Part shown: positions 1 through 64,000 of the stretch, one piece after another
How the letters are laid out: each line of letters begins with the position of its first letter
Numbering within the stretch: the first letter of the stretch is position 1
Assembly: GCA_002869885.2 (NCBI GenBank)
Contig: NEWR02000009.1
Span: 604,773 to 668,772 of the forward strand
Source of the DNA: Nitrospira sp. CG24C
GTDB lineage: Bacteria > Nitrospirota > Nitrospiria > Nitrospirales > Nitrospiraceae
DNA: 64,000 nucleotides
Direction: 5' to 3'
Notes under the pieces: model-generated
Databases searched by the model: none
Told to the model about the DNA's origin: nothing
Seen by the model: only the letters and a program-made list of their open reading frames with translations
Translations under genes and position numbers: made by a program

Positions 1-324
1 CAAGAGGTCTCGCACCGTTGCCTGACCGATCGGCGCTCCATGAAGTTCGGCTAGTACTTCTTGCACAGGATCCCCAAGGGCAACCTTGGCACGTTGAATC
101 AAAAGCAATACTGAGGTAACCGTCACCAACGGTTTCGTAAGAGAGGCGAGATCGTAGATAGTGGTGGCTCGTACCGGAAGGCCTGGGGGCTCTGATGACA
201 AACGCCCAGCTACGAGCACACATTGCAACTCGCCACGCAGACGCACCGCCAACTGGGCGCCGGGAAAGACACCGTCGTCGACGGCCGATTGCAGCGCCGC
301 CTGAATGACGTGATGGGTAGCCAT
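1..324 (-). CDS. Serine hydrolase, beta-lactamase/class C PBP family (3' end outside window)
   Basis: Only the first 108 residues are visible; the gene runs off the left edge. The protein begins MATHHVIQAAL and carries D-L-A-S-L-T-K-P-L, in which S61-x-x-K64 is the nucleophile/base motif of serine beta-lactamases and related D-Ala-D-Ala peptidases or esterases. ATG at 324 is chosen because AAAGG lies 10 bases upstream; the frame stays open up to a stop that overlaps the end of divIVA, so a longer form is possible. No signal peptide is visible, which favours a cytoplasmic esterase or peptidase-like enzyme. It is the last visible gene of the dcw/divIVA operon. Substrate cannot be told. Confidence 0.75.
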   Translation of the reverse strand, partial: MATHHVIQAALQSAVDDGVFPGAQLAVRLRGELQCVLVAGRLSSEPPGLPVRATTIYDLASLTKPLVTVTSVLLLIQRAKVALGDPVQEVLAELHGAPIGQATVRDLL

Positions 325-423
325 GGACGAAGTACCTTTGAGTGAGGGAATCGGCTGCTGGCAGGCGGCACGAAGCACAGCAAGAACCGCATCAGTGAGC
401 AAAGATCGATCAGGTCCAACAGG

Positions 424-936
424 TCACAACGCCGGGCTCGACTCTCCCTCGAGCTTCTCCTCCGATGCAATCGCGGCGTCGTGAAGCGCTTCCTGCTCTT
501 CCACTTCCAGCATACGCTCGAACATCCGTAACGACGCGCGCAATCGTTCGACCATGAGCAGTCGCTGTTTCTGAAGCGAAGAGAGATCCCGCTGCGTATC
601 GGTCAGCTCGACCCCGGCTTGACGGATCAACTCGCCGGCCTTCAGTTCAGCCTCCTTGATGACGAGATCCGCCTCCCGTTGCGCATTCCGTTTCACATCC
701 TCTGCCAGCGATTGCGCCGAGAGGAGCGTGCTCGACAACGTCGCTTCCGTTCGCTTCAGCTCGGCAAGCTGCTGCTCTAGAAACACGATCTTTTCTCGCT
801 GAACCGCCTGGTCTCGATTCAGCGATTCAATCGTCTGTGCCAGTTCTTCGAGGAAGCGATTGACTTCTTCCTTGTCGTACCCGCGAAAGCTGGCCTTGAA
901 CACCATTTGTTGAATATCGAGCGGTGTAATTCTCAT
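424..936 (-). CDS. divIVA: DivIVA-domain cell division/polarity protein
   Basis: 170 residues. The N-terminal 60 residues (MRITPLDIQQMVF, then RGYDKEEVNRFLEEL) are the DivIVA lipid-binding domain that recognises curved membrane; the rest is a long heptad-rich coiled coil (about 35-160) used for oligomerisation. ATG at 936 is preferred over an ATG four codons upstream because GGGAG lies just ahead of it and family members start M-(R/K)-I-T-P. It follows yggT in the order common downstream of ftsZ. In other bacteria it recruits division or envelope-growth proteins to poles or septa; the partner here is unknown. Confidence 0.88.
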   Translation of the reverse strand: MRITPLDIQQMVFKASFRGYDKEEVNRFLEELAQTIESLNRDQAVQREKIVFLEQQLAELKRTEATLSSTLLSAQSLAEDVKRNAQREADLVIKEAELKAGELIRQAGVELTDTQRDLSSLQKQRLLMVERLRASLRMFERMLEVEEQEALHDAAIASEEKLEGESSPAL

Positions 937-955
937 GGCATCTCCCATGGTCGTC

Positions 956-1252
956 TCAGTTTATCCTCATGGCGAATTCCTTGAGTGATTGTACAATCGC
1001 AATTTGCAGGAATGTAATGATCAGGATCACGATGATCGGGGACACATCCATCCCTATCCGCACCCCGATCCATCGTCGAATTGGCGCCAGGACTGGCTCG
1101 GTCACACGATTGAGAAATTGCACAATTGGATTCCATGGGTCCGGATTGACCCACGAGATCAGGGCGCGACCGATGATGACCCACATATAGAGCCATAGCA
1201 CATAGTCAAGAATGGTCGCCACCGCCGAAAGAACATTGCCTGCGACAAACAT
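956..1252 (-). CDS. yggT: YggT family integral membrane protein
   Basis: 98 residues with two hydrophobic segments (about 3-28 and 68-92) joined by a loop containing ALISWVNPDPWNPIVQFL and TEPVLAPIRR, the YggT signature. The family is linked to osmotic tolerance and, in phototrophs, to membrane or nucleoid distribution; the molecular role is not settled. The start codon overlaps the proC stop by ATGA, so the two are translationally coupled in the proC-yggT-divIVA segment. Confidence 0.88.
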   Translation of the reverse strand: MFVAGNVLSAVATILDYVLWLYMWVIIGRALISWVNPDPWNPIVQFLNRVTEPVLAPIRRWIGVRIGMDVSPIIVILIITFLQIAIVQSLKEFAMRIN

Positions 1253-2070
1253 CAGCGCCCCAACTCTTTCGATCGTGTGGTGGCCGCTTCGACCGCCGCC
1301 ATCAGCGCCGCGCGAAATCCCCCCTGCTCGAGCTGATGAAGCCCGGCGATGGTCGTGCCTCCGGGAGACGCCACTCGATCTTTCAATTGAGCGGGATGCA
1401 CCCCCGATTCCAATACCAGGCGAGCCGCACCGAGCACCGTCTGCGCAGCAAGGAGCTCGGCAGTCTGCCGCGGCAAGCCCATCATCACCCCTCCATCCGC
1501 TAACGCTTCAATTGCCTGAAATATATAGGCCGGCCCACTGCCGCTCAGTCCGGTCACTGCATCCATCAATCGTTCCTCAACCAGCACTACCCGACCGACT
1601 GATTCGAAAACCGTTCGAGCCAGGCGACTGTCATCTTCAGACACCGCACTGCCCAAGGCCAGAGCGGTCATTCCCTCCCTGACCAACGCCGGAACATTCG
1701 GCATCGCACGAATCACCCGCATCGTCCCGGCTATCTGTTCCGCGATTGCTCGAATCGTTACCCCTGCAGCGATAGAAATCACCAGGGCATGGGCCAGGGT
1801 CGGGCCAAGCTCACTGAGTACAGCAGGAAGCGTCTGAGGCTTGACCGCCAAGACGACCACATCAGCCCAGGCAACCGCTTCACGGTTGGCAGAACCAACC
1901 AGAATGCCGAATTGACTTTTCAAGCGATCTCGGCGATCGGAAACGGGATCCGTTGCCCATATCGACTCAGCAGAACAGACCTGCCCCGAGAGGAGACCTC
2001 CGATCATGGCCTCAGCCATCTGGCCTCCTCCGATGAACGTAATCTTGCTCGTGATCGTTTGATTAGGCAC
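1252..2070 (-). CDS. proC: Pyrroline-5-carboxylate reductase
   Basis: 272 residues. It catalyses the NAD(P)H-dependent reduction of pyrroline-5-carboxylate to proline, the last step of proline synthesis, in the cytoplasm. The Rossmann motif ITFIGGGQMAEAMIGG is at the N-terminus, and the C-terminal dimer/active-site domain has LSGSGPAY and SPGGTTIAGL. GTG at 2070 is chosen because GAGGGAG sits six bases upstream and homologues begin a few residues before I-T-F-I-G-G-G; an ATG at 2109 would add 13 residues with a poor ribosome site. It has its own promoter region rather than following pgeF closely. Confidence 0.92.
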   Translation of the reverse strand: MPNQTITSKITFIGGGQMAEAMIGGLLSGQVCSAESIWATDPVSDRRDRLKSQFGILVGSANREAVAWADVVVLAVKPQTLPAVLSELGPTLAHALVISIAAGVTIRAIAEQIAGTMRVIRAMPNVPALVREGMTALALGSAVSEDDSRLARTVFESVGRVVLVEERLMDAVTGLSGSGPAYIFQAIEALADGGVMMGLPRQTAELLAAQTVLGAARLVLESGVHPAQLKDRVASPGGTTIAGLHQLEQGGFRAALMAAVEAATTRSKELGR

Positions 2071-2175
2071 GCCGCGCTCCCTCACCAAAGCCGTATGCAC
2101 CCGCACCATCGTTGACCCATCGAGAGCTTCTTACACACCCACAGCTGAAGCGCCGTCTCTTGGGAACTGGGGAGT

Positions 2176-2205
2176 ATTGTACCGAAACCACCGGGCAAAT
2201 GTCAG
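2176..2205 (-). promoter_or_regulatory. Candidate sigma-70 promoter for proC-yggT-divIVA
   Basis: On the minus strand CTGACA (2200-2205) is followed after 18 bases by TACAAT (2176-2181). Transcription would start near 2169, about 100 bases before the GTG of proC. Pattern match only. Confidence 0.55.
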
Positions 2206-2238
2206 CGCGCACACCCAAACTAGGAGTCTGCGGAGAAA

Positions 2239-2255
2239 CTATTGTGGCACAATAG
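2239..2255. promoter_or_regulatory. 17-bp perfect palindrome upstream of the proC promoter (operator candidate)
   Basis: CTATTGTGGCACAATAG reads the same on both strands apart from the central base. It lies about 34 bases upstream of the -35 element of the proC promoter candidate, a usual place for an activator or a second operator. No regulator is encoded next to it. Confidence 0.45.
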
Positions 2256-2261
2256 CCGCGC

Positions 2262-2350
2262 GAGAGGAGCGGGACTGGCGAGACAGGCGGGACGTGGCTA
2301 GGGTTAATATCCCCCTTGTCGCGCTCATCCCGCGCGTCTCGCCCACCGCG
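2262..2350. repeat. Intergenic inverted word repeat (GCGGGAC/GTCCCGC type)
   Basis: The space between pgeF and proC has a left arm rich in GCGGGACTGGCGAGACAGGC and a right arm rich in GTCGCGCTCATCCCGC and GTCTCGCCCA, so the two halves are loosely inverted. A related string, CTTGTCCCGCTCATCCCGCC, occurs at about 49807-49827. yggS, often found at this spot in other genomes, is not present. Confidence 0.4.
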
Positions 2351-2393
2351 CGCTTGGGACACTGACGGACTTTCCCCAGCATCTTGCTAGTTT

Positions 2394-3128
2394 CTATCGG
2401 TGAGAGAGCAAAGTGATCCCGCTGACCATCGTCCCATTCACCCGGCCTTCCCTCCGATAGGAGTAAAAGAGCTGATCCTGGCAGATTGTACAGAGGTTCA
2501 CCGACGAAACAGAGGGTGGGGAAACGCCCTCTCCTTCCACTTGCCGGCGGATCAGAGCCTTGAGATCCAGCCGAGCCTTGTGCCCTTGGTAGTCATACAC
2601 CACCGTTTTCCAATCAGGCAATCCCATTCGGAGCTGGTCGAGTACAGGATTATCTACTTCGTAACAGCAGGGACCAGCCGAGGGTCCGATGCTGACTCGC
2701 AGATCCGACTGCATCGACCCGAATCTGTTCGCCATCAGCCTGAAGGTTTTTGGAACAATCCCGGCGACAGCGCCACGCCAACCGGCATGAATCGCCGCCA
2801 CGACATGCCGGCGCGGATCATGTACAAGCACGGGGACACAGTCCGCCGTGCGCACCGCCACCGTTACGCCTGGCTGATCGGTCACCAGCGCGTCCCACCC
2901 GCCAGGGAACCGATCCATTTCGGTGAGTGGACGATCCACCACCAAAGCATCGGTCCCATGCACTTGCTTGACGGACAGCAGCCAACTGCGCCCTTGCTCC
3001 TGCGACTGACGTGCTGGTACTCCTACATCGAGTGCCAGTGAACCTGCATGGCCGCGCGTGCCGAAAAAATGCCGGATGCCGTCGCGCGAGGACGCGAAGG
3101 CCGGAACCGTGATGACCGCTGCGCTCAT
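2394..3128 (-). CDS. pgeF: PgeF/YfiH family (laccase-domain) peptidoglycan editing factor
   Basis: 244 residues of the Cu-oxidase_4/YfiH family. Metal-site motifs are present: TADCVPVLVHD and VAAIHAGWRGAVAGI, plus an N-terminal FGTRGHAG. Family members were first called polyphenol oxidases; they are zinc enzymes with purine nucleoside phosphorylase/deaminase activity, and E. coli PgeF corrects misincorporated serine in peptidoglycan precursors. Position right after ftsZ in a mur operon fits the cell-wall role. ATG at 3128 has CGGAG upstream. Substrate here is inferred. Confidence 0.87.
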   Translation of the reverse strand: MSAAVITVPAFASSRDGIRHFFGTRGHAGSLALDVGVPARQSQEQGRSWLLSVKQVHGTDALVVDRPLTEMDRFPGGWDALVTDQPGVTVAVRTADCVPVLVHDPRRHVVAAIHAGWRGAVAGIVPKTFRLMANRFGSMQSDLRVSIGPSAGPCCYEVDNPVLDQLRMGLPDWKTVVYDYQGHKARLDLKALIRRQVEGEGVSPPSVSSVNLCTICQDQLFYSYRREGRVNGTMVSGITLLSHR

Positions 3129-3173
3129 AGCTATACTCCGCTGAAACTACTCGCCCCTATAGATCCTATCGGC

Positions 3174-4364
3174 TCAGTCGGCCTGCTTGCGCAGGAACGT
3201 GGGTACATCCCATTCATCGTCGGTAACCGCCGCGGCTCGTTCCATCTGCTCTCTTCCATCTCCCATCCGCCGCAAGAAGGCCGGGCGGTCGAGATCTTTG
3301 AAAGGCCGCTCCGCATATGATCGTTCCCCCATCGTCTGGCCGGCCATCGCCTGTTGCCCGGTGCGGGGAGCCCGAGCCGCTGCCACGGGAACTTGAGCAG
3401 GTTGCCCCTCCCATTCAAATCCGGTGGCAATCACCGTCACAACTAAATCGTCTCCCATATCGGGGTTGATGACCTGTCCGACAATGATATTGGCATCAGG
3501 ATCGGCCGTCTGTTGAACGATCGTAGCCGCCTCCTCGATCTCGTGCAGCGACATATTGGGCCCGCCGGTGATATTCAACAACACACCTCGCGCACCCTCC
3601 ACACTGCCTTCCTCCAACAACGGGCTGCAAATCGCCTTTTGCGCCGCTTCGATCGCCCGATTCGTCCCACGCGCCACTCCCATGCCCATCACGGCGCGAC
3701 CCGTATGCGACATCACGGTACGGACATCGGCAAAGTCCACATTGACATGACCAGTAGTCGTGATCACATCTGCGATCCCTTGAATGGCCTGCCGGAGGAC
3801 ATCATCGGCCACCTTGAAGGCTTCGAGCAGCGGCGTCGCTTTGTCGACAATACCGAGCAATCGCTGATTCGGGATCACGAGCAGGGTATCCACATGGCGA
3901 CGGAGGTCGCGAATCCCTTCATCCGCATGAACCATCCGGCGATGGCCTTCGTAGGAAAATGGCTTTGTCACGACCCCGACCGTCAAGATACCGAGCTCCC
4001 GCGCAATGCTCGCGACAATCGGGGCGGCGCCCGTCCCCGTTCCGCCGCCCATCCCCGCAGTCACGAACACCATGTCGGCGCCCTCAAGACATTCCCGAAT
4101 CTGGTCTTTGCTTTCCAATGCCGAGTCTTTTCCGACTTCCGGCTTCGCACCGGCACCGAGTCCCCTAGTCCGCTCAGGGCCCAGTTGAACCTTATAGGAC
4201 GCCCGCGACCGATCCAACGCCTGCAGATCGGTATTTGCCGCGATAAAATCGACCCGCGCCAATCCGGACATGATCATGGTGTTCAGAGCGTTGCACCCTG
4301 CGCCACCGACACCGATCACTTTAATCCGAACGGGGGATACAACATCCTCTTCGAATGAAAACAT
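3174..4364 (-). CDS. ftsZ: Cell division GTPase FtsZ
   Basis: 396 residues. Tubulin-like GTPase that polymerises into the Z ring at mid-cell. Seen: [14 protein letters not shown] (nucleotide binding), the signature [10 protein letters not shown], the T7 loop region [11 protein letters not shown], then a variable Ala/Arg-rich linker (about 330-380) and a conserved C-terminal peptide [14 protein letters not shown] that tethers FtsZ to FtsA and other partners. ATG at 4364 is supported by a very strong GGGAGGTG site; an in-frame upstream ATG has none. The 55-base gap and strong site after ftsA suggest that FtsZ is translated independently and more strongly than its neighbours. Confidence 0.98.
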
Positions 4365-4418
4365 CAGGACACCTCCCTTAATAGAATTCGCGGGGCGGCC
4401 ATCCGCCCCGCGCAATGG

Positions 4419-5663
4419 TTAAAAAAACTCGAACATCCAGGACTTCATCCGATCGAATGCTTTACTTAACGGCCGTCCACTGCGCAGGCCGGCCGTGGCC
4501 ATCTCCTCAGCATGGTGCCGGGCATGGAGGAGCAGGCCGACACCCGTGGAATGCATGGGATTGCTGACGATGTCGCGAAGCCCTCCGATCCCACTGGGCG
4601 CGCCGCGCCGAGCCGGGAGATTCAATATCTGCTCTGCCGCATCGGGCATCCCTTCCAACAACGACGTTCCGCCTGTAATCACCGCCCCCGCCCCCAGCAC
4701 ACCCTCATAGCCTGCGCGGGCGATCTCCCGGCGAACCAGTTCGAATATTTCCTCGACACGCGGCTCAAGAATTTCGGCAATGTCACGGCGTGAAAACGTC
4801 CTCGCGGGACGGTCCCCGACCGACGGAACCCCCACGGTTTCATGACCATGCACCAATCCCGTTCGGGCAATCCCATGCTGCAGCTTGATCTTTTCGGCCT
4901 CGGTCTGAGAGGTCAGCAGCCCAATTGCGAGATCTTTCGTCAAATTCTGTCCGCCAATCGGCAAGACCGCAGAATGCCGAATGCTCCCGTCGAAGAAAAT
5001 GGCGAGGTCGGTCGTTCCACCTCCGAGATCGATCATCACGACCCCCAGATCGCGCTCTTCCTGACTGAGGACCGCCTCACTGGAGGCCAAGGGCTGCAAC
5101 ACGATATCCACAACATCGAGCCCCGCGCGATTCACACATTTGATGATGTTCTGCGCTGAAGTCACCGCTCCGGTAATCACGTGGACATTCACTTCAAGAC
5201 GGTTTCCGGACAGACCCAACGGTTCCCGCACCCCCTCTTGCCCATCCACCATGAACTCACGCGGCAGCACATGAAGAATCCGCCGTTCATGGGGGACGAC
5301 TGCCAGAGTCCGCGCGCTTTCGATCGCGCGCTGAATGTCTTCCCGCGACACCTCCGCCTTTTTGAGCGCCACAACCCCCTTGCAGTTCTCCGCAGAGATG
5401 TGGCTTCCGGCGATGCCGGTATAGACAGAATTGATCTGGACCGCCGCCATCAGCTCGGCTTCCTCCACCGCCTTCTTGATCGATTCCACAGTACTCTCGA
5501 TATCGACCACGACGCCTTTGCGAAGCCCTCGCGATGGGCTGGATCCGACCCCGATGATGTTGAGCGCCCCCTCATCGGTAACTTCCGACACGATGGCGCA
5601 GATCTTGGTAGTCCCAATGTCCAATCCAACAAGAATTTGATCACGCTTTGGCACAGCCCTCAC
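4419..5663 (-). CDS. ftsA: Cell division protein FtsA
   Basis: 414 residues of the actin-like ATPase family that anchors FtsZ to the membrane. Seen: phosphate-1 motif LVGLDIGTTKICAIV, phosphate-2 motif VMIDLGGGTTDLAIF, adenosine-binding AVITGGTSLLEG, and a C-terminal amphipathic helix ending RMKSWMFEFF that serves as the membrane tether. The GTG start overlaps the ftsQ stop (GTGA). No ATG lies nearby in frame, and the N-terminus matches family length. Confidence 0.97.
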   Translation of the reverse strand: MRAVPKRDQILVGLDIGTTKICAIVSEVTDEGALNIIGVGSSPSRGLRKGVVVDIESTVESIKKAVEEAELMAAVQINSVYTGIAGSHISAENCKGVVALKKAEVSREDIQRAIESARTLAVVPHERRILHVLPREFMVDGQEGVREPLGLSGNRLEVNVHVITGAVTSAQNIIKCVNRAGLDVVDIVLQPLASSEAVLSQEERDLGVVMIDLGGGTTDLAIFFDGSIRHSAVLPIGGQNLTKDLAIGLLTSQTEAEKIKLQHGIARTGLVHGHETVGVPSVGDRPARTFSRRDIAEILEPRVEEIFELVRREIARAGYEGVLGAGAVITGGTSLLEGMPDAAEQILNLPARRGAPSGIGGLRDIVSNPMHSTGVGLLLHARHHAEEMATAGLRSGRPLSKAFDRMKSWMFEFF

Positions 5664-6529
5664 ACCCTTTCCCGCACAATGACACGGTTGTCATAACGCA
5701 AATCAATCTCAGTCACCTCGCGCTTCCGGCCTTCGGAAGAGGCAGTCTTAAAAGACGGTTTCACTTTCCGGAACCGCTCCCACTGATCAACCAGAGAATC
5801 GTCACCGAACTGAAATCGCACTCCATTGGCTGACGCCACTACATTCGCAGGATTCGCGAGATCCACTTCAATCCGCCCGTCGAGGGTACTGGCGATAAGC
5901 TTGGCCAGCACGACCCCGGACTGAATCGCATTGCGAACACGGGCCTCGCCGCGCTGAATGGCCTGGAACTCAAGCCCGGTCAACAATGGCAGCGTTTCAT
6001 CATCCTGCCGGCCCAACTTGGCTAGAAGATATCCGCTCTCATCGCTCAACCAATGGTCCGTGCCCATCCGAATAATGGCAGCCGGCGTACGTTCCAATAC
6101 GGTGACATGCAGCAGATGTGGCGGCCGACGTTCGATCGTCGCCTCCTTAATCCAGGCATGCGCCTGCACTCGCTCGGCGAGAAATGCTGTGCTGACTTGA
6201 TGGAGCCCCACGCCAGGCTTCAAGACGAGTCGCTCCAACACTTCCGGCCTCGTCACATGGTGAATACCCTCGACCTCTATCTCGCGGATTTCCAGCCAGT
6301 CCTGCAGAACCGGTCCCATCTCTTGCGTGGCCGCAGTCAGACCCCAAGCCAACACTGCAAGGCCGACGATCCATTGTCCTATGCGCAACGCACGTCGCCC
6401 CCGCGAGACGAGCTTTTCCCGACGCGCCTGTTGCCGATGATCCGAAATCTGACTGGCACGCGCGCCCTTCCATTGGTTCACCCGAGGGCCAACATCACGA
6501 GCCGCTTTCTTCCGCAAAAACACCTTCAC
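5660..6529 (-). CDS. ftsQ: Cell division protein FtsQ/DivIB
   Basis: 289 residues. Bitopic divisome protein: a basic cytoplasmic N-terminus (about 1-45), one membrane segment (about 48-66, GQWIVGLAVLAWGLTAA), then an extracytoplasmic POTRA domain beginning near WLEIREIEVEGIHHV and the FtsQ beta domain with VLERTPAAII and WLSDESGYLL. It links the Z ring to the FtsL/FtsB/FtsW/FtsI complex. GTG start overlaps the ddl stop (GTGA), and the stop overlaps the ftsA start, so ddl-ftsQ-ftsA are coupled. Confidence 0.93.
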   Translation of the reverse strand: MKVFLRKKAARDVGPRVNQWKGARASQISDHRQQARREKLVSRGRRALRIGQWIVGLAVLAWGLTAATQEMGPVLQDWLEIREIEVEGIHHVTRPEVLERLVLKPGVGLHQVSTAFLAERVQAHAWIKEATIERRPPHLLHVTVLERTPAAIIRMGTDHWLSDESGYLLAKLGRQDDETLPLLTGLEFQAIQRGEARVRNAIQSGVVLAKLIASTLDGRIEVDLANPANVVASANGVRFQFGDDSLVDQWERFRKVKPSFKTASSEGRKREVTEIDLRYDNRVIVRERV

Positions 6530-7536
6530 GGCGTCCTCCCTTCCTCTGACGGGCGATCATGGCAGGCTGCGCGAACAAGGGCCGACTCGAGAATCCGCTC
6601 GGTCAGCTCGTCATAGTCGATCTCGGCCTGTGCCGCGGCCATCGGCAATAAACTTGTTTCGGTCATGCCCGGCGCCGTATTAATTTCCAACACAACAGGA
6701 CGGCCACGCGGGGTGATCCGGAAGTCGACCCGGGCCGCACCTTCACAACCCAGCACCTCATAGGTACGCAGCGCCAACATCCGAATCTGCCTGCTTATCG
6801 CCGCGGTCAAGGGCGCAGGACAGAGGTACTGGGTTTTCCCTTTTTCATACTTCGCCGAAAAATCGTAAAAACCGCCTGGCGCAACAATTTCCACAGCAGG
6901 AAGTACCAGCGGGGATGCATGCTGCCGCCCAATGATCGACACCGTGACCTCATGCCCGGGAATGTAAGCCTCAACCATGGCATCCACGTCATAGCGATGA
7001 GCCAAGACCAGGGCATCACGCCATTGCGCCGGCTTCCGCACGATAGTGACGCCGATTGTGGACCCTTGCGACGCAGGCTTCACCACGACGGGCCAGCGTA
7101 ATTTCGCCGCCCGCATGGCAGTGGTGCGCGAAACTTCTTCTCCGCGCTTCACCACCGTGCCGCCCGGCACGGGAATGTGCGCTGAGGCCAAGAGGGTTTT
7201 CGTCGTGACTTTATGCATGCCGATCGCACTGGCCTGGATACCGGATCCGGTGTAGGGAACTCCAAGGGTTTCCAGAAACCCTTGGATCGAACCATCTTCC
7301 CCGCCTGGTCCATGCAATGCGAGAAACACTAGCTCGATCTTCTGATCGCGCAAATCCCGAAAGAGCATCGGTCCTACATCAATGGTCACCGCGTTGTAGC
7401 CGCGGCGGACCAGCGACCGATGCACGGCAGCGCCCGTCCGGAGCGACACATCGCGCTCAGCCGATTGCCCTCCCATCAGCACCCCGATACGGGCGCGGGT
7501 CAGCAGGGGCCGTTCTGTCAAACGGGGCTCGCTCAT
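6526..7536 (-). CDS. ddl: D-alanine--D-alanine ligase
   Basis: 336 residues, ATP-grasp enzyme that joins two D-alanines for the peptidoglycan stem. Seen: IGVLMGGQSAERDVSLRTG, LHGPGGEDGSIQGFLE, PVVVKPASQGSTIGV, and the Mg-binding stretch RVDFRITPRGRPVVLEINTAPGMT. The start MSEPRL at 7536, four bases after the murB stop with GAGAGG upstream, is preferred to an ATG 33 bases earlier that would overlap murB. Cytoplasmic; its product is the substrate of MurF in the same operon. Confidence 0.95.
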   Translation of the reverse strand: MSEPRLTERPLLTRARIGVLMGGQSAERDVSLRTGAAVHRSLVRRGYNAVTIDVGPMLFRDLRDQKIELVFLALHGPGGEDGSIQGFLETLGVPYTGSGIQASAIGMHKVTTKTLLASAHIPVPGGTVVKRGEEVSRTTAMRAAKLRWPVVVKPASQGSTIGVTIVRKPAQWRDALVLAHRYDVDAMVEAYIPGHEVTVSIIGRQHASPLVLPAVEIVAPGGFYDFSAKYEKGKTQYLCPAPLTAAISRQIRMLALRTYEVLGCEGAARVDFRITPRGRPVVLEINTAPGMTETSLLPMAAAQAEIDYDELTERILESALVRAACHDRPSEEGRTP

Positions 7537-7540
7537 ACCG

Positions 7541-8491
7541 CTAGGCCTCTCCGACGATTTTGAGTTCAAGATCCAACCGCACGCCCGCCAGCCGGCGAAT
7601 CGCGCTGCGAACCTTTCCGATCAGCGCCGTCACATCCGCCGCGCGCGCCTGCCCCCGATTCACCATGAAATTGGCATGTTTCATCGAGACCTCCGCATCG
7701 CCGACGCGTGCCCCCTTGAGGCCAACCGCCTCAATCAGTCGGCCAGCGGAATCGTTCGGAGGGTTCTTGAACACACAACCGGCGCTCGGCAATGCGAGCG
7801 GCTGTGTGTCCCGCCGATAATGGAGGTAGTCCTTGACCACTCGCTCGATTTCAGTCCGAACCCCCTGCTTCAACTGAAGCCACACCCCGACGACGATGCC
7901 GCGCGGCAGCAAAGCCCGTCGATACGCGAACCTCACCTGGGCTGCTTCCACTTCTATGAGTTGGCCCTTCATGTTCACCATGCGAACAGCCTTGACCGAA
8001 TCCTTCATTTCTCCGAGCTTCGTTCCGGCATTCATCACCACACAGCCGGCCACAGTCCCGGGAATTCCCGCAGCCCATTCCAATCCCGCGAGGGAATGGC
8101 GAATGGCGTATCCAATCAACGTCGGCATTCCTACTCCCCCTTCGGCATAGAGCACGGACCCCGGTTCTTCCTTGATCCCCCGCAATCGCACCAGGCTCAT
8201 GACGATGCCGCGGATTCCCCCGTCCCGGACTAATAAATTTGTCCCACCCAGGACAAACAACGGGATCTTGCGCGCGCGCGCCTGCTGGACGACCAGACAG
8301 ACATCTTCAATATCAGCCGGTTCAACCACGACATCCGCAGGCCCTCCGATCTTGAACGAGGTGTACTCGCTCAACGGAGCCTGGAAGGATACGGATCCCC
8401 GGAGGCCCGCTACCGCAGCCCGGACATCTGCCTGCGTGAACTGCGCATGAGCTTTCGCAGCTGTCGTGACACGTCGGGCACCTCGCTTCAT
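7541..8491 (-). CDS. murB: UDP-N-acetylenolpyruvoylglucosamine reductase MurB
   Basis: 316 residues. FAD-dependent enzyme that reduces the enolpyruvyl group to make UDP-MurNAc. Seen: YTSFKIGGPADVVV, VLGGTNLLVRDGGI (FAD binding), GLEWAAGIPGTVAG, YRRALLP and SAGCVFKNPP with the C-terminal KHANFMVNRGQA motif. The fold is the shorter type II-like form that lacks the extra loop of E. coli MurB. Starts four bases after the murC stop and is followed closely by ddl. Confidence 0.95.
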   Translation of the reverse strand: MKRGARRVTTAAKAHAQFTQADVRAAVAGLRGSVSFQAPLSEYTSFKIGGPADVVVEPADIEDVCLVVQQARARKIPLFVLGGTNLLVRDGGIRGIVMSLVRLRGIKEEPGSVLYAEGGVGMPTLIGYAIRHSLAGLEWAAGIPGTVAGCVVMNAGTKLGEMKDSVKAVRMVNMKGQLIEVEAAQVRFAYRRALLPRGIVVGVWLQLKQGVRTEIERVVKDYLHYRRDTQPLALPSAGCVFKNPPNDSAGRLIEAVGLKGARVGDAEVSMKHANFMVNRGQARAADVTALIGKVRSAIRRLAGVRLDLELKIVGEA

Positions 8492-8495
8492 GGCA

Positions 8496-9887
8496 TCATC
8501 CGACAGGGGTTAATCGGGCTAATAGCCCAAGCCCCGTCTTCCAAATATCCCCCGCCCCTAATGTAATGACGAGATCCCCCGATTTCAGATGGGGCAATAC
8601 CTGATCCACCAACTGCTCTTTGTGTTCCACAAAAGTCACAGATGGATGGCCGGACGCACGAACAACCTCGGCCAACTTGGCTCCGGACACCCCGGGAATC
8701 GGCTGCTCCCCTGCCGCATAAATATCAGCTAAGAACAATACGTCTGATTGGTCAAACGACTTCGCAAAATCCTCCAGCAAATCTCGCGTCCTGGTATAGC
8801 GATGTGGTTGAAAGAGCACCACCAGCCGCCGGTCCTTCCAGCCTTGCTTCGCTGCAGCGAGGGTGGCCTTGATCTCGGTTGGATGATGCCCGTAATCGTC
8901 CACGACCATAATCCCACCGGCTTCCCCTCGCAGATGAAAGCGGCGCTCGACCCCGGCATAGGCCGCCAGCGCTTTTCTGATGAGATCCACCGGCACATCC
9001 AATTCGATGCCGATCGCAATCGCCACAAGCGCGTTGGAGACATTGTGCCGGCCTGGCACTGCCAGGCGGAATGGGCCCAAGTTGCGCCCACGGAACTGCG
9101 CTCGAAACTCAGCGCCCCATTGATTCAAGCTGATCTCTGTCGCAAAGAAGTCAGGCGTGACACCTTCACGCTCACTGAGGCCATAGGTCTGATAGCGTTT
9201 CACGATATTCGGGAAGAGCGCCCTCAGCCGATCATCGTCGGCACACAATACGGCCAAACCGTAGAACGGCACCTTATTGATAAACTCGAGAAAGCACTCG
9301 TTGATGCGTTCCATGCTGCCGTAGTGATCCAGATGTTCCCTGTCGAGATTCGTGACCGCGACAACGGTCGGGGACAGACGAAGAAACGACCCGTCGCTCT
9401 CATCGGCTTCCGCCACGAGGAGATCGCCTCGGCCAAGGCGGGCATGACTCCCCAACGCATTCACTTTGCCACCGATCACCATCGTCGGATCCAACCCACC
9501 CTGAGCCAGTACATTAGCGACCATCGAGGTCGTCGTGGTTTTTCCATGAGCGCCTGCAATGGCAACCCCAAATTTCAGTCGCATCAGCTCCGCAAGCATC
9601 TCGGCCCGTGGAATCACGGGAATCTGCTTCGCCTTGGCGACCACGACCTCGGGATTCTGTGCCGACACGGCGGAAGAAATGACCACCACCTGGGCCTCCC
9701 CCACATTCGACTCCTGATGGCCAATAAAGATGCGCCCCCCGAGTTCTTCCAATCTCCGCGTCGTATCGGAAGCCTGCAAGTCCGAGCCTGTCACTTTATA
9801 CCCCAGCGTCAGCAGCACCTCGGCGATGCCGCTCATCCCCGATCCCCCGATTCCGACTAAGTGAATTTGTTGCGTCTTGCGAAACAT
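8496..9887 (-). CDS. murC: UDP-N-acetylmuramate--L-alanine ligase MurC
   Basis: 463 residues. Adds L-alanine to UDP-MurNAc, the first step of stem-peptide assembly. Seen: N-terminal UDP-binding IHLVGIGGSGMSGIAEVL, P-loop AGAHGKTTTTSMVA, and Mur-ligase middle and C-terminal motifs EADESDGSFL, NLDREHLDHYGS, VVDDYGHHPTEI and FQPHRYTRT. ATG at 9887 (MFRKTQQIHLVG) is chosen from homologue length and an AAGG upstream; an earlier in-frame ATG would overlap murG. A 67-base gap separates it from murG. Confidence 0.96.
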   Translation of the reverse strand: MFRKTQQIHLVGIGGSGMSGIAEVLLTLGYKVTGSDLQASDTTRRLEELGGRIFIGHQESNVGEAQVVVISSAVSAQNPEVVVAKAKQIPVIPRAEMLAELMRLKFGVAIAGAHGKTTTTSMVANVLAQGGLDPTMVIGGKVNALGSHARLGRGDLLVAEADESDGSFLRLSPTVVAVTNLDREHLDHYGSMERINECFLEFINKVPFYGLAVLCADDDRLRALFPNIVKRYQTYGLSEREGVTPDFFATEISLNQWGAEFRAQFRGRNLGPFRLAVPGRHNVSNALVAIAIGIELDVPVDLIRKALAAYAGVERRFHLRGEAGGIMVVDDYGHHPTEIKATLAAAKQGWKDRRLVVLFQPHRYTRTRDLLEDFAKSFDQSDVLFLADIYAAGEQPIPGVSGAKLAEVVRASGHPSVTFVEHKEQLVDQVLPHLKSGDLVITLGAGDIWKTGLGLLARLTPVG

Positions 9888-9954
9888 CGGTGCGCGCCTT
9901 ACTCCACCAACCGGTGAATACGACTGTGACTCCTGTCCACGTTGCCCAATGCCA

Positions 9955-11073
9955 TTAACCTCCTGCCGCTCCAACAGACCGGTGAGCATCATGATGTCCT
10001 CCCATAAGTGCGTAACACTCGCGGACGATGACCTCGGCCGCGTCGATTTTCCGCAGAGAAAGACTGGCTTCCCCCATCGCTCGCAATCGCTCAGGATCCC
10101 CGAGAATGCCCGCCACTGTGCGGACCAACAGAGGGCCGGTGAGTACAGATTGTGAGAGCAGCACGGCAGCCCCGGCTACTTCCATCACCTTGGCATTCTT
10201 CGTCTGGTGGTCGTAGATGGCTGACGGCAGCGGAATGAGAATGGCCGGCTTTCCACAGGCCGTAAGTTCCGCTACCGTCATGGCCCCGGCTCTCGCCACC
10301 ACGAGATCTGCCTGCCGCAATGCGGCAGGCATGTCATAGATAAACGGCACGACTTGCGACTCGAAGCCGGCGCGACGATAGGCCTCAGCCACCCGCGCAT
10401 GGTCAGACTCGCCGGTCTGATGGGTCACAGTGAGATGAGGTATCTGTGTCATCAGATCGGGTAATCCTTCCATCACCGCTGCATTCATCGCCTTCGCTCC
10501 CTGACTTCCCCCGAAAATCAGCAGATGCGGTGGTCCCAATTTCTCCCTGCTCTGCCGCATGCCGTCCAAAAACGCTTTGCGAATTGGAGTCCCCACCACA
10601 CGTACCTTGGAACGATCGAACGAGTCAGCCGCCGACTCGAATGCGAGAAAGACGCGCTGAGCAAACGGTCCCACCGCTTTGTTGGCTGCTCCGGGATTTG
10701 CATTCGGCTCAAGAATCACACGCACCACTCCGGCCAATGCGGCAGCAAGCAACATCATCGGACTCGTATATCCGCCGACCCCGATCACCAAATCCGCCCG
10801 TCTGGCACGCAGGATTCTCAGGCACTGCCACAAACTAACCGGCGTGGCACACAACCCCGTCAGCGCCCCGAACAGACCCTTGCCCATCACTGGTTTGGCA
10901 CTGATCAACGCCAGCTCGAATCCTTCATGGGCAAGCACCTTCGACTCGAGTCCACGCGCCGTCCCCACGAAGAGGATCTTGGCCCTTGGATCGTACCGGA
11001 GAAACTCTCGCGCCAACGCCACAGCCGGATAGAGATGGCCACCGGTTCCTCCTGCTGCTATGACGATCGTCAT
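9955..11073 (-). CDS. murG: Lipid II synthase MurG (GT28 family)
   Basis: 372 residues. Transfers GlcNAc from UDP-GlcNAc to lipid I on the inner face of the membrane. Seen: N-terminal glycine loop TIVIAAGGTGGHLYPAVALA, the linker NANPGAANKAVG, second loop LIFGGSQGAKAMN, and the donor-site region VARAGAMTVAELTACGKPAILIPLP. The start overlaps the ftsW stop by ATGA. The C-terminus has a short tail ending GGHHDAHRSVGAAGG beyond the family core. Confidence 0.96.
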   Translation of the reverse strand: MTIVIAAGGTGGHLYPAVALAREFLRYDPRAKILFVGTARGLESKVLAHEGFELALISAKPVMGKGLFGALTGLCATPVSLWQCLRILRARRADLVIGVGGYTSPMMLLAAALAGVVRVILEPNANPGAANKAVGPFAQRVFLAFESAADSFDRSKVRVVGTPIRKAFLDGMRQSREKLGPPHLLIFGGSQGAKAMNAAVMEGLPDLMTQIPHLTVTHQTGESDHARVAEAYRRAGFESQVVPFIYDMPAALRQADLVVARAGAMTVAELTACGKPAILIPLPSAIYDHQTKNAKVMEVAGAAVLLSQSVLTGPLLVRTVAGILGDPERLRAMGEASLSLRKIDAAEVIVRECYALMGGHHDAHRSVGAAGG

Positions 11074-12266
11074 CCGTGATTCAATCCATCGCGCCCACTT
11101 CGAGACCCACCGGCATGTCGGTCTCGAGAAATACTGAGTAAGATCCCCACGCCGATTAGACTGACCACCAACGACGACCCTCCATAACTCACGAACGGCA
11201 AGGTGAGTCCTTTCGTCGGCAAGAGCCCGGTCACCACCGCGGCATTCACTAACGCTTGGCTGCCGATCAACAGGGTAATGCCCATACCCAGATAGCGGCC
11301 GAACGGTACCCGCGCGCGCGCGGCGATCTGAAACCCGCGCCACACAAAAAATGCGAATAGCAGGATGACCGTGGCGGTGCCGATGAGCCCCAGTTCTTCG
11401 CCGACCAGCGCCAAAACAAAGTCTGTATGCGCCTCCGGGAGGAAGTAGAGCTTCTGTTTGCCCTCGCCCAATCCTACCCCGAACGAACCGCCGCTGCCGA
11501 AGGACAAGAAGGACTGCGTGATTTGAAACCCGGCATCCGACGCATCCTTCCATGGAGCCAGAAAGGTCATGAGCCGTTGGCGCCGATAACTGGACCCCAG
11601 GACCAGCGCCAGCACGACCGGAATCGCACAAAGGCCTAAGGCCAAGAGATGGGAGAGGCGCGCCCCGGCGAGAAAACACATCCCGACCGTCACCAGGCCA
11701 AGCACTACGACCGTCCCAAGATCCGGCTCCAACAACACCAGTCCGCTCAGCAGTCCGATCACGATCAGGGCCGGCAGAAGTCCGTTGCGGAACAACGTGA
11801 TCTTGTCCCCTTTTTTGGTCAGATACGCCGCCAGATAGATGACCGCCACAAGCTTGGCCATCTCCGCCGGCTGCACCGAGATGAATCCCAATCGCAACCA
11901 TCGCCGCGCCCCCTTGGCCGCCACACCAAGCGACGGCACCAGTACCATGATGAGCAGCAGTACGATGCAGGCCAACATCGGGATGGAGAGCTTCTTCCAG
12001 AACGTGTAATCGATACGCGATGCGAGATGCATCAACAGTAAGCCGAACGCAAGCCAGGCGATCTGCCGCTTCAGAAAAAATCCGGGATCCTGAAACCTGT
12101 TGCCCGCCACAATGGCGCTCGCGCTGAACACCATGACCAGGCCCACCAACGCCAGGATCATGGTGACCGCTAGAAGCGTATGATCCGCCGCTACCCGTTG
12201 CTTGCCCGACCGTTGGCTGGTCTGGGACCATGGGAGCGCCAGAGTCCCCGCTGATCGATGCGCCAT
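11070..12266 (-). CDS. ftsW: SEDS peptidoglycan polymerase FtsW
   Basis: 398 residues, about ten membrane segments. SEDS-family glycosyltransferase that polymerises lipid II at the septum together with FtsI. Seen: DHTLLAVTMILALVGLVMVF, WLRLGFISVQPAEMAKLV (a conserved SEDS motif), LEPDLGTVVVLG with the catalytic Asp loop, and the C-terminal PTKGLTLPFVSYGGSS. A GGGGGAGGGG ribosome site lies ahead of ATG 12266. Confidence 0.95.
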   Translation of the reverse strand: MAHRSAGTLALPWSQTSQRSGKQRVAADHTLLAVTMILALVGLVMVFSASAIVAGNRFQDPGFFLKRQIAWLAFGLLLMHLASRIDYTFWKKLSIPMLACIVLLLIMVLVPSLGVAAKGARRWLRLGFISVQPAEMAKLVAVIYLAAYLTKKGDKITLFRNGLLPALIVIGLLSGLVLLEPDLGTVVVLGLVTVGMCFLAGARLSHLLALGLCAIPVVLALVLGSSYRRQRLMTFLAPWKDASDAGFQITQSFLSFGSGGSFGVGLGEGKQKLYFLPEAHTDFVLALVGEELGLIGTATVILLFAFFVWRGFQIAARARVPFGRYLGMGITLLIGSQALVNAAVVTGLLPTKGLTLPFVSYGGSSLVVSLIGVGILLSISRDRHAGGSRSGRDGLNHG

Positions 12267-12298
12267 TGCTCAGAACCGCCCCTCCCCCGCTTGGCACG

Positions 12299-13708
12299 TC
12301 ACGCCGGTAAGGCATGAACCAATGCCTTGAATTGACGGCCACGGTCTTGATAGTCCGCAAACATGTCGAAGCTGGCACAAGCCGGGGATAACAACACGAC
12401 GTCACCCGGCGATGCCCCCTGCGCGGCACAATCCACGGCCTCCCGCAAGGTGGCAGCCTCCGTCAGCGTGGCGACACCTTCCCACGCCTTCCGCAACAGC
12501 GGCGCCGCTTCCCCTATCAGAATCACACGCGTGACCCGCCGACTGACCGCCTGGGCGAGTCGCGAAAAATCGCCACCCTTATCCCGCCCGCCGGCAATGA
12601 GCCAAATCGGTTGATCGATACTTTCCAGCGCCTTGAGGGTGGCATCGACATTCGTCCCCTTCGAATCGTTGACAAATCGGACCCCCCGACGCTCACGAAC
12701 GATTTCAAGCGCATGCTCGAGTCCGGGAAATGTCGCGAGGACACGGCGAATCACGTCGAGAGGGCAACCGCACAGCAAGCCATAGGTCGCCGCCGCCATG
12801 ACGTTCTCCACGTTGTGGTTGCCGATGATGCGGATCTCACTTCGACGACAGATCTCTTGCCGTACCCCGGTCACCGTCGTTACGATCCGGTCGCCTTCCA
12901 GGTAGGTTCCTCCGGATAAATCACCGCCGAGCGTCGACGTGGTCGTAAACCCCAGGCGTTTCCCAGGGACGCGATGTCGCAGCGCGGCCACACGGCTATC
13001 GTCAAGGTTGAACAGGGCAAAATCCGATGCCGTTTGATTTTCGAAGATCCGCTGCTTAGCCGCGATGTATTCGTCCAGCGACTCATACCGGTCCTGGTGA
13101 TCGACCGTCACGTTGAGCAGGGCAGCAATCCAGGGATGGAATCGATCAATTGTTTCCAGCTGAAAACTGGAGACTTCGACGACGAGATAGTCGAACGGAC
13201 TCGGCTTTCCCGCCTGACCGGCGCGAAGGTCTTCCACCGCCGCCTCGCTCAAAGCGGTGCCCAAATTTCCTCCGACAAACGCCCGCTTCCCGCTCTCGGC
13301 GAGAAACTTGCCAATCAAGGTCACAGTCGTGCTCTTGCCATTGGTGCCCGTGATGGCGAGGAGCGGACTTCTAAAAAACTGAGAGGCAAGCTCCAATTCG
13401 CCGATCACCTTCACGCCGCGCCGACGCACTGCTTCGAGCGGAGCGAGTCGATAGGGCACTCCAGGGCTGATCACCACCAGGTCCGCCTCGTCGAGCGACG
13501 ACTCGTACCGCGCCCCGACGGTCACGCCGACGTGATCGCGGTCGATGCCGCCGAGGACTGCCGCCAGCTCAGTCGATTCCTTCCGATCGGCCACCGTGAC
13601 ACGTGCCCCCGCCGCCTGGAGCAACCGGCAAGCCGCGACACCGCTTCTGGCAAGCCCCATGACCGTGACACGCGCTCCAGCCAATTCCACAGCCGTCTCT
13701 CCTACCAT
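12299..13708 (-). CDS. murD: UDP-N-acetylmuramoyl-L-alanine--D-glutamate ligase MurD
   Basis: 469 residues. Adds D-glutamate to UDP-MurNAc-L-Ala. Seen: Rossmann-like N-terminus [19 protein letters not shown]-loop [20 protein letters not shown], middle-domain [23 protein letters not shown], and C-terminal [18 protein letters not shown] with [12 protein letters not shown]. Length and motif order are typical. It begins five bases after mraY ends upstream and is co-transcribed with it. Confidence 0.96.
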
Positions 13709-13712
13709 GCCA

Positions 13713-14789
13713 TCACCGCAGCTTTAAGGTACTCAGGCTCAGTAATGCCAACAAAATAGCAATGATCCACAAGCGCACCACAACCTTGGGCTCCTCCCAC
13801 CCCTTCATCTCAAAGTGATGATGGATGGGCGCCATGAGAAAAATTCGTTTCCCGCGTGCCTTGAACGAGATCACCTGAAAAATGACCGAGACCGCTTCAA
13901 TCACAAACACTCCGCCGACCATCAGAAGCAGCAGCTCGTGCTTGCTGATCACCGCAACCGTGCCCAGCGCCGCTCCCAGCGGAAGCGAGCCCACATCCCC
14001 CATGAATACGGAAGCCGGATAGGTGTTGAACCACAGAAATCCAAGACTTGCCCCCAAAATGGAGGCGGTGAACACCGCAAGTTCACCCGCGCCTTCGATG
14101 TGCGGAATGAGCAGATAGTCCGACATGAGCCGATGACCGGCGACATAAGCCACGATCGTATAGGCCAATGACGCGATCATGACCGGGCCGATCGCGAGCC
14201 CATCGAGACCGTCGGTCAGATTGACGGCATTAGAACTCCCGACAATGACGATTACAGCAAAGGCGACATACATCCAGCCGAGATCTGGAACGAAATTCTT
14301 GAAAAACGGGATGCTGAGCTTGGTCGTATAGCCGGGCAGGAAATAGAGGACGAGTGCGATCGCCAAGGCCATCGCCACTTGCGCCGTGAATTTCTGCCCC
14401 GCCGACAACCCTTTCGATTGGGTCTTGATGAACTTGAGATAATCGTCGGCAAATCCTATCGCCCCAAACCCCAGCATGGCGGCGAGCACAAGCCAGACAT
14501 ACGGCTTCGCGATATCGCTCCACAGGAGCGTCGAGAGGACCACTGCGAAGAGGATGAGAATCCCCCCCATAGTAGGCGTGCCGCTCTTCGCCAGGTGGCT
14601 TTTGGGACCGTCGCCGCGAATCTGCTGGCCCAGCTTTATGTCTTGTAATTTCTTGATCACCCAGGGGGCCAGCACAAAGGCAATCAAGAACGCCGTCACG
14701 GCCGCATAGATGATCCGAAAGCTCAAGTACCGAAAGACGTTCAGGAATGAGTAATCCGTATGAAACGGATACAACCAGTTATAGAGCAT
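13713..14789 (-). CDS. mraY: Phospho-N-acetylmuramoyl-pentapeptide transferase MraY
   Basis: 358 residues, about ten membrane segments. Transfers phospho-MurNAc-pentapeptide to undecaprenyl phosphate, making lipid I. Seen: [23 protein letters not shown] (Asp pair), [36 protein letters not shown] and the histidine cluster [18 protein letters not shown]. All catalytic Asp and His positions of the family are present. Upstream of it a 67-base gap follows murF. Confidence 0.97.
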
Positions 14790-14856
14790 GCGGTCTTTAC
14801 CTTAAAAATGAGTGGGCCTATCCGACCAACCCGTGAGTCGAATGAACACCGACTCC

Positions 14857-16311
14857 TTATGATGCCTGCTTAGTAACTGCCCTCATCCCCGTCAGAACCT
14901 GCACAACCTGTTCCATTTTCATCCCGCGAGAGGCCTTCACCAACACCACGTCACCTTGCCGTACAATCCTCTTGAGGCGATCAGCCGCCGCCGCCGCATC
15001 CACCACTTCGTCTATCTGCGAACCTGCCATCCCGCCCTGCCGGGCGCCTTCCCCAAGTTCACGACCCAACGTCCCGCAGACGATCAGCCGCGACAGCCCT
15101 TGCGCAGCAAGAAACTCCCCAACATCCCGATGCATCCGGACTGTTTCAGAGCCGAGCTCTAACATGTCTCCCAGCACGGCAATCCGTTCGCGCGCAGGAC
15201 TCCACTGGGCCAGCAATTGGAGCGCAGCTTTCATCGACGCGGGGTTGGCGTTGTAGCAATCGTTGATGATATGGACGCCGTGATGGGTCACCACCTGCGA
15301 CCGCATCGCGGCGGGACGGAATCGGCCCAGCCCTTGGGCGATCATCGACCCGGACAAGTTCAACGAGACGCCCACGGCCGCCGCAGCGAGCGCGTTGGTG
15401 ACGTTATGCGTGCCATGCACCTTGATTCGAACGATCGTGGGGCGGCTCTTTCCAGGGAGGTGCAAGCGAAAGGTCGTGCCTTGGCGCGCATCGGACATGA
15501 TCCCGCTCGCACGGACATCGGCCATCTCCGACAATCCAAACGACATGACGCGACACTGCGCGCGCGCGGCGAGGTAGTCGAAGTAGGTATCGTCGGCATT
15601 CAGAATCGCCATGCCATCGGCCGGAAGCATGTCCAATAATTCCGCCTTCGATTGCGCCGATCCTTCCATGCTTCCCAAAAACTCGAGATGATCGGGGCCG
15701 ATATTGGTGATCAACCCGATCGTGGGCCTGACAATCTCACAGAGCCGGGTCGTCTGCCCCTGCTGATCCACACCCATCTCAATGACGGCTGCCTGATGGC
15801 GAGCCGTGAGCCGAAACAGGGTAGAGGGCACGCCGATCCGATTGTTGAAATTTCCCTCGGTCTTCAGCACCGACCACCGCTGAGCCAACACCGATGCCAC
15901 CATATCTTTCGTCGTCGTCTTGCCATTGCTTCCGGTCACCGCCACCATGGGAATAGTGAACCGGCTGCGATAATGTGTCGCTAACTGCTGGTAGGCAAAC
16001 AGCGGATCCCGCACACCGAAGAGAAAGGGTGCAGTTGGTCCCTCGATCCGGCGTACCGCTGCGGAGCGAGGAGGAAGGCGGTACTCATCGTGGACGATGG
16101 CTCCCGCTGCACCCTTTGCAAGTACGTCCGGCACAAACTCATGCCCGTCGAACCGATCGCCTCTGAGCGCAACGAAGAGGTCGCCGCGGCGGATCGATCG
16201 GGAATCCGTGCCGATCTGTCTGATCCGACGCTTTCCCGATAACGTGTCCTGCCCCGCAAGAACTTTCACGCTGATGACTTCTCGTAACTCCTCAATCGTA
16301 AAGAGTCCCAT
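14857..16311 (-). CDS. murF: UDP-MurNAc-tripeptide--D-Ala-D-Ala ligase MurF
   Basis: 484 residues. Adds the D-Ala-D-Ala dipeptide made by Ddl. Seen: N-terminal IGTDSRSIRRGDLFVALRG, P-loop VAVTGSNGKTTTKDMVA, then NFNNRIGVPSTLF, GPDHLEFLGS and C-terminal INDCYNANPASMKAAL with AVLGDMLELG. ATG 16311 (MGLFTIEEL) is preferred because AAGGA lies just ahead; a TTG 17 codons upstream overlaps murE and would give an N-terminus unlike the family. Confidence 0.95.
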   Translation of the reverse strand: MGLFTIEELREVISVKVLAGQDTLSGKRRIRQIGTDSRSIRRGDLFVALRGDRFDGHEFVPDVLAKGAAGAIVHDEYRLPPRSAAVRRIEGPTAPFLFGVRDPLFAYQQLATHYRSRFTIPMVAVTGSNGKTTTKDMVASVLAQRWSVLKTEGNFNNRIGVPSTLFRLTARHQAAVIEMGVDQQGQTTRLCEIVRPTIGLITNIGPDHLEFLGSMEGSAQSKAELLDMLPADGMAILNADDTYFDYLAARAQCRVMSFGLSEMADVRASGIMSDARQGTTFRLHLPGKSRPTIVRIKVHGTHNVTNALAAAAVGVSLNLSGSMIAQGLGRFRPAAMRSQVVTHHGVHIINDCYNANPASMKAALQLLAQWSPARERIAVLGDMLELGSETVRMHRDVGEFLAAQGLSRLIVCGTLGRELGEGARQGGMAGSQIDEVVDAAAAADRLKRIVRQGDVVLVKASRGMKMEQVVQVLTGMRAVTKQAS

Positions 16312-16352
16312 CAATTCCTTATCCTGGGTGATTCCGGCTGTAGCCTGGATTT

Positions 16353-17870
16353 TCACGCGCAATCCCGCAATTGCTGAATTGCCTCGCGAGCCACCTCACG
16401 GTCGTCAAAATGAAACTTCTTGGTGCCGATGATTTGATAGTCCTCATGTCCCTTACCAGCGATGAGCACCATATCGTCTCGACGCGCTTCGTGGATGGCT
16501 GCGCCGATCGCCTCACGGCGATCCGGCACCATGTGATACTGCACATGATTGCGGAGCGCCAACGCATCGCGCACGCCGATCTCAACTTCATGGAGGATCG
16601 CCATCGGATCCTCGGTTCGAGGGTTATCCGACGTCAGGATCACCACGTCGCTGTATTCCACGGCGGCACGACCCATCTTGGGCCGCTTCCCTCGATCCCG
16701 ATCACCACCGCAGCCGAACACGGTAATGATCCTCCCGGTCTTCAACGTCTGGGCTGCCGTCAGCAGGCGGAGAAGCGCATCCTCTGTATGGGCATAATCG
16801 ACGACGACGGTAAAATCTTGCCCGGAAGAGACCCGCTCGAAGCGACCAGGGACATTGGTAATCTGGGCGGCCGCTTCGCAGACCTGATCGGATGTCGCTC
16901 CACTATGCAGCGCCACTCCAATCGCTCCCAATAAGTTATAGACGTTGTGCTCCCCGACCAACCGGCTCTCGACCGCAAACGATCCCGATGGAGTTGCTGC
17001 AGTAAAAGTGGTCCCGGCAAGCGAGAGACGCACTCGTTCCGCCTTGATATCGGCTTGGTTCTTCATGGCATAGCCCCAGGCCGGCACAGGGCAGGCTGCC
17101 AGGATTGCACCCCCTCTGGGATCGTCCAAATTGACAATCGCGCGTTTCCCGGTCTTCTTCCCTCCGGCCAATCCGGTAAAGAGCCGCAGCTTTGCCTCAA
17201 AGTACTCGTCCATGGTGTGATGAAAGTCGAGGTGGTCCTGCGTAAGGTTCGTAAAAACCGCCACGTCATACTCGCATCCCGCTGTCCGGTCTAACGCAAG
17301 CGCGTGTGACGATACTTCCATCACAGCGGCATTCAGTCCGCCCTCCACCATCTTCGCCAAGAGTGCTTGAAGATCGAGTGCGCCGGGCGTCGTGTGGGAG
17401 GCAGGAATCGTCTCCTGCCCGATCTGGTAACCCACTGTGCCGATCAATCCGACCCGCCGGCCGATTCCTTCCAATAATGATTTGCAAAGATATGTCGTCG
17501 TTGTCTTCCCATTCGTGCCCGTCACACCGATCATCTTAAGATGGGCGGAAGGATCTCCGTGAAACCGGCTACCGAGAAGGCCAAGCGCCTTGCGTGAATC
17601 GGCCACCCGCACGAACGGTACCAGCCCCGAATCCACAGCCGCCTGCGCGACCACCGCAACCGCGCCGGCCTTGATGGCCTGCTCGACAAATCGGTGACCA
17701 TCAACCCGCTCACCCTTGACCGCAACAAAGAGACTCCCGGCCGTCACAGACCGCGAATCGTCCGTGATCGCATGCACCGGGAGGCCCGCATCGCCACGCT
17801 GCTCCAGAATCTCGACCTGCCCGCGAAGCACTGAGAGCAACTGCATGAGGGTGATGGGATTGCGCGCCAT
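16353..17870 (-). CDS. murE: UDP-MurNAc-L-Ala-D-Glu--meso-diaminopimelate ligase MurE
   Basis: 505 residues. Adds the third stem residue. The DNPR motif in ILTSDNPRTEDP is the marker of enzymes that take meso-diaminopimelate rather than lysine, so the cell wall is predicted to be A1-gamma type, as in Gram-negative bacteria. Also seen: ITDDSRSVTAGSLFVAVKG, P-loop GVTGTNGKTTTTYLC, NLTQDHLDFHHTMDEY and VVVDYAHTEDALLRLL. ATG lies six bases after the ftsI stop. Confidence 0.96.
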   Translation of the reverse strand: MARNPITLMQLLSVLRGQVEILEQRGDAGLPVHAITDDSRSVTAGSLFVAVKGERVDGHRFVEQAIKAGAVAVVAQAAVDSGLVPFVRVADSRKALGLLGSRFHGDPSAHLKMIGVTGTNGKTTTTYLCKSLLEGIGRRVGLIGTVGYQIGQETIPASHTTPGALDLQALLAKMVEGGLNAAVMEVSSHALALDRTAGCEYDVAVFTNLTQDHLDFHHTMDEYFEAKLRLFTGLAGGKKTGKRAIVNLDDPRGGAILAACPVPAWGYAMKNQADIKAERVRLSLAGTTFTAATPSGSFAVESRLVGEHNVYNLLGAIGVALHSGATSDQVCEAAAQITNVPGRFERVSSGQDFTVVVDYAHTEDALLRLLTAAQTLKTGRIITVFGCGGDRDRGKRPKMGRAAVEYSDVVILTSDNPRTEDPMAILHEVEIGVRDALALRNHVQYHMVPDRREAIGAAIHEARRDDMVLIAGKGHEDYQIIGTKKFHFDDREVAREAIQQLRDCA

Positions 17871-17876
17871 AGGCTT

Positions 17877-19595
17877 TCAGTGATCCTTCATCGCCAGTGC
17901 GATTTTCACCGTGTCGTCTCTGGACACACCAAGATAGTTGAGCACCTGCTCCCCAACCTGCCGAAAGACCGGCGCCGCCACGGTCCCGCCCCAAGACTCG
18001 CCTTGAGGCTCATCCAGGATCACGATCATCGCCAGCCGCGGAGACTCCGCCGGCACATACCCGACAAACGATCCGACAAACTGCGTGGAGGAATAGGCCC
18101 CAGTTCGCGAATCGATTTTTTGCGCGGTCCCGGTTTTACCTGCCACGCGAAAACCCGGGATGGCTGCCTTGGTTCCGGTCCCATTCGTCACAACACCTTC
18201 CAATATCGTCGTCAGTGTCCTGGCCGTCTCCGGTGACACCACTCGCCGCCTCACTTGTGGCAGTACTTCCCTAAGCAAGCGACCTTTCTGGTCGCGCACT
18301 TCGGACACCACGTAGGGCTTCATCATGACACCCCCATTGGCAAGCGCTGCCACTGCCGATACCATCTGAAGAGGCGTCACTCCGACCTCTTGTCCTATCG
18401 AAATCGAAGCCAGCGATCGGCGGCCCCAGTCTTTTGGCGCCTTCAACAGTCCATTCACTTCGCCCGGTAAGTCGATCTCAGTACGTTGACCGAACCCGAA
18501 CACTTGAAGGTAGCGATAGAGCCGTTGCTCTCCGAGGGCCATCCCGACTTTAGCGACGCCGATGTTGCTGGATTTCTGAATCGCCTCAGAGAACGTCATC
18601 CAGCCCAATTTGTCATGGTCATGAATCGTCGTGTTCGCGACTACCATACGGCCGTTTTCACCAAAGACCATAGTACTGGGCGTCATCACTTTCTCTTCAA
18701 GCGCTGCGGCTCCAACCACTATTTTCATGGTCGACCCAGGCTCGTACGTATCCGTCAAAGCCCGATTGCGCCACCGATCTGGCGTCAACGCGGCCACGAC
18801 ATTCGGGTCGAATCGTGGACTGACAGCCATCGCGAGAATCGCACCGGATTGCGGTTCCATGACGATGATCGTCCCGGACTTGGCATGAGTATGGGTGACG
18901 GCCTCTTCGAGTTCTTTTTCTGCAATATATTGAATGACCTCGTCGACGGTCAGCGTAAGAGCATGACCCGGCGTCGGCGCTTGCTCCGCCACACCCTTAG
19001 GAAACACCGTGCGGCCGAACGCATCCCGCTGCAACACGGTGACTCGCTTTTCTCCATGCAGATGCGAATCGTATCGGCGCTCGAGTCCCTCAAGTCCTTG
19101 CCCGTCCATTCCAGAAAATCCGAGGACATGGGCCAGCAACGGGCCCTTGGGATAATACCGCCGCCCCTCCATCACCACACCGATGCCGTCCAAGGACAAT
19201 TGTTCAAGCCGACGGCCTTGCTCAGGATCGAGTTTTCGCGCCAACCACACAAAGCTCTTATCTTGCCGAAGCTTTCTCTCAAGCTCTTCGCTTCGAATAT
19301 GGAGCACCGGAGAAAGGTGACGGGCGACGGTCGACGGGCTCTCCAGCGACGTCGGTACACCGAACACGGATGGCACCTCCATGTTCATGGCAAGCACTTT
19401 GCCGTGCCGATCCGATACCATGCCTCTGGCTCCCTCGAAGGACTCAGTCTTTTGATGTTGCCGATCGGCCTTGACCGTGAGTTCTGCAGCTTGAAGCACT
19501 TGGAGCGTGACCAGCCGGAATAGAATGATGCCGAACCCGCAGAAGAGCAGGAACAGCATCAGATAGCGACGACTGCGAGAGGGGCCGGAAGTCAC
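17877..19595 (-). CDS. ftsI: Septal peptidoglycan transpeptidase FtsI (PBP3-type)
   Basis: 572 residues, class B penicillin-binding protein. One N-terminal membrane anchor (about 10-30, YLMLFLLFCGFGIILFRLV), a pedestal domain with RGMVSDRHGKVLAMN, then the transpeptidase domain with all three catalytic motifs: S-T-M-K within TYEPGSTMKIVVG, S-S-N within QKSSNIGVAK, and K-T-G within AGKTGTAQKID. No PASTA domain is attached. The GTG start overlaps the ftsL stop (GTGA). It works with FtsW from the same operon. Confidence 0.96.
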   Translation of the reverse strand: MTSGPSRSRRYLMLFLLFCGFGIILFRLVTLQVLQAAELTVKADRQHQKTESFEGARGMVSDRHGKVLAMNMEVPSVFGVPTSLESPSTVARHLSPVLHIRSEELERKLRQDKSFVWLARKLDPEQGRRLEQLSLDGIGVVMEGRRYYPKGPLLAHVLGFSGMDGQGLEGLERRYDSHLHGEKRVTVLQRDAFGRTVFPKGVAEQAPTPGHALTLTVDEVIQYIAEKELEEAVTHTHAKSGTIIVMEPQSGAILAMAVSPRFDPNVVAALTPDRWRNRALTDTYEPGSTMKIVVGAAALEEKVMTPSTMVFGENGRMVVANTTIHDHDKLGWMTFSEAIQKSSNIGVAKVGMALGEQRLYRYLQVFGFGQRTEIDLPGEVNGLLKAPKDWGRRSLASISIGQEVGVTPLQMVSAVAALANGGVMMKPYVVSEVRDQKGRLLREVLPQVRRRVVSPETARTLTTILEGVVTNGTGTKAAIPGFRVAGKTGTAQKIDSRTGAYSSTQFVGSFVGYVPAESPRLAMIVILDEPQGESWGGTVAAPVFRQVGEQVLNYLGVSRDDTVKIALAMKDH

Positions 19596-19927
19596 TCGTT
19601 CCCCCTCACGGTTGAATCATGTCTCGCCAGACGGACTTGCACTATGGGTGGGACTACCGGGATCGGAGTTTCTTCCTGCTGATGCACCATCAGCACTTGT
19701 CCCTGCTGTGGCGGAATGAGCCCCAACTTTTCCGTCGCCACCTTCGCGATTCGCTCGGGGGCCGTCAGCGCAGAAAACTTCACTTGCAATTGATCCCGCT
19801 CTCTCTCCAGCAACACCTTCTGGGTTTTCAATCGTTCGATCTGATAACCCACCCGAACGACATCGACGCGTTCCCACACAAACATGAAGACCAGCAGCAC
19901 GCCGGCCACAATCGTCAACATCTTCAT
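19592..19927 (-). CDS. ftsL: Cell division protein FtsL
   Basis: 111 residues: a short bitopic protein with a membrane segment at about 3-20 (LTIVAGVLLVFMFVWERV), then a periplasmic coiled coil (RLKTQKVLLERERDQLQVKFS) and a proline-rich tail. Size, topology and place between rsmH and ftsI identify FtsL; sequence conservation in this family is weak. The ATG at 19927 has AGGAGGG ahead and overlaps the rsmH stop (ATGA). A longer reading of the frame has no support. Confidence 0.85.
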   Translation of the reverse strand: MKMLTIVAGVLLVFMFVWERVDVVRVGYQIERLKTQKVLLERERDQLQVKFSALTAPERIAKVATEKLGLIPPQQGQVLMVHQQEETPIPVVPPIVQVRLARHDSTVRGNE

Positions 19928-20838
19928 GAGTGACCCTCCTTGGACACCCGCTGGATAGCCCGCAATTTGGCACTGCGGGAACGGGGATTCCGGTCTGATT
20001 CTTCTCTGGTAGAAACCTGCGGCTTCTTGGTGAGCACGACCAATGCAGGATCCTCCTTGCCGGAGAGCGCCCGAAACGTATGCTTCACAATCCGATCTTC
20101 GAGCGAGTGAAATGAAATCACACAGAGGCGGCCGCCGGGAGACAGAACATCCACCGCATCGCGCAAGGCCGATTCGAGGCAATCAAGCTCCTGATTCACT
20201 GAAATGCGAAGGGCTTGGAAGGTGCGGGTAGCGCAGTGAAGCCGGCCATGCCGATAATTCGCAGGGACAGCCCCCTCGATTACGGAGACCAACTCCTTCG
20301 TTGTCCCCAACGGATGGCGTTCACGCGCGCGGACGATGGCACGAGCAATTCGCCGGGAAAACCGTTCTTCGCCGAACTGAAAAATCGCGTCGGCCAACTG
20401 CGCTTCCGGCCACCGATTGATCAGATCGGCTGCAGTCCCGCCTATGGATTGATCCATGCGCATGTCGAGAGGCCCATCCTGTTGAAAGCTGAACCCGCGC
20501 GCCGGTTCATCGAGCTGAGGCGAGGACACGCCGAGGTCAAAAACAATTCCGTCGACCTGCGCCAATCCCTGTTCCGATAGATGTTGTTTCAATTCCATGA
20601 AATGACCATGAATCAAAATTGCGCGAGCGCCGAACCGCGAGAGCCTTTGCCGACTAGCTTCAATGGCCGATCTGTCCCGGTCGAGGCCAACGAGCCTCCC
20701 ATCAGGGCCGCTTCCCTCAAGCAGTTTTTCAGCATGCCCACTGTATCCCACCGTACAATCCATGAAAATCTTCCGCCCATCACCCAGAAGCCAATACAGC
20801 ACCTCTGAAGGCATGACAGGGGAATGCCGATCATCCAT
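19924..20838 (-). CDS. rsmH: 16S rRNA (cytosine1402-N4)-methyltransferase RsmH (MraW)
   Basis: 304 residues. SAM-dependent methyltransferase acting on C1402 of 16S rRNA in the decoding centre. Seen: HSPVMPSEVLYWL, FMDCTVGYSGHAEKLLE (SAM-binding; the usual GxGGH is here GYSGH), GIVFDLGVSSPQLDEPARGFSF and VISFHSLEDRIVKHTF. It is the first gene of the cluster. In most genomes mraZ lies immediately upstream; here the promoter does instead. Confidence 0.95.
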   Translation of the reverse strand: MDDRHSPVMPSEVLYWLLGDGRKIFMDCTVGYSGHAEKLLEGSGPDGRLVGLDRDRSAIEASRQRLSRFGARAILIHGHFMELKQHLSEQGLAQVDGIVFDLGVSSPQLDEPARGFSFQQDGPLDMRMDQSIGGTAADLINRWPEAQLADAIFQFGEERFSRRIARAIVRARERHPLGTTKELVSVIEGAVPANYRHGRLHCATRTFQALRISVNQELDCLESALRDAVDVLSPGGRLCVISFHSLEDRIVKHTFRALSGKEDPALVVLTKKPQVSTREESDRNPRSRSAKLRAIQRVSKEGHS

Positions 20839-20884
20839 AGATTAGAACTATCCAGACTCACCCACTTTCTCCCACCTTCGGCGC

Positions 20885-20912
20885 AGTATACACCCACCCA
20901 AAGACTTGTCAA
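20885..20912 (-). promoter_or_regulatory. Sigma-70 promoter for the dcw cluster
   Basis: Minus strand TTGACA (20907-20912), 16-base spacer, TATACT (20885-20890); start of transcription expected near 20878, 40 bases before the rsmH ATG. The rest of the 341-base gap 20839-21179 contains no recognisable gene (no mraZ) and no other clear signal. Confidence 0.75.
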
Positions 20913-21179
20913 TAGCAAATTCATGGACTTATGAGGCTCTTGTTACTGTTCGTTCGATCCTTGTCCTGCTGGCAAAGTGTCGTGAGTTTTTGAAGGTGTC
21001 GGCAGCTGATACCCCTGCCCAAGTAAGGGCGCAGCAAGAGTATTCCACCGGCAAGATATGGGATGAGAGGAAGTGCTGGCATGGGCACAGATAAAATGCG
21101 GTCTCCGCGAGTGCTGTCCCCGGTCAATAATGCAAAGCCGGCTGGTTTGATTGCATTTTCACGGTTTCAAGGGGAGAAT

Positions 21180-22181
21180 ATGCCCATGCAAATCAGGCAA
21201 CATCTCTTCCTAATTATGGCCATCACATTCGGTTGGCTCCTCCCCGCTCTTGCCCAATCCGCCTCAACCATTTACTACTGTCCCGACCGCAAGTCTGACC
21301 AGCAGTATTCAGCAAGGCCGGCGCCAGGCTGTGTACCACTCGTCGATGAGAAACAGCCAAGCCAGGGCGACGATTCGCTGCAGCCTCAACGCGAATCAAC
21401 AGATTTCAAAATCGAAAACCTCCAAAGTGATGTCTCCGCTTTCCTCAGCCGATACCACCAACTTCTTGAATGCTGTAAGACGGACGTCTCCGAGCTTCAA
21501 CGAATCGACGAGGTAGGCGATGAGGTGGGCGACCTGCTCAAGTCCACGCAGGCCAAGCTCTCCAATCACTCGTTGGCATCCCGTGGCATCATGCTGCGGG
21601 AGATGATCCTGCCGGTGGCGAAGGCCCGAGCGGACATCAAAAAGCTGCGCGCCACCCTCAATCGCATTGGCACCATCAGCAACACCCGCGAGTCCGGCGA
21701 TTTTGAAGAATCAGGGCGAGCTGCTCAGGCTATTCGTGAGATAGAGGAATCCATCGAGCGAGATATTCGTGCACCAAAGCTGTCGACAGGACCAAAAACG
21801 GGCGCCAGTATCGGCAGCGCACCAGCGGCAGGACCGAGTATCGGGAAAACTCCAAAGACCGGCAACACCATTGGAGCGGAAGGCGTGACCGGACAAGATA
21901 TCGGAGCCTCTACCCGCCACAGCCACGAGATCGGCGCATCTGGGCCGACCGGCTTCGCAATCGGAGGGACGGGTCGCGCCGGGCCTTCGATCGGAGAGTC
22001 GACATTCAACAGCGAGTCGTCTTCGGCGGTTGGCTCATCACTGCAGCGCTCTACCGTGGGATCTAGCCTGTCGGATTCGACGGTGGGGTCGAGTTTCGGC
22101 GGTTCAGGGGTAGGCTCAAGCCTCGGAGACTCGACAGTCGGTTCAACGATTCAAGAACGCGGCACCAGCCCACAGCGGTGA
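21180..22181 (+). CDS. Exported protein with two tandem repeat arrays (IG-x8 and VGSS-x5)
   Basis: 333 residues, function not recognised. Signal peptide about 1-26 (LFLIMAITFGWLLPALAQS). Residues 29-55 (STIYYCPDRKSDQQYS, PGCVPL) resemble a DUF4124-like segment with a Cys pair. Residues 75-200 are charged and probably helical, with one CC pair. Then come seven IG dipeptides spaced exactly ten residues apart (211-272), followed by five VGS(S/T) motifs spaced nine apart (284-323). Both arrays are rich in G, S, T and A. ATG 21180 has GGGGAG upstream. The gene diverges from the dcw cluster and faces the minus-strand lipoprotein gene. Confidence 0.8.
   Translation: MPMQIRQHLFLIMAITFGWLLPALAQSASTIYYCPDRKSDQQYSARPAPGCVPLVDEKQPSQGDDSLQPQRESTDFKIENLQSDVSAFLSRYHQLLECCKTDVSELQRIDEVGDEVGDLLKSTQAKLSNHSLASRGIMLREMILPVAKARADIKKLRATLNRIGTISNTRESGDFEESGRAAQAIREIEESIERDIRAPKLSTGPKTGASIGSAPAAGPSIGKTPKTGNTIGAEGVTGQDIGASTRHSHEIGASGPTGFAIGGTGRAGPSIGESTFNSESSSAVGSSLQRSTVGSSLSDSTVGSSFGGSGVGSSLGDSTVGSTIQERGTSPQR
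21783..22001 (+). repeat. Coding tandem repeat, 30-bp (10-aa) period
   Basis: About seven degenerate units, each containing Ile-Gly at the same phase (for example IGKTPKTGNT, IGAEGVTGQD, IGASGPTGFA). DNA units have drifted, so this is selected at protein level rather than a fresh duplication. Confidence 0.85.
22026..22160 (+). repeat. Coding tandem repeat, 27-bp (9-aa) period
   Basis: Five units: SAVGSSLQR, STVGSSLSD, STVGSSFGG, SGVGSSLGD, STVGSTIQE. It follows the 10-residue array after a short linker. Confidence 0.85.
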
Positions 22182-22187
22182 TCTCCC

Positions 22188-23216
22188 TCACTGGCTCCGA
22201 AGCGCAGTCGGTACCGATTCCCATATTTCTCCACGATTTTTACTCCGATACAAGCCACTCCCGTTCGTACCAGCATAGAACACGGCTGGATCGGTCGGAC
22301 TCTGCACGAGCGATCGGATATTGAGCGTCGCAAGACCTGTATTCAACGTGCCCCACGTCTCCCCACCATCTTCGCTCCGGTGGACGCCTTCTCGACCGCC
22401 CAGATAAATGACACCCTTCTTCGTGCGATCCAAGATCATCGAAAACAACATCTGGTCTTGCAGGGATTGTCCGATCCGTACCCAAACCTTCCCACCATCC
22501 ATTGTCTTGTAAAGTCCCGTCAACGTGGAAGCGTACACCGTATCCGGCTCAAACGGGTCGACCAGCACCGACGTCACGCTGAGCGCGCGTGACGACTTAA
22601 TGATGTCCGGCGACACGAGGCCGTTGTTCACCTTCTCCCAATGACCTGCCTCGTCGATCGTCTTGTACACTCCGCCGCTCGTGCCCGCGTATAAGATCGC
22701 CGGTCTCGTCGGATCCATACCCAGCGTGACTACCATCAACACTTCCTTCATCCCTTCCATTTTCTTCACCCAATGCTCGCCGCCGTCTTTCGTCTCGGAT
22801 ACACCCATCGTCGTGGCGATAAAGATATGATTGCTGTCCGTCGGATCGAAGAGGAATTGATTGACCACCGACGAGATCGTTGCATCGTCCAACCCCGAAC
22901 GCATCGAAGCCCAGCGCTGCCCGCCATCGTGACTCTTAAAGACCGCATCGCCCTTCGTGCCGGCATACACAGTGGCCGGGTAGACCGGATCAAGCGCCAT
23001 CGAAATCACGCGTGAGTGGCTCATGCCTCGCGACAAATTCGTCCAGGTCTGGCCTCCATCGCGTGTCTTATAGATGTAGTCGTTCGTCGCGACGTAGATG
23101 ATGTCAGGATTCTTCGGATTGAGCTGAATGACGACGATAGGATCACCGCGATTACAGCCCGCGAGAGGCAGTAAAAACAATGAGAACACGCAACACAATG
23201 CCGCCACATGGCGCAT
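22188..23216 (-). CDS. BNR/sialidase-like beta-propeller lipoprotein (Ycf48-like fold)
   Basis: 342 residues. Lipoprotein signal MRHVAALCCVFSLFLLPLAGC with the lipobox L-A-G-C (Cys21). The mature part has repeated Asp-box motifs: TRDGGQTW, SHDGGQRW, TKDGGEHW, TMDGGKVW and SEDGGETW, with the linking pattern L-D-P/x-x-P-x-T-V-Y-A-G-T, giving a six- or seven-bladed propeller. Such proteins bind ligands or act as assembly factors; no sialidase catalytic set was identified. ATG 23216 is chosen because it begins the signal peptide; upstream in-frame sequence is a repeat. Confidence 0.82.
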   Translation of the reverse strand: MRHVAALCCVFSLFLLPLAGCNRGDPIVVIQLNPKNPDIIYVATNDYIYKTRDGGQTWTNLSRGMSHSRVISMALDPVYPATVYAGTKGDAVFKSHDGGQRWASMRSGLDDATISSVVNQFLFDPTDSNHIFIATTMGVSETKDGGEHWVKKMEGMKEVLMVVTLGMDPTRPAILYAGTSGGVYKTIDEAGHWEKVNNGLVSPDIIKSSRALSVTSVLVDPFEPDTVYASTLTGLYKTMDGGKVWVRIGQSLQDQMLFSMILDRTKKGVIYLGGREGVHRSEDGGETWGTLNTGLATLNIRSLVQSPTDPAVFYAGTNGSGLYRSKNRGEIWESVPTALRSQ

Positions 23217-23223
23217 CAGAGCG

Positions 23224-23317
23224 ATGGTTGATGGGTAATGGTTTATGGCCAATGAGAGAGAAGGCCTGCTCGCTACCTTCTTCAGCATCAACCATGGACC
23301 ATTAACCATTGACCATG
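23224..23317. repeat. Intergenic inverted word repeat (ATGGTTGATGG/CCATTAACCAT)
   Basis: Left arm has ATGGTTGATGGGTAATGG, right arm has CATCAACCATGG and CCATTAACCATTGACCAT, roughly inverted around a 30-base centre. Lies between yajQ and the propeller lipoprotein. It belongs to the class of short-word intergenic repeats seen elsewhere in the window. Confidence 0.55.
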
Positions 23318-23329
23318 CCCAGTGTATCT

Positions 23330-23827
23330 TCACCGATAATTCGTAAACTGCAGATCTATCCCAAAATCCTTACCCCTAAGAAACGCCATGGCCGCTTGAA
23401 GGTCGTCCTTGCTCTTACTCAGCACACGCACTTGCTCGCCTTGAATCTGCGCCTGCACTTTCAGCTTTGACTCTTTGATCGCCTTCGTCACCTCTTTCGC
23501 CTTGTCCGCCGCGATACCGCTTTGAATCTTCGCCACCTGGCGCACCGTGCCACTCAGCGCCGGCTCCACAGTCCCGTAGGTGAAGGCCTTCAGCGAAACC
23601 CCGCGCTTCACGCACTTGGTCTTAATGATGTCATTCACCGCATTGAGCTTATACTCATCGTCGGAGACCAGAGACAGTTCCTTTTCCTTCTCCTTCAACG
23701 TAATCTCCGTCTTCGAGTCTTTGAAGTCGAAGCGCTGTTTGATCTCCTTCGTCGCCTGATCGACGACATTCTTCATCTCCTGCATATCCACTTCCGAGAC
23801 CACATCGAATGAGAACTGTTCAGCCAC
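23330..23827 (-). CDS. yajQ: YajQ family nucleotide-binding protein
   Basis: 165 residues with the two ferredoxin-like halves of UPF0234/YajQ: FSFDVVSEVDMQEMKNVVDQA at the start (split across the first helix), RFDFKDSKTEI, and C-terminal SKDDLQAAMAFLRGKDFGIDLQF. Some homologues bind cyclic di-GMP and act as transcriptional co-factors; others bind nucleotides or tRNA. GTG at 23827 is supported by AGGAGGGG upstream. Relevant here because five PilZ genes are also in the window, but direct linkage is inference. Confidence 0.9.
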   Translation of the reverse strand: MAEQFSFDVVSEVDMQEMKNVVDQATKEIKQRFDFKDSKTEITLKEKEKELSLVSDDEYKLNAVNDIIKTKCVKRGVSLKAFTYGTVEPALSGTVRQVAKIQSGIAADKAKEVTKAIKESKLKVQAQIQGEQVRVLSKSKDDLQAAMAFLRGKDFGIDLQFTNYR

Positions 23828-23924
23828 GATCCCCTCCTGTCATTGCTTCAACTATCCACATTCCTAACACAAGGCAGCCTGATGGTTCCTTAAATGCACG
23901 CGTTGAACGAATACAGAACCTTGA

Positions 23925-24090
23925 ATGCTCCCTCCAAGCTTGCTCGTTTTCTCTTCAGGGATGGGGGCTGATTGATCTTCCACTGCGCGCAGCTTTCTCA
24001 CCCGCCCACCCACTGGCACGCCGAGACGTGCCATTAGCCCGGGCGAGGGCCTTCTGAGGCCGCGCGTTGCGCGAGCACAGAAGATCATCA
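23925..24090 (+). repeat. Interspersed foldback repeat, family 2 (copy 1)
   Basis: Leader CCTCCAAGCTTGCTCGTT followed by GGGATGGGGGC and a hairpin whose ends are TGATTGATCTTC (from 23969) and GAAGATCATCA (to 24090). Inside are CTCACCCGCCCACCC and a GGCACGCCGAGACGTGCC hairpin, then GCGCGTTGCGCGAGCACAG. Nearly the same ends and leader recur at 63889-64000, and shorter matches at 26160-26350 and 28660-28960. The 281-base gap between cstA and yajQ holds nothing else. Confidence 0.8.
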
Positions 24091-24108
24091 GGCTCCATCT
24101 CCTCCCCC

Positions 24109-26127
24109 CTAGCAGCACCCCCCGCCGGGCAACTGCAACCGCCGCTCCTCATTGTCATGACAAATCGTCGTCTGCATTCTTCTCGGCGAACTTCCACCCG
24201 CCATCACCACCACTTCGCTGCTGGTGAACGGCCGCTTCAAAATCACATAGCCGTACCACTGCCTCATACTATCGCCCAAGACGATCACCGCGAGCAAGGC
24301 CACTACCGCCACCAGCCCAGCATCCAGGTACAAGGCAAAGGCCTGCCCGCTATCGACAAGGGACGAAGCCTTGCTCACAAACATTCCAAACATCTCATAG
24401 GACCCAATCAACGTGATCGTGCCGACAAACAACATCGGCAGCGCGGTGATCCACAGATACTGCGCCTTCCGCATCTTGATGAGCACCGTCGTGCCGATAC
24501 AGAGGGCCAAGGTGCCGAGCAACTGATTCGCTGCGCCGAACATCGGCCAGAGCGTCGAAATGCTGCCGGCTCCGATGAGATAGCCCCAGGCTCCCACGAT
24601 CAGCCCGCTGCTCGCCAATACGCCAGGCCACCAATTCATCCGCCGCAACGGAGGGTAGAAGCGCCCCCCCATTTCCTGGATGAGATAGCGTCCCACTCGC
24701 GTGCCTGTATCGATCGTCGTCAAGATAAACAAGGCCTCGAACACCAATGCAAACTGATACCAATAGGCCATCAACCCGGCCATACCAGGGAGCGCGGAAA
24801 AAATGGACGCCATGCCGACCGCGAGCGACACGGCCCCACCAGGCCGGCCAGCCACATCCGCCTCGACGAGTTGCGAGAGTTCTTGAACCCGCGAAACAGG
24901 AAAGCCCATCGCAGCCAGCGCATCGGGGGAGAGCATCGTATTGATCGCCAGATAATCACCGGGAATCAACACCGAGGCCGCAATCAAGGCCATCACGCCG
25001 ACAAAGCTTTCCAACAACATCGCCCCATAGGCGACCGTGGCCTGGGACTCCTGCTCGATCATCTTCGGCGTGGTCCCTGAAGAGACCAGCGAGTGAAAGC
25101 CTGACACGGCTCCGCAGGCAATCGTGATGAAGAGGAAGGGAAAGAGCGTGCCGGGAATAATCGGTCCGCCTCCGTTTGCAAATATGGTGACGCGCGGCAT
25201 CTCAATCGTCGGCGCCATGAGGACCACGCCCACTCCCAGCAACACCACCACCCCGAGCTTCATGAAGGTAGAGAGATAGCCCCTCGGCACGAGCAACATC
25301 CAGCCAGGCAAGACAGACGCAAGAAACCCGTAGCCGGCCAATGCCCAGACCAACGTCGTTCGCTCCAACTCGAACCACCCGGCAACCGAAGACTGAGCCA
25401 CCACCCGCCCGAGAATCACAACCGCAACCAACAGCACCACACCGAGCAAGGAGACTTCCGCCACCTGACCAGGCCGAAACCGTTGAAGATAGAAACCCAT
25501 GAACAAGCCAATGGGAATCGTCATCGCAATCGTGAAGGTGCCCCAAGCATTGAGATAGAGCGCGTTCACGACGGCAAACCCCAGCCCGGCCAGCGCCACA
25601 ATCACAATGAACAGCACCGCCACCGCTGTCGCGGTACCGGTGACAATGCCCAATTCATCGCGCGCAATTTCAGGAAGTGAGCGGCCATTTCGCCGCATCG
25701 ACGCCACCAGGATAATGAAGTCCTGCACCGCCCCAGCCAAGACCGCACCGATCACCAACCAGAGAAAGCCGGGCAAGAATCCGAACTGCGCCGCCAACAC
25801 CGGCCCCAGCAACGGTCCAGCCCCGGCAATCGCCGCAAAGTGGTGACCGAACAACACGTATTTATTGGTGGGATGAAAATTGACTCCGTCGTTCAACCGC
25901 ACCGCCGGCGTCACACGTTGATCGTTCAGCTCGACAACGCGCCGCGAAATCCAGCGACCATAGAAACGAAATGCGAGCACATAAATACAAGCCGCCGCCA
26001 CGACCAGCCAGAGGCCATTCACTTTTTCGTTTGGATTGACGAGACCGACAACAAAGGCGAGCGCAACAGCACCAAGAACGGCAAGAAATCCCCAAAGCAC
26101 CAGCTTTAACGCCCACATGCGCGGCAT
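24109..26127 (-). CDS. cstA: CstA-family carbon starvation/pyruvate transporter
   Basis: 672 residues, about 16-18 membrane segments. Seen: CstA signature LNDGVNFHPTNKYVLFGHHF then AAIAGAGPLLGPVLAAQFG, and SGFHSLVSSGTTPKMI, both hallmarks of the CstA/BtsT family, which imports pyruvate or peptides in a cation-coupled way. The C-terminal region includes the GAANQLLGTLAL stretch and ends with a short cytoplasmic tail LPGGGCC. ATG 26127 (MPRMWALK) or the ATG three codons on are both possible. Substrate is inferred; pyruvate is likeliest. Confidence 0.9.
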   Translation of the reverse strand: MPRMWALKLVLWGFLAVLGAVALAFVVGLVNPNEKVNGLWLVVAAACIYVLAFRFYGRWISRRVVELNDQRVTPAVRLNDGVNFHPTNKYVLFGHHFAAIAGAGPLLGPVLAAQFGFLPGFLWLVIGAVLAGAVQDFIILVASMRRNGRSLPEIARDELGIVTGTATAVAVLFIVIVALAGLGFAVVNALYLNAWGTFTIAMTIPIGLFMGFYLQRFRPGQVAEVSLLGVVLLVAVVILGRVVAQSSVAGWFELERTTLVWALAGYGFLASVLPGWMLLVPRGYLSTFMKLGVVVLLGVGVVLMAPTIEMPRVTIFANGGGPIIPGTLFPFLFITIACGAVSGFHSLVSSGTTPKMIEQESQATVAYGAMLLESFVGVMALIAASVLIPGDYLAINTMLSPDALAAMGFPVSRVQELSQLVEADVAGRPGGAVSLAVGMASIFSALPGMAGLMAYWYQFALVFEALFILTTIDTGTRVGRYLIQEMGGRFYPPLRRMNWWPGVLASSGLIVGAWGYLIGAGSISTLWPMFGAANQLLGTLALCIGTTVLIKMRKAQYLWITALPMLFVGTITLIGSYEMFGMFVSKASSLVDSGQAFALYLDAGLVAVVALLAVIVLGDSMRQWYGYVILKRPFTSSEVVVMAGGSSPRRMQTTICHDNEERRLQLPGGGCC

Positions 26128-26159
26128 CCTAGCATAAAAGGAAGAGGCGGGAGCGACCC

Positions 26160-26350
26160 AGGCTGCCCTTCGTGCTCGCAGAACGCGCACGATGAAACGG
26201 TGCTCGTCCGATGCGCGCAGTAAAGGGCAGCCTCGGTCACTTCCTTTAAGAAAGGTTTATGGAAGGAGAAGCGTCTCGTTCGACGGCCACAGTCGAACCG
26301 ACAGGGCTGCCCTCCCTAAAGGGATAACGAACAAGCTTGGAAGAAGCATT
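26160..26350 (-). repeat. Interspersed repeat, family 2 (copy 2, minus strand)
   Basis: On the minus strand the leader TTCCAAGCTTGTTCGTTAT, then CCCTTTAGGGAGGGCAGCC, GTGGCCGTCGAACGAGACGC, and CGAGGCTGCCCTTTACTGCG. The last two match the copy at 28660-28960. Right of it, up to 26567, no further feature was found. Confidence 0.65.
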
Positions 26351-26567
26351 CGAATTCCGATCTCACTCAGGGGCGAAGTGGAGCAAGCAGAAGCGCTTTC
26401 TAGGGATAGCAAAACCGTTTGGCGAAAAGGATCTTGAAGGTTAATGAGTATTAGATTTGTCGAATCTTGACGACTCAATGAGGACCGCGTTAAGTTCTGC
26501 CACATGGGGGCTTCCTTTACGATAGGCTTCACGAATGACAATCATCAGAAGTTCTGCTGAGGGAGGG

Positions 26568-27227
26568 ATGAACTCCCTTTATATTTTCCTGGATGAAGGA
26601 GGAAACCTAGATTTTTCTCTCAGCGGCACCAAATATTTTACGTTAACATCGGTGACCAAATGCCGACCGTTTGCATTGGATGACCTTCTTCTTTCGCTAA
26701 AGTACGATCTCCTTGAAGAAGGTCTCAAGCTCGAGCGTTTTCACGCTTCAGAAGATAGACAGCATGTTCGTAATCGTGTCTTTGAGAAAATAGCCAGCAA
26801 CTTAGCATCCATCAGAATCGACAGCATTGTAGTCGAAAAGCGCAAGACCCAGCCACAACTCCATACTGAAGAAACATTCTATGCCGTCATGCTTGGCTAT
26901 CTACTGAAGCATGTATTTAAGGAGACCTCCTCTAATAAACACTCTCAGGTAATCGTCACAACCGACACCTTACCGCTGAAAAGCAAGAGAGAGGCTTTCG
27001 AAAAAGCAATCAAGACCACCCTTGTAGCAATGCTTCCGCCACTAACAAAATACAAGGTCTTGCACCATGACTCTCGCTCCTCTATGAGTCTTCAGGTAGC
27101 CGATTACTGTAACTGGGCTATTTTCAGAAAATGGAGCTCAGGAGATACCCGAAGCCACGAGCTCATTCGGAAAGGGATAAAAAGCGAGTTTGATATTTTC
27201 AGAACAGGAGAGACATTTTACTACTGA
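26568..27227 (+). CDS. DUF3800 domain protein
   Basis: 219 residues. N-terminal SLYIFLDEGGNLDFS matches the D-E-S/G-G start of DUF3800, a family with an RNase H-like fold often found near mobile or defence genes; C-terminal SLQVADYCNWAIFRKW is the second hallmark (Asp for metal). The ATG at 26568 with GAGG just ahead is preferred to an ATG 11 codons upstream. The gene is visibly richer in A/T than its neighbours, lies alone between repeats and opposite to its neighbours' strand, which suggests transfer. No toxin, antitoxin or nuclease partner is next to it. Activity unknown. Confidence 0.78.
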   Translation: MNSLYIFLDEGGNLDFSLSGTKYFTLTSVTKCRPFALDDLLLSLKYDLLEEGLKLERFHASEDRQHVRNRVFEKIASNLASIRIDSIVVEKRKTQPQLHTEETFYAVMLGYLLKHVFKETSSNKHSQVIVTTDTLPLKSKREAFEKAIKTTLVAMLPPLTKYKVLHHDSRSSMSLQVADYCNWAIFRKWSSGDTRSHELIRKGIKSEFDIFRTGETFYY

Positions 27228-27566
27228 AGCCAGATAGTCGACCGCCCTGACTACCCTTTCGGGAGAGCCCCATGGGCTCTTATCATCAGGACGGGACCTT
27301 TAACTGAAGTCTACCGTCTCATATCGTAGCCCCTAGCATTTGACAGGTCAACAATTCTAATAATTCCTCCTCAGCCCAGCTAATCACTGTGCCTTTCGAA
27401 TTATAAATTATTGAATTCCTTGTAAAACAAGATTCTCTAAGGGTTCATTCCCTGAGAGAAGATAGGCAACCTAGACCATTTCCTCCTTTGCATATCATAG
27501 CATCCCTTTTAGAATCCCTCGTTTTTTACAAGAAAACAGCCAGCCACGTGCGGAAAAGAAAAGGTG
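27228..27566. other. Gene-free A/T-rich stretch after the DUF3800 gene
   Basis: About 340 bases with no convincing coding frame. AGAGCCC (27264-27270) and GGGCTCT (27274-27280) form a 7-bp hairpin without a T-run, possibly a weak terminator for the DUF3800 gene. Composition matches the DUF3800 gene more than the flanking core genes. Confidence 0.5.
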
Positions 27567-28586
27567 TCAGGAACCATTTCCTGAGTCGGGCGTGCGACTT
27601 TCCTGAATGACCGCCGCGCGCCCACCCAGCATTGCCAGGCACAATAGCCCGATTCCAATCCAGACCAGTTCGCGGAACCGCCGGAGTAATGCGAAGGCAA
27701 TGCCCGTCACGTCGGAGTACCCAAAGGCCTTGAGCAACAATACATTCCCTCCGTCTTGGGCGCCGAGGCTGCCGGGAATGAAGAAGGTGCCGCCTTTGAT
27801 GAAGACGGAAAGGGCGCCGATGGAGATGGCGGAAAGGGCCATAGCAGGACCGCCCAGATAATAGACGATGACGTACACTTCCAACGCTTCCGCCATCCAG
27901 CCAAGAAAGAACAGCCCGGTAGAGGCATAAAAGGCCGGACGGTTGTCACGGTAAAACTCCAAGATCGTTCGATCCAGTGACCGTAGCTTTTCTTCACGCG
28001 CTTCGAGGTAGGCGATCTTCAGCCCGATCTTCCGCAGAAATCCCAATAACCACGTAAAAATCCCCTGCCGCTGCACGAACACGAACGCCGCAGTCCCGAA
28101 GGCCAGCAAGCCCACACTGACCAGTGCGGCAGCCACGGTGTGACCGGACGAATCGTTCTCGCCTAACAGCCACACCCCCAATGCGATGCCGAGCAAAATG
28201 AAGAGCACTTCGGCAATCGTCATCGTCGTTTTTGCAATGATGACCGAGGCGAGTCCCTCCACCATCGGCACATGGTGTTTCTTGAGCAAATAGGCCTTGA
28301 GCGGCTCGCCTCCGACATAGGCGGTCGGGGTCGTCATGTTCACCACTTCGCCGGCAGTCCGAATCGCGAGCACACGCCAGAACGGAATCGCCTTCGCCGA
28401 CGGGCCAAGCGTGACTTTCCACCCGTAGGCTTCGACGACGTACATGATGACGGAAGGAATCAGCAGGACGAGAAGCGCCACCGGCCCGAGCTGCGCCGCC
28501 GCATCGTAGATCTGCCCAGGACCGATATGCCAGACAATGAGACCGAGTGTGAGAAGACCGACGACGAGTAGGAAAAATTTTAGCAC
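27567..28586 (-). CDS. Flippase-like membrane protein (LPG synthase TM/UPF0104 family)
   Basis: 339 residues with about eight membrane segments. Seen: AYGWKVTLGPSAKAIPFWRVL, TPTAYVGGEPLKAYLLKKHH (the family's G-G-E-P-x-K motif) and FFIPGSLGAQDGGNVLLLKAFG. The family includes the membrane domain of lysylphosphatidylglycerol synthase/flippases and HpnL. It is likely to move or modify a lipid at the inner membrane. Lies downstream of the head-group operon but separated by a 380-base repeat region, so co-transcription is uncertain. GTG start; no clear ribosome site. Confidence 0.8.
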   Translation of the reverse strand: MLKFFLLVVGLLTLGLIVWHIGPGQIYDAAAQLGPVALLVLLIPSVIMYVVEAYGWKVTLGPSAKAIPFWRVLAIRTAGEVVNMTTPTAYVGGEPLKAYLLKKHHVPMVEGLASVIIAKTTMTIAEVLFILLGIALGVWLLGENDSSGHTVAAALVSVGLLAFGTAAFVFVQRQGIFTWLLGFLRKIGLKIAYLEAREEKLRSLDRTILEFYRDNRPAFYASTGLFFLGWMAEALEVYVIVYYLGGPAMALSAISIGALSVFIKGGTFFIPGSLGAQDGGNVLLLKAFGYSDVTGIAFALLRRFRELVWIGIGLLCLAMLGGRAAVIQESRTPDSGNGS

Positions 28587-28659
28587 GCTGGGCTAGGAAT
28601 CCACGGTGAGAAAAAACAGGCAGGCATGGAGGAACATATCTTTATTTCCACTCCTTCAG

Positions 28660-28960
28660 CAAGGGAGCGGCCAAGGCTGCCCTTTACTGCGCGCGACATT
28701 CTTACCCGCCCAACCCCGATCGCGTCGAGACGCGCTCTTCTCCCTGGCGAGCACCGTAGATCTACTACAATGATCCTTCCAAGCTCGCTCGTTTTTCCCT
28801 TTGGGAAGGGCACCCATGTTGGTCTAAGTGCGGCCGTCGAACGAGGCCCTTCTCAGGGCGCGCGTTCCGGGAGCACAGGACCAAAGTGCGGCCGTCGAAC
28901 GAGGCCCTTCTCAGGGCGCGCGTTCCGGGAGCACAGGACCAACGTGGGTGCCCTTCCCAT
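28660..28960 (+). repeat. Composite foldback repeat, family 2 (copy 3)
   Basis: The gap 28587-28968 is filled by AAGGCTGCCCTTTACTGCGC, CTTACCCGCCCAACCCC, CCTTCCAAGCTCGCTCGTTT, and then a perfect-looking foldback: GGGAAGGGCACCCATGTTGG at 28803 and its inverted copy (one mismatch over 22 bases) at 28937-28958. Between the arms sit two tandem 58-bp units starting at 28826 and 28884, each with GTCGAACGAGGCCCTTCTCA and GAGCACAGGACC. Confidence 0.85.
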
Positions 28961-28968
28961 CTTTTCTG

Positions 28969-30399
28969 CTAAGCACGGGTGGTGGCGGACGGCCTGATGA
29001 CCCAGAGCATCAGAAGCGAGAATACCATGGATCCGATCGCCGCCATCCAGAGGAACCAATCAAGCTTGCCGATCACCGCAAACGTCAGCACGATGACGGA
29101 GAAGTCGCGGCTCGCGACGTTCTTGAGCATGAAGTCCGACCAGGCAGCCTGCACCGGTGTCTTCCATCCGCTTGCGGACTTAATTTTTTGTGCGCGGGTG
29201 ACGAGCCAGAACGAGAGCCCGTTCCCCAGGACCGCTGCCGAACCCAGGGCCAGAGGCACCCATGCACCGTCGTCCCCGGCCATACTCAGATAGGAGCCCA
29301 CCGCAATACCGGCAAAAATCGCCATATGCACTACATTGTCCATCGCGATATCGAGCCAGGCCCCGAATGGCGATTCAGTGAACGTGAGCCTCGCCACTTC
29401 ACCATCGCAACAGTCGATGACTGCCGCCAATTGAAACAACAACGCGGCCACGATGCCGGCGCTGTAGGTCCCGACGCCGAAGCCGGCGGCCGCGGCCAAT
29501 CCAATCAGCGCCGCCAGAATCGTAATGACATTCGGCGACAAACCTACGGCGAGAAAGATGCGCGTGAACCAGCGGGAGATCTTTCGATTGAAAAACCGAT
29601 CGACGAAGCCTTCGAACTCGCCCTTGAGTGAATTGAAAAGCTTCACCTCAGCGGCCCGTACATCGGCGGCATTGCGCACGTCCTGATACCAATGGGACCG
29701 ATTCGTCTCCATGGACAGCACCCGCACATGCCCGTCCACCGCGGCCCGTTCAAGCCATCGACGAATCGGCATCGTGCCGGTTTCCACGTCGCCCTGCCCG
29801 CCGGCAGCGCTCATGAGATTGACCGGAAGCACGACCAGGTCTGCCGCCACCAGCGCTGCGTCGTCCTGTCTCGATGTGATCGAACGAAGCCGTCCAGCCT
29901 GTACCTTCACGCGTAAACTCTGCCGGCGTGGCTGCCGATCTCGCACGCCAGCGGCCCGAGCCACGATGATCGCCTGGCCCTCCTGTACTTCGTGCCGCAG
30001 GCTCTCGATCAAGGAACTCGCGAACACCCCCTGCACACCGGACAAGAGACAGAAGCCGCGAACTTCAGCGGCCAGCGATTCCCAGGTGCGGGGATCGTCC
30101 AGAGGAAACTCGCGAATCGGCATCCAGCGCACGGGAATGGTCAGGCGTGGCCCTTTACCCAACGCCTGTTTCAGCTGATCCTCCTCCGGTCCGACCAACA
30201 CCATGAGCTGTCGAATGCCGGCTCGCTGCAGCGTCAACACCGTCCGCTGAAACAGGCCGATTCCCACCACGCTGGTGAGCGGACCCACCTCATCGGCATA
30301 CAGTCCGGTCGCCTCGCCGAACAGACTCACTGACGGAAAGAGAATCGCCGTACTCAATCCCTGAAGGCCCGTCTGTCTCTGAACGATACTCTCACTCAT
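28969..30399 (-). CDS. CDP-alcohol phosphotransferase fused to a nucleotidyltransferase-like domain
   Basis: 476 residues. C-terminal half (about 265-470): membrane CDP-alcohol phosphotransferase with a complete motif D-x2-D-G-x2-A-R-x8-G-x3-D-x3-D, read as DCCDGEVAR, eight residues, then GAWLDIAMD. It would move a phospho- or phosphono-head group from a CDP/CMP-activated donor to an alcohol. N-terminal half (about 15-240) resembles MobA/GlmU-like nucleotidyltransferases (VVGIGLFQRTVLTLQRAGIRQLMVLVG) but lacks the G-x-G-x-R nucleotide loop. Architecture recalls archaeal inositol-phosphate cytidylyltransferase/DIPP synthase fusions. Last gene of the operon starting at 33413. Confidence 0.82.
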   Translation of the reverse strand: MSESIVQRQTGLQGLSTAILFPSVSLFGEATGLYADEVGPLTSVVGIGLFQRTVLTLQRAGIRQLMVLVGPEEDQLKQALGKGPRLTIPVRWMPIREFPLDDPRTWESLAAEVRGFCLLSGVQGVFASSLIESLRHEVQEGQAIIVARAAGVRDRQPRRQSLRVKVQAGRLRSITSRQDDAALVAADLVVLPVNLMSAAGGQGDVETGTMPIRRWLERAAVDGHVRVLSMETNRSHWYQDVRNAADVRAAEVKLFNSLKGEFEGFVDRFFNRKISRWFTRIFLAVGLSPNVITILAALIGLAAAAGFGVGTYSAGIVAALLFQLAAVIDCCDGEVARLTFTESPFGAWLDIAMDNVVHMAIFAGIAVGSYLSMAGDDGAWVPLALGSAAVLGNGLSFWLVTRAQKIKSASGWKTPVQAAWSDFMLKNVASRDFSVIVLTFAVIGKLDWFLWMAAIGSMVFSLLMLWVIRPSATTRA

Positions 30400-30468
30400 A
30401 ATGGCTGATCATCCCGACGCCTTAAGAACCAATATCCTATTTACCCCGTTACCCCACTACCCCCGCTT

Positions 30469-31188
30469 TTAGAGTTTCGGCAACACATCCCGTTCCGCTT
30501 TCGTCACATCTTCCACAAAATCGATTTCGGTCCAGGGAAGTCCACCGATCTTCTCATGCCCCACTTTGACATCGCGGAAAAATCCCACGAGCGCATCTTC
30601 ATATTCCATCTGCCAGGCTTCGCGATCCACATGAGTCTTGAGCGACGCCACCACATGCGGCGCATCGGCATGCCGAACCTTGAGAAACCCCACGCCTTCT
30701 CCGGCATAGTCGTAATGCAGGGGCATTGTTTTCGTCAGCGCAATCACCCGCCCGCCTTCGACCACAACCATGCACTCTTCTCCAGTCTGCTTGACAGTAT
30801 CATCCATAAGCAGCGCGTTCTCATAGGGGGATTCTACCAGGCGACGCAAGATCTCTTGATGGAAGAGCACGTCTGCATCCATGATGATCGCGTCGTCATC
30901 CAACGCGGCGCGCGCGATCCAGAGCGAGGAAATGCTGCCGCGGTGGAACTGCTCATTCACAAGGAAATTCACGCGAACACCACAAGAATTCGCGGCCACC
31001 GCCGCGCGAATCATCTCTTGTTTGTAACCCACCACTATATCGGCACAATGAATACCGACGCTCAGAAGCGATGTGAGGTAGCGATGCAGGAGGGTCTGCC
31101 CGCCGATCTCGATGAGACACTTCGGGCGATGTTGCGTGACCTGCCACAGGCGCTTCCCGACTCCGGCTGCGAGGATGACGGCTTTCAT
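30469..31188 (-). CDS. Nucleotidyltransferase, PntC/choline-phosphate-cytidylyltransferase-like
   Basis: 239 residues. Begins MKAVILAAGVGKRLWQ with the G-x-G-x-R-L loop, then HRPKCLIEIGGQTLLHRYL, the metal-site DADV (IIMDADVLF) and a C-terminal WTEIDFVEDVTKAE typical of sugar/phosphonate nucleotidyltransferases. Most likely activates the amine product of the neighbouring transaminase (aminoethylphosphonate) with CTP. In Treponema-type phosphonate clusters a similar domain is fused to the transaminase; here the two genes overlap by four bases instead. CTP and the acceptor are inferred. Confidence 0.8.
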   Translation of the reverse strand: MKAVILAAGVGKRLWQVTQHRPKCLIEIGGQTLLHRYLTSLLSVGIHCADIVVGYKQEMIRAAVAANSCGVRVNFLVNEQFHRGSISSLWIARAALDDDAIIMDADVLFHQEILRRLVESPYENALLMDDTVKQTGEECMVVVEGGRVIALTKTMPLHYDYAGEGVGFLKVRHADAPHVVASLKTHVDREAWQMEYEDALVGFFRDVKVGHEKIGGLPWTEIDFVEDVTKAERDVLPKL

Positions 31189-32267
31189 GCTGTGCCACAG
31201 ATCCGTTCGAATGCGTCGAGAAATCCCACCAACTGCGCCTCCGTGAGCGCGCCCATGTTCGCGACGCGGAAAATCTGGCTCTGGAGTTGGCCTTGTCCCG
31301 CATAGATCACGTAGCCCTCTTTCTTGAGTCGATCGTGCAGCGACTGATAGGTCACGCCCTCGGGAAGATGATAGGCGGTGATTGTGTTGGATAGTTTGTC
31401 CGGGGTCAAGAGCGGCTTCACGCCGAGTTTCGTCATACGGTCTCGAATCAAGGTCGCGACCTTCTTATACCGCTGGATCCGCTTGGCAACCCCTTCCTCC
31501 ATGAGTTCATTCAACGCTTCGTCGAATGCGTAATAGACCTGCACCGCCGGCGTGAACGGAATCGTCCCAAGGCCCTGGTCATCCACATATTGAGTGATGT
31601 GAAGATAGATCGACCGCCTGGGATAGCCGCGCATCCGCTCCAGAAATCCCTTGCGGACGAGCACGAAGGACACACCGGGGAATCCCTGAATGCACTTTCC
31701 CGCTGTACCTGCCACCATATAGATATGAGACCCAGCGATATCCAACGGCTCGCCTGCCAAGGCGCTGACCGCATCGAGAATGAACACCCGGTTCTGGCTG
31801 TCCACGACAGCCGCGATCTCCTTGACTGGATTGATGAGCCCGGTGGTCGTTTCGTGATGGACCATGGCGACCGCATGCGCTTCCGGATGTTGCCGCAGCG
31901 CAAGCCGCAACCGTTCAGGATCCGGTCTTGTCGTCCAATCGTATTTAAGCTCAGACACGCCCAGACGATAGAGGCCGACCATCTGGGAAATACGTTCGCC
32001 GTATACGCCGTTATTGAGCACCAGCATCCGTTTGCCAGGTGGGAGCGACGACATCACGGCGGACTCGACTGCCGCAGTACCAGATCCGGTCAACACCACG
32101 GCGGCATAATCCGATTCCGCTCCCGGCACAAAGAGCTTCAGCAACTTCGCCTGAATCCCGTGCAGGAGTTCGGTAAATTCCGACTCCCGATGGCAGACAT
32201 CGGGACGCACCAGCGCTTGCCGCACCCGCTCCGACACATTCACCGGTCCTGGATTCAATAAGATCAT
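31185..32267 (-). CDS. 2-aminoethylphosphonate--pyruvate transaminase-like (PhnW/AepT, class V)
   Basis: 360 residues, PLP enzyme of aminotransferase class V. Seen: NPGPVNVSERVRQAL, LTGSGTAAVESAVMSSLP, MVHHETTTGLINPVKEI, ILDAVSALAGEPLDI and the PLP-lysine region TAGKCIQGFPGVSFVLVRK. The K-C-x-Q-G-x-P-G string is characteristic of the AEP transaminase group. In a biosynthetic setting it would aminate phosphonoacetaldehyde to 2-aminoethylphosphonate. Sulfoacetaldehyde to taurine is the alternative. GGGGTGAGGGG lies upstream as ribosome site. Confidence 0.85.
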   Translation of the reverse strand: MILLNPGPVNVSERVRQALVRPDVCHRESEFTELLHGIQAKLLKLFVPGAESDYAAVVLTGSGTAAVESAVMSSLPPGKRMLVLNNGVYGERISQMVGLYRLGVSELKYDWTTRPDPERLRLALRQHPEAHAVAMVHHETTTGLINPVKEIAAVVDSQNRVFILDAVSALAGEPLDIAGSHIYMVAGTAGKCIQGFPGVSFVLVRKGFLERMRGYPRRSIYLHITQYVDDQGLGTIPFTPAVQVYYAFDEALNELMEEGVAKRIQRYKKVATLIRDRMTKLGVKPLLTPDKLSNTITAYHLPEGVTYQSLHDRLKKEGYVIYAGQGQLQSQIFRVANMGALTEAQLVGFLDAFERICGTA

Positions 32268-32311
32268 TTCGTCTTTCTTCCCCTCACCCCTTACGCCTTA
32301 CCCCTCACGAG

Positions 32312-32890
32312 CTACTTGATCGCCTGCATGAACCGTTTCGTAATATCCGGCGGATCGAGCATCACGCGCCCGGCATCTTCCACCATCTCGTTGACTTTCA
32401 CCAGCAACATGCTCGGTCCGTCTTTCTTCAGCATGTCTTTGAACTCGTAGACGAGGTCTTCACGTTCCCGTACTCGTTCGACGTTTACATACCCGGCCGC
32501 CTTCGCCACCTTCTCAAGTGGGACCACATTGGAAATCGTCGGCTGATTGCCGGTCGTGCCGTAGACTTCGTTGTCGAACACCACATGAATGAAGTTCTTC
32601 GGCTTCAGCGCCCCCACTGTCGCAAGCGTTCCCATGCCCATGAGGACGTTCCCGTCGCCGTCGAACACGATCACTTGTTTATTCGGCTTCGACAACGCCA
32701 CGCCTAACGCAATCGCCGCCGCCGACCCCATCGAACCGATCATATAGAAATGAGTCGGCCTATCGGCGATCTTTTGCGCCTCACGAGACGGAAATCCATT
32801 ACAAATGATGACGGGCTGGTCGGTAAGCAATTCCAACAATGCAGCCATTGCCATGGCCCGGCTCTGCATGGTCCCTTGCTCCGGCCTCAT
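32312..32890 (-). CDS. Phosphonopyruvate/sulfopyruvate decarboxylase, beta (TPP-binding) subunit
   Basis: 192 residues. Contains the thiamine-diphosphate motif G-D-G-N-x(~24)-N (FDGDGNVLMGMGTL ... HVVFDN) and MIGSMGSAAAIALGVAL, as in the C-terminal half of phosphonopyruvate decarboxylase and in ComE of sulfopyruvate decarboxylase. It follows the alpha gene after 25 bases. Split two-subunit layout (165+192 residues) matches ComD/ComE; context (PhnW-like transaminase, nucleotidyltransferase) favours phosphonopyruvate. Substrate therefore left open. Confidence 0.85.
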   Translation of the reverse strand: MRPEQGTMQSRAMAMAALLELLTDQPVIICNGFPSREAQKIADRPTHFYMIGSMGSAAAIALGVALSKPNKQVIVFDGDGNVLMGMGTLATVGALKPKNFIHVVFDNEVYGTTGNQPTISNVVPLEKVAKAAGYVNVERVREREDLVYEFKDMLKKDGPSMLLVKVNEMVEDAGRVMLDPPDITKRFMQAIK

Positions 32891-32915
32891 GGGTTGTCCT
32901 CACGCTTCACGTCCG

Positions 32916-33413
32916 TCACGGATGCAATCCCTTCACGACGCCCTTTGTGATATTCAACGCCACAGGAATCCGTTTTTTCATAAACGTCTCGGCTACCCAC
33001 TTCAGATCGTCGATGGCCGTCTTTTCCGTCAGCGTGCGATGAGGAATCTTCATCGTATCGAGAAACTGCGGCATGACTTCGCCCATCACCAGATGCTCCG
33101 GCGCATCTTTGCCGCCTTGGCCCCGCCAGGACACGATCAGGATGCAGGGTTGCTGATAGATATAGTTGAGGGAAATGAGCGTATTGAGCGATGTCCCTAG
33201 CCCGGAATTCTGCATCAACACGGCGGGAATCTTGCCGGCCATATAGGCTCCGGCTGCCATGGCTACGGCTTCGTCCTCACGCACTGCCGGGGTATAGAGA
33301 CGCCGCTCCATCAACTCCGCAATAATGCCTCCCAGAATCGAGTCCGGAACCCCCGTAAAGAAATCCACCCCAATATCTTGCAGGGCTTGGACGAACGTAT
33401 CGCTCTCAATCAT
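32916..33413 (-). CDS. Phosphonopyruvate/sulfopyruvate decarboxylase, alpha subunit
   Basis: 165 residues, the N-terminal pyrimidine-binding half of the same TPP enzyme: DFFTGVPDSILGGIIAEL, VREDEAVAMAAGAYMAG (catalytic Glu region) and MQNSGLGTSLNTLISLNYIY, all typical of the family. First gene of the operon. The end (KGVVKGLHP) and the start of the beta gene are both clean, so this is a natural split rather than a broken single gene. Confidence 0.85.
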   Translation of the reverse strand: MIESDTFVQALQDIGVDFFTGVPDSILGGIIAELMERRLYTPAVREDEAVAMAAGAYMAGKIPAVLMQNSGLGTSLNTLISLNYIYQQPCILIVSWRGQGGKDAPEHLVMGEVMPQFLDTMKIPHRTLTEKTAIDDLKWVAETFMKKRIPVALNITKGVVKGLHP

Positions 33414-33455
33414 CCGGTCAGTTCCTCGGCACTCCGCACATGGAAAAGCGCGCGC

Positions 33456-33485
33456 ATTATAAGCTATGCCTCACGCGATTCTCAA
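33456..33485 (-). promoter_or_regulatory. Sigma-70 promoter of the head-group operon
   Basis: Minus strand TTGAGA (33480-33485), 18-base spacer, TATAAT (33456-33461), about 35 bases before the alpha-subunit ATG. The -10 is a perfect match. Confidence 0.7.
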
Positions 33486-33535
33486 CAAAACTGAGACAGT
33501 TGCGCCCTAATAATCGGCCATGATAGCGTTCTGGC

Positions 33536-34069
33536 ATGATCGGGCAACAGAAGCATCACGTGGGCCGATACCTTGTCCTATTGTGCCTCCTGCTCTGTAT
33601 GGGCCGCCCTTTTCTCGCCCATGCGGTGCCGATGATGAATGACCCGAACGGTTTTCAGAGCCTGGCCTGGGGCATTGCCTTGGCCACGCGGCCAGACTTG
33701 GAAGTGGCCAGAGCAGGTCCGCATGTGAATGAATACCGATTGAAACAGGGCCCGCCATCGTATGCCGGAATCCCGGTCGAGAGCCTCCTGCTGTTATCGG
33801 TCGGCGAGCAGTTCGCCCGCGTGACCATTCACTATCAAGGCGAGGATCGGCACAAACAGATCCTCACCTACCTGGAACGTCAGTTCGGTTCCCTTGAGCG
33901 CATCCCAGGGCAGATGATGCGGGGCCTCAATCAGCAATATACGTGGCGCGGGACCGATACCGAAATCAACGTGACGTACCATGCGAACACAGAAAGGGGA
34001 TTTATCTTCATCGACAGTCGCACCCTGGCCCCTCTATTCAACGACCATATCAGCGATTCGGCGGAATAA
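33536..34069 (+). CDS. Exported protein, tandem paralogue A
   Basis: 177 residues, family not recognised. Signal peptide about 10-30 (YLVLLCLLLCMGRPFLAHA) followed by VPMMNDPNGFQSLAWG. The mature part is a small alpha/beta protein with FARVTIHYQGEDRHKQILTYL and IPGQMMRG. It aligns over its length with the next gene: same mature start V-P-M-x-N-D-P-N-G-F, same VTxxYQG and PGQ positions. Divergent from the head-group operon. No clear ribosome site is seen before the ATG. Confidence 0.78.
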   Translation: MIGQQKHHVGRYLVLLCLLLCMGRPFLAHAVPMMNDPNGFQSLAWGIALATRPDLEVARAGPHVNEYRLKQGPPSYAGIPVESLLLLSVGEQFARVTIHYQGEDRHKQILTYLERQFGSLERIPGQMMRGLNQQYTWRGTDTEINVTYHANTERGFIFIDSRTLAPLFNDHISDSAE

Positions 34070-34070
34070 C

Positions 34071-34610
34071 ATGCCTCGCCGCCCCCGCACAACCCGTTGG
34101 GTCCGCTACATTTCCCCCCTCGTCCTTTTCTTCTCGCTCATCCTGCAGGGCGCCCCGGCATCAGCCGTGCCGATGCAGAACGATCCAAATGGGTTCGAGG
34201 GAATCCCCTGGGGAGCAACATTTTCGGAAACCGACAGCTTCATGAAAGTCGAGGACGCCGGTCGGTCACAAACCTATGAGCTGAAGACCGGGATTCCTTC
34301 TCTAGGCCCAGTGAAGGTCGACTCCATGCGATTCGTCACCGCCGAAGGCAAGTTCGCGCGTGTGACTGTCCGCTACCAAGGCAAGGCAACCCACGACCAG
34401 ATTCTTGCCTATCTTCAATCCCTCTACGGCCCGCTCGACCGCACACCGGGTCAGATCGCCAGCGGCCCCGTCAAATTCTTTAGCTGGACTGGGTTCGAAA
34501 CCGATGTGAAACTCCGCTACGAGATCGGCACCGACCGCGGTATCATCTTCTTCGAGAGCCAGCAACTCCGCCGAAAAATGACCGACAGCAACACAAACAC
34601 CGTGTTTTAA
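34071..34610 (+). CDS. Exported protein, tandem paralogue B
   Basis: 179 residues, paralogue of the gene just upstream, starting one base after its stop with GGCGGA ahead. Signal peptide about 12-33 (ISPLVLFFSLILQGAPASA), then VPMQNDPNGFEGIPWG, FARVTVRYQGKATHDQILAYL and RTPGQIASGP. The conserved core between the two copies includes N-D-P-N-G-F near the mature N-terminus and R-V-T-(V/I)-x-Y-Q-G mid-protein. Function unknown; likely a periplasmic pair. Confidence 0.78.
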   Translation: MPRRPRTTRWVRYISPLVLFFSLILQGAPASAVPMQNDPNGFEGIPWGATFSETDSFMKVEDAGRSQTYELKTGIPSLGPVKVDSMRFVTAEGKFARVTVRYQGKATHDQILAYLQSLYGPLDRTPGQIASGPVKFFSWTGFETDVKLRYEIGTDRGIIFFESQQLRRKMTDSNTNTVF

Positions 34611-34645
34611 CTGGCACCCCCTCGCCTAACCATCCAAAGCTTTTA

Positions 34646-34771
34646 GCAGGATGCTCAAAAAGTTCGTCCAGCAAGGCCGCAGCGAGTGAAGGCCCGAGGC
34701 GTACCCTTTGGGGTACGTTGAGGATCTGAACGATGCGAGAACGCTGCTGGCGGACTTTTTGAGCATCCTGC
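34646..34771. repeat. Foldback repeat, family 1 (copy 1, 126 bp)
   Basis: Ends GCAGGATGCTCAAAAAG and CTTTTTGAGCATCCTGC are perfect inverted repeats; inner stem CCAGCAAGGCCGCAGC/GCTGCTGG and an apical hairpin GTACCCTTTGGGGTAC. No coding capacity. Copies at 43484-43701 and 49332-49458. The remainder of the 317-base gap (34772-34927) shows only GGGGGTGG-type runs and no gene. Confidence 0.9.
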
Positions 34772-34927
34772 CAAAAACCCTCGCCAATTGCGGCCCATAG
34801 CCAAACTCCCCCTTCTGGTGGAGCCCCCACCCCCCCTCTTGAGGGATGGTCCAAACTCCCGAATACGGTATCCTCAGTCTGTCAAGGAAAACAGAGGAAC
34901 TGTGGCGGAACCACAGAGGAAGCACCG

Positions 34928-35344
34928 ATGAAGCTGCCCCACCCACTTTCGGGAGTCAAAAAACAGGAATCTCATTCACTCTTGGATCAGCGCTACGCTG
35001 AACGAGTTTCAATGTGGTGCCGAATCAGCTACTCCAGCCAGGTAGGCGCACGAATCATCACAGGAGAGGCAACCCTGAAAGACCTCTCCAAAACAGGCTG
35101 CAAGATCTTGAGCGCGGCCCCCTGCCCGCTAGGCAGCACTCTCACTCTGTTCCTAGACCTTAAAGATGGACAGGATCCGATGTGTCTCACCGACGTCATT
35201 GTCTCCCGAATTTCCAGGGACTCGTTTGCCGTCCGATTCCCCAAACTGTCAACAGAAGAACGGAGACGGCTGCAAGAGATGATATTGAAACATATCAGGT
35301 TGTCATCTCTGGAGGATCGACGGGCGGCATTCCGTATCGTCTAA
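34928..35344 (+). CDS. PilZ domain protein (1 of 4 in tandem)
   Basis: 138 residues. PilZ c-di-GMP site: R-Y-A-E-R (RxxxR) near residue 23 and D-L-S-K-T-G (DxSxxG) near 52, then a beta-barrel ending RDSFAVRFPKLSTEERRRL. Single-domain, no membrane segment. Both ligand motifs are intact, so c-di-GMP binding is likely. AGAGGAAGC precedes the ATG. First of four consecutive PilZ genes on the plus strand. Confidence 0.85.
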   Translation: MKLPHPLSGVKKQESHSLLDQRYAERVSMWCRISYSSQVGARIITGEATLKDLSKTGCKILSAAPCPLGSTLTLFLDLKDGQDPMCLTDVIVSRISRDSFAVRFPKLSTEERRRLQEMILKHIRLSSLEDRRAAFRIV

Positions 35345-35371
35345 ACGTCGATCCAACGCCACGGAGGGGTC

Positions 35372-35734
35372 ATGGATCCTCATGCTATCGCGCCCATTGC
35401 TACCGCAGTAGCGGAACTCCCCGGTCACTCCGATCGCCGGCATGGCAGTCGTACCCCAACGTTCTTCTCATTGTTCTATTCCTACATGGATTCCGGCCAG
35501 ACACTGATCGGTGACGGCACCGTCACCGATCTCTCATCAAGCGGGTTCGGCATACGGGGGAATCGGTCGGTCGTACCCGGCATGAACGTAACCCTCTCCA
35601 TCGACATTCCCGGAATGGAAAAGCCATTCTCCATTACCCAAAGCCGGGTCTCCTGGGCAGAAGGATGCCGATTTGGAGTGGAGATAAAGACCTTGACGTT
35701 GGAGGAGAAGAATTATCTGCGATTCTTCTTATGA
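35372..35734 (+). CDS. PilZ domain protein (2 of 4)
   Basis: 120 residues. RRHGSR supplies RxxxR and DLSSSG supplies DxSxxG; the following GFGIRGNRSVVPGM and WAEGCRFGVEI complete the barrel. Clearly closest to the third gene (shared G-(T/M)-V-T-D-L-S-S-x-G-x-G-I-R-G-N), so these two arose by duplication. GGAGGGG lies ahead of the ATG. Confidence 0.85.
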   Translation: MDPHAIAPIATAVAELPGHSDRRHGSRTPTFFSLFYSYMDSGQTLIGDGTVTDLSSSGFGIRGNRSVVPGMNVTLSIDIPGMEKPFSITQSRVSWAEGCRFGVEIKTLTLEEKNYLRFFL

Positions 35735-35802
35735 GTTCGCGTCACCCTCTCAGTCCACAACGGAGGCATCTGAGACCAGAGCAGGAACAAGGAGGTGTCC
35801 TC

Positions 35803-36189
35803 ATGAGACGACAACAGGTCGCATCTAGAAACGGGCTTCAGTCTGTGACAGAAGTGGCCAATCGAAGGCAAAGCCCCCGCCCCTCGATAGAATTCGGGTT
35901 GATGTACTCAGCCCAAGACCATTGTGGCGAGGTTCTCATGGGCGATGGCATGGTCACGGATCTCTCGTCCGCAGGATTGGGTATTCGCGGCAACGCCTCA
36001 GTCAAGCAGGGGATGGATCTCACGATCTTTCTCTACCTCCCAGATGGACAAGACCCCCTGTTTATCATGGAAGCGACGGTGGCTTGGGCTTCAGGACGTC
36101 GGTTTGGAGTCGAGATCCTCAAGATGAACCTACGGGAACGAAACCGGCTCTCGTACTTCTTGCGCTCGAATCTCGCATATTCCGATTAG
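35803..36189 (+). CDS. PilZ domain protein (3 of 4)
   Basis: 128 residues. RRQSPR gives RxxxR and DLSSAG gives DxSxxG, with GLGIRGNASVKQGMD and SGRRFGVEILKM after it. ATG 35803 is chosen for its GGAGGTG ribosome site; an open frame extends upstream into the previous gene without support. Close paralogue of gene 2. Confidence 0.85.
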   Translation: MRRQQVASRNGLQSVTEVANRRQSPRPSIEFGLMYSAQDHCGEVLMGDGMVTDLSSAGLGIRGNASVKQGMDLTIFLYLPDGQDPLFIMEATVAWASGRRFGVEILKMNLRERNRLSYFLRSNLAYSD

Positions 36190-36216
36190 ACTGTTCGCCT
36201 GCTGCAACGAGAACCA

Positions 36217-36675
36217 ATGATCGGACCACGGCGGATAGACAAACGAGTGTCGGCCCATCCCCCAGTTCAAGCTACTGGCCGCAGGGTGGCCCGGCGGATC
36301 CCTGTGCAGATCATGGCTCGCTTTTCAACAGCAGATAGCTTCAAACAGGTTGGCGATGGAATAGCCCTTGATCTGTCCGAGCGCGGGTGTAAACTCTGCA
36401 GCACACAGGCCTTGCCCATAGGACAGTCCCGGGCTCTCTACCTGACAATCCCTGAGACATCCCGTCTGGTTCTTATCTCAGAGATTCGGGTGGTCTGGAC
36501 AGCGGAAAACGAATGCGGAATCGAATTTCTTCACATCATGGCACGAGAGCAGGCCCGGCTTCGCCATTTCATTTGGAAGCAGATGAACCGGCCCACACTC
36601 AAAGGCAAGCCCCCTTCGCTCACCATCCAGGACCATTCCCGCCCACGGCGGCCACAGCTTAAATCCTTACCTTAG
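36217..36675 (+). CDS. PilZ domain protein (4 of 4)
   Basis: 152 residues. RRVARR carries RxxxR and DLSERG carries DxSxxG; ENECGIEFLHI ends the barrel, and a proline/lysine-rich tail (about 130-152) follows. More diverged than genes 2 and 3. No strong ribosome site, so it may be translated by coupling from gene 3, 27 bases upstream. Confidence 0.83.
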   Translation: MIGPRRIDKRVSAHPPVQATGRRVARRIPVQIMARFSTADSFKQVGDGIALDLSERGCKLCSTQALPIGQSRALYLTIPETSRLVLISEIRVVWTAENECGIEFLHIMAREQARLRHFIWKQMNRPTLKGKPPSLTIQDHSRPRRPQLKSLP

Positions 36676-36792
36676 CCCTTAGTAAGAGACATGGAACGAG
36701 ATCTGCCGCGCGAGGCTGGGGAGGAGAAGCTCAGAGCCTCTACCTCCCCCACTTCGAATCATGACATAACCCCAATCGTCAAACAATTCATG

Positions 36793-37443
36793 TCAGTCTG
36801 CAATTACGCCAGCACGGACACACCAGATCCGCTGATCAAAAGATTTACTGAGTCCCAATGCCATGCCGTCTTTGAGACCCACGCCCCATGTGAGGGTCGT
36901 ATTCTCCAGATGCGCCGACGATGACCAATAGTTAGCAGACTGAACGTTGAGAAATGGATGGCCCTGCGGCAGGGTCGGACCGGGAGAGGCGACAGAGGGA
37001 TCTACCAAACTGGTTAACTCTGGGAGAGCCGGCACGCGCCAACCCTTTCGGCCTCCGACGGCTTTATTGGCGCAGGCCAAGCGGCTATTCGCCGCAGATA
37101 CCCCGTTCGTCTGAGGAGACTTCTCCCAGACAAGGCCTGTTTCCTTATCTAATACCGCATCGTTGTTAAAGGCCGGCAGAACCACGAATCGCTGCGATAC
37201 CGGCAGCACCTGATCCCATCGCTGCGTGCTGCTATCCTCGGCAGCGTTACTCTTAGCGCTCTCTCCAGCTTTAGTGGCCGCCAGAACCTGATCGAGTTTC
37301 TCCAAAATTTGCCGAAGCTGCACCTGTTGCGGAGCTGCACTCTGGGCGCCAGCCGGCGTGACCCATAGGCCACCGCCCGCCAGAAGGAGTCCTCCGAGCA
37401 CAAGACTGCCCACATTCATTGCTCGAAACCGTCGTCTCTTCAT
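36793..37443 (-). CDS. Exported DUF1566 (Lcl C-terminal) domain protein
   Basis: 216 residues. Signal peptide about 8-32 (VGSLVLGGLLLAGGGLWVTPAGA), a short helical stretch (VQLRQILEKLDQVLAATKAG), then DUF1566: FVVLPAFNNDAVLDKETGLVWEK, GGRKGWRVPALPELTSLVDP, NYWSSSA and QRIWCVRAG. The domain occurs in secreted or surface proteins of unknown function with a C-type-lectin-like look. ATG 37443 has AGGAGG five bases ahead. Convergent with the PilZ array. Confidence 0.85.
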   Translation of the reverse strand: MKRRRFRAMNVGSLVLGGLLLAGGGLWVTPAGAQSAAPQQVQLRQILEKLDQVLAATKAGESAKSNAAEDSSTQRWDQVLPVSQRFVVLPAFNNDAVLDKETGLVWEKSPQTNGVSAANSRLACANKAVGGRKGWRVPALPELTSLVDPSVASPGPTLPQGHPFLNVQSANYWSSSAHLENTTLTWGVGLKDGMALGLSKSFDQRIWCVRAGVIAD

Positions 37444-37445
37444 CA

Positions 37446-37646
37446 CTACCTCCTTGTTGGTTGTGTTGATATGACGTTAGGATGCCATCGCTGAAACGCT
37501 GTATCTAACGCCGATCCGAGACGGACCAGCCTACTGGGTGAAAAAACGATGGCTGCACAATTAGGCGCCGAGTGGCGCACCAGCGGGGATAAACGAGAGT
37601 CCGCCGACAGGGAATACATCAACCGTTGAACGCGGGTGAGATCCAT
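37446..37646 (-). CDS. Possible leader peptide gene (66 aa) before the DUF1566 gene
   Basis: An open frame starts at ATG 37646 with GAGG ahead, 16 bases after the predicted transcription start, and its TAG stop lies inside the ribosome site of the DUF1566 gene. The predicted peptide (MDLTRVQRLMYSLS... ending TQPTRR) has no known family. The arrangement would couple translation, but the frame could also be chance. Confidence 0.3.
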   Translation of the reverse strand: MDLTRVQRLMYSLSADSRLSPLVRHSAPNCAAIVFSPSRLVRLGSALDTAFQRWHPNVISTQPTRR

Positions 37647-37668
37647 AGCCGCCTCGCGAAGATTCCGG

Positions 37669-37697
37669 CTTATACGCAGATTGTTTTCCCCTGTCAA
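37669..37697 (-). promoter_or_regulatory. Sigma-70 promoter for the DUF1566 gene
   Basis: Minus strand TTGACA (37692-37697), 17-base spacer, TATAAG (37669-37674). Near-consensus. The 5' leader to the DUF1566 start is about 215 bases. Between here and tetR (to 37838) nothing further is recognised. Confidence 0.7.
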
Positions 37698-37838
37698 GCG
37701 CCTCCGATGAAAGGGAAACGGCTTGAACATTGCTTCCACATTCATCACCAGCCACGACCGTATACGCCCTACCAAACAAGTCGCGTGCAGTTACTGTCCA
37801 ATGCTTGCCCCTTGGAATCGCTGCATGCTAGGGTTCGG

Positions 37839-37858
37839 GTGAGTAAGCACTCACTTAC
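37839..37858. promoter_or_regulatory. Candidate TetR-family operator upstream of the tetR gene
   Basis: GTGAGT-AAGC-ACTCAC (37839-37854) overlapped by GTAAG-CACTCA-CTTAC (37843-37858): two overlapping inverted repeats ending one base before the tetR ATG at 37860. Such overlapping dyads are typical TetR-family sites and suggest auto-repression of the efflux operon. Confidence 0.65.
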
Positions 37859-37859
37859 C

Positions 37860-38525
37860 ATGAAGAAACGGACGACACAGACCACGAACGGGAACGGGCA
37901 GCGGGCTTCAGCGCGCGACCGTCAGGCCAGCCTCATCGTGGCCGCCGCATCGCTCTTCGCCGGAAAAGGGTTCAACGGCACCACCACAAAAGAAATTGCC
38001 AAAGCCGCGGGCGTGAGTGAGGCGCTGGTCTTCAAGTATTTCCCGACGAAACGAACGCTCTACGCCGCAATCCTGGCAGAAAAAGTGACCGTCAACGAAC
38101 TGCTCGACGCAGTGGAGGCTGCAGCCAAAACACACGACGATCATCGTGTGTTTACGATGATTGCGAGCTATCGCATTCGCCCCGGCGTCGATTCGACACT
38201 CTTACGACTCCTCCTATTCAGTGCGCTGGAAGGGCACGAACTATCCGACATGTTCTTCGGCAAGCACCACAAGGTGTTCTACGACCACCTTGCCGCATAT
38301 ATCCGTACAAGGATTGAAGACGGCGCATTCCGTCCGGTCGATCCCCTCCTGGCGGCCCGCGCGTTCATCGGCATGGTCGTCCATCATCGTCTGCTCCATG
38401 AGATATTCGGAGTCCCGATGCATCAATCCCATGAAGACACGGTGGCAACCTATGTCGATCTCTTCCTTACCGGACTGATCAAGACGCCGGTCGACCGTAA
38501 GGTACCGGGGAGGCGATCGCGATGA
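37860..38525 (+). CDS. TetR/AcrR family transcriptional regulator
   Basis: 221 residues. N-terminal helix-turn-helix TTKEIAKAAGVSEALVFKYF followed by PTKRTLYAAIL (TetR signature); the C-terminal ligand domain is alpha-helical and unassigned. Its stop overlaps the start of the membrane-fusion gene by four bases, so it is the first gene of a tetR-MFP-RND operon and probably represses it through the dyad at the start codon. Inducer unknown. Confidence 0.92.
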   Translation: MKKRTTQTTNGNGQRASARDRQASLIVAAASLFAGKGFNGTTTKEIAKAAGVSEALVFKYFPTKRTLYAAILAEKVTVNELLDAVEAAAKTHDDHRVFTMIASYRIRPGVDSTLLRLLLFSALEGHELSDMFFGKHHKVFYDHLAAYIRTRIEDGAFRPVDPLLAARAFIGMVVHHRLLHEIFGVPMHQSHEDTVATYVDLFLTGLIKTPVDRKVPGRRSR

Positions 38526-39709
38526 ATCCCCTGAAACAACATCCGATTGTCACGCTCGGGGTTATCATTTTCTTTGCGATCACGGCCCTCGTCGTGTTTC
38601 GTCTCAGCAGCGGCGCTAAGACCGATGCCCGCAAATCCCGCATCATTACCGTCGCCACCGTGGCGCCGCTGAAACAAGATCTCGACATTCGACTCACCTA
38701 TACCGCCGACATCACTCCCAACCAGTCGGTCAATTTGTTCTCACGGGTGAACGGCTACATCGCAAAAATCTATGTCGACAAAGGCGACCTGGTCAAAGCC
38801 AACCAGCTTCTGATCGAGATCGACCACTCGGATTATCGGCATGCCGTCGACCAGGCCAAGGCAAACCTGGCTGCAGCCAAAGCGAGAGTCTCACAGCAGG
38901 ATGCCAGCGTCCGCAACACCACCCTCACGCTCAATCGGATGCAAGCATTGATCAAAGACCAATTTGTCTCGCAGCAAGATCTGGACAACGCCCAGGTTGC
39001 GTACGACGCGGCGGCGGCGGCACTCGACTCGCTCCGCGCGCAGGTCCAACAAATGGAAGTCGCCCTGGCGCAGGCCGAGACGAACCTGGCCTACTCGTAT
39101 ATCCGTGCGCCCTTCGCTGGTTACGTGGCCGAACGCAACCTCGATCTCGGCTCCTATGTCAGCGGGACAACTGCCGGCACCTCTACCATCTCGCGTGGGA
39201 TTCTCACCCTCCATGAGATCCAGACGGTCCGCATTCTGATCGAGGTCGTCGAGAAGGACATCCCGCTCATCCAGGCAGGCCAAAAGGTGGAAGTTCGCGC
39301 CGAGGCTTATCCTAATCGTATCTTCGAGGGCACGGTCACCCGCATCGTCCAAGCGCTGAACCGTGCCACCCGCACGATGACGATCGAGGTGGATCTCCCC
39401 AATAAAGATCATGTCTTGAAGGGCGGCATGTTCGCCCGAGTAGAGGTTCTGGTCGGTGCCCATCGGAACGCGATTCAGATTCCCCTCGACGCAGTAAGTC
39501 GGCTGGAAGACTCCCAATATGTCTACATTGTGCGCGAAGAAAAGGCCCAGCGGGTACCGGTGGAAATCGGAGTCCGCGACCAGAACAAGGTGGAGATCAC
39601 CAAGGGCTTGGACGGTTCGGAGCAGGTAATCGTCTCCGGGAAAGATCTCGTGCACGACGGCAGTCCCGTGCAGACGCAACCGCTTGAACCCGTGAAGTGT
39701 GAGGGGTAA
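38522..39709 (+). CDS. RND efflux periplasmic adaptor (membrane fusion protein)
   Basis: 395 residues. One N-terminal anchor (about 10-30), lipoyl halves VNLFSRVNGYIAKIYVDKGD and APFAGYVAERNLDLGSYV, a coiled-coil hairpin (about 110-185) and a beta-barrel/membrane-proximal domain with VPVEIGVRDQNKVEITKGLDG. HlyD/AcrA family. No lipobox; anchored by the uncleaved helix. Partner of the RND pump downstream. An outer-membrane TolC-like channel is not in the operon. Confidence 0.93.
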   Translation: MNPLKQHPIVTLGVIIFFAITALVVFRLSSGAKTDARKSRIITVATVAPLKQDLDIRLTYTADITPNQSVNLFSRVNGYIAKIYVDKGDLVKANQLLIEIDHSDYRHAVDQAKANLAAAKARVSQQDASVRNTTLTLNRMQALIKDQFVSQQDLDNAQVAYDAAAAALDSLRAQVQQMEVALAQAETNLAYSYIRAPFAGYVAERNLDLGSYVSGTTAGTSTISRGILTLHEIQTVRILIEVVEKDIPLIQAGQKVEVRAEAYPNRIFEGTVTRIVQALNRATRTMTIEVDLPNKDHVLKGGMFARVEVLVGAHRNAIQIPLDAVSRLEDSQYVYIVREEKAQRVPVEIGVRDQNKVEITKGLDGSEQVIVSGKDLVHDGSPVQTQPLEPVKCEG

Positions 39710-39813
39710 GGCGAGAGGCGTATGTTGAAATCATCTTTCTGTCTTCCAATTCTATATTCATCCCCTAACGCCTTACGCCTCACCCCTCACGTTCCACCTC
39801 TCACGTCTTCATC

Positions 39814-42800
39814 ATGTGGCTGACCCTCCTCGCACTTCGCAACGGTATCGGCATTCTGATGCTGTCCTTGGCCATGGTGATCCTGGGCGCCACCTCCGTC
39901 CAGCGATTACCGGTGGATCTCTTCCCCCAAATTCAAGTGCCAGTTGCCTTCGTCGGCGTCATCTATAAAGGCGCGCCGCCGCTCGACATCGAACAGAGTG
40001 TCGTCTATCCCATTGAGAAGGCCGTCAGTTCTGCGTCGAACGTCGAGCATGTCGAGTCGTTTGCCAAGCAGGGCATCGGCGCGGTGCAGATCTGGTTCAA
40101 CTGGGGCGCGGACATTAACGTCGGCCAGATGGAGGTCATGCAACGCGTCACTCAAATTCTCAATAGTCTCCCTCCCGGCATCCTGCAACCCTTTATCGTC
40201 AAATTCGATGTCTCCAATATCCCTGTCTCTCTCGTGACGGTTTCCAGCGATGATCTCGACGAACGGGCTCTGTACGATCTGGCCTCTAATACGATTGCCC
40301 CGCAGATTGAACAGATCGCCAACGTCGCCGCCGCCACCGTGGAAGGCGGAAAGATCCGCCAGATCAATATCAACCTCGACCCGGCGCTCTTGAACGCCCG
40401 GAGCCTTTCGATCCTCGACGTCGTCAAATCCGTGAAAGCCGCCAACATCATCCTTCCTTCGGGCGACATCAAAGCCGGCAATCTGGACTACAACGTCTTC
40501 ACCAATAATCAATTCCGCTCCGTCGACCCGATTCAGGACGTGATCGTGAAGGTCAATCAACAGGGCAGTCCCGTGCGCGTAAGGGATGTCGGAACTGTGA
40601 CTGATTCGTCTGACATTCAGACCAACATCGTCAGAACGGACGGGACCAGGGCCGTGTATCTTCGGGTCAACAAGCAGCCCATCGCCAATACCGTGGCAGT
40701 GGTCGATGCCCTGCGCACGGCCTTGCCGAAGATGGTCGGCATTCCGCCCGGCGTAAAAGTCGGCATTTCCTTCGACCAATCGGTCTATATCCGCCAGTCC
40801 ATCAGCAACCTCATCGAACAGGCGCTGCATGGATCGCTGCTGGCGGCTGCGGTCATCTTGATTTTTCTCCGAAACTTTACGAGCACGCTGATCATTTCTG
40901 TCGCCATTCCCCTCTCGATCATGGTGACCTTCATCGTATTGTACTTCTCAGGGCAAACCCTGAACGTGTTCACCCTGGGAGGCTTGGCCCTTGGGATCGG
41001 ACGGCTCGTCGACGATTCCATTGTCGAACTTGAGAACATTCAACGCCATCTCAATACCACGGCCCGCCGCTGGGACGCGATCCTGGAAGCGGCCCGCGAG
41101 GTGGCGATGCCTATTCTCGCCTCGACGGTCACCACCGTCGTCGTCTTCCTCCCGATTTTCTTCGTCGCCGGGATTGCCCGCTTGCTCCTGATTCCCCTGA
41201 CCATCACAATCGCGATCTCACTGTTTACCTCCTTCTTCGTCTCCCGCACGGTCACCCCTGCGCTCTGCTACCGGTTCCTCAAGCCGGAACAGGAGTCTCA
41301 CCGTTCGATGCCTGCCTGGTTCGTTCGCCTGATGGATTGGAGCCGTGAACGGTATGAGTCGTTGGACAAGGGCTACGAGGAGTCGCTCCGCTGGGTCTTG
41401 GCCCATCGCTGGCGCTTCATCGCGGGCGTCCTGCTCATCTTCACTGCCTCGCTCACTCTGGCGCCCAAGATCGGTACGGAATTTTTACCGGTGTCGGATG
41501 AAAGCCAGTTCCGCATTGTCCTGCGCGGACCGGTCGGTCAGCGAGTGGAGAAAACCGAGCAGCAAGTGGCGGAAATCGAACGGGTACTGCGGGCACAGAT
41601 CCCTGTCGAAGAACTGGAAACCATTGTCTCCAGTACCGGCGTGTTGGCCCAGGGCCGCTCCTCCCTGTTCAACCCGAATACCGGCCCCCATACATCGAGC
41701 ATCTCAGTCCATCTCGTCACGCCGGATAAGCGGAAACGAAACCAAGTGCAAATCATGAACGACGTAAGGCCCAAAGTCCTCAAACTCTTTCCGGGCGTCG
41801 CGATGTTTTTCGACCCGGGCGGGCTCATCAAGCGAGTCACCAGCTTTGGGTCTCAGAAATCCGTCGACGTGGAAATTTACGGCTACGATTTTGAAAAAGC
41901 GCGGGGGGTGATCCGGCAAGTCGAAAGCGTGATGCAGCAAATACCGGGGTTGGCCGACATCGAAGTCAGCCGCGAGGAGAACTATCCCGAAGTCAATGTG
42001 GTGGTGGATCGAGAGAAGGCCGCCCTCCTTGGCATCAGTGAAACGGACGTCGCCAACGCCGTGCTCTTCTCACTCAACGGCAACGGCCCCACAGACCCCA
42101 TCATTTACACCGACCCCCAGAATGGGAACGAATACTACATCAGCGCCTGGCTTGCAGAAGAACACCGAAAGGATTTCACGGACATCGAGAACATCATTTT
42201 GACCGGACGAACAGGAGAGCCAGTCCTTCTGAAAAACGTCGCCTCGCTTAAACTCAACGCCGGCCCGGTGAAGATCGACCGCAAGTACTTTCAGCGGGTG
42301 GTCCATGTGACCGCTAACCCGGTGGATCGGGACCTCGGCGCCGTCGCCGCCGACCTGGAGGCAGCCATTGCCAAAATCCAGCTTCCTTCCGGCTTCAGCA
42401 TCCGGTTGGCCGGTCAGATTCAACAACAGCGGGAAACCTTTGAGGGCCTGTTGTTTGCGACGGCCCTGGCACTGGTCCTCGTGTACATGGTGATGGCCGC
42501 GCAGTTCAAATCGCTGATCGACCCCTTCATCATCATGTTTTCGGTCCCGATGGGCCTTCCTGGCGTAATCCTAATCCTCTTCCTGACCGATACTACTCTC
42601 TCCACCACGTCGATGATGGGTATCATCATGATGTTGGGCATCGTGGTCTCGAACGGCGTCCTGCTCGTCGACTATACGAACGTGCTGCGTCGGCGAGGGC
42701 GGGAGTTGCACGACGCGGCAGTCACCGCGGCAAAGACGCGACTCCGGCCCATTCTGATGACCTCCCTCGCCACCGTATTAGGGCTCCTCCCTATGGCCAT

Positions 42801-42993
42801 CGGCTGGGGAACCGGCGGCGAAACGAATGCCCCGTTAGCGCGCGCAGTCGTCGGGGGGCTCAGCGTCTCGACGATCCTCACGCTCTTTCTCATCCCCACG
42901 GTCTATGTGATCTTAGAGGAACGGTTTTCCCGCCACCCGGACAAGACACCGGAAAATGTCGATTGGATTCCGGCAGAACCGGCTGGCCGATGA
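39814..42993 (+). CDS. RND-family efflux pump, HAE1 type inner-membrane transporter
   Basis: 1059 residues, two tandem halves with 12 membrane segments and two large periplasmic loops. Seen: LPVDLFPQIQVP, AIPLSIMVTFIVLYFSGQTLN, RLVDDSIVELENIQRH (the two proton-relay Asp of TM4), VMAAQFKSLIDPFIIMFSVP and MLGIVVSNGVLLVDYTN. Proton-driven export of hydrophobic compounds. A 104-base spacer of TCACG-type words separates it from the adaptor gene and no ribosome site is visible before the ATG. Substrate not predictable. Confidence 0.94.
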   Translation: MWLTLLALRNGIGILMLSLAMVILGATSVQRLPVDLFPQIQVPVAFVGVIYKGAPPLDIEQSVVYPIEKAVSSASNVEHVESFAKQGIGAVQIWFNWGADINVGQMEVMQRVTQILNSLPPGILQPFIVKFDVSNIPVSLVTVSSDDLDERALYDLASNTIAPQIEQIANVAAATVEGGKIRQININLDPALLNARSLSILDVVKSVKAANIILPSGDIKAGNLDYNVFTNNQFRSVDPIQDVIVKVNQQGSPVRVRDVGTVTDSSDIQTNIVRTDGTRAVYLRVNKQPIANTVAVVDALRTALPKMVGIPPGVKVGISFDQSVYIRQSISNLIEQALHGSLLAAAVILIFLRNFTSTLIISVAIPLSIMVTFIVLYFSGQTLNVFTLGGLALGIGRLVDDSIVELENIQRHLNTTARRWDAILEAAREVAMPILASTVTTVVVFLPIFFVAGIARLLLIPLTITIAISLFTSFFVSRTVTPALCYRFLKPEQESHRSMPAWFVRLMDWSRERYESLDKGYEESLRWVLAHRWRFIAGVLLIFTASLTLAPKIGTEFLPVSDESQFRIVLRGPVGQRVEKTEQQVAEIERVLRAQIPVEELETIVSSTGVLAQGRSSLFNPNTGPHTSSISVHLVTPDKRKRNQVQIMNDVRPKVLKLFPGVAMFFDPGGLIKRVTSFGSQKSVDVEIYGYDFEKARGVIRQVESVMQQIPGLADIEVSREENYPEVNVVVDREKAALLGISETDVANAVLFSLNGNGPTDPIIYTDPQNGNEYYISAWLAEEHRKDFTDIENIILTGRTGEPVLLKNVASLKLNAGPVKIDRKYFQRVVHVTANPVDRDLGAVAADLEAAIAKIQLPSGFSIRLAGQIQQQRETFEGLLFATALALVLVYMVMAAQFKSLIDPFIIMFSVPMGLPGVILILFLTDTTLSTTSMMGIIMMLGIVVSNGVLLVDYTNVLRRRGRELHDAAVTAAKTRLRPILMTSLATVLGLLPMAIGWGTGGETNAPLARAVVGGLSVSTILTLFLIPTVYVILEERFSRHPDKTPENVDWIPAEPAGR

Positions 42994-43029
42994 GCCGCGG
43001 CGCGTGAAGGGCGAGACTTGCGAGAAAGG

Positions 43030-43105
43030 CGCGATTTAAAGTTCTAAGTTCTGGGTTCGAAGTTCAGAAAACCTCGAACTTCGGACATCGAACCCTCAGC
43101 TGTCT
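43030..43105. repeat. Intergenic inverted word repeat (GTTCGAAGTTC/GAACTTCG)
   Basis: GTTCTAAGTTCTGGGTTCGA and AGTTCAGAAAACCTCGAACTTCGG with CATCGAACC form a loose hairpin between the convergent RND and SCP2 genes; it may act as a terminator. The same words occur at 50905-50965 and 59111-59294. Confidence 0.55.
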
Positions 43106-43128
43106 CGCTCGGCCATGCTGCGGAGATG

Positions 43129-43461
43129 TTACCCGACAGTTGGGAAAAGCGCCTTCAGTTGCATTGCCAAACCGATGTCTCCGCTGATCTTGAGCCGACC
43201 GGACATGGCGACAGCAGTTCCGCTTAACTGGCCCTTCAGAACCTTGATGCAGTCTTCTCCTCCCATCGAGAGTACAACGTGAGGGTTCTCATGCGTTCCC
43301 TCCACGATCTGACAAACCCCCTCCCGGATGGTGAGAATGTACTGCCCTCCCTGTGCGCCGCTCAGATCGAATTGGTAGACCGCGTCAAGATCTTCTGCGG
43401 CATCTGAATCGAGCTGGTCAGGAAGAAGCTGAAAGAACTCTTTGACTGTGGTGGGGCTCAT
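43129..43461 (-). CDS. SCP2 sterol-binding domain protein
   Basis: 110 residues, single SCP-2 domain: VKEFFQLLPDQL, YQFDLSGAQGGQYILTIREG, NPHVVLSMGGEDCIKVLKGQ and AVAMSGRLKISGDIGLAMQL. The fold has a hydrophobic tunnel and binds lipids or acyl chains. Stand-alone bacterial members have no fixed role; a link to hopanoid or lipid handling is only a guess. Isolated gene. Confidence 0.88.
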   Translation of the reverse strand: MSPTTVKEFFQLLPDQLDSDAAEDLDAVYQFDLSGAQGGQYILTIREGVCQIVEGTHENPHVVLSMGGEDCIKVLKGQLSGTAVAMSGRLKISGDIGLAMQLKALFPTVG

Positions 43462-43483
43462 GGTTCGTGGGAAGGCTGCTTTA

Positions 43484-43701
43484 GCAGGATGCTGAAAAAG
43501 TCTCAGTTCTCACCCGCCCAACCCAGGCGCACCGAGACGCGCCTTTCACCAGGCAGCGTTCTCGCCTCGAAAGCATCCTCAACGTAGCCCACTCGGAGAA
43601 CAAGCTGTCTTGGCAGCTTGGGGCGGGCGGGTGAGAAATGCTACGCCTCCGGTGCTTTCATCGGCTGCGGCCTTGCTGGACGGCCTTTTTGAGCATCCTG
43701 C
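43484..43701. repeat. Foldback repeat, family 1 (copy 2) containing a family B unit
   Basis: Outer ends GCAGGATGCTGAAAAAG and CTTTTTGAGCATCCTGC, inner GGCTGCGGCCTTGCTGGACG matching copy 1. Inside, 43507-43637 is a second hairpin bounded by TTCTCACCCGCCCAACCC and GGGCGGGCGGGTGAGAA, which is the reverse complement relative of 47241-47371. A nested or recombined element. Confidence 0.85.
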
Positions 43702-43757
43702 GGGAGGGTGCTTCTGTTGTGCTGCAGTGGTTTTCCCGCAACCTGTTCGGATCGATG

Positions 43758-43792
43758 CCGGGAGCCGCGGTGCCGCGGCTCCCGGTCTTTTT
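43758..43792 (+). terminator. Strong GC hairpin with T-run
   Basis: CCGGGAGCCGCGG (43758-43770), 2-base loop, CCGCGGCTCCCGG (43773-43785), then TCTTTTT on the plus strand. It abuts the stop codon of the AdoMet-decarboxylase-like gene on the other strand. As a Rho-independent terminator it points plus; on the minus strand it would be a 3' stabilising hairpin. Confidence 0.7.
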
Positions 43793-44233
43793 CTAATAAC
43801 GGAGCGTGACCGTCGTCGTACTGCGACGCGCGCCGAAGAAGTCTTTGGAAAACGCCTCGACAACGGCAGGGTCATAGCCCTTGCAGCTGAAAATGTCGAG
43901 GTAAGCGTTGTTCGTATCGTTCGCAAAATGGCCGCTGATCAACGAGGTCGAGATCAGCTGCACCATGGAATAGCCGGCAACGCGACCTGAGCCAAAATCG
44001 ACGACCTGGCACTCGCCAAAGCGTTTCATGTCAATGAGCTCGCACAGCTCGGCAACATAACGGCGGATATGGTCGGCATTGCGAATCAGGTCGGGGTTAC
44101 AATCTTGAAGATCGAGAGCGGTACAGAGTCCCCACGCTTTTCCCTCACCCACCATCTCCTGGGGGGCAATGGAATCGGCTACTGGGGACTCGGTTGGAAA
44201 GATTGCGGTCTCGGAATCAATCGGGCTACTCAT
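43793..44233 (-). CDS. S-adenosylmethionine decarboxylase-like protein (SpeH family)
   Basis: 146 residues. The segment GYSMVQLISTSLISGHF then ANDTNNAYLDIFSC lines up without gaps with the pyruvoyl core of bacterial AdoMet decarboxylases. Ser97 would be the pyruvoyl precursor, His102, Ser89 and Cys117 match the processing and catalytic residues, but the residue before the cleavage Ser is Thr instead of Glu and the next is Leu instead of His. It may make decarboxylated AdoMet for spermidine, or be one of the divergent homologues acting on arginine or ornithine. No speE is adjacent. N-terminal 30 residues are a variable extension. Confidence 0.7.
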   Translation of the reverse strand: MSSPIDSETAIFPTESPVADSIAPQEMVGEGKAWGLCTALDLQDCNPDLIRNADHIRRYVAELCELIDMKRFGECQVVDFGSGRVAGYSMVQLISTSLISGHFANDTNNAYLDIFSCKGYDPAVVEAFSKDFFGARRSTTTVTLRY

Positions 44234-44404
44234 AGAGGTTATACACCTTTCTGTTAGGAGGGTGAAAAAACAGTGATGATGGACTGCTGTGTCGGACTAT
44301 ACCACGAAAATTTTAATATGAGTGGGGATGGAGAAACTTTTTTTCACACCTAGTAGTTCAGGGACTACTCGACCGATTGACAAGGTTCTCAGCGGTCGGA
44401 GAGA

Positions 44405-44611
44405 ATGCCGCGCATGGCCAATGTCACTTCATCTATCCCGAACCAGATTCCGCCTTCAGCTGATCTCCCCGATCGCCTCTGCACCTGGTGCCAGGTAACG
44501 ATGAAGAAACGCCTCGTCGGTGGCAAGCAATTCGTCCACTACACCTGCCCGAAATGTGTCTTCCAGCACACAACCAGGCTCGGCCCGAAACCACCCAGCC
44601 CCGCGCACTAA
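44405..44611 (+). CDS. Small zinc-ribbon protein
   Basis: 68 residues with LCTWCQVTMKKRL ... HYTCPKC: two C-x2-C knuckles 17 residues apart, a rubredoxin-like zinc ribbon, flanked by proline-rich ends. No family name known to me. Either ATG at 44405 or the one three codons on could be used. No clear ribosome site. The four-Cys pattern makes a real gene likely. Confidence 0.6.
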   Translation: MPRMANVTSSIPNQIPPSADLPDRLCTWCQVTMKKRLVGGKQFVHYTCPKCVFQHTTRLGPKPPSPAH

Positions 44612-44618
44612 AACCCGG

Positions 44619-44712
44619 TCTGTCTGGTCCATTCGGTCTGTCTCGTCTGTTTGGTGGAACAAAACTAACCAGATGAACCAGACAGACTAGATAGACCAGA
44701 TAGACCAAATGA
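44619..44712. repeat. Intergenic inverted word repeat (GGTCTGTCTGG/CCAGACAGACT)
   Basis: Left arm GTCTGTCTGGTCCATTCGGT and TCTGTCTCGTCTGTTTGGT, right arm AACCAGATGAACCAGACAGA and TAGATAGACCAGATAGACC, inverted around AACAAAACT. Sits between two convergent genes. Related strings at 60773-60830, 61690-61730 and 63611-63665. Confidence 0.65.
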
Positions 44713-44722
44713 ACATGTAGGA

Positions 44723-45046
44723 CTACCGGCGGGAAAAGCTGGCCTGTACGCGATCGTCGAAGATATGGGCCAGTCGTTCCCGATCCTCCGGACTGATCGA
44801 AGTGATCTTCGCGCCGAACTTAGGAGAACGTACATGGATGACTTGTAAGCCACAAGTTAACGTTCTTCCTTGCTCAAGCTCGATCATGAGTTGGAGTTCA
44901 TCGCCGCTCTTCACGAACAAGCGGCTCTCAATCCGGACACCGGTCTCGCTGACATCCAGAACCTTGCATGGCGCCGAGAGTGCTCCTCGCTGCAGACGGC
45001 CGGCCCGGCTTACCTCGATACGTGACCCTTTTCGCTTGAATCCCAT
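44723..45046 (-). CDS. PilZ domain protein (fifth in window)
   Basis: 107 residues, single PilZ domain: KRKGSR gives RxxxR at the N-terminus, DVSETG gives DxSxxG, then VRIESRLFVKSGDELQLMIEL and FGAKITSI. ATG 45046 is chosen for GGAGG nine bases ahead; an upstream in-frame start lacks one. Belongs with DUF1499 and FKBP-like genes on the minus strand, each separated by 20-75 bases. Confidence 0.85.
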   Translation of the reverse strand: MGFKRKGSRIEVSRAGRLQRGALSAPCKVLDVSETGVRIESRLFVKSGDELQLMIELEQGRTLTCGLQVIHVRSPKFGAKITSISPEDRERLAHIFDDRVQASFSRR

Positions 45047-45117
45047 CGAATCCGGCCTCCTGTTTTCGGCATCATAGCAAGAGGCCACACAACCCCAAAG
45101 GAATTTGCCAAATAGCG

Positions 45118-45480
45118 CTAGAGCTTTCCCTCTATGAGGGTACGCACCTGCTCCATGCGCTTGCGATTGACACCCAGATCGCCATAGCCGGTGCGGGAAG
45201 CGGAACGGAAGTGGATGGTCTTGGTCTCGTCGTCGAGCAAAAACTCGACATCGTCAACGAAGCGAAGCAACAGACTGGTGGCCTCGTAGTGGAGATAGGT
45301 CTCGTCTTCTTCAACGAGCTTGGTCCGTGGCATGGAACGAATAACTTCTTTCAGCGCCTCCTTCGCTTCTGCCCGCGACTTGCGGTAGCGAATGGGCTCA
45401 ATGGCATGTCCCTTGTCCTGAGCCTGGGTCGAGACGCAATTGGGGCTGGAGGGACAAGATCCTAAGGTACGAGGGCTCAT
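45118..45480 (-). CDS. DUF1499 domain protein
   Basis: 120 residues. Family core CPSSPNCVSTQ at the start, IEPIRYRKSRAEAKEALKEVI, YLHYEATSLLLRFVDDVEFLL and FRSASRTGYGDLGVNRKRME, which is the DUF1499 signature. Family members are often lipoproteins or membrane fused; this one is the bare domain without a signal. Function unknown. Confidence 0.88.
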   Translation of the reverse strand: MSPRTLGSCPSSPNCVSTQAQDKGHAIEPIRYRKSRAEAKEALKEVIRSMPRTKLVEEDETYLHYEATSLLLRFVDDVEFLLDDETKTIHFRSASRTGYGDLGVNRKRMEQVRTLIEGKL

Positions 45481-45501
45481 ATAACACCTGGCAACGCTTT
45501 A

Positions 45502-45897
45502 CTAGGGAAGGACACTCACAATGTCGCGCAACCAGATCTCACAAATCAACACCGCGTCGGGAGGAATGAGGCCAGGGATGCCTTTGTCTCGATAGGCCAG
45601 ATGAGGGCTGATGCGGACTTTCCGATAGCCGCCGACCTTCATACCCATTAAGGCGTGCTCCACGCCAGCCATTGCCTGGCGGCTCCCGAGCAGGGTCTTG
45701 TGGTTGACGAAGATGACGCCTCCTTCGACTCGAATCATGTCTTTCGGAAGGTGCTCCACCTGTTTTGCATTCAGCAGAACCTCGTCGCCTTTGTTTAAGT
45801 ATATTCTGCTGTTGTAGACGACACGGTCGCCTTTGTTCGCAGGCACTCCTTCGCCCTCTCGTTCCTCAAGTAATTTAAGGCCGCTAAGCCGTTTCAT
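45502..45897 (-). CDS. FKBP-type peptidyl-prolyl isomerase-like protein
   Basis: 131 residues. FKBP fold elements: GEGVPANKGDRVVYNSRIYLN, VNHKTLLGSRQAMAGVEHALMGM (pocket region), GGYRKVRISPHLAYRDKGIPG and a closing strand AVLICEIWLRDIV. Several residues of the usual active site are changed, so isomerase activity is uncertain. It starts four bases after the end of the DUF2914 gene and has no own ribosome site, so is translated by coupling. Confidence 0.8.
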   Translation of the reverse strand: MKRLSGLKLLEEREGEGVPANKGDRVVYNSRIYLNKGDEVLLNAKQVEHLPKDMIRVEGGVIFVNHKTLLGSRQAMAGVEHALMGMKVGGYRKVRISPHLAYRDKGIPGLIPPDAVLICEIWLRDIVSVLP

Positions 45898-45901
45898 TGG
45901 A

Positions 45902-47008
45902 TTAATACAGAAACGTTCGGGGCGTGGCTCCTGTCTCTCCCCGCTCAGCCACCTCAACAGACACTTGCCCGACAACCCGGCCGTCTTCGGTCTCGACGTC
46001 TACACGCCAGTCCCCCGGATCGAGCCGTTGCTTGAACGTGTAGGCCCGGTAACCGCCTTCGCGGCCACCGGCAATCTTGATCGAAATCTTGTCGGCATGG
46101 ATGAAGGGCTTGTTGCTGTTCGCTCGATAAAACCAATGGTGGTAGACAGTCGTGTTCAGCGCGACTGGTGCGAAGACGGCGGTGAAGCAATAGATCGGTT
46201 CATTGGCTGGGAAAGGACTCTGCGAGCGCTTCCAGACTTGATACCATTCACGATCGAAACTGAGCGCAAATCGGTCCTCCTGCTTCTGCACCTCGCGATA
46301 CATGCCGCCGAATTTCATCGAGAGCGGCACTGGTGGAATCCAGTTCATGAAATAGAACCCGACGAGAATGCCGATGAGGGCGATGGCCGGGCCTCCGACC
46401 AATATCGCTTCTTTCCGTGAGCGCTCAGGATTGCGTCGATAGATCAGCTGCACCACGCGCAGCGTCACGCCTGCGCTCAGTACTGCCCCCAACAGAAACA
46501 CCCAGGGTCCAATCGTTCCAATCATGACGGGCAGGAAAAACGTAAAGAAACTGAAGCAGGCCAGGGCATACAGCGCGACGAGCAGGCGCAGGTTCGAGAG
46601 TCGGTCACGCAAGAACTCGTTGGCAACCAGCAGCAACACGAGCACACCCAAGAACACACCGGTGCGTGTGAGCGTGGCGCTTCGTGAGTAGAACACCGCG
46701 TAGGCGCTGAAGAGCCCGCCCAGGAGGAATTGCATCGCCATCGGATAGTAGGGCCGGACCTTCTTCAAGAATCCGGTAAACGCTGAACCTTGCGGTTCGA
46801 TCGCTGGCGACTCCGTCGCCGCCCCAAGCCGACCGGTGAGGACGATGAGAAAACCGAGGGTCACGAGATAGAGAAGGAGAATCAGGTTGTCTTGCAGTCG
46901 GTCGATGCGAGTGAGTGTCAGCGTGTCATAGCCCACACCGGAGAAAAAGAACACCGCCGGCATAAAAGGCTTGGCCAGAACCGATTGAATCTTGACCAGG
47001 GGACTCAT
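45902..47008 (-). CDS. Integral membrane protein with C-terminal DUF2914 domain
   Basis: 368 residues. About seven hydrophobic segments in the first 250 residues, then a soluble DUF2914 domain: PIYCFTAVFAPVALNTTVYH, HWFYRAN, GGREGGYRAYTFKQRLDPGD and WRVDVETEDGRVVGQVSVEV. The domain looks like an extracytoplasmic beta sandwich. ATG 47008 with GGGGGC just ahead is preferred over an in-frame ATG 13 codons earlier. Function unknown. Confidence 0.83.
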   Translation of the reverse strand: MSPLVKIQSVLAKPFMPAVFFFSGVGYDTLTLTRIDRLQDNLILLLYLVTLGFLIVLTGRLGAATESPAIEPQGSAFTGFLKKVRPYYPMAMQFLLGGLFSAYAVFYSRSATLTRTGVFLGVLVLLLVANEFLRDRLSNLRLLVALYALACFSFFTFFLPVMIGTIGPWVFLLGAVLSAGVTLRVVQLIYRRNPERSRKEAILVGGPAIALIGILVGFYFMNWIPPVPLSMKFGGMYREVQKQEDRFALSFDREWYQVWKRSQSPFPANEPIYCFTAVFAPVALNTTVYHHWFYRANSNKPFIHADKISIKIAGGREGGYRAYTFKQRLDPGDWRVDVETEDGRVVGQVSVEVAERGETGATPRTFLY

Positions 47009-47156
47009 GCCCCCACTGTGCGGAATCCCCCCTGGTTGTTCAATCAAAAATCAGTTTTGCGAAAACCGCGGTCACCTCATCGTGACCCCATCTCGATCGA
47101 GGGTATTCTCACGATTGCCAAACAAAGGAGAAAGAGGGCAGCTCAAAACGATCGAC

Positions 47157-47371
47157 CTTCTCACCCGCCCACCCCTGGCGTGCCAGGCACGCCTTATCCC
47201 AAGCAAGGCCGCAGGAGAGAAATAACCGGAGGCGTAGCTCTTCTCACCCGCCCACCCCAAGCTGCCAAGACAGCTTCCTCTCCGAGTGGGGTACGTTGAG
47301 GATTATTTCGATCCGAGAACGAAGCCTGGGTTAGAGCGCGTCTCGGCGCGCCGGGGTTGGGCGGGTGAAAA
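47157..47371. repeat. Family B foldback repeats (two adjoining units)
   Basis: Unit 1 (47157-47230): CTTCTCACCCGCCCACCCC, hairpin GGCGTGCCAGGCACGCC, then CAAGCAAGGCCGCAGGAG. Unit 2 (47241-47371): ends TTCTCACCCGCCCACCCC and GGGGTTGGGCGGGTGAAAA are inverted repeats; within are hairpin AAGCTGCCAAGACAGCTT and a core GGGGTACGTTGAGGAT plus CGAGAACG shared with family 1. The 386-base gap 47009-47394 holds no gene. Confidence 0.8.
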
Positions 47372-47394
47372 ACGAGATCGTTTTCAGCTGTCCG

Positions 47395-48456
47395 CTAAAC
47401 GAAAGGAGGGAGAGGGGAGTACACCATCACCTGCCCGATCACCCGATCCAGCCAGGGAGCCATCAGATCTTCGCTCAATGGGGCTCGGTTCAGACGGGCC
47501 TCAATGTGAAACCCCGTCTCGCTGCCGACGATCCCGATTATGGCAGAGGCATCCTCCTCGTCCGGAAGCAATTCCTTCGTTTGAAACTCACAGAGGGTGC
47601 TGTAGAGACGGCCGTCTGGTTCGATCACCGATCGAATCTCCGGCAAGTCGCCGAGCGGACAATGCACCGAACAACGATAGACAGAGCGGGCGGTGGGTTC
47701 AATCGCTTGAAAGTCACCGAGCGCGTCCTCTGAGAAACCTGTCAGGTAGGCCCGGACGCCGCTTGCTCCCGGTGCAGAAGTCGCGGCCAATTTACTGGCT
47801 GGCACCAGGAACTCGTAGGCATCTGCCGTATTGTATTCAAACTGACAGGGTCCAAAGGCATCGGGCCAGGAGCAGAAGAAGGCCACGGAGGGATCGGCTG
47901 GACGCAACACTAGCTGCTGTTTCTCGATCAATGTTTCGATGGGAAGCTCCAACAGCGTGATCGCTTCGAGAAACGCCGTGCGCCGTTCCTCAAGCCATTG
48001 CGCCCGCTCTGCGTCGCCGCGCGTCTCGCCGGGAGTGATGACCTCTTTTGTTTGGAGCCGTACGCGGATAAACGAATGGGCGTGGCGAAATCCCAGCCAG
48101 AGCATACTGCGGGGGTCGTGCAGCCGTAACGGATCGCGAATGCGCCAGGGATGGCTGATAGAACAGTAGGTGCCCACATCCTGATAGCGTTGGTAGACCG
48201 TATGGTAGGCCCCGGCCAAGAGAAAGAAGTCGCCCCGCCAACCCTCCCGGACGTGAATCAGTGTCACATCTTCCGTGGACCAAGCGTCCAGCTGGTCGAA
48301 ATCCTCAGGAGACTCGACCGTCCATTCCTCGACGTAACAGATGACGTCCTTCGCTGGCACCGCCGACTTCAACCCCAGAGCAGCCAGCCGTTCGCCCACG
48401 GCGAGCACCTGACCGAAGGTCAGCGGGGTCGTCGTTTCCCAACGACGTTCACGCAC
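47395..48456 (-). CDS. Conserved hypothetical protein
   Basis: 353 residues, not recognised. No signal peptide or membrane segment. Features: tryptophan- and aspartate-rich N-terminal half (VEEWTVESPEDFDQLDAWS, VREGWRGDFFLLAG), a helical middle (ERAQWLEERRTAFLEAITLLE, IETLIEKQQLVL), and a C-terminal half with several Cys (YRCSVHCPLGDLPEIRSVIE). The GTG at 48456 is the best start. The composition and codon pattern look coding throughout. Probably cytoplasmic; adjacent to a YajG-like lipoprotein but with no known link. Confidence 0.75.
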   Translation of the reverse strand: MRERRWETTTPLTFGQVLAVGERLAALGLKSAVPAKDVICYVEEWTVESPEDFDQLDAWSTEDVTLIHVREGWRGDFFLLAGAYHTVYQRYQDVGTYCSISHPWRIRDPLRLHDPRSMLWLGFRHAHSFIRVRLQTKEVITPGETRGDAERAQWLEERRTAFLEAITLLELPIETLIEKQQLVLRPADPSVAFFCSWPDAFGPCQFEYNTADAYEFLVPASKLAATSAPGASGVRAYLTGFSEDALGDFQAIEPTARSVYRCSVHCPLGDLPEIRSVIEPDGRLYSTLCEFQTKELLPDEEDASAIIGIVGSETGFHIEARLNRAPLSEDLMAPWLDRVIGQVMVYSPLPPFV

Positions 48457-48482
48457 GGTGGATCATCTCTTCCCTCGGCACA

Positions 48483-49139
48483 TCACCGTGCCGGTCGCAA
48501 CGCCTTGCGGTCGATCATCGTATCGACGAGGTATCGATCGATATCGTCCTTCAGAGTCGCCGACAGTAACTGTTGCACATCGTCTTCGCTGAACCACACC
48601 ACAGTTTCACGTTGTGCACCCTCAATGCTTCTCGTCGTCGAGCTCTGGTCGGCGAGGTTTCTCGCGGCGATCACCAGATTGCTGCTCGTGGTCACCACCG
48701 TCGAGAAAAGCCGGCTCTTGGCGTTGACTGAAAGATCGAGCACCTGCCCGCTGATGACGATGTCGGCATCGTTCAGATTCGTCACGGCCCCGCTGGAAGC
48801 CACCCGCACCGTCCAGGCCCGATCTTTCCATCCGCGCGCTTTCAGGCGATCTGCGAGAATCTGAGCAATCACGTCTCCGAGCCGCACACCTGTCACATTG
48901 AAGTTGGTCACCCCACCCCACAAATGGGTCCGCAGGCCAAGCCGACTCCAATCCAGCCGCCGATCTTCGAATGGTTCGATGACGATCCTGACTGGTTCCG
49001 GCTCCATGTATGGCGCCGCCGCTTGTTTCTGCTGAAGATCCAGATAGAACGTTTTCCCTGTACCCCCGCAGCCTGCTCCCATCAGCAGACTGACCGCAAG
49101 CACGATACCGATACCCAGCCGTCCCCTTGCCTGTTTCAC
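48483..49139 (-). CDS. YajG-like lipoprotein
   Basis: 218 residues. GTG start at 49139 with GGAGG eight bases ahead gives a clean lipoprotein signal (KQARGRLGIGIVLAVSLLMGAGC, lipobox G-A-G-C). The mature part, VRIVIEPFEDRR, LGDVIAQILADRLKARGW and ADIVISGQVLDLSV, follows the pattern of YajG and related outer-membrane lipoproteins that present an ABC-auxiliary-like alpha/beta fold. Longer in-frame starts upstream would bury the signal. Role unknown. Confidence 0.8.
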   Translation of the reverse strand: MKQARGRLGIGIVLAVSLLMGAGCGGTGKTFYLDLQQKQAAAPYMEPEPVRIVIEPFEDRRLDWSRLGLRTHLWGGVTNFNVTGVRLGDVIAQILADRLKARGWKDRAWTVRVASSGAVTNLNDADIVISGQVLDLSVNAKSRLFSTVVTTSSNLVIAARNLADQSSTTRSIEGAQRETVVWFSEDDVQQLLSATLKDDIDRYLVDTMIDRKALRPAR

Positions 49140-49331
49140 GATGTCATCCTCCTCACTTACGATTGCCCGCCGCGCCGTTGAAGCGGGCTCAGTGTACCCA
49201 AGTTGCCGATCAGAGACAAATACCGAGGCCGGTACAGTTCGACTCATTGACCAAATCCTAGACTGGGGGCTAATATCGCTCACACGCAGACTGCAGAAAT
49301 ACTATCGGTAGCACGACAGAGTACTATTTCC

Positions 49332-49458
49332 GCAGGATGCTCAAAATGGCATCCCAGCAAGGCCGCAGGGAGTTCGGCGACTGAAGCGTACCCTTGGGGT
49401 ACGTTGCAGGGAGACGGACGACTGAGAACGATGCTGGGGGTCATTTTCAGCATCCTGC
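49332..49458. repeat. Foldback repeat, family 1 (copy 3, 127 bp)
   Basis: Ends GCAGGATGCTCAAAAT and ATTTTCAGCATCCTGC, inner CCAGCAAGGCCGCAGGGAG and apical hairpin CGTACCCTTGGGGTACG. Same size and layout as 34646-34771 with compensating arm changes (AAAAAG/CTTTTT to AAAATG/CATTTT style). The rest of gap 49140-49486 (before the element) holds nothing recognised. Confidence 0.88.
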
Positions 49459-49486
49459 GAGATCAACTCAACTCAAAGGGGGAACC

Positions 49487-49786
49487 ATGGCTGAAGTCCC
49501 TGATGCCTATGCCGACCAATTTCAACTTCACATTGGGCCACTTGGGTGCACACTGAACTTTCAAGTTTCCGGAGCAAATCTGGTCGCTCCCGGTACTCCG
49601 CCGCCGATTGAACGTGTTGCCACGATTCGGCTGAGCCTTCAACACTTGAAAGCCATGGCGTTCATTCTGCATAAACAAATATCGGGGTATGAAGCCCAAG
49701 CTCAGCTGTCCACCAACCTTCCTGTCGATGTGTTTCGAGCGCTGCAAATTCGGCAAGAGGATTGGGAGGCATTCTGGCGCCCATAG
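49487..49786 (+). CDS. DUF3467-like small protein
   Basis: 99 residues. Pattern of DUF3467: a first beta region (DQFQLHIGPLGCTLNFQVSG) and IERVATIRLSLQHLKAMAFILHKQISGYE, resembling the family's T-I-x-L-(S/T)-P-x-H-x-K-x-L end. ATG 49487 (AAGGGGGAA ahead) starts directly after the repeat element, which is probably part of its 5' region. Cytoplasmic; function unknown. Confidence 0.7.
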   Translation: MAEVPDAYADQFQLHIGPLGCTLNFQVSGANLVAPGTPPPIERVATIRLSLQHLKAMAFILHKQISGYEAQAQLSTNLPVDVFRALQIRQEDWEAFWRP

Positions 49787-49839
49787 CCTCTTCCTAACCC
49801 TCTCGCTTGTCCCGCTCATCCCGCCAATCTCGCGGGCTA

Positions 49840-50451
49840 TTAGGTGACAATCGGAAGGATGGCCCGAAAGGTCTCGCGGCTGAATTCCGGCATCTGACCA
49901 GACTGAATCCGCTGGTCGGTGAACGGCAGGAACCGGACAATCTTCACAAATGACCGTTCGGCTAACACGGCGGCAATCTGCGCCTTGCGATCGTGGGTGA
50001 TCGGCAAGGTATACCCCTCGCCTCGTTTCCATTCCCACAAGGTCGGCGCCAACGACAATTCAAGCCCCTGCCCGGCTAGCTGATGAAACCGGTCCACAAT
50101 CCGCGCCTTGTGCTGTTTGATCCCCTGCCCCTCCAACAGCAAGGCGCACGCGAGGTGGTGCCCCCACCAGAAAAGGGTTCGAAAGGTGAAGGCGTTCGAG
50201 TCGTGAAAGTGTTTTGGAAAGTCCAGATATTGGTAGGGGAAGAGTTCGAGAGACTCTCCCTTCACGAACTGACAGTTAGCGGGATTGAAGTCTTGCGGGG
50301 TCATGAGAGTGGCCGATCCAACCTCTTCTTTCAACGCTGCCTGCGTGGCCGTGAGCAAGCCGCGCACTTTGGTCATGATCTTCGCCTTGGCGCGAAAGAA
50401 ATGCTGGTCAGCCATTAAGGCCGCTTCTTCCTGTGTGAATGGTGATGACAT
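49840..50451 (-). CDS. Conserved hypothetical protein
   Basis: 203 residues, not recognised. Mostly helical N-terminus (EEAALMADQHFFRAKAKIMTK), centre with FPYQYLDFPKHFHDSNAFTF then FRTLFWWGHHLACALLLEG, and C-terminal YTLPITHDRKAQIAAVLAER. Histidine and aromatic content is high; no Cys cluster, signal or long membrane segment. ATG 50451 is chosen; an in-frame start upstream would overlap the next gene. Follows the Cys-rich gene by 38 bases and may share its transcript. Confidence 0.72.
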   Translation of the reverse strand: MSSPFTQEEAALMADQHFFRAKAKIMTKVRGLLTATQAALKEEVGSATLMTPQDFNPANCQFVKGESLELFPYQYLDFPKHFHDSNAFTFRTLFWWGHHLACALLLEGQGIKQHKARIVDRFHQLAGQGLELSLAPTLWEWKRGEGYTLPITHDRKAQIAAVLAERSFVKIVRFLPFTDQRIQSGQMPEFSRETFRAILPIVT

Positions 50452-50489
50452 GCTCGTTAACCGATTGAACGAAGGGCCGAAGGGGGTGC

Positions 50490-50858
50490 TTATTTCTGAT
50501 GCGTTTCGAACTGGGAAACCGTCAGATCGTACTGCGCCCGGCATTCCGCACAGCGAACCCACACCGCATCTTGAAACACATCCATTTCACGAAGCGACAA
50601 GGCCGGCGCATGGGCGCCTAAACACATCTTAAGCCCCACGAGCCCATCCGGCCGCACAGTATCCGGTTCAGGCGCGGAAGAATCCCCAGTCGATACTAGC
50701 CTGGTAACCGACTGGGTGGTGACCCGATGCACCATGCGGCAGGAACTGCACGTCAGCACCACAATACGCTCCGGCTCGACGCGTTTGACTGTCAGACAGA
50801 GCGGATGTACCGACCAACATTGTTGGAGAAAAGCTCCACTCCGGATAATCTCTGCCAT
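50490..50858 (-). CDS. Cys-rich (two C-x2-C) hypothetical protein
   Basis: 122 residues with VVLTCSSCRMVHRVTTQS and VWVRCAECRAQYDLTVSQF: two similar C-x2-C beta-hairpin halves about 60 residues apart, which together could form one four-Cys zinc site. No known family. Upstream gene of the pair 50858-49840. Probably cytoplasmic and metal binding. Confidence 0.7.
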   Translation of the reverse strand: MAEIIRSGAFLQQCWSVHPLCLTVKRVEPERIVVLTCSSCRMVHRVTTQSVTRLVSTGDSSAPEPDTVRPDGLVGLKMCLGAHAPALSLREMDVFQDAVWVRCAECRAQYDLTVSQFETHQK

Positions 50859-50904
50859 CGATCGTCCTCACACCAAAGCGACTGTTAACCGAGCGAGACA
50901 AGCA

Positions 50905-50965
50905 AAGGTTCGCGGTTCGAAGTTCGAGGTTTTCGGAACTTCGAACCAAGAACTTAGAACTTCGA
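50905..50965. repeat. Intergenic inverted word repeat (GGTTCGAAGTTCG/CGAACTTCGAACC)
   Basis: GGTTCGCGGTTCGAAGTTCG then CGGAACTTCGAACC and AGAACTTAGAACTTCGAG: left and right words are inverted and can fold. Lies upstream of the Cys-rich gene. Same vocabulary as 43030-43105. Confidence 0.55.
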
Positions 50966-51019
50966 GTCGCGCTTTTCTCGCACCTCTCGCGATTCACGCG
51001 CCAGGGTCTCCGACCCTGC

Positions 51020-51358
51020 CTAGAGCGCCCACAGAGCCACCATCACTGCCATGCCGATCACGTAGGGAATCACGCAGGAATAGAGCACGGCCAACCATGC
51101 ACGATCCAGCGCGATATGACGCGAGAGCTGCTCCTTGTAAACGAACTCACGGGAGAGGATCAACACGGTAAGCATCAGCGCCAACGTCCGAATGGTTCTC
51201 GACCAGGTGTAGGAATCGCTGAAGAGAAAGTTCGCCGTGAAAAATCCACTGAGGAGGAGAACCACCGGCGCGACAACGAACCGGACTATGTCATGGGAAA
51301 CAGTATGCCACCAGCCCGGATGGGCCTCGACTGGGCTTGATTGTGAAACAGGATTCAC
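51020..51358 (-). CDS. Small integral membrane protein
   Basis: 112 residues with about three hydrophobic segments: VRFVVAPVVLLLSGFFTANF, RTIRTLALMLTVLILS and AVLYSCVIPYVIGMAVMVALW. No family recognised. Its start overlaps the stop of the zinc-finger gene by four bases, so the two are translated together and may act together. Confidence 0.72.
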   Translation of the reverse strand: MNPVSQSSPVEAHPGWWHTVSHDIVRFVVAPVVLLLSGFFTANFLFSDSYTWSRTIRTLALMLTVLILSREFVYKEQLSRHIALDRAWLAVLYSCVIPYVIGMAVMVALWAL

Positions 51359-51642
51359 GACCCAACGGCCACTGGAGTCGCTGCCTTCGGCGCAGAGGAA
51401 GCACTATCTTCTTGAGCAGCACGGCAGGTCTTACAGACTCGGGGGCGGGCCTTCAAGAAGGAACTCTTTCCGTTGGCCAGACAACTATAATGGACGAAGT
51501 CCTCGCACAAGGCGCAACGAGACCAGCCGCCGGTGAAAAACGTCTTATCGCGGTAGAGCCCCTCCTTACAGACTGAGCAAATCCGTGGCTCAATCCCCAG
51601 CAGCATCGGCTCCCATTTTCCCTCAGCATTTCTAATACTCAT
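51355..51642 (-). CDS. Cys/His-rich zinc-finger protein
   Basis: 95 residues. Cys/His spacing CSVCKEGL, CALCEDFVHYSC, CKTCRAA (C-x2-C, C-x2-C-x4-H-x2-C, C-x2-C) can bind two zinc ions in a FYVE/PHD-like or double-ribbon manner. Start at ATG 51642 would make a nearly leaderless transcript from the promoter at 51651-51680; an internal ATG at 51606 with GGGAG ahead is the alternative. Upstream partner of the small membrane protein. Confidence 0.72.
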   Translation of the reverse strand: MSIRNAEGKWEPMLLGIEPRICSVCKEGLYRDKTFFTGGWSRCALCEDFVHYSCLANGKSSFLKARPRVCKTCRAAQEDSASSAPKAATPVAVGS

Positions 51643-51650
51643 GGGACGGA

Positions 51651-51680
51651 AGTATAGCCAGCCGCTAACATCAAATACAA
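51651..51680 (-). promoter_or_regulatory. Sigma-70-like promoter close to the zinc-finger gene start
   Basis: Minus strand TTGTAT (51675-51680), 18-base spacer, TATACT (51651-51656); the ATG at 51642 follows only nine bases after the -10. It overlaps a 9-bp perfect hairpin CCAGCCGCT/AGCGGCTGG (51658-51691), which could be an operator. Confidence 0.45.
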
Positions 51681-51871
51681 GCAGCGGCTGGTCCGTTGAG
51701 AGGAGAGTCTTAGCGAAAGAGGCCAGTCTCCATCGTTGTCGTCAGGAGTGTCTACGCGTAAGTGTTTTCACTCTGATACAGCCGGTGCTGCGCGTGATGC
51801 CGGCAGGCACATCATGACAACGAAAAGACTCCATGCCGTAAAGGAGGGGGGACAGTACTTTGCAGAACGAT

Positions 51872-51900
51872 TTGCCGTTTTTTTGCAAAAAATCAGGCAA
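51872..51900. promoter_or_regulatory. Inverted repeat with A/T palindrome, upstream activator candidate
   Basis: TTGCC (51872) and GGCAA (51896-51900) flank a 14-bp palindrome TTTTTTGCAAAAAA (51879-51892). It lies 120-150 bases upstream of the sigma-54-like promoter at 52021, the usual distance of an enhancer-binding or IHF site. The rest of gap 51643-52133 shows no gene. Confidence 0.4.
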
Positions 51901-52020
51901 GCAGAATGAACCTGGGAATATCACAAGTAGGAGGCGCTTAATTTGACGCCTTATGTAAGTGGCTGATTCTGTAGGTCTGGTGAATCATTTTGGCACTCGT
52001 TATTATCCGTTAATGCATTC

Positions 52021-52036
52021 TGGCATTCATTATGCT
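52021..52036 (+). promoter_or_regulatory. Sigma-54-like promoter for the pilus locus
   Basis: TGGCATTCATTATGCT places GG and GC exactly 12 bases apart, as required for sigma-54 (-24/-12). A near copy TGGCACTCGTTATT lies 30 bases upstream (51991) but lacks the GC. The first pilin ATG is 98 bases downstream. No sigma-54 activator gene is in the window. Confidence 0.5.
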
Positions 52037-52133
52037 CATGCACCGACAAAGGTTTGAGTCTGCCCTTCCAGGGCCCATGAAGACTCAACAACGGTTAGTT
52101 TTCATTTCAGTAATATTTATAAGGAGGCTGGCG

Positions 52134-52670
52134 ATGAAGAAATCCAAATCCAACGTGGCAGTATGTCTATCGGTTGCCGCACTCATTGGAGCACTCCTAA
52201 CCCCAGCCCTTTCACTTGCAGCCGTTAGATCTCAAAACATGCCGGTTCAGGCTCAGGTGAACGTCAATTGCAGCTTTACATCAACTCCCACGATGAGCTT
52301 TCCGAGCTATGACCCGGCCGATCTCAACGCCCTCCCTGCGAACCCGCTCGCCGGCAGCATCGGGGTGAACGTTCGCTGTACGCAGGGCGCAATCGTCACG
52401 ATCGGGATCGATACCGGAGCCCACCCTGGAGCCGTAGCTGGTTCCACCAGAGCCATGCAACTTGGAGCAACGACCAACCGGCTGGGATATGATTTCTATC
52501 ACGAAGGCACATTTACCACCCTGTGGACAAACAGCGGCGGAGGCCTGTACAGTCACACCGCTATTAACAATGCACCGGCTACTGTGACGATTCATGGAAG
52601 GGTGCCGGGGGGTCAGGACGTCCCAGCAGGAACCTACGATGACATAGTTGTCGTGACGGTTACCTACTGA
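52134..52670 (+). CDS. SCPU-domain pilin subunit (spore coat U family), first copy
   Basis: 178 residues. Signal peptide about 1-31 (VAVCLSVAALIGALLTPALSLAA), then one SCPU beta-sandwich domain: VQAQVNVNCSFTSTPTMSF, GVNVRCTQGAIVTIGID, LGYDFYHEGTFTTLW and the C-terminal donor-strand-acceptor end YDDIVVVTVTY. Cys pair (VNCSF, VRCTQG) likely forms the disulfide. AAGGAGG ahead of ATG. Being first and followed by a terminator, it is the likely major shaft pilin of an archaic chaperone-usher pilus. Confidence 0.88.
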   Translation: MKKSKSNVAVCLSVAALIGALLTPALSLAAVRSQNMPVQAQVNVNCSFTSTPTMSFPSYDPADLNALPANPLAGSIGVNVRCTQGAIVTIGIDTGAHPGAVAGSTRAMQLGATTNRLGYDFYHEGTFTTLWTNSGGGLYSHTAINNAPATVTIHGRVPGGQDVPAGTYDDIVVVTVTY

Positions 52671-52724
52671 TCAGCACGAATCAAGGCAGGTGGGAGCGTG
52701 ACCACGCTCTTGACGCAACGCACA

Positions 52725-52770
52725 GCGCCGCAGCTTGATTTCAAGTAGGGATCAAGCTGCGGCGCTTTTT
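52725..52770 (+). terminator. Strong Rho-independent terminator inside the pilus operon
   Basis: GCGCCGCAGCTTGAT (52725-52739) pairs perfectly with ATCAAGCTGCGGCGC (52751-52765) around an 11-base loop, followed by TTTTT. It lies between the first pilin and the chaperone gene, only 13 bases before the chaperone ATG, so read-through should be partial. Confidence 0.92.
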
Positions 52771-52782
52771 AACGGAGTACTG

Positions 52783-53559
52783 ATGATTCAGCATGGTCCA
52801 CGCGCTTGGCTGCCCATAGGATTGATGCTCAGCATCGCCCTGCTCGTAAACGCCTCCTTCCTCTCAGGAGCACAGGCCGGAGCCTTGAGCATCAGCCCTG
52901 TACGGATCACTCTGGCGCCAGGGACCACGAGCGGGCTGATGACGGTCCGAAACGAGTCGCCTGATCCGGTTCGTCTCCAACTCAGCCTGCACACCTGGCT
53001 GGAAAGCCCCGATGGCGCTATGCAACTCGCTCCGACCGAAGACCTGGTGGTCTTTCCTGGGCTGCTCCAACTGAAGCCGAACGAGTCCCGAAAAGTCCGG
53101 ATCGGACTCCCCGCTCAACAGGACATCACTGTCGAGAAAACCTATCGAGTCTTTCTTGAGGAATTACCCGGCTCTTCTAAACCCGATCAGAACCAGGTAC
53201 GGGTATTGGCGCGCATCGGTGTCCCGATCTTTCTTCAGCCCCGAGAACCAAAACCAGGCTGGACCGCCGCGGTCTCCCACCCTGACGACAAGGGGTTTCG
53301 CCTTCAGCTGAAGAATACCGGAAACGTGCATCTCATCCTTCAAGAGGTCACGCTGCGCGGCATAGGGCTCAAAGACCAGGCCATCTTCGACCAGACGTTA
53401 CGAGGCGGCTATCTGCTGGCTGACTCCATCCGTACCCATACCATCAACGTTCCGCTTGCTGATCGAGCCAAACTGACAGCATGCCGAATACACCTCGTCA
53501 CTCCCGATGGGCCTCGTGACGAAACGGTGGCATGCCCGCCAGGCCTCCAGAAGCAATAG
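52783..53559 (+). CDS. Periplasmic pilus chaperone (PapD/CsuC-like)
   Basis: 258 residues. Signal peptide about 5-33 (WLPIGLMLSIALLVNASFLSGAQA), then two Ig-like domains: ALSISPVRITLAPGTTSGLMTVRNESPDPV, and LKPNESRKVRIGLP with TYRVFLEELP, as in PapD-type chaperones. The second domain has FRLQLKNTGNVHLILQEV. It caps SCPU pilins by donor strand complementation and hands them to the usher. GGAG ahead of the ATG. Confidence 0.9.
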   Translation: MIQHGPRAWLPIGLMLSIALLVNASFLSGAQAGALSISPVRITLAPGTTSGLMTVRNESPDPVRLQLSLHTWLESPDGAMQLAPTEDLVVFPGLLQLKPNESRKVRIGLPAQQDITVEKTYRVFLEELPGSSKPDQNQVRVLARIGVPIFLQPREPKPGWTAAVSHPDDKGFRLQLKNTGNVHLILQEVTLRGIGLKDQAIFDQTLRGGYLLADSIRTHTINVPLADRAKLTACRIHLVTPDGPRDETVACPPGLQKQ

Positions 53560-53596
53560 ACCGGCTCGACACGAGTGAAGAGACAGGGTCGTTTCG

Positions 53597-55939
53597 ATGC
53601 TGAACCCTTGGCGTACATGGACAGAACTCTTCTGCACCATCCTCGCGTGTGTACTGCTGTGGGCGCCTCTGTCCGCATGGAGCGCCGACGAACCTCCCGG
53701 GACTGAACAGCGGGCCATCCTGGACCTGTTCGTCAATGAGGCAACGTCGGGAGAAACAACCGTCCTGCTTCGGGGCGGGGATGTGGCGGTGAAAGTTTCT
53801 GACCTGTTACAGGCAGGGCTGCACGATTTTGCCGGAACGCGACAGATCATCTACGGGGTGGAATATGTCGCCCTTTCATCGCTGGCGCCGGACATGACAT
53901 TCCAGATAGATGAAGCCAACTTGGCATTGCGAGTCACGGCGGACCCGAAATTCCTCCCGACGACATCGTTGAACTTCCGGCAAGCACGGCCCCAGGGAAC
54001 TATCCAGCGCACTGACACAAGCGCATTCCTCAACTATAGCGTCAGCGCGAACGACTTCAGACAAGTCCAGGCGTTCGGTGAAATAGGCGTGAGCTACGAA
54101 GGGCACCTGCTCTCGTCCAACATTTCACGGCGAGCAGACGGATCCCTTGTGCGGGGCCTCACCTCGCTCAAGCTCAACGATCCGATCGGACTCCGTCAGG
54201 GACAAGTCGGAGACATGTTTGCCACATCGGCCAATCCACTGGGAGGCGCGGCCTTCCTTGGAGGGATCGGCGTCACAAGAGAATTCAACCTCGATCCGTA
54301 TTTCTATCGATTCCCCGTTCCCAACCTGTCCGGAACCGTGCTCACTCCTTCCCGCTACGAGGTATATGTGAACGATCAATTGGTCCGTCGCGGCGATCTG
54401 CAGCCAGGCCGCTTCGATCTGGCCAACCTGCCCGCATCAGTCGGAAGCGGAAATATTCGTGTCGTGACTCGGGATAGTTTTGGCCGGACGCATGAAGTCG
54501 GATCGCCCTACTACCTGTCGACAAGGTTGCTGGCGCCAGGCCAGCAGGAATACGCCTACCACGCCGGCTTCGTGCGAAACGATGTCGTGACTCAGAGCTT
54601 TCAGTATCAGGCCCCCGCCTTTATGGCTCGCCACCGAATCGGCGTGCTCGATACGCTTACGCTGGGCCTCCGGGTGGAAGGGGATGCCAACCTCGTCTCA
54701 GGGGGGCCGACTCTGTCTTCCCGCATGCCCTTTCAACTGGGAGAAGTGGAACTATCCGTCGCCACCAGCTATCAAGGCGGCGATTCCGGCACCGCCGCTT
54801 CAATCGCCTATGTGTATTGGGGAAAACACTTCACCCTCGGAAGCACGCTGATCGCCATGTCTCCGCACTATTCAACGATCAGCTTGCCGGCCCACGCAGA
54901 CCGCAAGGTGTGGAACGCGGTCGGATTCATCGGCATGCCCCTGGGCCCCCGCGCCAGCGTCACCCTCCAGTACGCACAGGGATCGAGCCGAGACTATGGC
55001 TCCGTCTCGAATTATGGCGCCAATTGCAACGTGCGGCTGACCGATCGATTCTCCTTGTTCTCCTCGGCAAACCATTCGGCCTCACAGTTGGCCGACGCTT
55101 CGACGTCGGTCTTTGTCGGCTTGAACATCATCCTTGGCCAGATGACCAATGCCACCGCTTTCGCCGAGCGCCAGGATGAGAAGGACAATACCGGGCTTCG
55201 GGTTCAAAAAGGGCTGCCTGCCTATAGCGAAGGTTATGGCTACCTTGTCAATGCCAGCACCGGCGAACAACAACGAGCAGATGGGCTGTTCCAATACCAG
55301 GGCCCCTATGGGCGCTATGAACTTCAACACACCATGAACGACGGCCGGGACAGCACGAGAATGACCGCCTCCGGCGCCCTGGTGACAGTAGGAACCTCCG
55401 CTGCTGCGACAAGACCTGTAACCGACAGCTTTGCAGTGATCAAGGTTCCGGGTGTCGAAGGGGTTCGGGGGTACCTGTTCAATCAAGAAGTCGGACGCAC
55501 AAACAGCCGGGGTTATTTGGTCGTCCCGAACATGTTGTCTTACTATGGAAACACGTTGAGCATCGAGGACAAGGACATACCCCTGGGATATCGCATCGAT
55601 GCCACACAACAGACACTGGCGCCGCCCCTCAGGGGCGGCGTGTTGGCCTCGTTCCCGGTCCACCGGCTCCAGGCCATCACAGGATCGATTCGCCTTACGG
55701 AAGAGGGCGGGGAAATCATCCCGGCGCACGGTGAATTCAGGATCGACAGCGGCGGCCAGCACTACGAGTCGCCCCTGGGGAAAAACGGCGAGTTCTATTT
55801 CGAGAATCTTCCGGCCGGACCACATTCGGGCATCATCGAATTCAACGGACGCCAATGCCCGATCGACATCGAAGTGCCTCAGTCGACCGAGTCGTTTGTG
55901 AAACTGGGAACCTTGACATGCTCCGCCACCGCACTCTGA
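53597..55939 (+). CDS. Outer-membrane usher (FimD/PapC/CsuD family)
   Basis: 780 residues. Signal peptide about 10-29, usher N-domain (VLLRGGDVAVKVSDLLQAG, FLPTTSLNFRQARPQG), a 24-strand barrel region with plug (PVPNLSGTVLTPSRYEVYVN, PGRFDLANLPASVGSGNIRV, SPYYLSTRLLAPGQQEYAYHAG) and C-terminal domains (GVRGYLFNQEVGRTNSRGYL, NGEFYFENLPAGPHSGIIEF, GRQCPIDIEVP with the usual C-terminal Cys). Length and sequence are of the archaic, gamma-independent class. It exports and assembles pilin subunits. Its end overlaps the next pilin by 22 bases. Confidence 0.93.
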   Translation: MLNPWRTWTELFCTILACVLLWAPLSAWSADEPPGTEQRAILDLFVNEATSGETTVLLRGGDVAVKVSDLLQAGLHDFAGTRQIIYGVEYVALSSLAPDMTFQIDEANLALRVTADPKFLPTTSLNFRQARPQGTIQRTDTSAFLNYSVSANDFRQVQAFGEIGVSYEGHLLSSNISRRADGSLVRGLTSLKLNDPIGLRQGQVGDMFATSANPLGGAAFLGGIGVTREFNLDPYFYRFPVPNLSGTVLTPSRYEVYVNDQLVRRGDLQPGRFDLANLPASVGSGNIRVVTRDSFGRTHEVGSPYYLSTRLLAPGQQEYAYHAGFVRNDVVTQSFQYQAPAFMARHRIGVLDTLTLGLRVEGDANLVSGGPTLSSRMPFQLGEVELSVATSYQGGDSGTAASIAYVYWGKHFTLGSTLIAMSPHYSTISLPAHADRKVWNAVGFIGMPLGPRASVTLQYAQGSSRDYGSVSNYGANCNVRLTDRFSLFSSANHSASQLADASTSVFVGLNIILGQMTNATAFAERQDEKDNTGLRVQKGLPAYSEGYGYLVNASTGEQQRADGLFQYQGPYGRYELQHTMNDGRDSTRMTASGALVTVGTSAAATRPVTDSFAVIKVPGVEGVRGYLFNQEVGRTNSRGYLVVPNMLSYYGNTLSIEDKDIPLGYRIDATQQTLAPPLRGGVLASFPVHRLQAITGSIRLTEEGGEIIPAHGEFRIDSGGQHYESPLGKNGEFYFENLPAGPHSGIIEFNGRQCPIDIEVPQSTESFVKLGTLTCSATAL

Positions 55940-56400
55940 CAAACGTCAGGATGGTTCTTGCCGCGGCGCTCTTTTCCATCGCCGTCCCCGATCTGGCGCG
56001 GGCGGTTTGTCAAATCAATCTTTCGACCCTTAACTTCGGGAATTATGATCCCCTGGAGAGCAGCCCTGTCGATTCGGTCGGCGATCTGACATATTTCTGT
56101 TCCCAGCCTGTTCCTATCGTCACCATCACCATCGATCGAAGTGGAGCGGGAAACGCTCTCAACCGGCGCTTGGTCAATCACAGTGGACAGGACGCCGACG
56201 CCTTGCTCTATAACATCTATCTCGATGCGGCGCGAACGGCAATCTGGGGCGACGGCACAAGGGGATCGCAGATCTGGTCGGCTCCGAACCCTGCCGTGCG
56301 CACAAGAATAAACGTGCCGATCTATGGTCGCATTCCAGCAGGACAGAACGTCGGTGTCGGTGGCTATGGTGATACCCTGACGATCACGATCAACTACTGA
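55918..56400 (+). CDS. SCPU-domain pilin subunit, second copy
   Basis: 160 residues. Signal peptide about 1-30 (MVLAAALFSIAVPDLARA), mature start VCQINLSTLNFGNYDPLESSPV, FCSQPVPIVTITIDRSG, LLYNIYLDAARTAIWGDG and end YGDTLTITINY. Most diverged of the three SCPU proteins; its place right after the usher suggests a minor or tip-proximal subunit. Translationally coupled to the usher through the 22-base overlap. Confidence 0.86.
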   Translation: MLRHRTLTNVRMVLAAALFSIAVPDLARAVCQINLSTLNFGNYDPLESSPVDSVGDLTYFCSQPVPIVTITIDRSGAGNALNRRLVNHSGQDADALLYNIYLDAARTAIWGDGTRGSQIWSAPNPAVRTRINVPIYGRIPAGQNVGVGGYGDTLTITINY

Positions 56401-56449
56401 CGGCATTTCTGGAGCGAAAGAAACGGGCTGGACGAAGGGGCAGGAAAGC

Positions 56450-56980
56450 ATGACGCGCATCAGAATAATGGCATGTCCCGTTGGACGGATGACGCTGGCC
56501 CTATTGGCAGCGCTTGCGATGTATTCTCCGCTCGCGTATGGCGCAACTAAGCAGCAAAATATGTCGGTCCAAAGCCAAGTCACCGTCAACTGCAGCTTTC
56601 AGTCCACCCCTTCGCTGAACTTTCTGAGCTACGACCCCAATGGGGTCAACAGCACCCTGCCGCTCGATCAAACGGCATTGTTACAAATCAGCTGCACAAG
56701 AGGGGCCACCACCACCATTGGCATCGATAACGGTACACACACCGGGCAGGCCCCCATAGGGACAAGAGCACTGGCAGACGGAAACAAGTATCTAGGTTAC
56801 GACCTCTACCAGGATTCCGTGCGGACCACCCTCTGGACCAACGCTGGAGCCGGGCTCTACAATTACACCTCAACTAGCAGCCTCCCAGCTACGATCAGCA
56901 TCTACGGACGAGTCTTCCCCTCCCAGAACGTCCCTTCAGGGATTTACACCGACACGCTCGTCGTCACGATCAACTACTAA
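56450..56980 (+). CDS. SCPU-domain pilin subunit, third copy
   Basis: 176 residues. Signal peptide about 10-32 (MTLALLAALAMYSPLAYGA), then QNMSVQSQVTVNCSFQSTPS, ISCTRGATTTIGIDNG, LGYDLYQDSVRTTLWTN and YTDTLVVTINY. Close paralogue of the first pilin (shared QNM-x-V-Q-x-Q-V, NCSF-x-STP, LGYD). No two-domain adhesin such as CsuE is present, so one of the single-domain subunits must cap the tip or the adhesin is elsewhere. Confidence 0.87.
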   Translation: MTRIRIMACPVGRMTLALLAALAMYSPLAYGATKQQNMSVQSQVTVNCSFQSTPSLNFLSYDPNGVNSTLPLDQTALLQISCTRGATTTIGIDNGTHTGQAPIGTRALADGNKYLGYDLYQDSVRTTLWTNAGAGLYNYTSTSSLPATISIYGRVFPSQNVPSGIYTDTLVVTINY

Positions 56981-57055
56981 ATCGCGACTTGCAGGCCTTG
57001 CCCTGCTTCTCAAACAGTACGTCATTCTCTGCATTGTTCAACGCTGCAACCGCGT

Positions 57056-57084
57056 TTGACTCCCTTGAACCTGTTTGATACGCT
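57056..57084 (+). promoter_or_regulatory. Weak sigma-70-like promoter before the polyprenyl synthase gene
   Basis: TTGACT (57056-57061), 17-base spacer, TACGCT (57079-57084), 45 bases before the ATG at 57130. Poor -10 match. Confidence 0.3.
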
Positions 57085-57129
57085 CCGCGCCGGTTCTGGG
57101 CTAGTTGATAACCCTGATTTTCACCCTCT

Positions 57130-58020
57130 ATGAACATTAAGGACTACCTCGAACAGAAGCGGGTCGATGTGGATCGGTTCCTCGATTCCGTCATGCCAGG
57201 TATTGCCACGCCGCCTACCACGCTCCATGAAAGTATGCGATACAGTCTCATGGCGGGCGGGAAGCGAGTCCGCCCGATCCTGGCCATAGCCGCGGCGGAA
57301 GCAGTGGGACAGCCGGCGCCTGGCTTGATGCCGATCGCCTGTTCGCTGGAACTGATCCACACCTATTCCCTGATCCATGACGACCTGCCAGCGATGGATA
57401 ACGACGACTTCCGGCGCGGAAAGCCGACGAATCACAAGGTCTACGGCGATGCGATGGCAATCCTGGCCGGCGATGCGTTGTTGACGATGGCCTTCGATCT
57501 CTGCAGCCATCCGGATCTGATGAAGGGCTGCGACCCGGCGCGCCAAGTGCGGCTGATCCAGGAACTCGCCTACGGCTCAGGGAACATGGGGATGGTAGGC
57601 GGACAGGTATTCGATATCCAGGCTGAAAATAAAGACATCGACCTCCCGACGCTTCAGAACATCCACAAACATAAGACCGGCATGTTGATTCGCGCAGCGG
57701 TGCGGATGGGCGCCCTTGCCGCCGGCGCGAAGGATCGCCAACTGGACGACCTCACGAGTTATGCCGAGGATGTCGGGCTGGCCTTTCAGATCGCGGACGA
57801 TGTGCTCAATGTAACGGGAACGCGCGAGGAACTGGGCAAGAATCCCAATACCGACGCGGAGCGAGGAAAGAAAACCTACCCGACGTTCTACGGAGCCGAG
57901 GGAGCCAGAAAGCTGGCTGACGACTGCGTCGCCCGCGCGATCGCCCGCCTCTCCCCGTTCGGTCCGGCCGCAGACCCGCTCCGGGACATCGCGCGCTACA
58001 TTACTGCCCGCAAGAACTGA
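57130..58020 (+). CDS. ispA: Polyprenyl (farnesyl/geranylgeranyl) diphosphate synthase
   Basis: 296 residues of the IspA-type trans-prenyltransferase family. Seen: GGKRVRPILAIAAAEAVG, the first Asp-rich motif DDLPAMDNDD (84-93) with the two-residue insertion typical of bacterial type II FPP/GGPP synthases, GGQVFDI, KHKTGMLIRAAVRMG and the second Asp-rich region FQIADDVLNVTGT, where the usual DDILD is DDVLN. Makes C15 or C20 precursors for hopanoids, carotenoids or quinones. Neighbouring HpnA- and CruF-like genes fit this. Confidence 0.92.
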   Translation: MNIKDYLEQKRVDVDRFLDSVMPGIATPPTTLHESMRYSLMAGGKRVRPILAIAAAEAVGQPAPGLMPIACSLELIHTYSLIHDDLPAMDNDDFRRGKPTNHKVYGDAMAILAGDALLTMAFDLCSHPDLMKGCDPARQVRLIQELAYGSGNMGMVGGQVFDIQAENKDIDLPTLQNIHKHKTGMLIRAAVRMGALAAGAKDRQLDDLTSYAEDVGLAFQIADDVLNVTGTREELGKNPNTDAERGKKTYPTFYGAEGARKLADDCVARAIARLSPFGPAADPLRDIARYITARKN

Positions 58021-58125
58021 CGTTATTCGTGAAGCGTATCTCGTGAAGCGCATGACTGCACATCTCAACAACCACTCCCAATCCACACGTTTCACGCTTC
58101 ACGTTTCACGTTTTACGTCCGCATC

Positions 58126-59109
58126 ATGAAGGTTCTCGTCACTGGCGCAACCGGATTCATCGGCGGCGCAGTAGTGCGAGCGCTGGTCAAGAGCGGCATT
58201 GACGTCCGTGTTCTGGCCCGCGCCGGAGCTGATCTCCAGAATATTCAAAATCTGACCGTCGAGCGGGTCGAAGGCGACCTGCGCGATCCGGCCTCGTTGC
58301 GCCGATCGCTTGCCGGCTGCCGACAGCTCTACCATGTGGCGGCACACTATGCGCTCTGGGCCAAAGACCCCTCGATTTTTTACGACATCAACGTCACCGG
58401 CACCAAGAATCTGCTGGAAGCGGCCCTCGGCGTCGGTGTCGAACGGATTGTCTACTGCAGCACCATCGGCGCAATCGGCCTTCCGCCAGGCGGAGGGCTC
58501 GGCACGGAAGAGACCCCCGTCTCTCTCGAACAGATGGCCGGCCACTACAAACGATCGAAGTACCTGGCCGAACAAGAGGTCTTGAAACTCGCAAAGGCAG
58601 GACTGCCTGTCGTCATCGTGAATCCCAGCGCCCCGGTCGGCGCAGGCGATGTGAAACCAACCCCGACAGGGCAAGTCATCGTGGATTTCATGAAGGGCCG
58701 CATGCCTGCCTATATCGAAACAGGCATGAATATCGTGGACGTCGATGACGTGGCAGCCGGCCATCTGCTCGCGATGGAGAAGGGACGGATCGGCGAACGG
58801 TACATTCTGGGCAATAAAAACCTCATGCTGCGTGAGGTGTTCGAGATCATGAGCCGATTGACTGGCATCAAAGCGCCCACGATCAAGTTGCCCAGATTGG
58901 CAATTCTTCCGTTAGCCTATGCCAACCAATGGATCGCGAATCTCACAGGCCACCCGCCACGCATCCCACTTGAAGGCGTGAAGATGGCCAAGTACAAAAT
59001 GCACTACGATTGCAGCAAGGCCATCCGCGAACTCGGCATCCCTCTTACACCGCCGGAGGTAGCGCTTGAAAAGGCGGTACGCTGGTTCCGGGACCATGGG
59101 TATGTGTAA
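58126..59109 (+). CDS. hpnA: NAD-dependent epimerase/dehydratase, hopanoid-associated HpnA type
   Basis: 327 residues, extended short-chain dehydrogenase. NAD motif VLVTGATGFIGGAVVRALV, DLRDPASLRRSLAGC, catalytic Tyr-x3-Lys in HYKRSKYLAEQEVL and VVIVNPSAPVGAGDVKPTPTG. The P-S-A-P-V-G-x-x-D-x-K-P-T-P-T string is characteristic of HpnA. Likely acts on the sugar-derived hopanoid side chain. No ribosome site is seen before the ATG; the spacer carries repeated TTTCACGCTTCACGTTTCAC words. Confidence 0.88.
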   Translation: MKVLVTGATGFIGGAVVRALVKSGIDVRVLARAGADLQNIQNLTVERVEGDLRDPASLRRSLAGCRQLYHVAAHYALWAKDPSIFYDINVTGTKNLLEAALGVGVERIVYCSTIGAIGLPPGGGLGTEETPVSLEQMAGHYKRSKYLAEQEVLKLAKAGLPVVIVNPSAPVGAGDVKPTPTGQVIVDFMKGRMPAYIETGMNIVDVDDVAAGHLLAMEKGRIGERYILGNKNLMLREVFEIMSRLTGIKAPTIKLPRLAILPLAYANQWIANLTGHPPRIPLEGVKMAKYKMHYDCSKAIRELGIPLTPPEVALEKAVRWFRDHGYV

Positions 59110-59110
59110 T

Positions 59111-59294
59111 CATGAAAGTTCCGAGTTAACAGTTCTGAGTTTTGAGTTGCCAGAAAAATAGCAACTCCAAAGCATGCGCTTCAAGTTCTAAGTACGATGC
59201 ACCCATCGAATCAACATTCCAACCGTCAAGACCGTGCTAAATTCGCCTTCTGAGACACCGCTAACTCAGAACTTATAACTCAAAACTCAGAACT
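59111..59294. repeat. Intergenic inverted word repeat (AGTTCTGAGTTTTGAGTT/AACTCAAAACTCAGAACT)
   Basis: Left arm GAGTTAACAGTTCTGAGTTT (59122-59141) and right arm AACTTATAACTCAAAACTCA to 59294 are inverted over about 30 bases, separated by 110 bases including CAAGTTCTAAGTACGATGC. Between hpnA and the carotenoid gene. Confidence 0.65.
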
Positions 59295-59295
59295 G

Positions 59296-60105
59296 ATGGA
59301 CCTTATCACTCTGCTTTATAAGACCATCCTCTTTCGCCCCTACGTCTTCGCCTTTCTGGCTGCGTTCTTGTTCGCCGCGATCAAGCTGATCGGCTGGCCG
59401 CGAACCTGGCGGTTCTGGCTGATTAGCTGGGCCACGGCCTTCGTTTGCGAATTTTCGTCCACTCGCAGCGGCATTCCCTTCGGGTGGTACCACTACAATG
59501 GCTCCACCGTGGGCCAAGAACTCTACTTCTTCGACGTCCCGTTCATGGACTCAATCTCATTCAGCTTTCTTCTCTACGCCGCCTACTGCGTCGCGCTCTG
59601 TTTCATTCTTCCAATCGGATCGTCTGCTGCTTCCACATGGCCGATACTCAAACCGCTCCATCTCGATATGAACGCACGAACGAGTTGGCCGGTGCTCTTG
59701 CTGACCGCTTTCTTGTTTGCCTTTATCGACATGGTGATCGATCCGGTGGCACTCCGGGGCGACCGCTGGTTCCTGGGAAAGATTTATTACTATCCGGACC
59801 CAGGGCTGCACTTCGGCGTCCCATTTGCCAACTATGTCGGCTGGGCCGTCGTCGGGCTCATCTCCCTCGCCATCTATTTTCCGCTCGAACGGCGGCTCCC
59901 CGCACTCTCGCTGCCCCCGTCGGTTACGCCTCAACTCCTGTTGGGCGTCGGCCTCTATTACGGCGTTCTGGCCTTCAACCTCAGCATGACGTTCTGGATC
60001 GGCGAATCATTCATGGGGATGAGCGGACTGCTCATGCATCTCCCCGTCATCGCCCTGCTGCTATTTCGCCTTACAAGACCGCACAGCGCTGCTCTGTCTG
60101 GCTAG
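59296..60105 (+). CDS. Carotenoid biosynthesis membrane protein (CruF/DUF422 family)
   Basis: 269 residues with about seven membrane segments. Seen: FVCEFSSTRSGIPFGWYHYNG (conserved E-x3-T-x-x-G-x-P-x-G-x-Y), FFDVPFMDSISFSFL, AFIDMVIDPVALRGDRWFLG and GVPFANYVGWAVVG. The family includes CruF, which hydrates carotenoid psi-ends, and related bisanhydrobacterioruberin hydratases. Exact substrate unknown. Preceded by a repeat and no visible ribosome site. Confidence 0.88.
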   Translation: MDLITLLYKTILFRPYVFAFLAAFLFAAIKLIGWPRTWRFWLISWATAFVCEFSSTRSGIPFGWYHYNGSTVGQELYFFDVPFMDSISFSFLLYAAYCVALCFILPIGSSAASTWPILKPLHLDMNARTSWPVLLLTAFLFAFIDMVIDPVALRGDRWFLGKIYYYPDPGLHFGVPFANYVGWAVVGLISLAIYFPLERRLPALSLPPSVTPQLLLGVGLYYGVLAFNLSMTFWIGESFMGMSGLLMHLPVIALLLFRLTRPHSAALSG

Positions 60106-60153
60106 CCCTGTGGCAATCAGGCAAAAGACTTTGTATAGTGATTGCTTGCTGCC

Positions 60154-60774
60154 ATGCGAACGAAACTGATCGTCTTCTTCATCGTCATGGGTGTTGGGAT
60201 TGTCGGCGCCTTAGGATGGATAGGGTATCAATTGTTCACGACCGGCTTTAGCGCCAAAACTGAGCCTCATGCCCTAGAAGTCTTCATCGCGCGGCAAGTC
60301 CGCCACCTGGCCATCCCGATCGAACAGCGAAACAGGCAGAATCCCATCCCCTTGAGCCCCGACGTGATCAAAGAGTCGCTGGCACATTTCGCCGACCATT
60401 GCGCCACCTGCCACGCGAACGACGGAAGCGGCCAGACGCCCATCGGCAAAAACGTCAACCCCAAAGCGCTGGACCTCCGGTTACCCGACATCCAATCGAT
60501 GTCGGACGGTGAGATCTTCTGGGTGATCCACAATGGTATCCGCTTCACCGCCATGCCGGCCTGGGGAAAGGGCGACCCGGCAGAGGACCAGGACAGTTGG
60601 AAGCTGGTCCACTTCATTCGCCATCTCCCACAACTGACACCGGAAGAACTCGACCGGATGAAGGCGCTGAATCCCAAGACGAAGCACGATCTGGGAGAAG
60701 ATGCCGCCTTCGGGGAATTGCTACAAGGAAACAACGCGGCGGCAGCAAAGACCGATCACGGGCATCACCACTAG
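60154..60774 (+). CDS. Membrane-anchored class I cytochrome c
   Basis: 206 residues. Uncleaved N-terminal anchor about 5-28 (LIVFFIVMGVGIVGALGWIGYQLF), then a single haem motif CATCH (in FADHCATCHANDGSG) and a likely axial Met in IRFTAMPAWGKGD. C-terminus ends in histidines (DHGHHH). Periplasmic-side electron carrier, probably single haem. Neighbours are a small exported protein and isoprenoid genes, so no partner is named. Confidence 0.9.
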   Translation: MRTKLIVFFIVMGVGIVGALGWIGYQLFTTGFSAKTEPHALEVFIARQVRHLAIPIEQRNRQNPIPLSPDVIKESLAHFADHCATCHANDGSGQTPIGKNVNPKALDLRLPDIQSMSDGEIFWVIHNGIRFTAMPAWGKGDPAEDQDSWKLVHFIRHLPQLTPEELDRMKALNPKTKHDLGEDAAFGELLQGNNAAAAKTDHGHHH

Positions 60775-60866
60775 TCTGGTTTATTTGGTTCATCTGGTTA
60801 ATCTTTCAACCAGACAAACGAAACAAACCAACAACGATCTTCATATACAGGGAAAAGGATTCACCC

Positions 60867-61214
60867 ATGTGGCTACGCTCGATTTTGATTCTCACATGTC
60901 TCTTCATTGCGACGCCAACCTTCGCCTACGGCGCCGACCTGCATGTGCTCGGTACGATTATGGTCATCGACGCAAACCATGTCGAAATCAAAACGACCAA
61001 GGGCCAGTCGGTGAATGTGCGGCTCAACAAGCAAACCCGGTACAGGGACGAGAGCAATCCGAAAGGGGCCAACAGTCCCGCGGTGGGCGACCGTGTCGTC
61101 ATCGCGGCCACGAAGGGCGAAAAAAAAGGCGCCAACCTGTTGGTCGCCACCGAAGTCCATTTTTCTTCAACCAAGCGCGTCCCGGTCCTCGCGCAGCCGG
61201 CTCCGGCTCAATAG
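60867..61214 (+). CDS. Exported small protein, DUF5666-like
   Basis: 115 residues. Signal peptide about 1-23 (WLRSILILTCLFIATPTFAYG), then a small beta-barrel pattern: LHVLGTIMVIDANHVEIKTT, GQSVNVRLNKQTRYRDES, VGDRVVIAATKGEKKGANL. This resembles DUF5666 (OB-like) domains that are common in metal-related periplasmic proteins. AAAAGGA precedes the ATG. Tightly linked to the next gene (9 bases). Confidence 0.78.
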   Translation: MWLRSILILTCLFIATPTFAYGADLHVLGTIMVIDANHVEIKTTKGQSVNVRLNKQTRYRDESNPKGANSPAVGDRVVIAATKGEKKGANLLVATEVHFSSTKRVPVLAQPAPAQ

Positions 61215-61222
61215 CGTAATCG

Positions 61223-61681
61223 ATGCCTATACTTCACGTCAGGCGCGAGCTCAACAACCACCTGTTTGGCGGCGGGTTTCGCGCGGCGGGTATTCGAGTT
61301 CTGATCACGGGCATTGCGGTATTTCTGGCGGTCATGATCGTGCCGGGGCTGGAAGTCGACTCGCTCAGCGCCGGACTCGCGGCAGTTCTCGTGCTCACAT
61401 TTCTGAATCTGTTAGTCAGGCCCATTCTCTTCGTGCTGACCCTTCCCTTGATCGTCCTCTCGATGGGGCTCTTTCTCATCGTGGTCAACGCACTCCTTCT
61501 AGAACTCACGGCTTACCTGGTCAGCGGGTTCTCGGTCACGGGATTCTGGCCGGCAGTCGGCGGCGCGATCGTGATCAGTCTGGTCACCATGATCCTCAAC
61601 TCCTGGACCTCCGACCGCCACCAAACGGAACGTCCTTCGTCCTCCCAACGCCCGCCTAAGATTATCAATCCAGACGAATAA
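61223..61681 (+). CDS. YvlD/phage-holin-family membrane protein
   Basis: 152 residues with four hydrophobic segments (about 22-42, 48-68, 70-95, 105-125): AAGIRVLITGIAVFLAVMIV, LAAVLVLTFLNLLVRPILF, LTLPLIVLSMGLFLIVVNAL. The L-L-N-x-x-x-R-P-I-L motif is typical of the YvlD/superfamily IV group. Role unknown; not evidence of a phage. Confidence 0.85.
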   Translation: MPILHVRRELNNHLFGGGFRAAGIRVLITGIAVFLAVMIVPGLEVDSLSAGLAAVLVLTFLNLLVRPILFVLTLPLIVLSMGLFLIVVNALLLELTAYLVSGFSVTGFWPAVGGAIVISLVTMILNSWTSDRHQTERPSSSQRPPKIINPDE

Positions 61682-61787
61682 AAAAACCGTTATTGGGTTT
61701 GTTTGGTTGAAACAAAATAAACCGGATGTTCATTGAATTGCTCGTCGTGCATTGTTACAATGCGCGCCTGACTAGTCTAACCCACGA

Positions 61788-63596
61788 ATGACACCCACTG
61801 CTCCACAGAGTAAACCGATTCCTGAGACGCATCTCCAACGGACTTTGACATCCGTGCTCAACGAGTTGCCGGTCGATGCGGCGCTTGCCGCCGTGTTCCA
61901 CCGTGACCAAGGCCCGCTGGTCAGCCATGCCGCTCGAGGCTTCACGCCCCGAGACATTCAAGCCATTCTTAGAACGCTTTCGGCTCCATCCATCGCTGCA
62001 GCGCCCCCCACGAACGATCAGGAAGGCGGACGCACCATTCGCCTTCGTTTGATTACGCCGGGCACGAAATCGTTGCTCGGGGTGTCTCTTCTGCACCGAA
62101 ACCGAACCTACGGCTTCCTCGTCATCGGGCGAAAAGAGAGCGCCACGTTCGCAAAAAAAGAAAAGGGCTTGATAGAGCAGGCCAGCGACGACATCACGAA
62201 GGCGCTGGATCGCGAAGGGCTGTTCGACATGAATGTCCTGCTCAGCCGGCCGTTTGTCGCACACGAGCCGGTTCCCCCTCCCCCTTCTCCGGCAGAAATG
62301 TTCACGGCTCCAGGGACACAGCTTACACCGGAACTCCAAGATAAGATTATTGCCGCCTTGACGGATGCCAACCAATACGTCGCCTACGACCGTATCTGGG
62401 CCTGCCGTTACGACCCCCTTGCAGGCAATGTCGAGGTCTTGGGACTGGCTGGCGACCTGAAAAGCGAGCAGAAGGACGGGAAGAAAGATCTCAAGCCTGG
62501 CCACCGCCTCACGCTCGATAGCTCAGCCTCCGGCTGGGCAGTCCGCCATCGTAAGCCACGCGTGGACCATGATCTCGCCTCCACACAGGGCCGGTTCCTC
62601 GACCACAAATATCTGTTCAAAGACCGGCTTCTCTCCTCGCTCGTCGTGCCGTTCTTCGTCCGGGGACAAGTGGGTGGGACCATCACCTTGGCCTCGAAAG
62701 AAGCCGGGCGCTACCAGCAAACGGATGCCCGCACGCTTGAGCCGACTATTGTGAAGATCGCGGACATTCTCCAAGCGCCGGCGCCAACCGGCCAGGCTCC
62801 CGCCGCCGGACTAGCCGGCGCCCCAGGAGCAACATCAGCCCCAAGCCCCTCGGAGCCCATCATCAGAAAACAAGAGCGGCAGGCTGCGATCGGCGAGTTC
62901 AGCATGTTCCTGGCCACAGAAGTGCGTGAGCCGCTCGCCTCGATCCGCGCCCAACTGGAGGAAGTCACGGGTGAAGGCATCCTCGACTTCGACCCGCAGA
63001 CGCGCGTTGAGAACGCGATGCGAGATTTGATCCGCATCGAAGCCATCCTGAACGAGATTTTGGACTTTGCCAAACCGCTCGAACTGACTCGACGGCTCAT
63101 CCGCATTCCCGAAGTGATCGAGAGCGCGCTCACGGTTGTCGCGACCGACCTCGAAGTCACCAGGATCCAGGTGACCAAGGACTATGCGACGATGATTGCG
63201 CCGGTTCGAGGCGACGAAGCCAAGCTCCAGCAAGTCTTTCTCAGTATTTTCAGGAACGCATGTGAGGCGATGAACCCCGGGGGACATCTCCACATTCAGG
63301 TCACCCAACACCGCGCGGGACGCGGCGTGGAAGATCATATCCTCATCAAGAACGACGGGGTTCCTATTCCTGCAGAAATCGTCGATAAGGTCTTTGAACC
63401 GTTTTTCACCACGAAGCGGGCCGGCATCGGTCTGGGGCTTGCCACGGTGAAGAAGATCGTCGAAGAACATGGCGGCTCCATTGCCATCGGCAGCGCGCCA
63501 GGCGAAGGAACCACCGTCACCATCCGCCTCCCAGGCCTCAGCGCCGGTCCGTCCTATCGCGGACGCGGCCGCCGCAGGCCTCCAGCACGCCGCTAA
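61788..63596 (+). CDS. GAF-containing histidine-kinase-like protein with Thr in place of the phospho-acceptor His
   Basis: 602 residues, no membrane segment. N-terminal GAF-like region (about 20-145), second GAF domain (about 180-330; SASGWAVRHRKPRVDHDLA, LLSSLVVPFFVRGQVGG), Pro/Ala linker (335-360), dimerisation helix (about 365-430) and HATPase (about 470-590) with N-box VFLSIFRNACEAM, FEPFFTTKRAGIGLGLATVKK and GSAPGEGTTVTIRLP. The H-box reads IGEFSMFLATEVREPLASI: residue 377, normally His, is Thr (codon ACA at 62916). ATP binding looks intact; autophosphorylation on His is not expected. No response regulator adjoins. Confidence 0.88.
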   Translation: MTPTAPQSKPIPETHLQRTLTSVLNELPVDAALAAVFHRDQGPLVSHAARGFTPRDIQAILRTLSAPSIAAAPPTNDQEGGRTIRLRLITPGTKSLLGVSLLHRNRTYGFLVIGRKESATFAKKEKGLIEQASDDITKALDREGLFDMNVLLSRPFVAHEPVPPPPSPAEMFTAPGTQLTPELQDKIIAALTDANQYVAYDRIWACRYDPLAGNVEVLGLAGDLKSEQKDGKKDLKPGHRLTLDSSASGWAVRHRKPRVDHDLASTQGRFLDHKYLFKDRLLSSLVVPFFVRGQVGGTITLASKEAGRYQQTDARTLEPTIVKIADILQAPAPTGQAPAAGLAGAPGATSAPSPSEPIIRKQERQAAIGEFSMFLATEVREPLASIRAQLEEVTGEGILDFDPQTRVENAMRDLIRIEAILNEILDFAKPLELTRRLIRIPEVIESALTVVATDLEVTRIQVTKDYATMIAPVRGDEAKLQQVFLSIFRNACEAMNPGGHLHIQVTQHRAGRGVEDHILIKNDGVPIPAEIVDKVFEPFFTTKRAGIGLGLATVKKIVEEHGGSIAIGSAPGEGTTVTIRLPGLSAGPSYRGRGRRRPPARR

Positions 63597-63604
63597 GGCT
63601 TAAC

Positions 63605-63670
63605 GCCCCGTCTAATTGGTTGGTTTGGTTTGTCTTGTTTATTTGGTTGAACCAGATAGACTGAGCTTGT
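63605..63670. repeat. Word repeat (TTGGTTGGTTTGG / GGTTGAACCAGATAG)
   Basis: TAATTGGTTGGTTTGGTTTG and TATTTGGTTGAACCAGATAG just after the kinase-like gene. Same vocabulary as 60773-60830 (CTGGTTTATTTGGTTCATCTGG with AACCAGACAAACG) and 61690-61730. Confidence 0.5.
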
Positions 63671-63734
63671 GCCACTCGACTGAGCTTGTCGCAGGCACTC
63701 ATGCAAACCATCGAAGTCTAGCCGCAACCTTCTC

Positions 63735-64000
63735 TTCACAGGAGGGTGGCCTGTTTGGCCTCCCACTGCGCGCGGCTTTCTCACCCTCCCACCCACTGGC
63801 ACGCCGAGACGTGCCAGTGGCCCGAGCGAGGGTCTTCTGAGACCGCGCGTTGCACGAGCACAGGACAGCATCTAGTCTGCCCTCTCTCCTCCAAGCTTGC
63901 TCGTTATCTCTCTAGGGATGGGGGCTGATTGATCTTCCACTGCGCGCGTCCAACGAGGGCCTTCTCAGGCCGCGCGTTGCGCGAGCACAGAAGATCATCA
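63735..64000 (+). repeat. Interspersed foldback repeats, family 2 (two copies)
   Basis: First part (about 63745-63870): GGCCTCCCACTGCGCGCGGC, CTCACCCTCCCACCCACTGG, CACGCCGAGACGTGCC and GCGCGTTGCACGAGCACAGG. Second part (63889-64000): leader CCTCCAAGCTTGCTCGTTAT, TGATTGATCTTCCACTGCGC and GCGCGAGCACAGAAGATCATCA-type end reaching the last base. The second copy equals 23925-24090 without its central module. No gene in 63597-64000. Confidence 0.8.

Follow-up and report, generated by a model that had tools for sequence, protein, structure and literature searches.

A gene set of the kind described here is already known, being clustered in Burkholderia and published for Nostoc, where a figure legend (Fig. 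7) gives it as phosphonate biosynthetic genes that are discussed in terms of phosphonate lipids (PMC5987646). The set, which is shared with Nitrospira, comprises pepM with a fused NTP-transferase domain, ppd, a 2-aminoethylphosphonate (AEP) transaminase (AEPT), an NTP transferase, a CDP-alcohol phosphotransferase and hpnL. In Burkholderia stagnalis (NZ_CP156686.1) the same functions are found together on one strand, with the PepM motif EDKQFPKTNS. Two further systems offer points of comparison. The Pnt pathway of Treponema denticola uses a PntC-AEPT protein (6pd1/6pd2), for which Arg15, Lys25 and Lys153 of PntC are tested catalytic residues (PMC6697681), and RhiEF is the split phosphonopyruvate decarboxylase (Ppd) of the rhizocticin pathway (PMC12141560).

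A comparable operon is present in a 64-kb window of Nitrospira DNA, the whole stretch that was analysed. An ORF check of the window places five operon ORFs, all on the minus strand, at 28969-33413, and a flippase-like gene follows:

32916..33413, minus strand: PpdA-like, N-terminal (PYR) subunit of a split phosphonopyruvate decarboxylase, 165 aa (TIGR03297, PDB chain 9iz3 alpha)
32312..32890, minus strand: PpdB-like, C-terminal (PP) subunit of the split decarboxylase, 192 aa (TIGR03297, PDB chain 9iz3 beta)
31185..32267, minus strand: PhnW/AEPT-like 2-aminoethylphosphonate transaminase, class-V aminotransferase, 360 aa (NCBIfam)
30469..31188, minus strand: PntC-like CTP:AEP cytidylyltransferase (NTP transferase), 239 aa (PDB 6pd1 match, catalytic residues)
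28969..30399, minus strand: membrane CDP-alcohol phosphotransferase fused to a degenerate nucleotidyltransferase-like N-domain, 476 aa (Pfam, motif, fold)
27567..28586, minus strand: HpnL-like or flippase-like membrane protein, 339 aa (PF03706, TIGR00374)

This gene order, as claimed in the original prediction, is real, and Pfam and NCBIfam support each assignment. The six-gene order is whole in 70 of 80 named loci that were fetched by similarity to the phosphotransferase, and 8 of the 10 incomplete loci end at a contig edge. One locus (L125) ends before the flippase gene and has no PpdA match, and in another (L119) no operon genes were seen across 17 kb besides those for the phosphotransferase and the flippase. 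Four records in a plasmid collection match the fused phosphotransferase, none of which reaches 80% coverage.

Judged from the sequences, the operon and a predicted PepM encoded on another contig would probably build AEP, a compound with a direct carbon-phosphorus bond, activate it to CMP-AEP and then attach it to an acceptor that has an alcohol group and is probably a membrane lipid. PepM would convert PEP to phosphonopyruvate, which PpdA and PpdB would decarboxylate to phosphonoacetaldehyde, and AEPT would aminate this to AEP. The stand-alone PntC would then convert AEP to CMP-AEP, and the predicted route to this point is very likely correct. Finally, the CDP-alcohol phosphotransferase would move AEP from CMP-AEP to this acceptor, with release of CMP, and the HpnL-like protein may carry the product across the membrane. 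The AEP-type phosphonate head-group pathway first proposed for this locus is supported by its Ppd, AEPT, PntC and CDP-alcohol phosphotransferase.

The fused phosphotransferase consists of a nucleotidyltransferase-like N-domain (approximately residues 14-258) and the CDP-alcohol phosphotransferase (approximately residues 265-471). The class I motif DxxDGxxAR...GxxxDxxxD and the fold are present, and other families may also fit this fold-based domain assignment. The architecture is of the six-helix type, and the best full-length fold match is the inositol-phosphate enzyme AfIPCT-DIPPS from Archaeoglobus fulgidus (4mnd); the model for bifunctional IPCT-DIPPS (NF041135) gives 92.5 bits vs a cut-off of 580. 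The N-domain has lost the GxGxR...PK nucleotide-binding signature of the A. fulgidus enzyme, and in an alignment of 20 orthologues, read by eye, the signature is absent from all 19 that keep the N-domain (L062 has none). The B. stagnalis phosphotransferase, in contrast, is 226 aa long and has no N-domain. Eukaryotic choline/ethanolamine phosphotransferases are absent among the best 50 matches listed in each of two fold searches. A relative of the phosphotransferase is named IPC transferase and DIPP synthase in its source annotation.

The final acceptor is uncertain, in that the neighboring genes point to a lipid and the six-helix transferase resembles soluble-acceptor enzymes. With the same pathway, the acceptor that receives AEP from CMP-AEP might instead be a soluble molecule, such as inositol phosphate, or a glycan, and the product a phosphonate diester or a phosphonoglycan. 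This possibility, which is rather unlikely, draws on the best full-length match to AfIPCT-DIPPS and on the six-helix architecture, a fold tied to soluble acceptors, whereas enzymes that act on lipid acceptors usually carry 3-4 additional helices (PMC4634129). The flippase-like gene, however, follows the operon in the same orientation in 76 of the 80 named loci, with the remaining 4 stopping short of it, and the comparable Nostoc and Burkholderia clusters are proposed to be phosphonate-lipid genes, itself a prediction (PMC5987646). The flippase-like protein scores 114.6 bits on PF03706 and 77.3 bits on TIGR00374, over the cut-off of 43.2, and 156.6 bits on the HpnL model TIGR03476, under the cut-off of 195.65. 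A membrane lipid is modestly favored as the acceptor. The idea that an AEP lipid substitutes for missing PE was rejected, given that phosphatidylserine decarboxylase is present. Nothing relevant to published Nitrospira lipid head groups was found among the literature matches listed.

The three top NCBIfam models for the AEPT are all AEP transaminases, at 346.9 (TIGR03301), 270 and 263 bits with respective cut-offs of 360.8, 296 and 400.8, and the next family scores 173 bits. The best PDB match of the PntC-like protein is the PntC-AEPT fusion 6pd1 (E 1.8e-15). PntC adjoins AEPT in both organisms, but as one fusion in T. denticola and as two genes in Nitrospira, where the PntC-like gene start overlaps the AEPT stop by 4 bases. 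The equivalents of Arg15, Lys25, Lys153 and Glu196 are conserved, whereas Glu104 of the Treponema protein is Asp104 in Nitrospira, as in LicC (PMC6697681). Across 96 aligned PntC sequences, with some genomes included twice, the Arg15, Lys25 and Lys153 equivalents (Tde-PntC numbering) are kept in 94, 94 and 96, respectively, which is wherever the alignment has a letter. The operon PntC carries the catalytic Arg/Lys/Lys and is likely, by this prediction, a CTP:AEP cytidylyltransferase.

A PhnW-like enzyme could also serve phosphonate catabolism, by degrading AEP. One source bearing on Nitrospira or comammox organisms and phosphonates, a lake study, notes pepM in Nitrospirota and places Nitrospirota among the holders of phnW/phnX, which it reads as AEP-degradation genes (PMC10734540). 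Catabolism is nevertheless very improbable for this operon, given that PEP mutase, Ppd, PntC and the phosphotransferase are synthesis genes; it was rejected on finding no PhnX over the cut-off in the genome (best TIGR01422 score 39 bits vs a cut-off of 220) by a search that had no positive control, with 0 of 14 control genomes over the cut-off.

Each decarboxylase subunit corresponds to half of the Ppd model, and singly both fall below its cut-off. PpdA scores 130 bits on TIGR03297 vs 109.8 bits on the ComD model (cut-off 147.95), and PpdB scores 176 bits on TIGR03297 vs 187.9 bits on the ComE model (cut-off 221.5). When joined, the subunits reach 313.7 bits, narrowly over the phosphonopyruvate-decarboxylase cut-off of 312.5 (a margin of 1.2 bits). 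RhiEF (9iz3), likewise a two-subunit Ppd, is the closest solved relative of both, its alpha subunit being the best PDB chain for PpdA (E 2.4e-27) and its beta subunit for PpdB (E 3.1e-27), although RhiEF serves the rhizocticin pathway (PMC12141560) and the Nitrospira enzyme is assigned to a predicted envelope pathway. Both subunits match the Ppd of B. stagnalis, which is one 395-aa ORF. The split decarboxylase is real: beyond it, a search of the Nitrospira genome, which is estimated to be 94% complete, turned up neither a single-chain nor any other Ppd.

The split layout had been taken as a possible pointer to sulfopyruvate decarboxylase, a suggestion that was not borne out by the model scores; the layout is not diagnostic of ComDE, because RhiEF is also a split phosphonopyruvate decarboxylase (PMC12141560). 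The least probable alternative, in which the split enzyme would decarboxylate sulfopyruvate and the head group would be a sulfonate resembling taurine, has in its favor the slightly higher score of PpdB alone on the ComE than on the Ppd model (188 vs 176) and the name sulfopyruvate decarboxylase given to many PpdB relatives in source annotations, but the phosphonate version holds and the sulfonate version does not, because the genome has a PEP mutase over its cut-off, RhiEF is the best solved match, ComD and ComE both stay under their cut-offs while that for Ppd is passed by the joined subunits, and ComA (phosphosulfolactate synthase) has 0 matches in the same genome, estimated at 94% complete, in a search with positive controls from B. 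subtilis and M. jannaschii. The phosphonate reading affects such source names, including those given to the phosphotransferase relative.

The original prediction described a pathway without PEP mutase, which is true of the 64-kb window but not of the organism. A genome search found a canonical pepM on another contig (G000:C8:53504-55165), with the motif EDKLFPKTNS, whereas pepM is clustered with the other genes in B. stagnalis. The product of the Nitrospira gene scores 387.1 bits on TIGR02320 (cut-off 319.55) and 426 bits against 1m1b, a PEP mutase of solved structure. The fused nucleotidyltransferase-like domain of PepM is without the catalytic Arg in both organisms, with AASRGKEL in Nitrospira and AASRGKGL in B. 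stagnalis. An Arg at the Arg15 site is absent in 19/19 loci read of the canonical PepM class (18 genomes, G073 twice), in 31/31 loci counted of a second class (L101 left out, one genome included twice) and in each of the 120 database relatives listed for that second class. With no such Arg in either class, a role for this domain as the AEP cytidylyltransferase is disfavoured. This domain and the one attached to the phosphotransferase both lack the catalytic arginine, and neither is likely to be the active cytidylyltransferase.

New here is the observation of two PepM-like classes in the order, which are mutually exclusive and differ in their distance to AEPT. Among 146 genomes, the canonical class is found in 97, the second class in 36 and both in 0. 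The canonical gene is never within 10 kb of AEPT (0/97), whereas the second-class gene is in 22/36, and in N. moscoviensis it lies beside the operon. The second class has the motif EDN..PK.CS in 30/30 fetched loci, with a lyase-like cysteine at the asparagine position of the PEP mutase motif. The two second-class proteins scored on TIGR02320 gave 276.5 and 287.1 bits, below the cut-off of 319.55. One of the 36, G026, was put in the class by similarity and has the motif EDKLFPKVNS and 314.1 bits; with the exception of its motif, the second-class loci read lack EDK(X)5NS, and the proteins scored fall short of the TIGR02320 cut-off.

In published surveys, phosphonate makers have been defined by the presence of EDK(X)5NS (PMC6697681, PMC8931226). 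The look-alike class does not have this hallmark motif, which would hide its carriers from such searches; as a candidate PEP mutase, it suggests that the defining motif is possibly too narrow. The chances are about even that Nitrospira repeatedly swapped the C-P bond-forming enzyme, that the EDN..PK.CS class is a second, unrecognised type of PEP mutase and that motif-based surveys overlooked widespread phosphonate-making nitrifiers. If not a mutase, the class would provide a new entry reaction that feeds the same Ppd-AEPT-PntC line. The idea that the second class is a derived PEP mutase that arose from within the EDK..NS enzymes is not supported: the tree places it outside the EDK..NS clade, with warnings of long branches and with one second-class row (L108) separate from the others.

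Members of Nitrospira are widespread nitrifiers of soils, waters and treatment plants. If the proposed pathway is correct, most of the order would make an envelope compound with reduced phosphorus (C-P), which could act as a source in the redox cycling of phosphorus. In favor of the pathway, and with descent ignored, genomes with neither PepM class more often lack PntC (9/13 vs 5/133 of those that have one; Fisher p 1.9e-8) and the phosphotransferase (7/13 vs 5/133; p 4.6e-6). Against it, no clear loss along with PepM is seen for AEPT (3/13 vs 9/133, p 0.076, descent again ignored). Five good genomes (G027, G071, G114, G137 and G140) keep AEPT, and the Ppd subunits where read, but PepM, PntC and the phosphotransferase are absent, and Ppd and AEPT may therefore also serve another purpose.

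Further points count against the pathway: the AEPT score under the equivalog cut-off, the distance of the genome's own PepM from the operon, the absence of any of the 97 canonical-class PepM genes within 10 kb of AEPT, and a second, single-chain Ppd in G066. Gene links within the order speak for it: the canonical PepM gene shares 4 bases with a PntC gene of the operon type in both G015 and G070, a single-chain Ppd (418 bits) comes next in G070, and in G066 the single-chain Ppd (495 bits) is encoded after PepM.

The operon of the original prediction, a split decarboxylase, transaminase, nucleotidyltransferase and CDP-alcohol phosphotransferase followed by a flippase-like gene, is present on the minus strand, each gene an open reading frame (ORF) with a family match:

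32916-33413, minus, PpdA
32312-32890, minus, PpdB
31185-32267, minus, AEP transaminase (AEPT)
30469-31188, minus, nucleotidyltransferase
28969-30399, minus, fused CDP-alcohol phosphotransferase
27567-28586, minus, flippase-like gene, after the phosphotransferase

The AEPT and nucleotidyltransferase ORFs overlap by 4 bases, as in 48 of the 76 named loci with both; the overlap is 16 bases in 26, with two outliers, as computed from longest-ORF starts. In 64/76 named loci the phosphotransferase and flippase genes overlap or are at most 25 bases apart. The window's 382-base spacer between them (28587-28968) contains a 63-base repeat in two near-identical copies, and similar copies occur beyond the window (locus L006). 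The genes, their motifs, placement and co-occurrence are observed, and every reaction of the pathway, with its product, is predicted. Phosphonates have a known 31P shift range, and N. moscoviensis exists in culture.

The reported oddity, that PEP mutase is missing, holds for the window but not for the genome, since a genome search found one on another contig, C8; the oddity is thus one of gene placement. This 554-residue protein, with a C-terminal nucleotidyltransferase-like domain and the motif EDKLFPKTNS, scores 387 bits against a curated PEP-mutase cut-off of 319.55, and 426 bits against the solved enzyme 1m1b. The fused domain lacks the catalytic arginine in Nitrospira (L003:8501-10165) and in the one Burkholderia fusion read (L212:5796-7817), suggesting that this common PepM partner may often be non-catalytic.

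A sulfonate product had been allowed because of the split decarboxylase layout. This possibility is not supported, given that the genome search found no ComA, the entry to that route, and that PpdA and PpdB joined narrowly pass the Ppd model (313.7; cut-off 312.5) and fall below cut-off for ComD and ComE. Taken singly, PpdA prefers the Ppd model and PpdB slightly prefers ComE. The best solved relative of both is RhiEF (9iz3), which PMC12141560 describes as a two-subunit phosphonopyruvate decarboxylase. The genome search found no second Ppd and, run without a positive control, no PhnX over cut-off.

The best reason to tie the unlinked C8 PepM to the operon comes from three other genomes. In G015 and G070, canonical PepM and an operon-type nucleotidyltransferase gene share a 4-base overlap; in G070 (418 bits) and G066 (495 bits), PepM is followed by a single-chain Ppd. 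The G066 pair (L204:7024-9822) lies about 65 kb from the AEPT, PntC and phosphotransferase genes on the same contig. In G105 a broken second copy of the AEPT-PntC-phosphotransferase stretch (C1:1224271-1227546) sits about 17 kb away from the intact copy.

In an even sample of 146 genomes across the order, 134 have AEPT at >50% identity (140 by a looser tally), 136 match the phosphotransferase at E <= 1e-15 and 134 the nucleotidyltransferase at E <= 1e-25. PEP-mutase-like fusions fall into two similarity classes: canonical in 97 genomes (49-100% identity to the window genome's PepM; EDK..NS in the 18 read) and a second in 36 (46-100% identity to the G077 member). No genome has both, with 24 expected under independence, and 13 have neither. 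The second class lies <10 kb from AEPT in 22/36 genomes and the canonical class in 0/97; the latter shares the AEPT contig in 16/97, where the two genes are at least 65 kb apart. The linked second class changed state at least five times on a tree of 57 named loci (the other 23 of the 80 lacked genes or had short flanks), and four of these changes are forced by well-supported branches; absence on this tree means only that no second-class gene lies upstream.

That the second class and canonical PepM exclude and repeatedly replace each other at the head of a pathway that otherwise stays the same argues for a shared job, with the second class as a candidate PEP mutase. Its motif and tree position mean that the shared function must be demonstrated. 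The motif is EDN(V/I)(Y/F)PKRCS in 30/30 similarity-fetched loci and in G019 (L203), with G072, G008, G016 and G020 outside this reading, and ED(N/T)..PKRCS in the best 120 of 3094 database relatives; one of the 36 genomes, G026, instead has EDKLFPKVNS. For two members, the PEP-mutase model gives scores of 276-287 and the phosphonopyruvate-hydrolase model 271-273, below both cut-offs, and the enzyme tree, with long-branch warnings, places the class outside the EDK..NS enzymes and nearer lyases.

Of the 13 genomes with neither class, 11 have other superfamily members, the five best of which (four genomes) carry lyase-type motifs. Uncorrected for descent, and with matches weaker than 1e-35 and 1e-40 scored absent, the nucleotidyltransferase is missing from 9/13 of these versus 5/133 others, the phosphotransferase from 7/13 versus 5/133 and AEPT from 3/13 versus 9/133. 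No PepM, PntC or phosphotransferase was seen in the high-quality relatives G027 (L056), G071 (L057), G140 (L197), G114 (L198) and G137 (L199), although all five retain AEPT and, in those where they were read, the Ppd subunits.

By sequence, the source organism belongs to the Nitrospira lineage, a group of ecological weight: its phosphotransferase shares 99% identity with the one from a MAG labelled Nitrospira lenta, and 80 named loci were kept out of 104, 78 of them titled Nitrospira, Nitrospiraceae, Nitrospirae or Nitrospirota, the other two being MAGs labelled Nitrosospira. Divergent from the operon and upstream of it, two related small secreted-looking proteins (NDPxGF) are encoded on the plus strand at 33536-34069 and 34071-34610; neither matched Pfam, the second being searched as a longer ORF from 33981. 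Their relatives occur at 15/20 unnamed and 70/80 named operon loci, among them those of G027 and G071, which lost PepM.
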